34,386 nt of DNA from Burkholderiales bacterium (GTDB taxonomy: Bacteria; Pseudomonadota; Gammaproteobacteria; Burkholderiales; Casimicrobiaceae): contig JACMNN010000061.1 in NCBI GenBank assembly GCA_014378555.1, positions 1 to 34,386 of the forward strand. The letters are read 5' to 3'. Under the pieces are notes generated by a model. It was given only the letters and a program-made list of their open reading frames with translations, was not told the origin of the DNA and ran no database searches. The stretch's first letter is position 1. Each line of letters begins with the position of its first letter. Both the position numbers and the translations under genes were made by a program. Below, in pieces: positions 1 to 34,386 of this stretch.

Positions 1-693
1 CGCCATGTCGACGGCCTCATGGGCGCGCTTGGCGATGAACGCCGCGTCGAATCGCTCGAAACCGTAACGACCCCCGCCGCCCGAGCGGCCTTGCTCGCGC
101 TTGCCATTACTTTCAACGATGGCGGTGACGTTGAGTCGGCACAGCGGGCGCACGTCCGAGGCGATCACGCCGTCGCTGCGCATCACCAGCATGACCACAT
201 GTTCGCAGGCGAGATTAACCATGACTTGCGTGACCCGTGGATCGCGGGCGCGGGCGATGCGCTCGGTCTCGCGCAGCAGGGCGATCTTTGCTTCATCGCT
301 GATCGAGGCCAGTGGATCGGCATGGGTGTAGAGCTGCACGCCGCTGCCGGTTGGTTTGATGGCGACCGAGGCGCTTTGCCCGGCACGGCCGATGGCCGCC
401 ACCGTATTGGCCGCTGCGGTGATCGACGCCAGCCCGATGTCGCCTGAGTAGGCAAACGCAGTTTGCTCACCGGTAATTGCGCGCACGCCAACGCCAGACT
501 CGATTGAAAAACTGCCGCTTTTAACGATGCTTTCCTCTAACGACCAGCTCTCAGATTTGTGGTGTTCGAAGTAGAGATCAGCGTATTCGACGCCACGCGA
601 GGTCAACCCGCCGAGCGTGCTGGCGAGTTGATCGAGTGAAAGATTAGCGGGGGTAAGAAGCAGCGATTGCGCGGTGGCGAGTGAAGCAGACAT
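1..693 (-). CDS. tldD: Metalloprotease TldD, N-terminal part (cut by window edge)
   Basis: The 231 codons present encode the N-terminal domain of TldD, which with PmbA/TldE forms a zinc protease that processes small modified peptides and, in E. coli, degrades the CcdA antitoxin. Recognised from the family pattern: YADLYFEH near residue 38, ESWSLEESIVKSGSF, then GVGVRAITGEQTAFAYSGD, and near the edge SNGKREQGRSGGGGRYGFE. These match E. coli TldD almost segment by segment. The HExxxH zinc motif would lie beyond the window. The start ATG is at 693-691 (first residues MSASLATAQSLLL). No frameshift is seen in the part available. Soluble cytoplasmic enzyme; the neighbour downstream of it in transcription is outside the window. 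Confidence 0.93.
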   Translation of the reverse strand, partial: MSASLATAQSLLLTPANLSLDQLASTLGGLTSRGVEYADLYFEHHKSESWSLEESIVKSGSFSIESGVGVRAITGEQTAFAYSGDIGLASITAAANTVAAIGRAGQSASVAIKPTGSGVQLYTHADPLASISDEAKIALLRETERIARARDPRVTQVMVNLACEHVVMLVMRSDGVIASDVRPLCRLNVTAIVESNGKREQGRSGGGGRYGFERFDAAFIAKRAHEAVDMA

Positions 694-771
694 CAAAAAA
701 GCGTTTGTAAAACTCAGATCCGACGAGGGTAGCACAGCGTTAGAAGTGTCGGGCTGCGGACACGATTTTGC

Positions 772-960
772 AGGATGGGCACCCCGTGCCCATCCTGGCA
801 TTGACTGGCTGCAAAGGTGGGCAGAGGCTGCCCACCCGATACCGTTCGTTTAACTCCGTTCGCCCTCAGCGCAGCGAGAGGTTTAATGCTGGATCAGACC
901 CTTCGCTTCGCTCAGGGCCAACGGGTTCGGACGCTAAACGAACGGTATTGGCTGCCCACC
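772..960. repeat. Composite palindromic/MITE-like repeat cluster
   Basis: The 295-bp spacer between tldD and the dienelactone hydrolase gene holds nested inverted repeats. A perfect 11-bp-arm palindrome lies at 772-796 (arms AGGATGGGCAC, 3-nt loop). A 9-bp-arm one lies at 816-836 (GGTGGGCAG / CTGCCCACC). ATACCGTTCGTTTA at 839-852 is matched inverted at 935-948, and GGTGGGCAG at 816-824 is matched inverted at 952-960, so 816-960 has terminal inverted repeats. Inside, 856-925 is a divergent copy of the CCGTTCGCCCTGAGCGCAGC palindrome pair that is amplified at 12547-13249. No coding sequence is evident in the spacer. Confidence 0.7.
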
Positions 961-988
961 GTACTTCGCTAGGTCGATCTACATTGCA

Positions 989-1885
989 CTACGCCAGATA
1001 TTTCTTGAAATGATCCATGGTGCGATCCCACGACAATTTGGCCGCTGCTTCAACGTAGCGCGGCGTGGAATTGTTGTGAAAACCGTGCTGGGTGTCTTGA
1101 TAGGTTTGCGCTTCGTACTTAGTACCAGCTGCCTTCATCGCAGCCTCATAGGCTGGCCAGGTGCCGTTGACGCCCGGATCGGTGGCCGCGAAGTGGATGA
1201 GCATGGCCGCTTTGATCTTGCTGACACTGGCGGTTTCCGCGCCTGCGCCATAGTACGGAGCCGATGCCTGCAAATCGCTACCCATCGCGGTGGCGAGGAA
1301 GTTGCTGGTGCCGCCGCCCCAACAAAAGCCGGTTACGCCGAGCTTGCCGGTGGACAATTTGTGCGCCTTGAGCCAGTTCGCGCCGTTCAGCATATCGGTG
1401 CGCAGCTTCACCTGATCGAGTTTGGCCTGCATCGTGCGGCCGTCATCGTCGTTGCCGGGATAGCCGCCAACAGGCGCCAAACCGTCCGGTGCCAGCGCAA
1501 GAAAACCTGCGGTGGCGGCACGACGCGCCACATCTTCAATGTACGGATTAAGACCGCGATTTTCGTGAATCACCAGCACCGCCGGGAACGGCCCGTTGCC
1601 CGCTGGCTGCACCAGGTAGCCGCGCATGGTTTCACCGTTGCCGCCGGGTGACGGATAGTTCACATAGCTTGCCTTGATGCGCGGATCGGTGAACGAAATG
1701 GTTTGCGCCTGCGCATATTGCGGCAGCAGCGAGGTTGCCATCGCTAGCGCGGGAATGCCCAACAAGGCAAGTGCCGAGGCGCGCTTAAGATATTCGCGAC
1801 GATCAATTTTGCCGTGGCAATATTCATCATAAAGGTCGTAAACACGTTGATCGATTTGAAGTTGCGTGACGGGCTGGTGATTCAT
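989..1885 (-). CDS. Dienelactone hydrolase family protein with Tat signal
   Basis: 298-residue alpha/beta hydrolase of the dienelactone hydrolase family. Family members hydrolyse dienelactone or related esters/lactones in aromatic catabolism; the actual substrate here is unknown. Residues about 29-62 form a twin-arginine signal (DRREYLKRASALALLG, then hydrophobic to AQAQ), so export to the periplasm is likely. The catalytic triad can be read: Cys188 in GFCWGGG, Asp236 in AATDPG, His267 in QHGFHN; Glu108 in HENRG fits the conserved glutamate that masks the Cys in this family. Start ATG at 1885 is preceded by GGAGC. It stands apart from the liv cluster (about 120 bp to livF's end). Exact substrate cannot be told from sequence. 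Confidence 0.9.
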   Translation of the reverse strand: MNHQPVTQLQIDQRVYDLYDEYCHGKIDRREYLKRASALALLGIPALAMATSLLPQYAQAQTISFTDPRIKASYVNYPSPGGNGETMRGYLVQPAGNGPFPAVLVIHENRGLNPYIEDVARRAATAGFLALAPDGLAPVGGYPGNDDDGRTMQAKLDQVKLRTDMLNGANWLKAHKLSTGKLGVTGFCWGGGTSNFLATAMGSDLQASAPYYGAGAETASVSKIKAAMLIHFAATDPGVNGTWPAYEAAMKAAGTKYEAQTYQDTQHGFHNNSTPRYVEAAAKLSWDRTMDHFKKYLA

Positions 1886-2007
1886 TGGATTTGCTCCGTG
1901 GGTAAAACTGAAAACTGTGACTCAAATGTAGCGCCTCGCAGCGCGATTGGCTATGGGGAAAGCCGGCGAGGGCCATCGGGCGCTCGTTGCGGCGTATTTC
2001 GGGGGTA

Positions 2008-2736
2008 CTACCGTTTTCCGAGGTAGGTGGCGATCACCCGTTCGTCGTGAAGCAACTCGTCCGCATTGCCCTGCAGACTGAGCTCGCCGGTTTCAAGTAC
2101 ATAGCCGTAGTCTGCGGTTTTCAGCGCAGCGCGCGCGTTTTGCTCGATCAGCAGAACGGAGAGCCCGGTGTCGCGCAGCTTTGCGATGGTCGCCAGAATA
2201 TCGCGGGTAATCAACGGGGCGAGGCCGAGACTCGGTTCGTCAAGAAGCAGCAATTTCGGCTTCGCCATCAATGCACGGCCCACAGCGAGCATTTGCCGCT
2301 CGCCCCCCGAGAGGGTGCCCGCAAGCTGCGGCTGGCGTTCTTTCAACCGTGGAAATAGCGCGAATACCTCGTCAAGGGTGTTTAACAACGCAGCGCGCGA
2401 TTCGCCAGAACGTCGCCTGGAAAAACCACCGAGTTCAAGATTTTCAAGCACCGTCATTTCGTGGAACAGTTCACGCTTTTCAGGCACCAACGTCATGCCG
2501 AGTCGCACCAGCGCTTCGGTGTCGTAACCCTCTACGCGTTCGCCCGCAAAACGAATCGTGCCGTGTGAAGGCAGCAAGCCCATGATCGCGCCGAGCAGCG
2601 TGGTTTTGCCTGCCCCGTTCGGGCCAATCACCGTGGCGATTTTCCCGGTCGGGACTGACAACGACACACGGCGCACCGCCTCGACCTGACCGTAGGCAAC
2701 ATGCAAGTCAGAAACTTCGAGCAAAGCTTCACTCAT
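2008..2736 (-). CDS. livF: ABC transporter ATP-binding protein LivF-like
   Basis: 242-residue ATPase of the branched-chain amino acid/aromatic acid uptake family (HAAT). Walker A GPNGAGKTT, signature LSGGERQ, Walker B LLLLDEPSLGL and the switch region LLIEQNA are all intact. The size and the C-terminal GNADELLHDERV...YLGKR are typical of LivF. The start MSEALLEV at 2736 was chosen because it falls one base after the TGA of the upstream livM-livG gene and matches the family N-terminus; the frame is open 27 codons further upstream but that stretch is the end of livMG in another frame. Last gene of the transporter operon; works on the cytoplasmic face with the LivG half of the fusion. Confidence 0.93.
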   Translation of the reverse strand: MSEALLEVSDLHVAYGQVEAVRRVSLSVPTGKIATVIGPNGAGKTTLLGAIMGLLPSHGTIRFAGERVEGYDTEALVRLGMTLVPEKRELFHEMTVLENLELGGFSRRRSGESRAALLNTLDEVFALFPRLKERQPQLAGTLSGGERQMLAVGRALMAKPKLLLLDEPSLGLAPLITRDILATIAKLRDTGLSVLLIEQNARAALKTADYGYVLETGELSLQGNADELLHDERVIATYLGKR

Positions 2737-2737
2737 C

Positions 2738-4501
2738 TCATGCCCCCAAATACGCTTCGCGCACAGCGGGATCTGCCTGCACCGCTTCTGGCAATCCCTG
2801 CGCCAATTTTTGACCAAAATTCAACACCACGAGACGATCCACCACGCCCATCACAAAGTCCATATCGTGCTCAACCAGAAGCACCGTCACGCCCTCGCCT
2901 TTTAGTGTTTTGATTAACGATGCGAGTTGCTGCTTTTCCGCAAAGCGCAGACCAGCAGCGGGTTCATCAAGCAGCAGCAAAATCGGATCGGACGCGAGCG
3001 CGCGGGCAATCTCAACGATGCGTTGTTTGCCCAGCGGCAAACTGCTCGCAGCGTCGTGCGCATGCTCGGCCAAACCCACGCGCTGTAGCTGACGCATAGC
3101 TTCAGCCAAAGCCGCCGTTTCATCTTCCTTATTTAGACGCAACGCCGACGCGATGATGCCTTTGCTGCCGCGCAGATACGCCCCGAGCGCAACGTTTTCG
3201 ACCACGGTCATGGTGGCCACCAATTTGACGTGCTGAAAAGTGCGCGCCAAACCAAGTTTTGAGATCGCGCTTGCTGGTTGTCCGATCAGCTCGTGGCCCA
3301 TAAATTTGATCGAGCCCGAGGTCGCTGCAAGCGCACCGGAAATCAGGTTAAAGCAGGTGCTTTTTCCTGCGCCGTTGGGGCCAATCAGGCCGACAATTTC
3401 GCGCGCATCTACGTTGAACGTTACGTCGCCCACGGCAACCAATCCACCAAAAGTCTTTCGCGCGGCGGCGACCGACAAAACCGGCTCGTTAGCTGCTGGC
3501 ATCGGGCGATGTTGCAAGCGATCTCCAGCTGCGGGCAATACGCGCTTGGTCACTGGCACGAAGCGCTGCAAAAACGGCATCAGCCCATCGCGTGCATATT
3601 GCAGAATCAGCACCAGCAGAATGCCGAACACGATGATTTCGAACTGACCCGCCTCGCCAATAATCTTCGGCAGCAAGTCCTGCAGCCACGTCTTCAACAG
3701 CGTGACGAAGGTCGCGCCGAGCACCGCACCCCACACGCTGACCGCACCCCCAATCACGGCCATGAACAGATATTCGATTCCTTGATTAATGCCGAACGGC
3801 GTGGGGTTCACAAAGCGCTGCAAATGCGCATACAACCAGCCGGACAGACACGCGAGCACCGCGGCGATAACAAACACCGCCGTCTTAGTGCGCCCTGGAT
3901 GCACGCCGAAGGCTTCCACCATAGTGGTGCCCTGCTTTAGCGCGCGAATGGCGCGACCAGGACGAGAATCAAGCAGATTTGCCACCGCCCACAGCGCGGC
4001 CAGCACCACGATCCAGATGAAATAGTAGAAATGGCTTTCACGTTCTAGCGAAAAGCCAAAAAGGGACACCGGCGGGATGCCGGTAATGCCAGTGAATCCA
4101 CCAAACTGCTCGATGGTGCCCATCAAAAAATACAGCGACATGCCCCAGGCAATGGTGGCCAACGGCAGGTAATGTCCGCCCATCGATAGCGTGATGAGCC
4201 CGAGCAAATAGCCGACCGTCAAGGTGATGGCGAGCGCAACAATTAACGTCAGCCACGGCGACCAGCCGTATTGCGTGGTGAGCACGGCTGTGGTGTAGGC
4301 GCCCAATCCGACAAACGCCGCCTGCCCAAAGCTGGTTTGACCGGCAACTCCGGTGAGCAACACCAGGCCCAACGCGACTAGGCTGTAGAGCCCGATGTAA
4401 TTGAGCAGCGTAACGTAGAACGCAGGGGCAATCATCGGTGCAACCGCAATTAACGCGACCACGGTGAGCACCAGTATTTTTGTGACGGAAAGGCGCTTCA
4501 T
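2738..4501 (-). CDS. livM-livG: LivM-LivG fusion: permease plus ATPase of HAAT-type ABC importer
   Basis: 587 residues joining two usually separate proteins. Residues about 1-315 are a LivM-type permease with about eight hydrophobic segments, the conserved [19 protein letters not shown] block and the EAA-like loop around [15 protein letters not shown] linker of roughly 20 residues (about 318-338) leads to a LivG ATPase, about 340-587: Walker [10 protein letters not shown] at 374-382, signature variant SSLPLGKQR, Walker [14 protein letters not shown]-loop [10 protein letters not shown]. Such LivM-LivG fusions are known in beta-proteobacteria. The gene starts one base after the livH stop (4503) and its TGA is one base before the livF start, so translation is tightly coupled. 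Confidence 0.93.
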
Positions 4502-4502
4502 C

Positions 4503-5531
4503 TCACTCCTCTTCGGAATGGGTAGTGGTGAACGAGCGCCACAGCAGCACCGGAATGATCAGAGTAAAGACAATCACCTCTTTGTACGCACTGGCCCAGA
4601 ACGACGAAAACGATTCAACCAGACCGACAAAAATTGCGCCCGCTGCCGCAACCGGATAACTGGCGAGCCCGCCAACAATCGCGCCGACAAAACCCTTGAG
4701 CCCGATCAAAAAGCCGGAGTCGTAATAAATCGTAGCAATCGGCCCAATCAACAAGCCAGACACCGCACCAATTGCCGCCGACAAGGTAATGCTGAGGCTG
4801 CCCGCAAAGTTGGGGCTGATGCCCACGAGGCGCGCGCCGGTGCGGTTAGCGGCGGTGGCGCGCAACGCCTTGCCAAACAAAGTGAATTTAAAAAACAAGC
4901 CCATCGCAATCACCAGAAAAATGGTGAACGCATAAACCAGCAAACTCTGTCCGGAAATGCTGACCGAACCTATGGTGAACGATTCACTGGTGAACGCGGT
5001 GGTGCGCACACCTTCAGCGCCGAAAAACAGCAGGCCCAAACCAGTCAACACGAAATGCACAGCGACCGACACGATGAGCAAGGTCAAGACGGTTGCACTC
5101 GCGATCGGTTGGAACGCTAATCGATACACCGCCGGCCCCATCGCGGTCACCGCAGCAATGGTGGCTAACACCTGAATTGCGAACGACATTTGCGCAGACG
5201 CAACACCCCACACCAGCAACGCGGCCAGTGCTGCGGGCAAACTGGTGCCTGCCATCGAGCGCAGCATGCGCTTTGGCTCGCGCCACAGGCTCAGCACATC
5301 GGCGAACGCGGCAACCGCGGCAAGTGCAATCAACAGCCACACCGTGCCGGGCAGTTTGTTTTGCTCAAACGCGGCCAGCGTCAGCGCCGAAAAAACCACG
5401 AATTCGCCCTGCGGCACAAAGATCACGCGGGTGACGGCAAATACGAGCACCAAAGCCAGCGCGAGCAGGCAATAAATGGAGCCGTTAGTCAGGCCGTCCT
5501 GCGTCAGCAGCGCGGCGATGGTTGCATCCAT
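4503..5531 (-). CDS. livH: ABC transporter permease LivH-like
   Basis: 342-residue inner-membrane permease of the branched-chain amino acid/aromatic acid importer. The N-terminal block [20 protein letters not shown] and the following [16 protein letters not shown] match the LivH family start; later [16 protein letters not shown] is the cytoplasmic coupling loop and [21 protein letters not shown] the conserved C-terminal block. About eight or more hydrophobic segments. It is about 50 residues longer than E. coli LivH, the extra being an additional hydrophobic region around residues 70-150, as seen in many beta-proteobacterial members. It lies downstream of the binding protein gene after a probable attenuating terminator, and directly upstream of livMG (1 bp gap). 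Confidence 0.92.
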
Positions 5532-5570
5532 CTGGGGTTAACTTTCGTCGAACACGACTGTAAAGATCAC

Positions 5571-5605
5571 AAAAAAGCGGGCCAGGAATCGCGTCCCGCC
5601 CGCTT
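5571..5605 (-). terminator. Hairpin plus U-tract between binding protein gene and livH
   Basis: AAGCGGGC at 5575-5582 and GCCCGCTT at 5598-5605 form an 8-bp stem. Read on the minus strand it is followed by a run of U from the six A at 5571-5576. It sits just after the stop of the binding-protein gene and before livH, where partial termination would give more binding protein than permease. Confidence 0.75.
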
Positions 5606-5628
5606 CATTTTGACTGCTTGCTAGCTGA

Positions 5629-6768
5629 CTACTTCGTGATCAACCACTTACCGTCTTTAATCGTCATCATCATGCGACCACGATTATCAAGGCCGTTGTG
5701 GTCGCCGGGCGACATGGTGAACACGCCGTGTACGCCAACCACATCCTTGACGTTTTCAAGCGCGGTGCGCAATGCCACGCGAAACTCTTTAGTGCCAGGC
5801 TTGCCCGCCTTCAGCGCTTCCGGCACGGCTTTGTTAAGCAGCGTGAATGCATCAAACGCGTGGCCACCGAACGTTGAACGTGGGCCGAATTTCGCCTCGT
5901 ACGCTGTGACATATTCTTTGGCGACTTTTTTCACCGGATTGCTATCGGCCAACTGCTCATACACCAACATTGGGCCCGCCGGAAGAAACGCGCCGTTGGC
6001 ATCTTTTCCCATCACGCGCAAAAAGTCCGAGTTTGCAACACCGTGCGTCTGATAAATTTTGCCCTTAAAACCACGGGCAACCAATTCTTTATGTGGCGTC
6101 GCGGCCGGCGTGCCAGAGCCCGCAATTAAGATGGCTTGCGGGTTCGCTGCCACCAGTTTGAGCACTTGCCCAGTGGTGCTGGCGTCGGTCCGATTAAAGC
6201 GTTCCTCGGTCACCATTTTGATACCGGCCGTTGCCGCCGAGCGGCGCATTTCTTGCAACCAGCCTTCGCCGTACGCATCATTAAAACCGATAAATCCGAT
6301 TGAAGTGACGCCGTTGGCTTTCATGTGCACGGCAATCGCATCGGCCATCAGCGAATCGCTCTGCGGCGTCTTGAACACCCAGCGCGCTTTGGGGTTGCTC
6401 TGGTCAACAATACGGCCCGATCCGCCCATCGAAATATTCGGTGTTTCACCGTCGGCGACCACGTCAGTAATCGCCAATGAATTTGGGGTGGTGGTCGATC
6501 CGATAATCACATCGACCTTGTCTTCCGAAATTAATTTTTTCGCGTTGGTGACCGCTTTGGTGGTGTCCGAAGCGTCGTCGAGCACGATGTAGGTCACCGT
6601 TTGTCCCGCTATCGTTTTTGGCAGTAATTCAAACGAGTTTTTCTCGGGTATGCCAAGGGACGCCGCTGGCCCGGTGGCAGAAACCGTGACACCCACTTTG
6701 ATTTGAGCCTGAGCTGCTGACGCGATCAATATTGCGGCTACAGCCGCAGAAACGAAACGAAGAACCAT
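5629..6768 (-). CDS. ABC transporter substrate-binding protein, LivJ/LivK type
   Basis: 379-residue periplasmic binding protein (type 1 fold) for the neighbouring LivH/LivM-G/LivF importer. A signal peptide occupies residues 1-22 (MVLRFVSAAVAAILIASAAQAQ). The mature protein begins QIKVGVTVSATGPAASLG, the typical start of the family, followed by DDASDTTKAVTNAKKLI and GSTTTPNSLA, the ligand-cleft segments. The start at 6768 was chosen because AGGAGG lies 4 nt upstream and it gives a clean signal peptide; the 20 codons upstream in frame do not. The ligand could be a branched-chain amino acid or an aromatic acid; a nearby aromatic CoA pathway makes the latter attractive but unproven. Confidence 0.92.
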   Translation of the reverse strand: MVLRFVSAAVAAILIASAAQAQIKVGVTVSATGPAASLGIPEKNSFELLPKTIAGQTVTYIVLDDASDTTKAVTNAKKLISEDKVDVIIGSTTTPNSLAITDVVADGETPNISMGGSGRIVDQSNPKARWVFKTPQSDSLMADAIAVHMKANGVTSIGFIGFNDAYGEGWLQEMRRSAATAGIKMVTEERFNRTDASTTGQVLKLVAANPQAILIAGSGTPAATPHKELVARGFKGKIYQTHGVANSDFLRVMGKDANGAFLPAGPMLVYEQLADSNPVKKVAKEYVTAYEAKFGPRSTFGGHAFDAFTLLNKAVPEALKAGKPGTKEFRVALRTALENVKDVVGVHGVFTMSPGDHNGLDNRGRMMMTIKDGKWLITK

Positions 6769-6855
6769 AGAACCTCCTTGTGATTTGCCACTGCGCTTGC
6801 GCCGCTCTCCGGCCCACAAACGCATCAATATTTAAGTTTAACCGCGTCAAAAAAC

Positions 6856-6879
6856 AAAACCGACCACTTGGTCGGTTTT
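6856..6879 (-). terminator. Intrinsic terminator downstream of mscL
   Basis: AAAACCGACCA at 6856-6866 pairs with TGGTCGGTTTT at 6869-6879, a strong hairpin. On the minus strand it is followed by GTTTTGTTTTTT. It lies 20 bp past the mscL stop codon and ahead of the binding-protein gene; the symmetric A/T flanks mean it may work in both directions. Confidence 0.8.
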
Positions 6880-6898
6880 ATTTTCAAAGCAAGGGTTT

Positions 6899-7318
6899 TT
6901 ACTTTTTAAGGCTGTCGCGTATTTCGCGCAATAACAAAACGTCTTCCGGCACCGCTGCAGGGCCCGCTACCGGCGCAGTCTTTTTCATCCTATTGATCGC
7001 TTTCACCATCAGAAAAACGATCCACGCAAGAATGATGAAGTTGATCAGTACAGTAACAAAATTTCCCCAGGCAAAGGTTGCTATGCCGGCTTTTTTCAGG
7101 TCCGCCAGCGTAGTGAGTCGGTTGGGATTGTCGCCCAGCACAATCATCATATTGGAGAAGTCGAGCCCACCAAAGATTCTGCCCACGATTGGCATGATGA
7201 GATCGCCCACAATTGAATCAACGATCTTGCCGAACGCGGCGCCAATGATGACGCCAACAGCCAGATCCATCACGTTGCCTTTGAGCGCAAAGGTCTTGAA
7301 TTCGTCCATGATTGCCAT
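6899..7318 (-). CDS. mscL: Large-conductance mechanosensitive channel MscL
   Basis: 139-residue inner-membrane channel that opens under membrane tension to release solutes on osmotic downshock. The N-terminal amphipathic helix ([19 protein letters not shown]) and TM1 ([21 protein letters not shown]) are textbook MscL, TM2 is [23 protein letters not shown] split by no indel, and the C-terminal bundle [10 protein letters not shown] is present. Length is typical (about 136-145). Two ATGs are possible, residues 1 and 4; the first is annotated. Neighbours on the same strand are a PII gene upstream and a terminator downstream, so it likely forms its own unit or a two-gene unit with the PII gene (49 bp gap). 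Confidence 0.97.
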
Positions 7319-7367
7319 TAAAAGACTCGCTAACTAATTTAAATTTTGAAACCAACGACTAAGCACA

Positions 7368-7715
<348 letters not shown>

Positions 7716-7837
7716 TTACGTCTTGGCAATACTTGTTACTGGTCAACAGTATGCCAGACGAGTTGGGCCGACAGAAGCGCCTGTCCGTATCCTAGCTTTT
7801 GCGCACCCGCAGCAACACTGGCTTCGCGGGCTTCCAG

Positions 7838-8236
7838 TCAAAGGATGTCGGGAACGACTGCCGTCACTTCGATCTCAACCTTTGCGCGCAGCTCAACCAA
7901 ACGCGACACCTCAACGCAGCTCATGGTGGGGAAGTTGCGACCGATGACTTCGCGATAAACCGCGCCCAACTCTTTCAGGCGCAGCACATATTCATCGCGA
8001 TCAACGATGTACCAAGTCATGCGCACCATGTGCTCGGGTAGAGCGTTGGCTTCGCGCAGAACGGCCACGACGTTGATCAAGGCCTGCCGCGTTTGCGCAA
8101 TGAAGTCATCGCTTGCAAATTGCTGCTGCCCGTTCCAGCCGATCTGACCGCCCACAAATACCAGCGTGCCCTTGGCGGCAATTCCGTTTGCGTAACCCTT
8201 GGGAGGCAGCCATTCGGCGGGTTGCAGTAATTTCAT
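7838..8236 (-). CDS. RidA/YjgF family protein in aromatic cluster
   Basis: 132-residue member of the RidA (YjgF/YER057c/UK114) superfamily, which as homotrimers hydrolyse enamines and imines to ketones plus ammonia. The conserved core is visible: LVFVGGQIGWNG, QTRQALINVVAVLREANAL, and near the end ELRAKVEIEVTAV, whose arginine aligns with the carboxylate-binding Arg105 of canonical RidA. Its ATG overlaps the TGA of the aryl-CoA ligase gene (ATGA), so the two are translationally coupled. In a 2-aminobenzoyl-CoA pathway the dearomatised product carries an enamine-type amino group, so a deaminating role is reasonable; this is inference. Confidence 0.9.
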   Translation of the reverse strand: MKLLQPAEWLPPKGYANGIAAKGTLVFVGGQIGWNGQQQFASDDFIAQTRQALINVVAVLREANALPEHMVRMTWYIVDRDEYVLRLKELGAVYREVIGRNFPTMSCVEVSRLVELRAKVEIEVTAVVPDIL

Positions 8237-9846
8237 TTCGAGGTGTCCGCAGTTTGCATTTGGCGTAGTCGATGCCGCTGCAGTTTGCCGCTTTCAGTGC
8301 GCGGCAAGCTGGCGACAAATTCAATGTGTCGGGGGTATTTGTAAGGAGCAATCTGTGCCTTCACAAATTCCTGAAGCATGACCTTTGTGGCGACATCAGC
8401 AACTTGGTCAACCTTGAGCACCACGAACGCTTTAACGATCATGCCGCGCTCCTCGTCTGCGCGACCAATGACCGCACACTCAGCCACTGCTTGGTGCTGC
8501 AACAAACAATTTTCAACCTCTGGTCCCGCCACGTTGTAGCCTGCGGTGATGATCATGTCGTCGTCACGCGCCTGATAGAAAAAGTAGCCGTCTGCGTCCA
8601 TCACAAACGCGTCACCGGGATAATTCCAGCCGTTCTTTACGTATTTTTTTTGCCGCGGTTCATCGAGATACTTGCAGCCGGTGGGGCCGATTACGGCCAG
8701 CTTGCCGACGCTTCCCGGTGGCAAAGGGTTGCCTTCGTCGTCGACGACTTGGGCGCGATAACCGGGCACCACTTTTCCGATGGCACCGCGCCGAACCTCG
8801 CTTCCGGCGCTCGAAATAAAAATGTGAAACATCTCGGTCGCCCCGATGCCATCGACCAGTTCGATGCCTGTGGCCTGCTTCCACAGCTGTCTTGTGGCGT
8901 CGGGCAACCCCTCGCCTGCACTCACACAAATTCGCAAAGTCGGCATCGGCGTTGTCTCGGCAACTGCTGCCATGCGTCGGTAGAACGTTGGCGCGGTGCA
9001 GCAGATGGTCGCACCCGCCGTATTGATGGTGTTGATCATTGACTCCGGGCTTAAGCCGGCGTCGGCGAAATAAACGCTGGCACCGGCGCGCATCGGAAAC
9101 AGCAGCATGCCACCCAAACCAAAGGTAAACGCCAGCGGCGGAGAACCGATAACAATGTCGTCAGCGGTCGCTTTCAGTACGTGTCGCGGCCATGTTTCGC
9201 AAGCGGCAAGCAGGTCGCGATGCGTGTGCAGCGCGGCCTTGGGTGCGCCCGTGGTGCCGCTGGTAAATGCCATTAAGGCGATGTCGTCCGCATCGGTGAT
9301 GGCTGCCGGACAGTCGGTGCGCTTAAGTTGCGCCGCGGCGGCCAACGCGTCAAACGTCAACACGTTGGTCAACACAGGGCACAGCGTTTGCGCAGTTTGA
9401 AGATCAGCCAGCAGCGCCGTTGCGCACAGCGCGTGGCTAATCTGTCCCTTACGGACGACGTCAGTGAGCTCGCGCGCGCGCAACAACGGCATGCTCGCCA
9501 CCGCAACCAACCCGGCTTTCACGACTGCCAGCCACGCGATGGCCATATCGATACTGTTGCCACCCCGCAGCAACACCCGGTTGCCGGATATAAGTCCGAT
9601 GTCCTCGATCAGCACCCGTGCCCGCTGATTCACTTGGTCAAGCACCTCTGAGTAGGTGAGCGACTGGCGTGCATCGCGCAACAAAATACGCTGCCCGTTG
9701 CCGTTGACGATATTGCGATCAAGCAGTTCCACAATCGCATTGAGTTGGTCGGGAAACTGCAACTCCGGCAACTCAAAAATCAGTTGCGGCATGTCCTCCG
9801 GTGCTGGCATGCGGTCGTGAACAAATCGATCAATCTGCGTTGTCAT
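8233..9846 (-). CDS. Aryl-CoA ligase, benzoate / 2-aminobenzoate-CoA ligase family
   Basis: 537-residue ANL-superfamily adenylate-forming enzyme that activates an aromatic acid to its CoA thioester. The P-loop LMAFTSGTTGAPKAALHTHR is at about 191-210, the A5 region reads DGIGATEMFHIF, hinge region YQARDDDMIITAGYNVAGPE, and the catalytic lysine is Lys521 in TESGKLQRHR. The ATEMFHIFIS block and lack of a typical long-chain gate place it in the benzoate-CoA ligase family; within this operon, 2-aminobenzoate is the favoured substrate. Start at 9846 (MTTQIDRFVH) was chosen for GGAAGGGT upstream; 14 further codons are open. It overlaps the RidA gene by 4 bp and follows the crotonase gene after 100 bp. 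Confidence 0.9.
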   Translation of the reverse strand: MTTQIDRFVHDRMPAPEDMPQLIFELPELQFPDQLNAIVELLDRNIVNGNGQRILLRDARQSLTYSEVLDQVNQRARVLIEDIGLISGNRVLLRGGNSIDMAIAWLAVVKAGLVAVASMPLLRARELTDVVRKGQISHALCATALLADLQTAQTLCPVLTNVLTFDALAAAAQLKRTDCPAAITDADDIALMAFTSGTTGAPKAALHTHRDLLAACETWPRHVLKATADDIVIGSPPLAFTFGLGGMLLFPMRAGASVYFADAGLSPESMINTINTAGATICCTAPTFYRRMAAVAETTPMPTLRICVSAGEGLPDATRQLWKQATGIELVDGIGATEMFHIFISSAGSEVRRGAIGKVVPGYRAQVVDDEGNPLPPGSVGKLAVIGPTGCKYLDEPRQKKYVKNGWNYPGDAFVMDADGYFFYQARDDDMIITAGYNVAGPEVENCLLQHQAVAECAVIGRADEERGMIVKAFVVLKVDQVADVATKVMLQEFVKAQIAPYKYPRHIEFVASLPRTESGKLQRHRLRQMQTADTSK

Positions 9847-9946
9847 AGCGACCCTTCCGAAGAAAACCCTATGCTGCGCGGAGCGCAACCGATGCGTGTC
9901 ACGTTTAGCCTTTAGCCAACAAAACCTTACTGGCTAAAAATACTAG

Positions 9947-10801
9947 TTAATTGCCTTTAAAAACCGGCTTCTGCTTCGCCGCGAACGCATGAAACGCGCG
10001 ATGAAAATCCTGCGTCTGCATGCAGATGGCCTGGGCTTGCGCCTCTGCCTCAATGGCCATATCAATGCTCATTGACCATTCTTGATGCAACATGGTTTTG
10101 GTCATGCTGTGCGCAAAGTTGGGTCCTGCCGCCAGTGTCTCAGCCAATGTCTGCGCGGCTGAATTCAACGCAGCCGGCTCATACAGTGCATTGAAAAATC
10201 CCCACGCTAATGCTTCGTCGGCAGTCATCAAACGGCCAGTGAGCAACAGCTCGGCAGCGCGGCCCTGCCCGATCACGCGCGGCAGCAGCGCGCAGGCGCC
10301 CATGTCGGCCCCGGCCAAGCCCACGCGCGAGAACAGAAATGCGGTTTTGGCGTGTGGCGTGCCCAGCCGCATATCACTCGCTAGCGCCATCATGGCACCT
10401 GCACCGGCGCAAATCCCGTCGACCGCGGCGATCACTGGCTGCGGGCAGGTTTTGATCGCCTTGACCAGATCACCGGTCATGCGGGTGAATGCCAACAGCT
10501 CCGGCATAGACATTTTGGTGAGCGGGCCAATGATTTCGTGCACGTCGCCACCGGAACAAAAATTGCCACCTTCGCCGGAAATAATTACCGCCTTGATGTC
10601 CGTCGCATAGACGAAATCACGAAATAAATTGCGCAACTCGGCGTAAGAATCAAAGGTCAGTGGATTCTTTTTTTCCGGGCGATTAAGCGTGACATGGGCG
10701 ATGCGTCGTTCGCCCTCGCCGGTGACGTTGAGGCGAAAGTGTTTCGCTACAACGTTCGCCATCGGCCGAAACGCGTTTGCCATTGGATTGCCTGCCATCA
10801 T
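9947..10801 (-). CDS. Crotonase-fold (enoyl-CoA hydratase family) protein lacking the hydratase glutamates
   Basis: 284-residue crotonase-superfamily protein. The CoA-binding/oxyanion segments are present: [10 protein letters not shown] (about 81-90) and [17 protein letters not shown] (about 127-143). Aligning by eye to rat mitochondrial hydratase, the two catalytic glutamates (rat Glu144, Glu164) fall on Met137 and Arg159 ([13 protein letters not shown]), so simple hydration of a 2-enoyl-CoA is unlikely. Such members occur with 2-aminobenzoyl-CoA/salicylyl-CoA monooxygenase genes and may act on the dearomatised ring. Its ATG overlaps the marR stop (ATGA). A second ATG follows immediately (MM), and MANAFRP at residue 7 or MANVVAK at residue 14 are also possible starts. 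Confidence 0.87.
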
Positions 10802-11271
10802 GCTGGTGCCTCGTTTGAATTCATATGTTGTTTCACTTTGCCAAGCAATTTGTGCAGGGTGGCGACTTCGCGCTCACTGAGCCCGGCAAGTGCGTCGACG
10901 ATCCAGCCCTCATGCACTTCTGCCATGTCGGCAAATGCTTTGCGGCCCGCGGCAGTCAGGCGAATGCACAGCGCACGGCGATCGTTGGCCACAGCAGTAC
11001 GTTCAACGAAACCTTCCGCTTCAAGCTGATCGGTGATGCCGGTGACGTTGCCGCCGGTGACCATCATTCGTCGTGACAGTTCATTCATCTTGAGCCCTTC
11101 AGGTGAACGCTCCAGTTGCGCCATCAAGTCAAAACGCGGCAACGTCGTTGCAAACTTTTCACGCAAGCCGCTACGCACGCGCTGCTCAATCAATTGGCTG
11201 CAGGTCAGCATGCGCAACCACAAGCGCAGTGCGTCATGATGCTGCTCGTGAGCGCGAGCTTCTAAATCCAT
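10798..11271 (-). CDS. MarR family transcriptional regulator
   Basis: 157-residue winged-helix regulator. The pattern [22 protein letters not shown] is the N-terminal dimer helix; [48 protein letters not shown] spans the helix-turn-helix and approach to the wing, which carries the hallmark [17 protein letters not shown] (DxR wing). C-terminal helices [21 protein letters not shown] close the dimer. It lies within the aromatic cluster, coupled to the crotonase by ATGA overlap and 112 bp downstream of the monooxygenase/reductase gene. MarR proteins in such clusters usually repress until the aryl-CoA binds; that is family-based inference, and no operator could be assigned with confidence. Confidence 0.92.
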
Positions 11272-11383
11272 CGCATGGCCCCCGTCTCGTCGCCTCGCCT
11301 TGGGCAGGAAAGAATGAAGGAAATGATTAACGCTATAGCCGCCTCGGAGCCTTCACTACGCTTAAGAAAAAACGCTGCGTTCA

Positions 11384-14300
11384 TCATTGCTCTATCTGCT
11401 TCGCAGCAACTTCTGCAGCACTTAAAGCAGTCATCGCAACCGATTTCTCTTTCGCCACGTTGCGATAAAGCTGATCGCGCCCACTTAAATATTGCTTGGG
11501 CCACGCGATGGCGGTAGCGCCAAGTTTTGCCGCTTCGTGCAGGGTCCACGCGGCGTCCGCTAGATGCGGCCGCGCAATGGCGCACAGATCAGCGCGACCG
11601 GCCGCGATGATGCTGTTGACGTGATCGGCCTCAGTGATTGCGCCCACTGCAATGGTGCGAATGCCGACCTCGTTGCGAATGCGATCAGCGAACGGCGTCT
11701 GGTACATACGCCCATAAATCGGTTTGGCATCGCGCGTCGTTTGACCGGAGGAAACGTCGATGAAATCGGCACCGGCTTCCTTAAATAATCGCGCCACGAT
11801 GATCGCATCGTCGACCGTGTTGCCACCCGGGGCCCAATCATGCGCCGAGATGCGCACGCTCATCGGCAAATGCTCGGGCCAAACAGCACGCACCGCTCTA
11901 AAAACCTGTAGCGGATAGCGGCAGCGCGCCTCGATACTGCCGCCGTATTCGTCCGTTCGCATGTTGGTCAGCGGACAGATAAAGCTCGACAGCAAATAGC
12001 CGTGCGCGCAGTGCAGTTCCAGCCAGTCAAAGCCAGCTCGCGCTGCGCGCTCAGTCGCTGCAACAAAAAGTGCGGTGACTGCGCGCATGTCGTCTTCAGT
12101 CATCGCCTTCGGAACCTGATTCTGCGGCCCGAACGCAATGGCGCTTGCGGCCAGCAGTGGCCAGTTGCCCTCGGTCATGGGCTCATCGGTGGTCTCCCAG
12201 CCCAGCTGCGTAGAACCCTTCGGCCCGCTGTGGCCGATCTGCATACCGATTTTGGCGTGGGTCGACGCATGCACAAAATCGACGATGCGCTGCCATGCCA
12301 ACATCTGCGCGTCGTTCCACAGACCGGCACAGCCGGTGGTGATGCGACCGTCGGGGGACGGGCAAGTCATCTCGGCGAACACCAGCCCCGCTCCGCCCAA
12401 CGCGCGCGCTCCTATGTGCACGAGATGGAAGTCGCCGGGCACGCCATCTACGGCGGAATACATAGCCGTGGGTGAGACCACAATACGATTGGCCAGCGTG
12501 ATGCTGCGTGCGGCAAGTGGCAGCAACATAGGCGGCACGCCAACATCCGTTCGCCCTGAGCGCAGCGAAGGGTTTGATTGCGCCGTTGAGCCATCAGCCC
12601 CTTCGCTGCGCCCAGGCCGAACGGGAAATTTGTCCGCTGCGGAATCCATTGCCGTAGCTGAAACGACGACACGATTGGCCAGCATGATGCTGCCTGCGGT
12701 AAGTGGTAACAGCATAGGCGGCGCGCCAACATCCGTTCGCCCTGAGCGTAGCGAAGGGTTTGACTGCGGCTCCGAGCCATCAGACCCTTCGCTGCGCTCA
12801 GGGCGAACGGGAAATTTGTCCGCTGCGGAATCTATTGCGGTGAGAGATCTGGCCCCTGCGAAATCCATTGCCGTGGCTGAAACGACGACACGGTTGGCCA
12901 GCGTGATGCTGCCTGCGGTCAGTGGTAGCAACGTAGGCACCGCGCCCCTATCCGTTTGCCCTGAGCGCAGCGAAGGGTTTGACTGCGTCGCTGAGTCATC
13001 AGACCCTTCGCTGCGCTCAGGGCGAACGGGAGATTTGTCCACCGCGGAATCTATTGCGGTGAGAGATCTGGCCACTGCGAAATCCATTACCGTGGCTGAA
13101 GCGACGTCACGGTTGGCCGGCGTGATGCTGCCTGCGGTAAGTGGTAGCAACGTAGGCGGCGCGCCCCTATCCGTTTGCCCTGAGCGCAGCGAAGGGTTTG
13201 ACTGCGTCGCTGAGCCATCAGACCCTTCGCTGCGCTCAGGGCGAACGGGAAATCTGGCGTGATTCTGCGCCAACCACCGCTCATAGCCGCCCAGCCACTC
13301 AGCATCCCGAGCGCGCAAATTCTCGTGACTGATCCGCTGCGAACGAGTCAGCAATGAATATGCAAACTGCTCTACCTCCATCGCGGTATAGCGATTGACG
13401 TTCTCGAACCACTCGGTTGAATTGCGCGCTGCATTTTGAATCTTCAACACCTCAACCGAACGCACCGCTTGGTAATCCGCAAGCGTTGCGCGTAAATCAT
13501 GTTCGCCATATTTCGCGAACGAACGTGTCAATTCGATGGCATCTTCCAACGCCAGCTTGGTCCCAGAGCCAATAGAAAAGTGTGCCGTATGCGCCGCGTC
13601 GCCCATCAACACCACCGGCGTCGCAGCATTCCATTTGACCCATGATTTACAAATCACGCGCGGAAAACGAATCCAGTTCACCGAGCCGCGCAGATGCGTC
13701 GCGTTGCTCATGAGGGCATGGCCATCAAGATATTTGGCAAACAATTTTTCGCAGAAGGCAATTGCCTGCGGCTGCTCCATCGCGTCCAGCCCGTGCGCCT
13801 TCCACACCGCCTCGGGCGTCTCCACGATGAACGTGGATGTGGTGTCGTCGTACTGGTAGGCGTGCGCCTGAAACCAGCCATGCTCGGTCTGCTCGAAGGC
13901 AAAGGTAAATGCGTCAAAGGTCTTGTTGGTGCCCAGCCACACGAAGCGGCAGTCACGCAAATCGATGTCCGGCTGATAGGTATCGGCGTAACGCGTACGG
14001 ATGCGGCTGTTCAGCCCGTCCGACGCGATCACTAGGTCGGCCGCGAACTCGGCCGCCATCGCTTGGTCATCGGTCACGTCCTGCTCAAACGTCAGCTCCA
14101 CGCCTAAATCTAGGCAACGCTGTTGCAGGATATTCAGCAGCCGCTTGCGGCCAATGCCACAAAAGCCATGCCCGCCCGATCGCACTGTGCGCCCGCGAAA
14201 GTGCACATCAATGTCGTCCCAATGATTAAACGCATCGCCAATCTGCGCGGCGGTAACCGGGTCAGCGATCTGCAAATTGCCCAGCGTCTGATCAGAAAAA

Positions 14301-14434
14301 ACAACGCCCCAACCAAAGGTGTCAAACGGACGATTGCGCTCGGCCACGCGAATAACGTTGCCAGGATTTTGCAACTTCATCAGCAGCGCGAAGTACAGGC
14401 CCGCTGGACCACCACCGATGCACAAGATTCGCAT
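11384..14434 (-). CDS. Bifunctional aryl-CoA monooxygenase / OYE-type reductase with expanded REP-coded linker
   Basis: 1016-residue flavoprotein. Residues 1 to about 393 are a class A FAD monooxygenase (salicylate-hydroxylase-like): dinucleotide motif [15 protein letters not shown] at 5-19, DG motif [12 protein letters not shown] motif [20 protein letters not shown] at 276-293. Residues about 631-1016 are an old-yellow-enzyme/2,4-dienoyl-CoA-reductase-type FMN domain: [25 protein letters not shown], and active-site [17 protein letters not shown] followed by DEYGG. This architecture is that of 2-aminobenzoyl-CoA monooxygenase/reductase and 'salicylyl-CoA 5-hydroxylase/oxidoreductase', normally about 770-790 residues. 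The excess is in the linker, 396-630, made of four REP-derived segments alternating with copies of the reductase's first strand. The frame is intact throughout, and both catalytic domains look complete. Confidence 0.9.
12547..13252 (-). repeat. Four-copy in-frame tandem repeat (REP palindrome pair + duplicated OYE strand)
   Basis: Four copies of a 79-bp element with inverted arms (CCGTTYGCCCTGAGCGYAGC ... CTTCGCTGCGCTCAGGGCG) lie at 12547-12625, 12733-12811, 12952-13030 and 13171-13249. Element starts are 186, 219 and 219 bp apart, all multiples of three. Between them the protein repeats [21 protein letters not shown]...SAVDK, which copies the start of the downstream reductase domain ([25 protein letters not shown]). 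The 186-bp unit lacks 33 bp coding for an 11-residue ARSLTAID-type piece. Arms of the element are read as RPERSEG and SNPSLRSG. Copies differ by scattered substitutions. Confidence 0.92.
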
Positions 14435-14472
14435 GCCGCGTCGCCTTGATCCGCTATTTATATGATCTGCGA

Positions 14473-14501
14473 ATTATTTAGGTTTAAAGCAGTTGAGTCA
14501 A
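14473..14501 (-). promoter_or_regulatory. Sigma-70-type promoter for the aromatic cluster
   Basis: On the minus strand TTGACT (14501-14496) is separated by 17 bp from AATAAT (14478-14473), 5/6 matches to each consensus hexamer. It lies 39 bp or more upstream of the ATG at 14434 of the monooxygenase/reductase gene, in an AT-rich 240-bp spacer otherwise without a gene, so it could drive the whole cluster down to the RidA gene. Confidence 0.6.
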
Positions 14502-14674
14502 TATTGTTTTCAAACTTGGCACGGCCGGTATCTAGCGGCGTCTGTTGCGCCTTGCTATGTGGCGAGAAAATTCAACATTCACGCAAGTTTGGCGTGCTTG
14601 CGGTGGTTACTTCGTTTTCAATTTAGCCGCGCTACCGCAGCAACCGCGCCAATAATCCCGATAAACTACACACT

Positions 14675-15070
14675 ATGAGTCCGACCCTTAAAGCACATCT
14701 CGTTCACGCCATGCAAAGCGTCGCAACGCTCGAGCTCGCAATAGTTTTTGGCTCAGTGGCGAGTGGTAATGCGCGTCCTGACAGCGATATCGACGTCGCG
14801 GTGCGCTACAAAAACGCGCTTGATGTGGCGCAAAAAATAGCGCTAATCGACGCGCTCGCGTCAGTCACCGGGCGCGCGGTTGACGTGATTGACTTGCGCG
14901 TAGCCGGGCCGATTGTGGCCCGCGAAGCATTGACTAACGGAAGACGTTTATTTGGTTCAGATGAAGTATGGGCGGCGCAGGTTTTGCGCACGCTGATCGA
15001 TTACGCTGATTTCGCGCCGCTAATCGAGCGAACGCTTCGCGAAAGGCGGGAAGCATGGATGCAGACGTAG
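14675..15070 (+). CDS. mntA: MntA-type nucleotidyltransferase antitoxin
   Basis: 131-residue minimal nucleotidyltransferase. The family motif is explicit: VFGSVASGNARPDSDIDVAV (about 39-58), i.e. GSx(A)xG...DxDxDV, which binds nucleotide and metal. In known MntA/HepT systems the protein transfers AMP groups to a tyrosine in the HepT active site and so silences the toxin. The sequence continues DVIDLRVAGPIVAREALTNGRRLF, the common C-terminal part of the family. It overlaps the next gene, HepT-like, by 16 bp, the usual antitoxin-first arrangement. The start at 14675 is followed by SPTLKAHLVHAM; no strong ribosome site is visible. Confidence 0.9.
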   Translation: MSPTLKAHLVHAMQSVATLELAIVFGSVASGNARPDSDIDVAVRYKNALDVAQKIALIDALASVTGRAVDVIDLRVAGPIVAREALTNGRRLFGSDEVWAAQVLRTLIDYADFAPLIERTLRERREAWMQT

Positions 15071-15456
15071 TTGCAGCAAAGCTCGAGTCGCTGCGTCGCT
15101 GTGTGGCACGCGTCGAGGCGCGCTGCCCAGCGACGGTCGACGCCCTAACCACCGATCTCGATGCACAGGACATCATCGCCCTTAATTTGAGCCGTGCGGT
15201 ACAACTCTGCGTCGATTTGGCGCTACATCGCTTATCGACGTCTGGAGCCACGGCCCCGGCCACGATGGGCGGGGCGTTCGACGCCCTCGTCCCTGTTGGC
15301 ACCATTACCGCAGCGCTTGCGGGTCGGATGAAAAGCGCCGTTGGTTTTCGGAATCTTGCTGTGCATCAATATGAAGCGATGGACTGGGCCATCGTGCATG
15401 CCATCTGCACCGAGCATCTTGGCGATTTTCGGGAGTTTGCGAAGCTCGTAGGCTAG
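15055..15456 (+). CDS. hepT: HepT-like HEPN toxin (DUF86)
   Basis: 133-residue HEPN-fold ribonuclease toxin. The catalytic RX4-6H motif with the modifiable tyrosine is seen as RNLAVHQYEAMDW near residue 106 (R-4-H-X-Y). N-terminal helices KLESLRRCVARVEARCP and IIALNLSRAVQLCVDLALH match the HepT family helix bundle. Expected to form a complex with the MntA protein encoded just upstream (16-bp overlap), with AMPylation of the motif tyrosine keeping it off. The final codons (..LVG stop) run into a palindromic intergenic element at 15450-15511. The pair sits between catabolic genes and nadE, unrelated to either. Confidence 0.9.
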   Translation: MDADVVAAKLESLRRCVARVEARCPATVDALTTDLDAQDIIALNLSRAVQLCVDLALHRLSTSGATAPATMGGAFDALVPVGTITAALAGRMKSAVGFRNLAVHQYEAMDWAIVHAICTEHLGDFREFAKLVG

Positions 15457-15511
15457 GTTGACACCCAGCGAGCCGCTTCAGCCGAAATCGCTGGGTTCGC
15501 CAACCCAGCCT
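15450..15511. repeat. Long imperfect inverted repeat between convergent genes
   Basis: AGGCTAGGTTGACACCCAGCGA-like left arm at 15450-15471 pairs with the right arm at 15488-15511 (TCGCTGGGTT...AACCCAGCCT) with a 16-nt loop. It overlaps the hepT stop codon and lies between the ends of two convergent genes, so it can act as a bidirectional terminator. It resembles the GTAGGCTGGGTTGGCGAA-type intergenic repeats common in Burkholderiales. Confidence 0.6.
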
Positions 15512-15547
15512 ACACGCTGATGCATCACGAGTGAGAACCTTACGCCG

Positions 15548-15853
15548 CTACAAGACCTGCAGCACTACCCCTGTTCCTATGTCTCGACCCTCCCAAACAG
15601 AGAATGACGTGCCAACGGGAAAGTGTTGAAAAGCCAGTTCAGGGACAAGGAATTGAACGCCGAAAATCCCGCTGTTACCACCAGGCTCTAGGCATGTCGA
15701 AGTTGGAATGACCCAGCGAACCGAGAACGATCCTGCGGGCACAGAAAATACGCCGCTACATACGCCCGACGCAATTGCGGACAGCCGTCCGCCCGCGCCT
15801 GAGGGGGACAACGTAATTTCCACAACAATTTCATCCAGCGTGTTCGCAGCCAC
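15548..15853 (-). CDS. Small EF-Tu domain III-like beta-barrel protein (hypothetical)
   Basis: 101 residues from a GTG at 15853, two bases past the nadE stop, so the gene is probably cotranscribed with nadE. The sequence looks like a stand-alone version of the C-terminal beta-barrel of elongation factor Tu: VVEITLSPSGAGGRLSAI at the start and SFSVWEGRDIGTGVVLQVL at the end, compared with EF-Tu's IREGGRTVGAGVV. In between are LEPGGNSGIFGVQFL and similar strand-like segments. There is no GTPase domain, no signal peptide and no membrane segment. Small orphan proteins of this kind exist but their function is not known to me. The GTG start is the best guess; it lacks a clear Shine-Dalgarno. Confidence 0.65.
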   Translation of the reverse strand: MAANTLDEIVVEITLSPSGAGGRLSAIASGVCSGVFSVPAGSFSVRWVIPTSTCLEPGGNSGIFGVQFLVPELAFQHFPVGTSFSVWEGRDIGTGVVLQVL

Positions 15854-15855
15854 CC

Positions 15856-17457
15856 CTACTCGCGCCAGCCACTAGTAATCGGATAACGCCAGTCCCGCCC
15901 ATACGCACGCGCCGTTACACGCGGCCCGACCGGTGCCTGTCGCCGCTTGTATTCGTTGATGCGCAGCAGCCGCACCACCTTGTCGACGTCCGCTGCGGGC
16001 AAGCCCTTCGCTTTAATATCGGCTGCCGAGAGGTTGTGCTCCATGTAGAGCGACATGATCTCGTCCAAGATCGGGTACTCGGGTAGCGAGTCTTGATCGG
16101 TTTGGTCGTTTCTCAGTTCGGCCGACGGCGCCCGCGTGATGACGCGCTCGGGAATCACCCGGCCAAGCGTATTGCGATAGTTGGCAAGCTCGTACACCAG
16201 CTCTTTGTCGCAATCCTTGAGCACGCCGAAACCCCCAGCCATGTCGCCGTACAGCGTGGCGTAGCCGGTGGTCATCTCGCTCTTGTTGCCGGTGGTGAGC
16301 ACTAGGTTGCCGGTCTTGTTTGAGATGGCCATAAGAATGGTGCCGCGAATGCGCGATTGCAGGTTTTCTTCGCTGGCATCTTCCGCGTAGCCCTTGAACT
16401 GATCGGCGAGCGCGGCTTCGAACGCAACATAGACTGGCTCAATCGGAATTTCGTCGTAGCGAATGCCCTGAATGCCGGCCATCCAGCGCGCGTCTTCTAA
16501 GCTGATGCTGGCATTGAATTTCGACGGCAACATGACGCAGCGCACGCGGTCGCAACCGAGCGCATCGACCGCGATGGCGAGCACCACGGCCGAGTCGATG
16601 CCGCCCGACAAGCCCAGCACAATGCCGGGAAAGCGGTTTTTGTTGATGTAGTCCTTCACTGCAAGAACCAGCGCGGCATACACGTCGGCAGCCGTTGACG
16701 GTGGCGTGTTGTAGCGGACGGGTTTCGGCGCGTTGCCATCAAACTCGACCACCGCCGTAACCTCAACAAAGCCCGGCAAACGCTGCGTGACCTCACCTTC
16801 GCCGTTCATCACAAACGACTGACCGTCGTAGACAATTTCGTCCTGTCCGCCGACCAGATTGCAGAAGATAACCGGCAAGCCCTGCTCCGCAGCACGTTCG
16901 CGACAGGCCGCCTCGCGCGCCGCCAGATGCTCGGCGTCGTATGGCGAGCCGTTGATCACGGCCAGCACCTCTGCGCCTGCCTCGCGGGCAAGAGCGGCCG
17001 CACGCGGCAGCCACACGTCTTCGCAAATCAGCACGCCAACGCGAACGCCGCCCGCCTCAAACACCGTCGCGCTGTTGCCGTGCTCGAAGTAACGCTTATC
17101 GTCAAACACCGAATAGTTCGGCAAATCCATTTTGCGATAAATCGCCTCGATTTTGCCGCCGCGCAGCACTACGGCGGCGTTGTAAAGCCCCGTTTCATCG
17201 CGCCACGGCGTGCCGACGATGGCCGCTAATTTAGGCGGAAGCTTTGCGGCTAGTGCTTCGACCTCGGCTTTGCATGCAGCGATGAACGCTGGGCGCAGCA
17301 GCAGGTCCTCCGGTTGATAAGAACAGATAGACAGCTCTGGCGTGAGCAGCAAGTCTGCGTTCACCGCCGCTGCAGACTCTGCCGCCGCGAGGATTTTGGC
17401 GGCGTTGCCTGTGAGGTCGCCGACCAGGAGATTGAGTTGGGCTATGACTGCTTTCAT
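15856..17457 (-). CDS. nadE: Glutamine-dependent NAD+ synthetase
   Basis: 533-residue two-domain enzyme converting nicotinate adenine dinucleotide to NAD+ with ATP and glutamine. The N-terminal nitrilase-like glutaminase domain has the Glu-Lys-Cys triad: Glu41 in TPELSICSY, Lys109 in YRKMDLPNY, Cys145 in LICEDVW. The C-terminal synthetase domain carries the pyrophosphate loop LGLSGGIDSAVV at about 281-292, then TTGNKSEMTTGYATLYGDM and RAPSAELRNDQTDQDSLP, all conserved. Length is normal for the bacterial two-domain form. It is divergent from the FemAB-like gene at 17571, with 113 bp of shared upstream DNA. Confidence 0.97.
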   Translation of the reverse strand: MKAVIAQLNLLVGDLTGNAAKILAAAESAAAVNADLLLTPELSICSYQPEDLLLRPAFIAACKAEVEALAAKLPPKLAAIVGTPWRDETGLYNAAVVLRGGKIEAIYRKMDLPNYSVFDDKRYFEHGNSATVFEAGGVRVGVLICEDVWLPRAAALAREAGAEVLAVINGSPYDAEHLAAREAACRERAAEQGLPVIFCNLVGGQDEIVYDGQSFVMNGEGEVTQRLPGFVEVTAVVEFDGNAPKPVRYNTPPSTAADVYAALVLAVKDYINKNRFPGIVLGLSGGIDSAVVLAIAVDALGCDRVRCVMLPSKFNASISLEDARWMAGIQGIRYDEIPIEPVYVAFEAALADQFKGYAEDASEENLQSRIRGTILMAISNKTGNLVLTTGNKSEMTTGYATLYGDMAGGFGVLKDCDKELVYELANYRNTLGRVIPERVITRAPSAELRNDQTDQDSLPEYPILDEIMSLYMEHNLSAADIKAKGLPAADVDKVVRLLRINEYKRRQAPVGPRVTARAYGRDWRYPITSGWRE

Positions 17458-17570
17458 GCCCTGAATTGTAGGGTGGGAACCTTGCCCGCACTGCGCCGCG
17501 GCAAAGGGGCCCGACGTGCCTGACAGGGGCGGTGGCGTGAGGAAACCGATACTTACGGCACAATCTCGCC

Positions 17571-18743
17571 ATGCAAATCGAAGTTGTTGATTCGCTTGCG
17601 ACCGTAGCGGCGCAAGAATGGGACTGCCTGGTCACCGCTGCCAGTGGCAATATTTTCCTCACCCACGCCTATCTGCACTCGTTGCAGACGACCGGCTGCG
17701 TGGGCAAGCGCACCGGGTGGACGCCGCGTCACTTGCTTGCTCGAGACGAAACGCAGAAACTGGTCGGCGCAATGCCGCTGTATTTGAAGACGCATTCTTA
17801 TGGTGAATACGTGTTTGACTGGGCTTGGGCGGATGCGTATCGTCGGGCGGGAGGTGAGTATTACCCAAAGCTGCTGGCTGCCGTGCCGTTCACGCCGTGC
17901 ACTGGCCCGCGTGTGTTGGCGGCGGATGACGAGACGCGACTCGCGCTGATGCAAGGTGCGATGGCGTTTGCGCAGCAAAGCGGCGTGTCGAGCCTGCACG
18001 TGTTATTTCCACCTGAGCGAGAGGCGTGGTTTTGGCAACAAGCAGGCCTCATGCTGCGCCAAGGCGTGCAGTTTCACTGGGAAAATCAGGGCTTCGCAAA
18101 TTTTGATGCGATGTTGGCGACCATGACCCACGACAAACGCAAACGCGTCAAACAGGATCGTCGTTATGTGGCTGAAGCGGGCGTGAGCTGGCGCGTGTCG
18201 CGTGGCGCGGCGATCACGGCGGAAGATTGGGCATTCTTCTATCGCTGTTATGACGGGACTTATCGCGCCCACATGTCCACCCCCTATTTGTCGCCTGAAT
18301 TTTTCGGCCACCTCGGACAAGACTGCGGCGATGCAGCGGTGATGTTCGTCGGCCAGCGCGATGGTTTGCCGTTGTGTGCATCGCTTTGTGTGGCGAGTGG
18401 GGAGAGCGTATTCGGTCGCTACTGGGGCACGCTGGAACCGCTCAAATCGCTGCATTTTGAGGCGTGCTACTACCAGCCGATTGATTGGTGCATCGCGCAC
18501 GGCTACAAACGATTTGAAGGCGGCGCACAAGGCGCGCACAAGCTGGCGCGCGGGTTGCTGCCAACGGCAACGCATTCGGCACACTGGTTGGCCGACCCAC
18601 GATTTTCTGATGCAGTAAATGACTTTCTAGCGCGAGAGACAGTGGGCGTGGCGCACACCTTAGAGGAGTTGGGCGAGAGTTCTCCGTTCAAGGTATCCGA
18701 AGTCCCTCTCCCGCAAGCGGGAGAGGGTGCCGAAGGCGGGTGA
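17571..18743 (+). CDS. FemAB/GNAT-like acyltransferase-fold protein (DUF482)
   Basis: 390-residue cytoplasmic protein of the DUF482 'peptidogalycan biosynthesis' family, a duplicated GNAT-like fold related to FemAB aminoacyltransferases; its substrate is not established. Family blocks are clear: NIFLTHAYLHSL near residue 27, GAMPLYLKTHSYGEYVFDWAWADAY, MTHDKRKRVKQDRR, GTYRAHMSTPYLSPEFF and, near the end, GAQGAHKLARGLLPT. The N-terminal start MQIEVVDSLA fits the family. The last 22 or so residues (from about SSPFKVSEV to AEGG) are coded by a palindromic intergenic repeat at 18704-18748, so the native C-terminus has probably been replaced or extended. Gene is next to, and divergent from, nadE. 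Confidence 0.85.
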   Translation: MQIEVVDSLATVAAQEWDCLVTAASGNIFLTHAYLHSLQTTGCVGKRTGWTPRHLLARDETQKLVGAMPLYLKTHSYGEYVFDWAWADAYRRAGGEYYPKLLAAVPFTPCTGPRVLAADDETRLALMQGAMAFAQQSGVSSLHVLFPPEREAWFWQQAGLMLRQGVQFHWENQGFANFDAMLATMTHDKRKRVKQDRRYVAEAGVSWRVSRGAAITAEDWAFFYRCYDGTYRAHMSTPYLSPEFFGHLGQDCGDAAVMFVGQRDGLPLCASLCVASGESVFGRYWGTLEPLKSLHFEACYYQPIDWCIAHGYKRFEGGAQGAHKLARGLLPTATHSAHWLADPRFSDAVNDFLARETVGVAHTLEELGESSPFKVSEVPLPQAGEGAEGG

Positions 18744-18828
18744 GGGCGATCGCAAATACTTCACTTGTTTAAGCGCGCGCAAATGCAACCGCCCTCACCC
18801 CAACCCTCTCCCGCGCTGCGGGAGAGGG
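18704..18828. repeat. Two CCCTCTCCCGC palindromes
   Basis: CCCTCTCCCGC-AA-GCGGGAGAGGG at 18704-18727 is a perfect 11-bp-arm hairpin and continues TGCCGAAGGCGGGTGAGGGC. A second copy, 18804-18828, has the same arms with loop GCT and is preceded by GCCCTCACCCCAA (18791-18803), i.e. the two copies are inverted relative to each other. The first copy codes the end of the preceding gene. This is a widespread proteobacterial intergenic repeat type and may also terminate transcription. Confidence 0.8.
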
Positions 18829-18852
18829 AGCTAAACAGCAGCCCCGCAACCG

Positions 18853-19743
18853 ATGAGAGTTTTCTACACTGACCATTTCGTATTGCCGCTGCCCGACGGT
18901 CATCGCTTTCCGATGCAAAAATACTCGCTGTTGCGCGAAGCCGTGCAAGCCTACGCGTCGCATTCGCTCGAAGAAGCGCCGGCAGCACATGACGAGCAAC
19001 TACTTCTGGTGCATGACGCAGCCTACATCGAACGCATGTCAAACGGCGGGCTCAGTGCCACAGAAATCCGTCAAATCGGCTTTCCTTGGAGCGCGCCAAT
19101 GGCTGAGCGCGCGCGGCGATCCGCCGGCGCAACCATTGTCGCCGCGACCGCTGCCTTGCATGAACGCTGCGCGATCAATCTTGCTGGCGGCACCCACCAC
19201 GCGTTTGCCGATCATGGCGAAGGCTTTTGTTGCTACAACGATGCTGCTGTAGCCGCCCGCGTTTTGCAACGTGACCACGACCTGCAACGGGTGCTGATTT
19301 GCGACCTTGACGTGCATCAGGGCAACGGCACCGCGAGCATCTTTCGCGATGACGATTCGGTGTTCACGTTTTCAATGCACGGCGCGCGCAATTACCCGGT
19401 GCGCAAGGAAACCAGCGATCTCGACCTAGAGCTACTCGACGGTTGCGACGACGCGACCTATCTGGCCGCGCTGCACACGCATCTGCCGCAAATCATCCAT
19501 CGCTTTCAACCGCAAGCAATGATTTATCTCGCAGGTGCCGACCCATACGAAGGCGACCGCTTGGGCCGGTTAAAACTTACTAAAGCTGGCCTCGCCGCAC
19601 GCGACCGCTTCGTGCTTGAACTGGCCCGCGACAACGCAGTGGCGGTAGCGGTGACCATGGCAGGCGGCTATGCTCACGATGTTGCCGACATCGTCGACAT
19701 TCATTTCAACACCGTACGCACCGCCTTCGAGGTTTTCGCATGA
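18853..19743 (+). CDS. Histone deacetylase / acetoin-utilisation family deacetylase
   Basis: 296-residue zinc-dependent deacetylase of the arginase/deacetylase fold (AcuC, acetylpolyamine amidohydrolase and class II-like HDAC relatives). Active-site segments are intact: NLAGGTHHAFADHGEGFCCYND (His-His pair and Tyr/Asn region), ICDLDVHQGNGTA (Asp and His zinc ligands) and GADPYEGDRLGRLKL (second Asp ligand), followed by MAGGYAHD, where the glycine-rich loop and a tyrosine sit. Bacterial members act on acetylated lysine, polyamines or other small amides; the substrate here is open. The TGA overlaps the ATG of the following crotonase (ATGA), implying a two-gene operon. Confidence 0.93.
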   Translation: MRVFYTDHFVLPLPDGHRFPMQKYSLLREAVQAYASHSLEEAPAAHDEQLLLVHDAAYIERMSNGGLSATEIRQIGFPWSAPMAERARRSAGATIVAATAALHERCAINLAGGTHHAFADHGEGFCCYNDAAVAARVLQRDHDLQRVLICDLDVHQGNGTASIFRDDDSVFTFSMHGARNYPVRKETSDLDLELLDGCDDATYLAALHTHLPQIIHRFQPQAMIYLAGADPYEGDRLGRLKLTKAGLAARDRFVLELARDNAVAVAVTMAGGYAHDVADIVDIHFNTVRTAFEVFA

Positions 19744-20546
19744 ATTCTGACGCTCCTATCCTGCTTGCCCCCCACCCCACGCTCGCAGGCGTATCCACCC
19801 TCACACTGAATCGGCCAGCAGCGCTCAACGCGCTCAATCAGGCAATGACCGCAGCCTTTGTTACACTGATCCAGCAGGTGGCAGCCGACACCAGCATTCG
19901 CGTGCTGATCGTGCAGGGTGCGGGCGATCATTTCATGGCCGGCGGCGACATTAAGGGCTTCGTGACCACGCTGGAATCAACCGGGCCGGAGAGGAAGCAG
20001 CACTTCATCGACATGATTCACGTTCTGCATGGCGCCGTTGAACTGATGCAGCGCATGGACGTGATCACGGTGTCGAAAGTGCACGGTGCGTGCGCCGGAT
20101 TTGGCATGAGCCTAGCCATTGGTTGTGACCTGACCATTGCCAGCGACGACGCCTACTTTGCCACCGCTTACAAAGCCATCGGTCTCACGCCGGACGGCGG
20201 GCAGTCGTACTTTTTGCCGCGCCTGGTCGGCATGAAAAAGGCGATGGAACTCACCTTACTTTCTGAGCGCATCAAGGCCGATGAAGCGATGCGCTTGGGA
20301 TTTGTCAACAAAGTCGTGCCGCTAGCCGACCTTAACGCCACGGTGGACAAAATTGCTCAGCAGATCTCCCGCAGCGCACGCGGCTCGATGAGTGGCGCTA
20401 AACGCTTGATTAGCACGTCGCTTTCGCACACCATGAGCGAGCAGTTAAACGCCGAAGCTGAGAGCTTTTCGTCGTGTGCGTCGAAGCCTGATTTCGTTGA
20501 AGGCATTAATGCGTTCATCGAAAAACGGCACGCGAAGTTCGAGTAA
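19740..20546 (+). CDS. Enoyl-CoA hydratase/isomerase family protein
   Basis: 268-residue crotonase-superfamily enzyme. Conserved CoA/oxyanion segments are FMAGGDIKGF (about 65-74) and VHGACAGFGMSLAIGCDLTIA (about 114-134). The position of hydratase Glu144 is Met and that of Glu164 is in AYKAIGLTPDGGQSYFLPRLVG, where the pattern GLTPDGG with Asp resembles isomerase/PaaG-like members rather than true hydratases. It ends in the usual helical trimerisation tail with AEAESFSSCASKPDFVEGINAFIEKR. It overlaps the deacetylase gene by 4 bp. Likely roles are isomerisation or hydration of an acyl-CoA in fatty or aromatic acid breakdown; not further resolved. Confidence 0.9.
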   Translation: MNSDAPILLAPHPTLAGVSTLTLNRPAALNALNQAMTAAFVTLIQQVAADTSIRVLIVQGAGDHFMAGGDIKGFVTTLESTGPERKQHFIDMIHVLHGAVELMQRMDVITVSKVHGACAGFGMSLAIGCDLTIASDDAYFATAYKAIGLTPDGGQSYFLPRLVGMKKAMELTLLSERIKADEAMRLGFVNKVVPLADLNATVDKIAQQISRSARGSMSGAKRLISTSLSHTMSEQLNAEAESFSSCASKPDFVEGINAFIEKRHAKFE

Positions 20547-20685
20547 AAATCGGGCGCCGCTTACACCCAAACTGCTGCTTAAAATCGCTCATGGAGCTCG
20601 CAGCCCGCGATCAGCTAAATCTTGGCAATCGCAGTGCCGTAGCCGAGCTTGGTGCCTCGCGCCATTAGAGACGCGTGGCTTCCGG

Positions 20686-20754
20686 CCTAGAGTCACCCCG
20701 GCGAAGACCGGTGCGAAACGACGAAAGCAGGAATAGACCTGCGTCTCCCTAACG
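20686..20754. repeat. Intergenic repeat, CCCCGGCGAAGACCGG type
   Basis: GTCACCCCGGCGAAGACCGG followed by CGAAACGACGAAAG and CTGCGTCTCCCTAACG (20739-20754). The same pieces recur at 28972-28987 (CTGCGTTTCCCTAACG, 15 of 16 identical) and 29016-29040 (CCCCGGCGAAGGCCGGGG). The right end supplies the gloA stop codon. The rest of the 20547-20748 spacer shows no gene. Confidence 0.6.
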
Positions 20755-21144
20755 ATAATGTCCGTGCCGTTCCAGCATTTCGATTTTGTAGCCATCGGGG
20801 TCTTGGATGAAGAAAAATCGCGCGAGCAATTCGTCACCGCGCTTGAACTCTTTGACCGCTGCGCATTCGTAGCCTGCCGCTGTTAGCGCGGCATGTTTGG
20901 CCACGGCATCGGCCACCACCACGCCGATGTGCCCATAACCCGTGCCATGGGTGTAGGCCTCAGTACGACCCTTATTAAGCGTTAGTTCGATTTCAAAATC
21001 GTTTTCGGCGTTCTTTAAATACACCAGCGCGAAATCGGGGAAATCGAGCCGGTGCGTTTCTTTAAGGCCCAGCACAGCTTCGTAAAATTTCATCGATTTT
21101 TCTAGATCCATGACGCGAATCATGCTGTGAATTATTTTTTCCAT
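20749..21144 (-). CDS. gloA: Lactoylglutathione lyase (glyoxalase I)
   Basis: 131-residue glyoxalase I, which isomerises the methylglyoxal-glutathione hemithioacetal to S-lactoylglutathione. Metal ligands fit the E. coli enzyme: His6 (IIHSMIRV), Glu53 (FEIELTLN), His72 (GYGHIGV), Glu122 (KIEMLE). FYEAVLG and IQDPDGYKIE are family signatures. Start at 21144 (MEKIIHSM) was chosen by homology; the frame is open 44 codons further up but that stretch does not resemble any glyoxalase and overlaps the neighbouring ribbon-helix-helix gene. The stop codon lies in a repeat element (20686-20754). Confidence 0.94.
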   Translation of the reverse strand: MEKIIHSMIRVMDLEKSMKFYEAVLGLKETHRLDFPDFALVYLKNAENDFEIELTLNKGRTEAYTHGTGYGHIGVVVADAVAKHAALTAAGYECAAVKEFKRGDELLARFFFIQDPDGYKIEMLERHGHYR

Positions 21145-21170
21145 AACGACGTTTTCTTCTCTAATTTGAC

Positions 21171-21509
21171 CTATTGCGTACGCGCCTGCAACGCGACCAC
21201 GGTGGTGCCTACGGTCGCAGGTTTGCGCGCCACCGACTTTGACTCTTCTATGTTTCGCCGCAAATAGCGCATGCAAGTAACACGCAAAAACGAGGTGAAA
21301 TTGGGCACCTCGTTGCGCTGCGTCATGATTTCATCGTGAAACTGCACGATGAGTCCGTTAGTGGTGCGACCCTCGCTCAATGCCATCTCGGCGAGCACGT
21401 CCCACACCATGTTCTCCAGCCGAATGCTGGTGAGCACGCCGTGAATGCGCAGCGTTCGCGATCGCGATTCATACAAAATCGGATCTGCCTTTACAAAGTA
21501 ATCACACAT
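21171..21509 (-). CDS. Ribbon-helix-helix domain protein
   Basis: 112-residue protein of the RHH_4 type. The core is RTLRIHGVLTSIRLENMVWDVL (about 18-39), a basic strand followed by helix, then AEMALSEGRTTNGLIVQFHDEI, and PNFTSFLRVTCMRYLR. These are the typical elements of the family, in which the strand pair contacts DNA or, in some members, acts as a small regulatory partner. The C-terminal 25 residues are low in conserved features. No regulated target is evident; it lies between the GMC oxidoreductase and gloA on the same strand with short gaps. Confidence 0.85.
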   Translation of the reverse strand: MCDYFVKADPILYESRSRTLRIHGVLTSIRLENMVWDVLAEMALSEGRTTNGLIVQFHDEIMTQRNEVPNFTSFLRVTCMRYLRRNIEESKSVARKPATVGTTVVALQARTQ

Positions 21510-21567
21510 AGTGTCCCCTTAGTTATGCGCTGAACCGCGTCGTTGAGCGGTCGGCTATTGTCGAATC

Positions 21568-23133
21568 CTACAACGCTTTGGTCACCATTTGCGCAGCGAT
21601 GTAATCGGCTTGCCGAATCGCTAGCGTAACAATGGTGAGGGTTGGATTTTCCGCTCCACCCGTGGTGAACTGACTGCCATCGCTGATGAACAGATTATTG
21701 ATGTCATGAGTCTGCCCGTAGCCATTGCACACACTGGTTGCTTTGCTGGCGCCCATCCGGCAGGTGCCCAAGTTGTGCGTCGACGGATAGGGTGGCGTGC
21801 GAATGGTGCGCACTGCGCCTGCCGCCTTATAAACGTTTTCACCGGCGGTAAAGGCATGTTCGCGCATCGCCAGATCATTGGCATGATCGTCGTAATGCAC
21901 GTTGGGTATGGCGCTGCCCCACTTGTCTTTTAGCGTGGCGTTAAGCGTGACTCGATTGCTTTCTCGTGGCATGTCTTCACCCACAATCCACATGCCGGCG
22001 AGATTGGTATAGCTGTCCATCCACCAAGAAAAATCTTTGCCCCAGCCACCCGGATTGAGAAACGCCGCCATGAACGGTACGCCGAGCGACAAGGTTTCAA
22101 GTTCGTAGCCGCCAACGAAACCGCGCTTCGGATTGTTGCCCGCCTCGTCACGCACAATACCCGCCATGGTGGTGCCACGATACATGTGCACGGGGTCTTT
22201 GAATGCCCCGTAGACCGAAGCCGTCAGATGGCGCATGTAGTTACGACCGACCTGACCCGACGAATTGGCCAGACCATCGGGGAACATTTTTGAAGCCGAC
22301 AGTAACAGCAGCCTAGGTGACTCAATTGAGTTACCGGCGACACACACAATGCGCGCTTTTTGGCGTTGCTCTTTGCCGTCGCGATCAAAGTAGACGACGC
22401 CGTTGACCTTGCCGGCCACGTCGTGTTCGATGCGCGTCACGTGCGACTCAGGACGTAAATCGATGTTGCCAGTCGCCTCAGCTTTGGGCAGCTCGGTGTA
22501 CAGCGTGCTCCATTTTGCGCCGCTCTTGCAACCCTGGAAACAAAAGCCCATTTGCAGGCAGCGGCCACGATCATCACGCGGCTGGCTGTTGATGGCCATG
22601 TTGCCGGTGTGCACTTCTTTGTAGCCGAGCTTTGTCGCACCCGCATGCAAAACTTTGAAGTTGTTATTGCCCGGCAAGCCAGCAATACCGTTGGTGCGTG
22701 TCACGCCCATTTTGTCTTCAGCTTTGGCGTAGTAAGGCTCGAGATCTTTTAGTGTGATCGGCCAGTCTTCAAGGTTTGCCCCTTTTAGTTCGCCGTATAC
22801 CGTTTTGGCGCGGAACTCATGCGCCTCAAGCCGCAGCGAAGCGCCCGCCCAGTGGGTGGTGGTGCCGCCGACGGTTTTACAGATCCACGCCGGTAAATTT
22901 GGAAAGTCTTTTGCGATGCGCCACGAGCCTGACGTTGTGCGATTATCAAGCCACGCCAATTGGCCAAACGATTTCCATTCGTCGTTGATAAACGAGGCAG
23001 GCGACTGCAACGCACCCGCCTCCAAGACCACCACTTTGACGCCCTTTTGACAGAGCTCGTTGGCCAGCGTGCCGCCGCCTGCACCAGAACCGATGATGAC
23101 GACCGCGGCTTCGTCAGAACTAATTTTTGCCAT
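21568..23133 (-). CDS. GMC family FAD-dependent oxidoreductase
   Basis: 521-residue GMC flavoenzyme, the catalytic subunit of a gluconate-2-dehydrogenase/glucoside-3-dehydrogenase-like complex. The FAD motif VVIIGSGAGGGTLANELCQ is at about 11-29; TVGGTTTHWAGASLRL is the GMC signature; CCG-type cysteines occur in RCLQMGFCFQGCKSG; the active-site pair is in THNLGTCRMG and GGAENPTLTIV near the C-terminus. It has no signal of its own, so it is likely exported with the Tat-dependent small subunit encoded just upstream (23185-23814). Electrons would pass to a cytochrome such as the one at 24251. Sugar substrate is not known. Confidence 0.92.
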   Translation of the reverse strand: MAKISSDEAAVVIIGSGAGGGTLANELCQKGVKVVVLEAGALQSPASFINDEWKSFGQLAWLDNRTTSGSWRIAKDFPNLPAWICKTVGGTTTHWAGASLRLEAHEFRAKTVYGELKGANLEDWPITLKDLEPYYAKAEDKMGVTRTNGIAGLPGNNNFKVLHAGATKLGYKEVHTGNMAINSQPRDDRGRCLQMGFCFQGCKSGAKWSTLYTELPKAEATGNIDLRPESHVTRIEHDVAGKVNGVVYFDRDGKEQRQKARIVCVAGNSIESPRLLLLSASKMFPDGLANSSGQVGRNYMRHLTASVYGAFKDPVHMYRGTTMAGIVRDEAGNNPKRGFVGGYELETLSLGVPFMAAFLNPGGWGKDFSWWMDSYTNLAGMWIVGEDMPRESNRVTLNATLKDKWGSAIPNVHYDDHANDLAMREHAFTAGENVYKAAGAVRTIRTPPYPSTHNLGTCRMGASKATSVCNGYGQTHDINNLFISDGSQFTTGGAENPTLTIVTLAIRQADYIAAQMVTKAL

Positions 23134-23184
23134 GATGTTTCACTCCTGAATTGCTAACGATTTGAACTAAGGTTTGCAGCCGTA

Positions 23185-23814
23185 CTAGCCCATGTAGGGC
23201 GCGGGACTGTCGGCCGCAGACGGCTCGGGTAACCATTTCAAATCCTGAAATCCACGGGTGATATAGCCGCCCTTGTCCCATGACACGCCGGGGTAGCCGA
23301 ACGCCGCGTAGGCCATATCGTTGTCGTACAGCGAGGTGACGCATTGACCGCGTACCGTGTTGAAAAAAGGCGTGCCTTCGATGGCTTTCACAGCTGCCTC
23401 TTTTTTGGCATCGGCAGCGGTGGCGAAATTTCCGTCACAGGCTTTGTCCAGCGCCGCGATTCCGGCGCGCAACTGCACGGCTGTTGCCGGCGCTCCGCTG
23501 GCGGCGCCATCAAGATCTTTCGCCAACAACGCATACACCGCATCCGGTAATTTGCTGTGCGGATAGAGCACTCGCCCAAACTGCATCAGCGTTGTACCCT
23601 CCCCTTGCGACAGCGTTTTTAACTCGACCGCCCACACCGGCGACGGCGCGAGCAGGGCAAGTGTGGTGCCTGCTGCCAGCACCCCCATCAACACACCTGA
23701 ACCCTTCAAAAAATCTCGCCTCGTGAGTGCCAGCTTTTGTTTTGGCACCACCCCCTCTGCATCTTCGCAAGCGCCCAAGATGATCGTCGCATTCGCGATG
23801 GCAATCGTTCGCAT
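23185..23814 (-). CDS. Gluconate 2-dehydrogenase subunit 3 family protein
   Basis: 209-residue small subunit of a GMC-type periplasmic dehydrogenase. The Tat signal is LTRRDFLKGSGVLMGVLAAG (about 30-49), ending near PVWAVE. In this family the small subunit carries the export signal for the flavoprotein. The body includes GRVLYPHSKLPDAVY and the C-terminal GYPGVSWDKGGYITRGFQDLKWLP, which are characteristic. The start at 23814 is supported by AAGGAGTGG upstream; it leaves a 29-residue stretch before the twin-arginine motif. Gap to the GMC gene is about 50 bp, so they form an operon. Confidence 0.92.
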   Translation of the reverse strand: MRTIAIANATIILGACEDAEGVVPKQKLALTRRDFLKGSGVLMGVLAAGTTLALLAPSPVWAVELKTLSQGEGTTLMQFGRVLYPHSKLPDAVYALLAKDLDGAASGAPATAVQLRAGIAALDKACDGNFATAADAKKEAAVKAIEGTPFFNTVRGQCVTSLYDNDMAYAAFGYPGVSWDKGGYITRGFQDLKWLPEPSAADSPAPYMG

Positions 23815-24250
23815 AATCCACTCCTTATTTACTGATTAAAGTAAGCTGTTTTGTTCTTCTACCCACACGCACGCGCTAGCGTGTGTTGTTGAGTGCGACC
23901 AGCGAAGCCTAAGCGAGAAAGATCGACTCAGGGTGTTATGCGGCTACATACTTATTAGGGCTTGTGGAGCACCCCCATGCTTGAATGAAAGCAGATGATT
24001 GGGCACGGTTTTGCGGCCTGACAGGACCACCGCCAAAGTTCGCAGAGCATCAAAACTCAACGCGTTGTTTCGCCATCACCCATACCGCCAGCAACCAGCT
24101 GCCTGGCGAAAAAACGCAGTGGCTTTCGTCGCGTGACCGTGACGATAGATCGCCGCGCGCGCCACTAAACCGATCAGCAGTTTGAGGATCGGGTGCGCAG
24201 AAACATTTGCGACCGAGCGGGCTGAGCGCCCAACACTCGGCACCCAGCAT
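23815..24250. other. 436-bp spacer without a clear gene
   Basis: No convincing coding region on either strand. It lies between the cytochrome c gene and the gluconate-dehydrogenase-like genes, so it should contain the promoter of the latter, but no hexamer pair stands out. A degenerate CCAGCGAAGCCTAAGCG-like stretch near 23895 faintly recalls the REP arms of this genome. Confidence 0.4.
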
Positions 24251-24571
24251 TTACTTAACCGTTGCCTTAATTTCTATCGACGCATACCACGCTGACAAAT
24301 CGGCAATTTCGTCATCGGTCAGTGGCTTGGCAATGATGGTCATCATTTCATTTTGTCGTTTGCCGCTGCGGTAAGCGCGCAGCTGTTCGCGAACATACAT
24401 TTCCGGTTGCCCCGCCAGGTTCGGCGCGCCGGGCATTTGGCTTAAACCATTAGAGCCGTGACACACGCTACATACCGCGGCCGCCTTGGACTTGCCCGCC
24501 TCGTTCGCCCAGGCATGGATCGGCACCGTCAAGGCGCTGACCAGCATCATATTCAGCAAAAAATGTCGCAC
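24251..24571 (-). CDS. Small periplasmic cytochrome c
   Basis: 106-residue class I-type c-cytochrome. Signal peptide about 1-22 (LLNMMLVSALTVPIHAWA), a single haem motif CSVCH at 34-38 followed by GSNGLSQMPGAPNLAGQ, and likely axial Met in the NEMMTIIAKPLTDDEI region. The terminal ADLSAWYASIE is typical of this family. Its position between a sorbosone-dehydrogenase-like gene and the GMC dehydrogenase genes suggests it accepts electrons from one or both in the periplasm (inference). The gene ends in the 24250 spacer. Confidence 0.93.
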   Translation of the reverse strand: MRHFLLNMMLVSALTVPIHAWANEAGKSKAAAVCSVCHGSNGLSQMPGAPNLAGQPEMYVREQLRAYRSGKRQNEMMTIIAKPLTDDEIADLSAWYASIEIKATVK

Positions 24572-24613
24572 TTGACGATTCTCCCAATCAGAATAAAGTC
24601 TTGGTTCATAGCT

Positions 24614-24640
24614 AAAAAAGAGGGGGCCTATTGCCCCCTC
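24614..24640 (-). terminator. Intrinsic terminator after the sorbosone-dehydrogenase-like gene
   Basis: GAGGGGGC (24620-24627) pairs with GCCCCCTC (24633-24640) over a 5-nt loop. On the minus strand it is followed by six U (A-run 24614-24619). It lies about 20 bp beyond the stop at 24661. Confidence 0.85.
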
Positions 24641-24660
24641 ATTGTTGTCAGCTGCCGCGG

Positions 24661-25935
24661 CTATTTGCTATCGTAGCTAATGCGGTAAAGCGCACCCGCA
24701 AAGTCGTCCGATACCAAAATCGAGCCGTCAGGCAAGTTGGCCACATCCACGGGGCGACCGCGGTATTGATTGGTCTCAGTATTCAACCAACCATTGGCGA
24801 ACACCTCGGTTTTGTCCGCTGTACCGTCAGCATTGAGCGACGTATACAAGAGCTGTGCGCCGACCGGCGTGGTGCGATTCCAGGAGCCGTGCTGCGCCGA
24901 GAAGAATCCGCCCTGGTACTTCGCTGGGAATTTCTTTCCAGTGTAGAAAGCCATGCCTAAATCCGCCGCGTGTGCGGTGGTTTTAACCTGTGGCTCGGTC
25001 ATATTCGCGGGCAGCGGGTCTTTGTCATAGCCGTTTTCCGTGATGCGAGTGTCACCCTGTTTAAACGGATAGCCAAAGTGCAGGCCGGCTTTGGTAATGC
25101 GGTTGACTTCACCGAGCGGAATATCATCGCCCATACCGTCGGTCTGGTTGTCGGTAAACCACAAGGTGCCGTCTTTTGGGTTGAAGTCGTGGCCAACCGA
25201 ATTGCGAATACCGCGCGCATAAACCTCGCGCTTACTGCCGTCAAACGGATTCAAGCGAATCATTCCGCCAATGCCCTGTTCGTTATACAACGCGAGTTTC
25301 TCGCGCGGCGGCACGTTATGCGGCTGTCCAAGCGAAATGTAGGCTAGGCCGTCGGCGCCAATTCGACAAACGCGAGCTCCGTGGTTAAACGATTCCTCTT
25401 CGACTGGGATCAACTTGCCTGCGGGCACCGCCTCGATAACTGCGACATCCGGGCCTTCGTAGAAGAATTCCGCCGCCGGAAAGTTCAACACTCGATTGTG
25501 TTCAACGACGACTAAAAAGCCATCCTTGGTCCAGCAAACGCCGTTGGGTTGCACGAATTTGAGTGACGGCGCGAAGGCCTTAACCTCAGTGGCCATGGGT
25601 CCGCTATTGCGATTGGTGACGGCCCAAACTGTGGTTTTTCGGGTGCCGACGAACAGCATATTGGTCGACGGCGCGACAGCCATGTGCCGCGCATCCGGAA
25701 CGATGGCATACAGCTCAATCTTGAAACCTTCAGGCAGTTTGACAAATTTGAGGTTAGCTCGAATAGCGTCGGCATTGGGCCCCGACTGCGGTACTAGCGG
25801 CATATTCGGGTCGGTTCCCGAAACCTTCATGGCTTTCAATTTGTCGATGTTTGCTTGACCATAGCTTGCCATTGCCAGCGTGCCGGCAAAGGTGGCCATC
25901 ATGATCCGTAACGTCAAATGCTTCCGTGACTTCAT
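24661..25935 (-). CDS. Sorbosone dehydrogenase family PQQ-type beta-propeller protein
   Basis: 424-residue exported six-bladed beta-propeller of the sorbosone/soluble glucose dehydrogenase family. A signal peptide covers about residues 1-28 (MKSRKHLTLRIMMATFAGTL, then AMASYGQA). Signature segments are PNGVCWTKDG, NHGARVCRIGADGLAYISLG, RGIRNSVGHDFNPKDGTLWF and DGMGDDIPLGEVNRI, then GSILVSDDFAGALYRISY at the end. In the family these hold the PQQ and calcium site. The start at 25935 was chosen for AGGAGGAG six bases upstream and the signal peptide; 53 further open codons upstream have neither. Likely partner: the cytochrome c encoded next. Confidence 0.9.
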   Translation of the reverse strand: MKSRKHLTLRIMMATFAGTLAMASYGQANIDKLKAMKVSGTDPNMPLVPQSGPNADAIRANLKFVKLPEGFKIELYAIVPDARHMAVAPSTNMLFVGTRKTTVWAVTNRNSGPMATEVKAFAPSLKFVQPNGVCWTKDGFLVVVEHNRVLNFPAAEFFYEGPDVAVIEAVPAGKLIPVEEESFNHGARVCRIGADGLAYISLGQPHNVPPREKLALYNEQGIGGMIRLNPFDGSKREVYARGIRNSVGHDFNPKDGTLWFTDNQTDGMGDDIPLGEVNRITKAGLHFGYPFKQGDTRITENGYDKDPLPANMTEPQVKTTAHAADLGMAFYTGKKFPAKYQGGFFSAQHGSWNRTTPVGAQLLYTSLNADGTADKTEVFANGWLNTETNQYRGRPVDVANLPDGSILVSDDFAGALYRISYDSK

Positions 25936-26349
25936 ATCGCGTCTCCTCCTAAGAAAATTGATACTTACTATCCGCAGCTCATCGCGCTGGGTGCTCCCGT
26001 GCGGAAGCCAAACCCGGTGCACAACAGTGCATTCATGTTCACACAGAATTTCGATCGTAAGGTGATACAGGGCTACATCACAGCCGTCGAACATTTCATT
26101 TAATGATCAGCGCGTTGTTGCCCTGAATAAGCAAATAAGCTTTCGCGCAAGGTTGTAGAAATCGGCGCTTTGGCCGACGTCAACTCGTTGGAATAGAACG
26201 CGCTGGTCTAAATTGTGAACGGCACTGCGTTCGTCACCCGCGCCCACCTGATGCGCCGGACGCGCCGTCATGACGCCGCAGCGCTTGGATGCGCGTAACT
26301 CGACGGACACCTGCGCTGGGTCGTCCCAGCCCGATCGTCTCGCTTAACG
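25936..26349. other. 414-bp spacer, no convincing gene
   Basis: Between the beta-propeller gene and the sugar kinase. A 67-codon reading frame at 26107-26310 (minus) has no recognisable domain or ribosome site and is not annotated. A hairpin GCTGGG-TCGT-CCCAGC lies at 26315-26330, close after the kinase stop, without a U-tract. The promoter for the 25935 gene should be near its left end. Confidence 0.4.
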
Positions 26350-27276
26350 CTAAACGCGAGATTGCAAAAACGACTTCACTACGTCGCGCGCCGGAATGGC
26401 GTTGATCGCGCCAAATTGCGTTGTGGTTAGCGCCGCAGCCGCGTTGGCGTAGCGCACTGCATCGAGCAACAATTCGCCCATCGCCAGGCGCGCAATGGTC
26501 GCACCTGCAAAGCAGTCGCCCGCTCCTGTTGCGTCGACTGTGTCCACCGAAAACGATGCCATCTGCATCACGTCTGATCCAGCGCCTTGACTGATTTTTA
26601 CGCCGTCAACGCCGAGCTTGAGCAGCACTACCTGCGCGCCTAGAGCATGCGCCCAGCGAAAAATTTCGTCGTGGTCAGTGACACCAGACAGCGCGCTTGC
26701 ATCCTCAATCGAGGGAAAGAAAAAATCGGTCAGCGGCAGCACCGCAGCGAGCGCATCACGCGCCTCGTCTACTGTCCATAAACGCGGGCGAAAATTAGCA
26801 TCGAATGCCGTACTCACGCCGGCCTGACGTGCCACCTGGAACAGTTTTAATGCCGCCGCTCGCGCGCTGGTGGAGATTGCTTGGGTGATGCCACTGCTGT
26901 GCACAAACTGCGCGCGCTCCACCACGTTGTCGTCAATATCGCTTGGCGAAAGCTTGGTAGCCGCCGATCCGGCGCGTGCATAGCTAAAGTGATGGCCGGT
27001 CGGCCCATGATGCACAAAATATCCGCCAGTGCTGGCAGACGGGTCAACCGACACCTGCGAACAATCCACCCGCTCATGCTGCCAAAGCGCACGCAGCCCA
27101 TCACCGAACGCATCACTGCCGACTCGCGTGATGTAGCCGACATTTGCGCCCTGCCGCGCCGCTGCAATACAAAAATTTGCAGTGTCGCCACCGTAGCCCA
27201 GAAGGTATTTTCCGGGCTCTGCAGGAATGGCGTTCATTTCCCACATCGGCTCGCCAAGACTCAGGATATCGGGCAT
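26350..27276 (-). CDS. PfkB family sugar kinase, 2-keto-3-deoxygluconate kinase-like
   Basis: 308-residue ribokinase-fold kinase. Substrate-binding signature YGGDTANFCIAAARQGANVG near residue 28, a sugar-acid contact region HFSYARAGSAATKLSP, then FDANFRPRLW, and the C-terminal PfkB signature DTVDATGAGDCFAG with the catalytic Asp near residue 250. The pattern YGGDTxN and YARAGSAA resembles KdgK, which phosphorylates 2-keto-3-deoxygluconate in the Entner-Doudoroff and pectin routes; other hexose or hexonate substrates cannot be excluded. It lies next to periplasmic aldose/aldonate-type dehydrogenases, consistent with oxidised sugar use, but no aldolase or dehydratase is present here. Confidence 0.85.
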   Translation of the reverse strand: MPDILSLGEPMWEMNAIPAEPGKYLLGYGGDTANFCIAAARQGANVGYITRVGSDAFGDGLRALWQHERVDCSQVSVDPSASTGGYFVHHGPTGHHFSYARAGSAATKLSPSDIDDNVVERAQFVHSSGITQAISTSARAAALKLFQVARQAGVSTAFDANFRPRLWTVDEARDALAAVLPLTDFFFPSIEDASALSGVTDHDEIFRWAHALGAQVVLLKLGVDGVKISQGAGSDVMQMASFSVDTVDATGAGDCFAGATIARLAMGELLLDAVRYANAAAALTTTQFGAINAIPARDVVKSFLQSRV

Positions 27277-27338
27277 GATGAAAACCTAGTTTTGTGAATC
27301 AATTTGCCACAAAAAGTATACGCCCTGATCGCCTTGTT

Positions 27339-28739
27339 TTAAGCAGGCAGTGGCGCCATCAGTTTCCACGGCTGCGCCGACTCGAGCGCTCGAGCGGCGC
27401 GCAACACCAGCGCATCACCATGCATCGGGCCGACGATTTGGGTGGATAGCGGCAGCCCGTCTGCATCGAAGCCACTCGGGCATACGCAGGCCGGTTGCTG
27501 GGTCAAATTGAACGGGTACGAGAACGGCGTCCAGTCGAGAAAGTTGGCCATCGGTATATCCCACTCATGCGAAGCGCGCGCTTTAAATGCCGGCACCGAG
27601 ACGCCCGGCGTGACCAACAGATCGTAGCGTTCGTGAAACTTGCGCATCAATGTGCCGAGTTCACCGCGTCGTTTGGTCAGCGCCTGCAGCTCATGCACGC
27701 TGATGCGGCTGCCCTGCTCTGCCTGCGCAGCAAGCGCCGGATCGGCAAGCGCTTGTTGCGCCGGTGTCATCGCGTTGAACAACGTGGCCGAGCCGATGAA
27801 CCAAAGCTTCATTGTGATCTCCAGCGGATTGTCAAAGCCGGGATCAACCGCCTCAACCTGCGCGCCCAAAGCGGCGAGCACATCAGCCGACCGGCGCACC
27901 GCAGCGGCCACTTCAGGATGCACATCCTTGACGTAACCCAGCGTCGGACTGAACGCGATGCGCAGGCCACGAATGCCATCATTCAAGCCCACGGTGTAGT
28001 CACGTGGATCAAACGGCAGCGACGTCCAGTCACGCGCATCCGGCTTTGAAATCACGTTCATCAACATTGCAGCATCGGTCACGGTGCGCGTGTGCGGCCC
28101 CAAGTGCGCCACGGTTCCAAACGGCGACAGCGGCCACGCTGGCACCCGGCCGAACGAAGGCTTCAGTCCAAAGCCACCGGTGAACGCGGCCGGAATGCGC
28201 ACACTGCCCGCGCCGTCAGTGCCCACCGAGAGCGGGCCGATGCCGGCGGCCACCGCGGCCGCGCTGCCGCCGGACGAGCCACCCGGCGTTCGATCCAGGT
28301 TCCATGGATTGCGCGTAACCCCGGTCAGCGTGTTGTCCGTCGTGCCCTTAATGCCAAATTCAGGTGTGGTGGTTTTGCCAAAAATGACCAGCCCCGCTTC
28401 ACGAATGCGCGCCACACTGGGCGCGTCATCGTTCCATGCCTGATTCACGTCCACCGTGCGCGAACCACGCCGCGTCGGCCAGCCTTTGGTGAGCATCAAA
28501 TCTTTGATCGAAATGGGCACCCCATCAAGCGGAGACAACGGCACGCCGGCCTGCCAGCGCGCTTCGCTGGCCAGCGCATCTTTAACCGAGGCTTCGCGGT
28601 CTTCATAGCAAAACGCGTTGATCTTCGGCTGCCACGCGTCGAGCCGCGCGAACACCGCATGCAAAGTTTCAACCGGAGAAAGCTCGCGATGGCGAAATCG
28701 CAGCGACAGTTCAGATGCAGATAAATCAGCAGGATTCAC
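27339..28739 (-). CDS. Amidase signature family amidase
   Basis: 466-residue amidohydrolase. The Ser-cisSer-Lys triad can be read: Lys in PISIKDLMLTKG (about 79-88), the glycine/serine loop RTPGGSSGGSAAAVAAGIGP, and the nucleophile region SVGTDGAGSVRIPAAFTGGF. Length and domain layout are standard for the family. Such enzymes hydrolyse a broad range of amides; the wording 'aspartyl/glutamyl-tRNA amidotransferase A-like' would also fit, but the absence of gatB/C neighbours makes a catabolic amidase more likely. Start at 28739 (MNPADLSASELSL). The stop lies about 60 bp from the kinase gene start on the same strand. Confidence 0.92.
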   Translation of the reverse strand: MNPADLSASELSLRFRHRELSPVETLHAVFARLDAWQPKINAFCYEDREASVKDALASEARWQAGVPLSPLDGVPISIKDLMLTKGWPTRRGSRTVDVNQAWNDDAPSVARIREAGLVIFGKTTTPEFGIKGTTDNTLTGVTRNPWNLDRTPGGSSGGSAAAVAAGIGPLSVGTDGAGSVRIPAAFTGGFGLKPSFGRVPAWPLSPFGTVAHLGPHTRTVTDAAMLMNVISKPDARDWTSLPFDPRDYTVGLNDGIRGLRIAFSPTLGYVKDVHPEVAAAVRRSADVLAALGAQVEAVDPGFDNPLEITMKLWFIGSATLFNAMTPAQQALADPALAAQAEQGSRISVHELQALTKRRGELGTLMRKFHERYDLLVTPGVSVPAFKARASHEWDIPMANFLDWTPFSYPFNLTQQPACVCPSGFDADGLPLSTQIVGPMHGDALVLRAARALESAQPWKLMAPLPA

Positions 28740-29137
28740 GGCGGGCTTTCGTCTTCGTTTTTGAGGAGACTCAAGGCTAGCGCAGCGCCACGATTTTCGC
28801 GGCGGTGCACTTCGAAATCAGGCATTGGCGTTTAACTAAGGAAACACCGAATTAATCAATTTGTCATCCTGAACGAAAAGCGAAGGATCACGCGACATGC
28901 AATGATTTCAATGACTTACAGCCGTGCTCGCATGGGAACGGATCCTTCGCCCCGCCCAGGATGACATTAATCTGCGTTTCCCTAACGCGTCCACTAGACC
29001 AAAAGACGTTGTTTCGTCTCCCCGGCGAAGGCCGGGGCCCACGCGACCATTTACTCTGCAAGTAGCCATGGATTCCGGCATACGCCGGAACGACGAAAGA
29101 TCGTCATCACTCCGCCCTATTCCCAGCCCCGCGTGAC
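28740..29137. repeat. Repeat-filled spacer including a MITE-like element
   Basis: Roughly 28836-28987 is bounded by imperfect inverted ends: CTAAGGAAACACCGAATTAA...TTGTCATCCTG on the left and, read inverted, CGTTAGGGAAACGCAGATTA..ATGTCATCCTG on the right. Within it GTCATCCTGAACG...AGCGAAGGATC (28863-28889) and GATCCTTCGC..CAGGATGAC (28941-28965) form an inverted pair of the same design as the REP arms elsewhere. Next, 29016-29040 is CCCCGGCGAAGGCCGGGG-like and 29071-29099 is GGATTCCGGCATACGCCGGA plus ACGACGAAAG. No gene is evident. Confidence 0.7.
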
Positions 29138-29587
29138 CTACGGAATAGTGGCCGTGAACAGCACCTGCCCGCGATAGCTGCCCGCCATTGGCGTCACCGT
29201 ATTCGCGTAGGCGAACGACCAATTCGCCGTCCGGTTCGTGACTTTGGCAGCAAACGAGGTGGGTGCGACGTTCACCCAGTTGCTGTCTCCGGTATTGGGC
29301 AATACGGGCGCAGGCAGATTCGTCGCGTCGCTTGAGTGGAGCAGCAATTGCGACATAGGTATCGAACTCGAACCATTGGAAAGTATCGAGACGACGGTGG
29401 CCTTTAGCCTCACCTGCCCACCGTTGCTTTTGACGGTGACTGGCAGGCTAGCGTTGGTTGTTGCGGTCACAGGCATGCTGTTGCTAAAACATGCCGGCAA
29501 AGGTGCGGCGGTGCACGCGGGTGAAGCAAGGCGCCCCAGGCCAAAACGCATCGTGTCTATCGTGCCTCCGAGCTGCCCAGTTGTCAC
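29138..29587 (-). CDS. Probable secreted fimbrial/coat subunit, 5' end uncertain or frameshifted
   Basis: 149 codons from a GTG at 29587. The sequence is rich in Thr, Ser, Ala and Val, with a short Cys pair (SPACTAAPLPACFSN), strand-like VKSNGGQVRLKATVV, SNWVNVAPTSFAAKVTN and the C-terminal AGSYRGQVLFTATIP, similar to the last strand of small pilin or spore-coat-U-like subunits. No signal peptide is present in this frame. The adjacent frame just upstream (about 29590-29740) reads VATVLAPLATAAHAAASHA, which could be a signal peptide, ending at a TGA overlapping the GTG. A frameshift that separated the two, or an additional upstream exon-like start, is possible. The neighbouring chaperone supports a fimbrial role. 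Confidence 0.5.
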   Translation of the reverse strand: MTTGQLGGTIDTMRFGLGRLASPACTAAPLPACFSNSMPVTATTNASLPVTVKSNGGQVRLKATVVSILSNGSSSIPMSQLLLHSSDATNLPAPVLPNTGDSNWVNVAPTSFAAKVTNRTANWSFAYANTVTPMAGSYRGQVLFTATIP

Positions 29588-29765
29588 AGCACAAAGATAC
29601 CCGGCGTGAGCGCAAAAGCGAGTCGAGTTGCAGCGGAAACGGGTGCCTTCGATGTCAACAGCAACGCGGCCGCGTGACTTGCTGCCGCGTGCGCCGCTGT
29701 CGCAAGCGGAGCCAATACGGTAGCCACGCGCTGGAAACTAAACCAACCCCTGCCAGCCGCGTTCG

Positions 29766-30701
29766 TTACCGAAGCTCCGCCGTAATGTTGAAGCTGCCAC
29801 GCTCCCAATCAAGCGCGCCTTTCGTCGCAATCGGAAACACCGGTTCAGCCGCTTTTTGTTTGCCTTCGGCTTTGGGGGCCAAACCGATCAAACGGGTCTG
29901 GCCAGGCAAAATCGGGGTGCCGTCCGGCACCAACTCAAACTCCAGCCCCTTCGCGTCGATTGCCTCCAGAGAACCGTCTAGTCGCCCATGCGCGTCGCCG
30001 CTGTTGGTCACCAGCAACACCGGCGAGCGCTTGCCGTTGTGCTCAGCCATCTTCACCTCTTTAAACTCGAGCGTGGGTTGTGCGCCATTCACCGCCACAT
30101 AAACGGCTAACGCCAGCCGACCGCTCACCGGCAAACTCAAGCTCGCGCCACCGCTGTCAATCAGCGCTTTGTGCGCGGGCTCTACGCCTTCCACCGCGAG
30201 CATGAAGCGGCATTCACGTTTGCCGGCGTCGGCGGGCACTTCCACCTGAAAACGAAATGCTTTTTTGCTGCGTGCACCAATTTTTATGGTCTTCCGCTCC
30301 AGCGTTACCCAATCGCGACAACTATTCGGCAGCATCTCATCATGAAAGCCAATTTTTCCATCCTCAGAATACGTCCAGTCAATGGTTCGTACCGCGACCT
30401 CGGTGGCCGCAGCGCCTATGTTGTAGATGTCTATTGACTGACCAATCCGTTGCCCGCTTTTGCCCGAAATTTCAAATCTCGCGGGGGATGCGGCGACCTC
30501 AAATGCGCCGGCATAGGCTTTGGTGCTGATGAATCCAGCAGCAAGCAGTATCAGCGTCGCGAGCGTGATGCCGAGCGTTGCCATTACGCGGCGCTCGCGC
30601 CGGTCGCGCTCGGCACATTCCGTCGCGCTTTCGTTAAATATTTTTTGCCCCGCACGTTTGGTCGCTGCGCGCGGCTGCATCAAGATGCGTCGTTTAGCCA
30701 T
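29766..30701 (-). CDS. Fimbrial-type periplasmic chaperone
   Basis: 311-residue chaperone-like protein. From residue 40 an inner-membrane/signal segment MATLGITLATLILLAAGF is followed by YAGAFEVAASPARFEISGK, then SIDIYNIGAAATEVAVRTIDW and KKAFRFQVEVPADAGKRECRF, the strand pattern of the first Ig domain of pilus chaperones of the spore-coat-U clusters. A second Ig domain follows with LVTNSGDAHGRLDGSL and LPGQTRLIGLAPK. The ATG at 30701 has GAGGTG upstream, so it is preferred despite a 39-residue charged stretch before the signal; ATG at residue 40 is the alternative. The end lies just upstream of the putative subunit gene. Confidence 0.75.
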   Translation of the reverse strand: MAKRRILMQPRAATKRAGQKIFNESATECAERDRRERRVMATLGITLATLILLAAGFISTKAYAGAFEVAASPARFEISGKSGQRIGQSIDIYNIGAAATEVAVRTIDWTYSEDGKIGFHDEMLPNSCRDWVTLERKTIKIGARSKKAFRFQVEVPADAGKRECRFMLAVEGVEPAHKALIDSGGASLSLPVSGRLALAVYVAVNGAQPTLEFKEVKMAEHNGKRSPVLLVTNSGDAHGRLDGSLEAIDAKGLEFELVPDGTPILPGQTRLIGLAPKAEGKQKAAEPVFPIATKGALDWERGSFNITAELR

Positions 30702-30703
30702 GA

Positions 30704-30868
30704 TCAGTTCACCTCAATTTCAAAGTAGCTTTCAAACCGAATGGGGCTCTGCATCTCGGAGAGCAGCAAGCTCAACCTAAGATCAAGCGCATCTTCCATG
30801 CGGACACTTTTAACCACGCCAGACCACACCAGAACCCGCTGAAGCGCACCACCGGTAACGACAGCGTT
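30704..30868 (-). pseudogene. Possible remnant of a gene upstream of the chaperone
   Basis: A 54-codon open stretch on the minus strand ends in SPIRFESYFEIEVN-stop, with the stop at 30704-30706 and the chaperone's ribosome site inside its last codons. The reading is protein-like (VRMEDALDLRLSLLLSEMQ), but it begins after a TGA at 30869-30871 and has no good start; other frames upstream also give protein-like pieces such as RGTHVALKVRGNS. That pattern suggests a decayed or frameshifted gene. No family recognised. Confidence 0.3.
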
Positions 30869-30986
30869 TCATCGAGTTGCCCCTCACCTTGAGCGCGACG
30901 TGCGTGCCGCGCTTTGATGTGGAGCAATGTAGCAACCAAAAAACTCGCTGTCTCCTACCTGTTCGGATAGGAAACGTCTTACCAAT

Positions 30987-31013
30987 CAATAGCTTATGCT
31001 ATTGTCATAAATA
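30987..31013. promoter_or_regulatory. AT-rich region with operator-like inverted repeat
   Basis: CAATAGC-TTAT-GCTATTG (30987-31004) is a perfect 7-bp-arm inverted repeat. It abuts ATAAATATAATAAACTG, which contains a TATAAT hexamer at about 31011. The region is far more AT-rich than its surroundings and lies between the SPFH gene end and the fimbrial unit. It could be a promoter/operator; direction and target are unclear. Confidence 0.4.
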
Positions 31014-31073
31014 TAATAAACTGTGTGGAAACGTCGGAAAACAGGCCCCTGGTGCACTGTGCTTCCGGTACCG

Positions 31074-31095
31074 CGCCTGCGGGCGCCCGCAGGCG
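31074..31095. repeat. 22-bp perfect palindrome
   Basis: CGCCTGCGGGC followed directly by GCCCGCAGGCG, 11 bp per side. It is about 100 bp past the SPFH gene stop (31199, minus strand). No U-tract follows, so a simple terminator is not supported, though the hairpin could still protect the mRNA end. Confidence 0.6.
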
Positions 31096-31198
31096 CCAAG
31101 TGATGACGGCAAAGCGTCACCGCTGCACCTTAACTGCTCGCGCTGCCTTGCGAATAATCGCTGGGGTGCGCTGCAGTCAAGCGTGCAGGTTGTTAACG

Positions 31199-32536
31199 CT
31201 ACCTTTGCGCCTTAAGCACGCTAGTGGCTGCTGTGACCAGCCCCGCGATGTCGCTTAAATTCTGCGGCACCACGATTGTGTTGCCGGCTTTGGCGATCTC
31301 TGCGAACGCGGCCACATACTGTTCGGCGACTTTCAAATTCACCGCTTGCAAACCGCCCTGCGACTCAATGGCTGCGGCGATCTTACGGATCGCTTCTGCG
31401 TTGGCTTCAGCCTTGGCAAGTATGGCTGCGGCTTCGCCCTGCGCCTGGTTGATGTCGGCAATTTTGTTGCCTTCTGACTTCGCAATTGAGGCTTCTTTTT
31501 GTCCGACTGCGATGTTAATTTGCTCTTGCTTGCGGCCTTCGGACGCGGCGATCAGCGCACGCTTTTCGCGCTCGGCTGTGATCTGTGCCTGCATGGCGTG
31601 CAGGATTTCTTTCGGCGGTGTCAGGTCTTTGATTTCGTAGCGCAGCACCTTAACGCCCCAGTTCATGGCGGCAGCATCCAGCGAGTTAACCACCGCGTGG
31701 TTGATGGTGTCGCGCTCTTCAAATGTTTTGTCGAGTTCGAGCTTGCCGATCACGCTTCGCAGCGTGGTCTGCGCGAGCTGGGTGATGGCGAGAATCGGGT
31801 TGCTTGAGCCGTAGGTGGCAAGCCGCGGATCGGTGATTTGAAAATACAGAATGCCGTCCACTTGCAACTGCGTGTTGTCTTTGGTGATGCACACCTGCGG
31901 CGGCACGTCCAATGGCACTTCGCGCAAATCATGACGCGCCGAAATTCGGTCGATAAACGGGATGGTGAAGCGCAGGCCCGGCTCAAGCACGGCGTGGAAA
32001 CGACCCAGCCGTTCTATCACCAGCGCACGCTGTTGCGGCACCACGCGGATGGACTTCGCGACCAGAATAATGCCGACAATAAATATCGCCAGCGGCACGA
32101 TAGAACTCCATAAGCTACTCATAGTGATGTCCCAAAAAAAACTGCTGATGTTGGTGAAATTGTCATAGTCTGTGTCACGCTTACGCATGCCGTTCCAGAG
32201 GTATCGGCCGATGCCAAACGCTGGCAATATAAAAAAGAAAAAACGAAAAAACCACGTTCCGAGATCTGCGGCTTTTTTCTCTGCATCAACTTCGATGATC
32301 GGCGAAATCGGCGGAATTGGCGCAGCGGTGTTGCCACCGAATCCGCTGGTTTTTGTCGGCTGTGGCGCTCGAACGAGCTTGTCTGAGCCAGTAGCACCAG
32401 CGGTCGGGGCGGTGGTGCTTTTAGCGCCGCCCTGCTTCGCTACCCACTCCTTTAATCGAGATTCGATCTGCGCGCCTGCTTCGCTCAGCAGTCGCGACAG
32501 CGCGTCGTCACCCGGCGGCTTTTTAGGATTGGCCAC
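31199..32536 (-). CDS. SPFH/band-7 paraslipin-like protein with N-terminal extension
   Basis: 445-residue membrane protein of the stomatin/prohibitin (SPFH) superfamily, QmcA/paraslipin type, acting as an oligomeric scaffold at the inner membrane. The family part begins at Met139: SIVPLAIFIVGIILVAKSI is the membrane anchor, then IRVVPQQRALVIERLGRF, EVPLDVPPQVCITKDNTQL, the SPFH core, and a coiled-coil AASEGRKQEQINIAVGQKEAS..EAIRKIAAAIES. Residues 1-138 are extra: a Pro/Thr/Ala-rich soluble stretch (about 37-80) and another hydrophobic segment TWFFRFFFFILPAFGIG (about 94-110). An internal start at 32122 would give the usual size. The partner NfeD gene follows upstream on the same strand. Confidence 0.88.
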   Translation of the reverse strand: MANPKKPPGDDALSRLLSEAGAQIESRLKEWVAKQGGAKSTTAPTAGATGSDKLVRAPQPTKTSGFGGNTAAPIPPISPIIEVDAEKKAADLGTWFFRFFFFILPAFGIGRYLWNGMRKRDTDYDNFTNISSFFWDITMSSLWSSIVPLAIFIVGIILVAKSIRVVPQQRALVIERLGRFHAVLEPGLRFTIPFIDRISARHDLREVPLDVPPQVCITKDNTQLQVDGILYFQITDPRLATYGSSNPILAITQLAQTTLRSVIGKLELDKTFEERDTINHAVVNSLDAAAMNWGVKVLRYEIKDLTPPKEILHAMQAQITAEREKRALIAASEGRKQEQINIAVGQKEASIAKSEGNKIADINQAQGEAAAILAKAEANAEAIRKIAAAIESQGGLQAVNLKVAEQYVAAFAEIAKAGNTIVVPQNLSDIAGLVTAATSVLKAQR

Positions 32537-32566
32537 AGATCACCGTTGCGATGGCGAACAACTTGT

Positions 32567-32986
32567 TCACGCAGCCGCCGGACCGAGCACCAGCTGCGCG
32601 CCGCGCATGCCCATGATCACCATGTGTTCGCGCTTAGGCGTTGCGGGCGAATCGAGCACCGCATCCCATTGCGTGCCGCGATACGAGACGCGCGCAGTAT
32701 CGTTGTCGCGCCACTCAAGCACGCTCACCCGCTGCCCCACGTCAAGATTGTTTGATAACCGGGGCTGGGTCGCGAATTTTTTCTTCCACAGCACCACGGC
32801 CGCCGTGCCAACAACCTCAATGACTGCCGCACCGCCCCACTGCCAGCTCGCATCAAACCCGGCGTAGGCCACCAGTCCACCCGCCGCACAGGCCAACGCC
32901 ACAATCAGCAAATAGAAAGTGCCGGTCATCATTTCGACGCCGACCAATACGGCGGCGGCTATCCACCAAAGGTAATAAAGTGCCAT
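32567..32986 (-). CDS. NfeD family membrane protein
   Basis: 139-residue NfeD-type protein: an N-terminal membrane region with about three segments (MALYYLWWIAAAVLVGVEMM, YLLIVALACAAGGLVAYAG, AAVIEVVGTAAVVL) and a C-terminal soluble OB-fold domain, LDVGQRVSVLEWRDNDTARVSYRG then WDAVLDSPATPKREHMVIMGMRG. NfeD proteins work with SPFH proteins; the paraslipin-like gene is next downstream, 30 bp away, so the pair is a conserved operon. Length is normal for the short form without the protease domain. Confidence 0.92.
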   Translation of the reverse strand: MALYYLWWIAAAVLVGVEMMTGTFYLLIVALACAAGGLVAYAGFDASWQWGGAAVIEVVGTAAVVLWKKKFATQPRLSNNLDVGQRVSVLEWRDNDTARVSYRGTQWDAVLDSPATPKREHMVIMGMRGAQLVLGPAAA

Positions 32987-33223
32987 GTCACATCTCTCCG
33001 TCGTTGCTCTGCATCATACGGACGAATCGATGCGCGGGAAAGACTTTTACCCGCGACTCGATGCACGCTTCCCGCTGCTGGTCGCACGGGGCACCAGGAA
33101 CCGGTTTTCCGCACCGCTTCGACTCGCCTCCCGCAGCGCACAAAAACGTCGCAATGCTCCGTATAATGAAAGGTTTAGCGCATGTAGCGCCACCACACTT
33201 TCACCGGTCCAAATACCCGCACC
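32987..33223. promoter_or_regulatory. Divergent spacer with -10 element for fmdB-like gene
   Basis: The spacer separates the divergent NfeD and fmdB-like genes. On the plus strand TATAAT at 33162-33167 is a perfect -10 hexamer, about 57 bp before the ATG at 33224; no strong -35 is seen 16-18 bp upstream. Promoters for both directions are expected here. Confidence 0.45.
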
Positions 33224-33604
33224 ATGCCGATTTACGAATACGCCTGCCCCGACTGCGGCTACAAAAACGACCACCTGCAAAAGCTGGCCGATGCGCCGAT
33301 CGCCGCCTGCCCTAAATGCGGCAGCACTACGTATTACAAAAAGATTTCTGCAGCGGGCTTTGCGCTGAAAGGCACCGGTTGGTACGTCACCGATTTCCGC
33401 AACGGCAACACCGGGCAAAAATCGGACGACAAAAAAGCGGCGGAAGGCACCAACGTACCACCGCCAAGCGGCGACAGCAAATCAGCCGATAGCACCCCGG
33501 CCACCTCCGGAAAATCGGACAGCGCGCCCGCGCCTGCTACCAGCACGCCCGCCGCCGCGCCGCCGCCAGCGCCGGCCCCTGCTCCCGCCAGCTCAGACAA
33601 ATAA
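33224..33604 (+). CDS. FmdB-family zinc ribbon protein
   Basis: 126-residue protein. The first 55 residues are the FmdB/CxxC regulatory zinc ribbon: MPIYEYACPDCGYKNDHLQK and CPKCGSTTYYKKISAAGFAL, with two CxxC pairs binding zinc. From about residue 65 it becomes a low-complexity, disordered tail rich in Ala, Pro, Ser and Lys, ending in PAAAPPPAPAPAPASSDK. The family is small and of uncertain function (named after a putative regulator of formamidase). In beta-proteobacteria it is typically followed by a DUF502 protein and aspS; the first of these is found here, 18 bp downstream. Confidence 0.93.
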   Translation: MPIYEYACPDCGYKNDHLQKLADAPIAACPKCGSTTYYKKISAAGFALKGTGWYVTDFRNGNTGQKSDDKKAAEGTNVPPPSGDSKSADSTPATSGKSDSAPAPATSTPAAAPPPAPAPAPASSDK

Positions 33605-33622
33605 TCCCACTGCGAAACCATC

Positions 33623-34279
33623 GTGATTAAAAGGTACTTACTCGCAGGCATGTTGGTGTTAGTGCCCATTGGCATCACCATTTGGGTGCTGCATTTTTTG
33701 ATCACTTCGCTCGATCAAACCATTCTGCTGCTGCCCGCACACTGGCGTCCCACGTGGGACGGCAGTCTGATCCCCGGCTTCGGCATCATCCTCGCGTTCG
33801 GTCTGCTGTTTGTCACCGGCGCGGTTGCCAGCAACGTCTTTGGCAAACAGGCGGTCAGGGCGTGGGACAACCTAGTTGCCCGCATTCCAGTCGTCGGCGG
33901 CATCTACAAAAGCATCAAGCAACTGAGCGACCCGGTGTTGTCAGAAAACGGCCAGGCGTTCAGCAAAGCCGTGCTCATCGAGTTTCCGCATCCGGGCTAT
34001 CACTCCATTGCGTTTTTGACCAATAAGGTCGAAGGCGAGGTCGCCTCAAAACTCGGCGACGATCACGTCGCGGTGTACATACCCACCACGCCCAATCCTA
34101 CCGGTGGCTACATGCTGCTGGTGCCAAGGTCGCGCATGATGGCGCTCGACATGACGGTCGATCAGGCGCTCAAATACATCATCTCGATGGGCGTCGCCGC
34201 CCCGCCAAATGGCTCCTATGGCTCCTATGGCAGTTTTGCCAGCGCCGTCCCACCGGTATTGCCCGAGCTACGAAATTGA
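33623..34279 (+). CDS. DUF502 membrane protein
   Basis: 218-residue protein, annotated from GTG at 33623 (IKRYLLAGMLVLVPIGITIW after the start). Two membrane helices: about 5-27 and 52-75 (LIPGFGIILAFGLLFVTGAV). The soluble part has the family blocks IPVVGGIYKSIKQLSDPVL, VLIEFPHPGYHSIAFLTNK and YIPTTPNPTGGYMLLVPRS, all typical of DUF502. The last 25 residues contain a SYGSYGSF repeat. Function unknown; it is usually placed between fmdB and aspS and is probably in an operon with them. The start has no ATG choice nearby that preserves the first helix. Confidence 0.92.
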   Translation: MIKRYLLAGMLVLVPIGITIWVLHFLITSLDQTILLLPAHWRPTWDGSLIPGFGIILAFGLLFVTGAVASNVFGKQAVRAWDNLVARIPVVGGIYKSIKQLSDPVLSENGQAFSKAVLIEFPHPGYHSIAFLTNKVEGEVASKLGDDHVAVYIPTTPNPTGGYMLLVPRSRMMALDMTVDQALKYIISMGVAAPPNGSYGSYGSFASAVPPVLPELRN

Positions 34280-34358
34280 TCGGGTGAGCTGCGCGCTGAT
34301 AGGGCGAATGCAGCTCTCCCGAACCAAAACCGAACACTGTCATTGCCCATTTTTGTAG

Positions 34359-34381
34359 TACCGGCGTAGGTCGGTATTTTT
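34359..34381 (+). terminator. Possible weak terminator after the DUF502 gene
   Basis: TACCG at 34359-34363 can pair with CGGTA at 34372-34376, followed by TTTTT. The stem is short (5 bp), so it is a weak candidate. If aspS normally follows in this operon, the hairpin may instead be an upstream leader element; the window ends here. Confidence 0.3.
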
Positions 34382-34386
34382 CTCCC

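Follow-up and report, generated by a model that had tools for sequence, protein, structure and literature searches.

REP-like doublets and copies of a domain edge in the linker of a bifunctional flavoenzyme from a Burkholderiales bacterium

REP dimers occur in frame inside many genes, where dimers or grouped repeats encode 20–30 aa and clusters 43–82 aa, and flexible linkers or loops have been suggested as places where such insertions could be neutral (PMC3733652). REP clusters are also repeated in tandem together with flanking DNA (PMC3733652, BMC Genomics 2013), and tandem units composed of a flank and a REPIN doublet have been analysed in extragenic space (PMC3116915, PLoS Genet 2011). The Rickettsia palindromic elements lie in frame in genes that are likely to encode functional proteins (PMC3733652). 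Both intragenic REPs and the tandem repetition of a REP with its flank are already published.

The window considered here is the whole of a 34,386-nt stretch (positions 1–34,386) of contig JACMNN010000061.1, from the Burkholderiales bacterium (Casimicrobiaceae) MAG GCA_014378555.1. It includes a gene for a bifunctional flavoenzyme with four REP-like doublets in the linker between its two domains. The Rickettsia palindromic elements differ in sequence from this repeat. They have in-frame palindromic insertion in common with the window, but the host differs, and tandem duplication of a host-domain edge is absent from the descriptions of these elements in PMC3733652. The window shares an in-frame repeat with the intragenic REPs described in that paper; beyond the cases presented there, a single linker here contains four doublets along with duplicated host-domain pieces (208 extra aa), and in relatives this site is occupied by unrelated families. 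Unlike the tandem REPIN clusters of the extragenic analysis in PMC3116915, the window flank is coding and in frame. New here are what looks like the recurrent landing of unrelated genomic repeats in the same linker and, in the window lineage, a tandem amplification that took a piece of the host domain along with the repeat. Searches of the open-licence literature turned up neither repeats in this enzyme nor a linker that had been colonised more than once.

The host gene and the organisation of the array

The host gene (Table 1) is open throughout its 1016 codons (14434..11384, minus strand). The whole protein scores 1380.2 bits against NF006101 (PRK08255, bifunctional salicylyl-CoA 5-hydroxylase/oxidoreductase; cut-off 1078), and the single chain carries PF01494 at residues 3–325, then PF00724 at 639–964; in the PDB, the second half has its best relatives among OYE-like reductases. 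The initial annotation used the name 2-aminobenzoyl-CoA monooxygenase/reductase, which we take to be a related name for an enzyme of the PRK08255 type. Neighbouring genes that encode an enoyl-CoA hydratase (PRK08258; 479.2 bits, cut-off 330) and a product of the benzoate-CoA ligase family (369.5 bits, just below the cut-off of 375.25) fit a predicted activity on an aryl-CoA. The window protein has the domain order and full-length match of the PRK08255/NF006101 family but differs in its linker, which exceeds the requirement of the anchors by 239 residues, against 0–15 in 84 of the 108 rows with both domains (two rows are the window itself, and some are one gene from two sources). Relatives with shorter linkers had been expected in the initial annotation.

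Within the linker lie four inverted-repeat doublets of 78–79 nt, with arms of 31–35 nt that are 86–94 % complementary. A 219-nt direct-repeat family is present in four copies with spacings of 186, 219 and 219 nt, the other three copies being 79–88 % identical to the reference copy; TRF reports the same four-copy array as two overlapping rows. On the coding strand each doublet is followed by a copy of the start of the reductase domain, and the true start adjoins the rest of the domain. The order on the minus strand is monooxygenase, doublet 1, edge 1, doublet 2, edge 2, doublet 3, edge 3, doublet 4, reductase. The coding-strand units measure 73, 73, 62 and 62 aa, the difference being explained by an 11-aa extra piece common to copies 1 and 2. 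The three extra units account for 208 residues in total; without them 808 of the 1016 would remain. The initial annotation had described four palindromes in one uninterrupted frame, a copy of the reductase-domain start with each, and a gain of 208 residues leaving 808; coordinates, spacings, open codons and unit lengths bear out all three points. The doublets do lie in the span that it gave, 12547–13252, but the array with its domain-edge copies runs on to about 12439. Where the native hairpin has the motif SPTAMY, the copies have SATVMD or SATAMD. An antisense open frame of 374 aa (window 12138–13262, plus strand) crosses the array; the palindromes and the high GC probably account for it.

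Table 1. Features of the host gene and its linker array (window positions), in coding-strand order
Feature	Position	Strand	Basis
Bifunctional FAD monooxygenase/OYE-type reductase gene	11384..14434	-	NF006101, PF01494, PF00724; 1016 aa
Monooxygenase domain up to linker (about residues 1–389)	13268..14434	-	Family and domain matches, homologue alignment
REP-like doublet 1, first on coding strand (VRPERSEG...SLRSGQT)	13171..13249	-	Repeat search, RNA fold
Reductase-domain edge copy 1 and spacer, with 11-aa extra piece	13031..13170	-	Unit alignment
REP-like doublet 2	12952..13030	-	Repeat search, RNA fold
Reductase-domain edge copy 2 and spacer, with 11-aa extra piece	12812..12951	-	Unit alignment
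REP-like doublet 3	12733..12811	-	Repeat search, RNA fold
Reductase-domain edge copy 3 and spacer	12626..12732	-	Unit alignment
REP-like doublet 4, adjoins true reductase domain	12547..12625	-	Repeat search, RNA fold
Native first beta-hairpin of OYE domain (about residues 630–665), template of copies	12439..12546	-	Model strands 640–642, 645–647
OYE-type reductase domain	11384..12546	-	PF00724 residues 639–964; PDB relatives

Folded as RNA, every one of the four doublets forms one hairpin (-59.4 to -62.5 kcal/mol; z -10.4 to -12.1), and for each of them none of 200 shuffles did as well. Four in-frame hairpins of about -60 kcal/mol could stall ribosomes, or starts within the array could give a separate reductase, in which case the gene would be split in practice; the methionine at the domain edge in units 3 and 4 (PPMLLPL) would suit such a start. 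However, units 1 and 2 have threonine instead, the same methionine occurs at the OYE edge in most repeat-free homologues, and the open frame would then be unnecessary. A gene split in this way is distinctly improbable.

It had been envisaged that the extra strands might pack as partial barrels; a structural model built from a 25-row alignment leaves the array unstructured instead. The model is weak (mean pLDDT 56.9). Residues 360–637 fall below pLDDT 50 and no secondary structure is assigned at 393–633; the native hairpin at 640–647 is formed (block pLDDT 84 for 641–650). This hints that the copies may be disordered, in array columns that had almost no aligned relatives.

Divergence of the copies and constraint on the enzyme

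Copies 1 and 2 are the most alike (94 %), and copy 4 is the native one. Once the 11-codon piece is left out, the copies differ by 6–19 %, with the differences ordered by position, and no exact direct repeat in the linker is longer than 55 bp, which is below ordinary short-read length. These features, and a frame held across 208 extra codons, argue against multiplication or mosaicking of one unit during short-read metagenome assembly. Such an artefact is very improbable, even in a genome of 3.55 Mb that is 87 % complete and divided among 274 contigs, and with the array known from one MAG assembly; the earlier view that the copies are diverged and not a fresh assembly artefact is upheld.

Between copies dS is 0.04–0.39, and dN/dS is 0.36–1.75 on few changes; among the three extra copies it is 0.50–1.75, the value of 1.75 for copies 1 and 2 resting on 11 changes. 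Against G047, the nearest sampled relative, dS is 1.09 and 1.51, which is near saturation. The copies therefore appear younger than the split from this relative, although gene conversion between them could make them look younger than their true age.

In the comparison with G047, omega is 0.055 in each domain, and similar values are obtained between G047 and G041 (0.043 and 0.044). Both domains are under strong purifying selection. An enzyme that had gone out of use, with the array as debris under relaxed constraint, would agree with the relaxed evolution of the copies themselves, but not with two open domains at this omega or with an NF006101 score in excess of the cut-off. When neutral substitution was simulated at 0.195 per site, a level equal to half of the dS between copies 3 and 4, none of 3000 domain pairs stayed stop-free. 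A decaying gene is thus extremely unlikely. The initial annotation had also stressed that no copy has a stop. The frame is indeed open, but this is weak evidence, as stop-free copies have a chance probability of 0.10–0.23 under neutral substitution, and it was rejected as proof of selection. The domains, open at an omega of about 0.05, are better evidence for a working protein.

It is likely that the array arose by in-frame insertion of a repeat, followed by tandem amplification with the domain edge, and that it was tolerated in the linker. A high-copy REP-like doublet would have inserted in frame into a short flexible linker between monooxygenase and reductase. The doublet and the adjoining first beta-hairpin of the reductase would then have gone through at least two rounds of tandem duplication, more likely three, in the course of which an internal duplication of 11 codons arose. 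Slippage or short-homology recombination was probably promoted by the hairpin-prone tandem DNA, as may also occur at the other repeat loci of the genome; examination of the duplication junction revealed no clear homology. Selection on the enzyme would leave only frame-keeping events, in a site that tolerates them. Presumably translated at full length, the gene would yield a protein with a long tether that is probably disordered and in which the hairpin copies are decaying; the tether would be tolerated without having been favoured by selection. The initial annotation had proposed that a REP-like element landed in the linker and was spread by tandem duplication together with the start of the reductase domain. 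This is supported, with duplication in steps, by the 94 % identity of copies 1 and 2 and the native status of copy 4.

Repeats in the linkers of homologues

Among 103 distinct homologue genes there are 36 inserts of at least 8 aa. The linker holds 23 of them and a single loop, after reference residue 269/270, another seven; the six elsewhere are all of 10 aa or fewer. This insert map is free of bias from the choice of repeat families. In six rows the match to the first domain stopped short at the second site described below, which inflated the linker lengths as first obtained.

Three repeat families were compared with the 103 genes by BLAST: E1, the window repeat; E2, CCCTCTCCC..GGGAGAGGG; and E3, a 78-nt Comamonadaceae element. 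At E <=1e-4, the families were matched in the linkers of 11 genes. E1 was found in one gene of the 103, the window's own, where a whole element lies in frame in a real gene and is absent from homologues, as in intragenic REP decoration. E2 occurs in the linkers of L006, L007 and L010, and E3 in those of L054, L087 (two tandem copies), L081 (inverted), L043, L089, L040 and L077. The linker of L053 contains an exact E2 palindrome that BLAST missed; the gene was counted on the strength of this palindrome, and its genome was left out of the repeat copy counts. The total becomes 12 of 103. Repeats are thus borne by 12 of the 23 linker inserts of at least 8 aa and by 11 of the 12 of at least 25 aa, the exception being L103 (54 aa). 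The remaining 11 lengthened linkers showed no match to E1, E2 or E3. Homologues in unrelated taxa with the same linker but no palindromes would, according to the initial annotation, have spoken against its reading; long linkers without these families do exist, but this sequence is in none of the 102 other genes. Outside the 103, a partial gene (L008/L036, from G049) encodes an E2-type peptide at a locus with two exact E2 palindromes.

E2 was found at 155 places in G047, 53 in G041, 31 in G038, 84 in G049 and 72 in the window genome, against 0 for reversed controls. E3 gave 33–78 matches in each of 10 genomes (those of L054, L087, L081, L102, L108, L043, L040, L089, L103 and L077) and none in the window genome, with at most 40 candidates scored per genome. 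A second site, in the monooxygenase domain (reference residues 266–273), contains E3 in L087, L108, L102 and L091. L087 has repeats at both sites (second-site insert L087:5216–5476). Because it was from these linkers that the families had been selected, their confinement to two sites is partly a matter of choice. Weak pieces from the E3 search at the second site of L027 (E 0.012 and 0.043) and BLAST pieces at reference residues 53–59 in L107 and L021 (E 0.043) were left uncounted.

Inverted-repeat scores exceeded those of all 30 shuffles in the linkers of L039, L035, L007 and, narrowly, L087. The other listed linkers did not score above their 30 shuffles, including the repeat-bearing L053, L054, L081, L040, L043, L089 and L077; the window linker was left out of this test. 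As these scores missed repeat-bearing linkers, repetition in the genome was used as the criterion instead.

On a quick tree (LG+G4, linker excluded), the fewest changes, whether gains or losses and counted regardless of branch support, were 11 for the labels none/E1/E2/E3, 10 for presence alone and four for the second site. The window groups with G047, G049 and G041 (SH-aLRT 93; branching order inside the group not resolved). As these three all carry E2-type sequence, the window lineage may once have had an E2 element that was then lost or replaced. E2 is present in G038 and absent from its close relative G001. The gene was observed in 14 other members of the genus, and in none of them does this linker contain E1. 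With 12 of the 23 inserts drawn from three unrelated families, and at least 11 state changes, the linker appears to be a permissive site that has been colonised repeatedly. The unrelated repeats in the linkers of relatives, and arrays of the same kind at other loci, had been missed in the initial annotation.

The linker could alternatively have been selected, its length or extra hairpins tuning domain spacing or the transfer of an unstable intermediate. The copies are in frame, linkers are lengthened in 23 of 103 homologues, and the repeats alone require at least 10–11 state changes, all of which would accord with this. It is unlikely, however, given the dN/dS of 0.50–1.75 among the extra copies, the loss of the native SPTAMY from the copies, the short linkers of most rows and the occupation of the site by sequences of three unrelated families. 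An effect on intermediate channelling, raised as a possibility in the initial annotation, is not supported. A broader version is doubtful too: long linkers in this enzyme family would owe their length chiefly to genomic palindromic repeats, with several to ten independent recruitments involving three or more families, tether length would be selected for intermediate transfer, and the window lineage would have taken amplification further by tandem duplication. Insertion and amplification in a tolerant linker remain the preferred reading. One enzyme position presents a natural series, from no repeat to one, to different repeats, and to four with domain-edge copies. This could let the effects of mobile hairpin repeats on multidomain protein evolution be measured, and likewise the effect of tether length on intermediate transfer. 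It also counsels caution, in that linker peptides in such genomes can be repeat-derived and are not to be read as conserved function.

The repeat family in the window genome and elsewhere

The core of the window repeat, CCCTGAGCGNAGCGAAGGG, has 319 half-sites (<=2 mismatches) in the 3.55-Mb window genome and none in reversed controls. Exact core matches number 172 in this genome, 49 in G038 and 0–11 in the other 15 of 17 genus genomes. Like REPs and REPINs, the repeat is a short imperfect palindrome present in high copy, and its inverted doublets fold into one hairpin. A GTAG or CGTC tetranucleotide at one end is a further REP criterion in PMC3733652; sequence inspection of the ends of the four window doublets found neither tag. 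PF01797 (RAYT) loci carried this repeat in 0 of 2 cases in the window genome and in 1 of 18 in six relatives, where an E1-like site lies about 1 kb away; some of the stretches reach contig ends, and the window genome is 87 % complete. With PF01797 loci lacking an adjoining repeat, a RAYT as mover of the window repeat has no support, and mobilisation of the element is unproven. The name is kept to 'REP-like doublet' because of the absence of GTAG/CGTC tags and of a transposase gene beside the repeat in the genome.

Tandem repeat-plus-flank arrays were reported by TRF in 17 of 38 fetched stretches, with up to nine copies of 104 bp; the stretches were chosen for repeat sites or open frames, so that this proportion is no rate. 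The maximum, at L130:883–1813 (G000:C91), consists of nine tandem copies of a 104-bp unit that bears a doublet. Repeat sites lie about 50–180 bases from the first base of G000 contigs C26, C27, C43, C109 and C114, where assembly breaks may coincide with repeat arrays.

Six further genes that match a known family also carry the doublet in an open frame. Two encode PutA, and the other four encode an acyl-CoA dehydrogenase, an HODM-like protein, a FecCD permease with the doublet at its N-terminus and an ArsR regulator with it at the C-terminus. In the permease the doublet may reflect a misplaced gene start. In comparison with PDB relatives, the doublet segments of PutA L138 and of the acyl-CoA dehydrogenase L139 fall in gaps of 26–27 aa. 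The two PutA genes, L137 and L138 (G000:C88 and C224), are from one MAG and have the in-frame doublet at the same place. The shared VRPERSEG reading frame in seven genes was rejected as evidence of selection; it is uninformative because most stretches were found using the peptide in that frame. An exact E2 palindrome was sought in the acyl-CoA dehydrogenase gene (L139:746–2155, G000:C63) and not found. Besides its in-frame doublet, this gene has an insert of about 34 aa, rich in proline and glycine, that resembles E2-family peptides.

Elsewhere in the window, a 587-aa frame at 2738–4501 (minus strand) presumably encodes a fusion between a branched-chain amino acid permease and an ATPase. At 854–925, between two open frames, there is a weak match to the repeat peptide together with one half-site of the same family.
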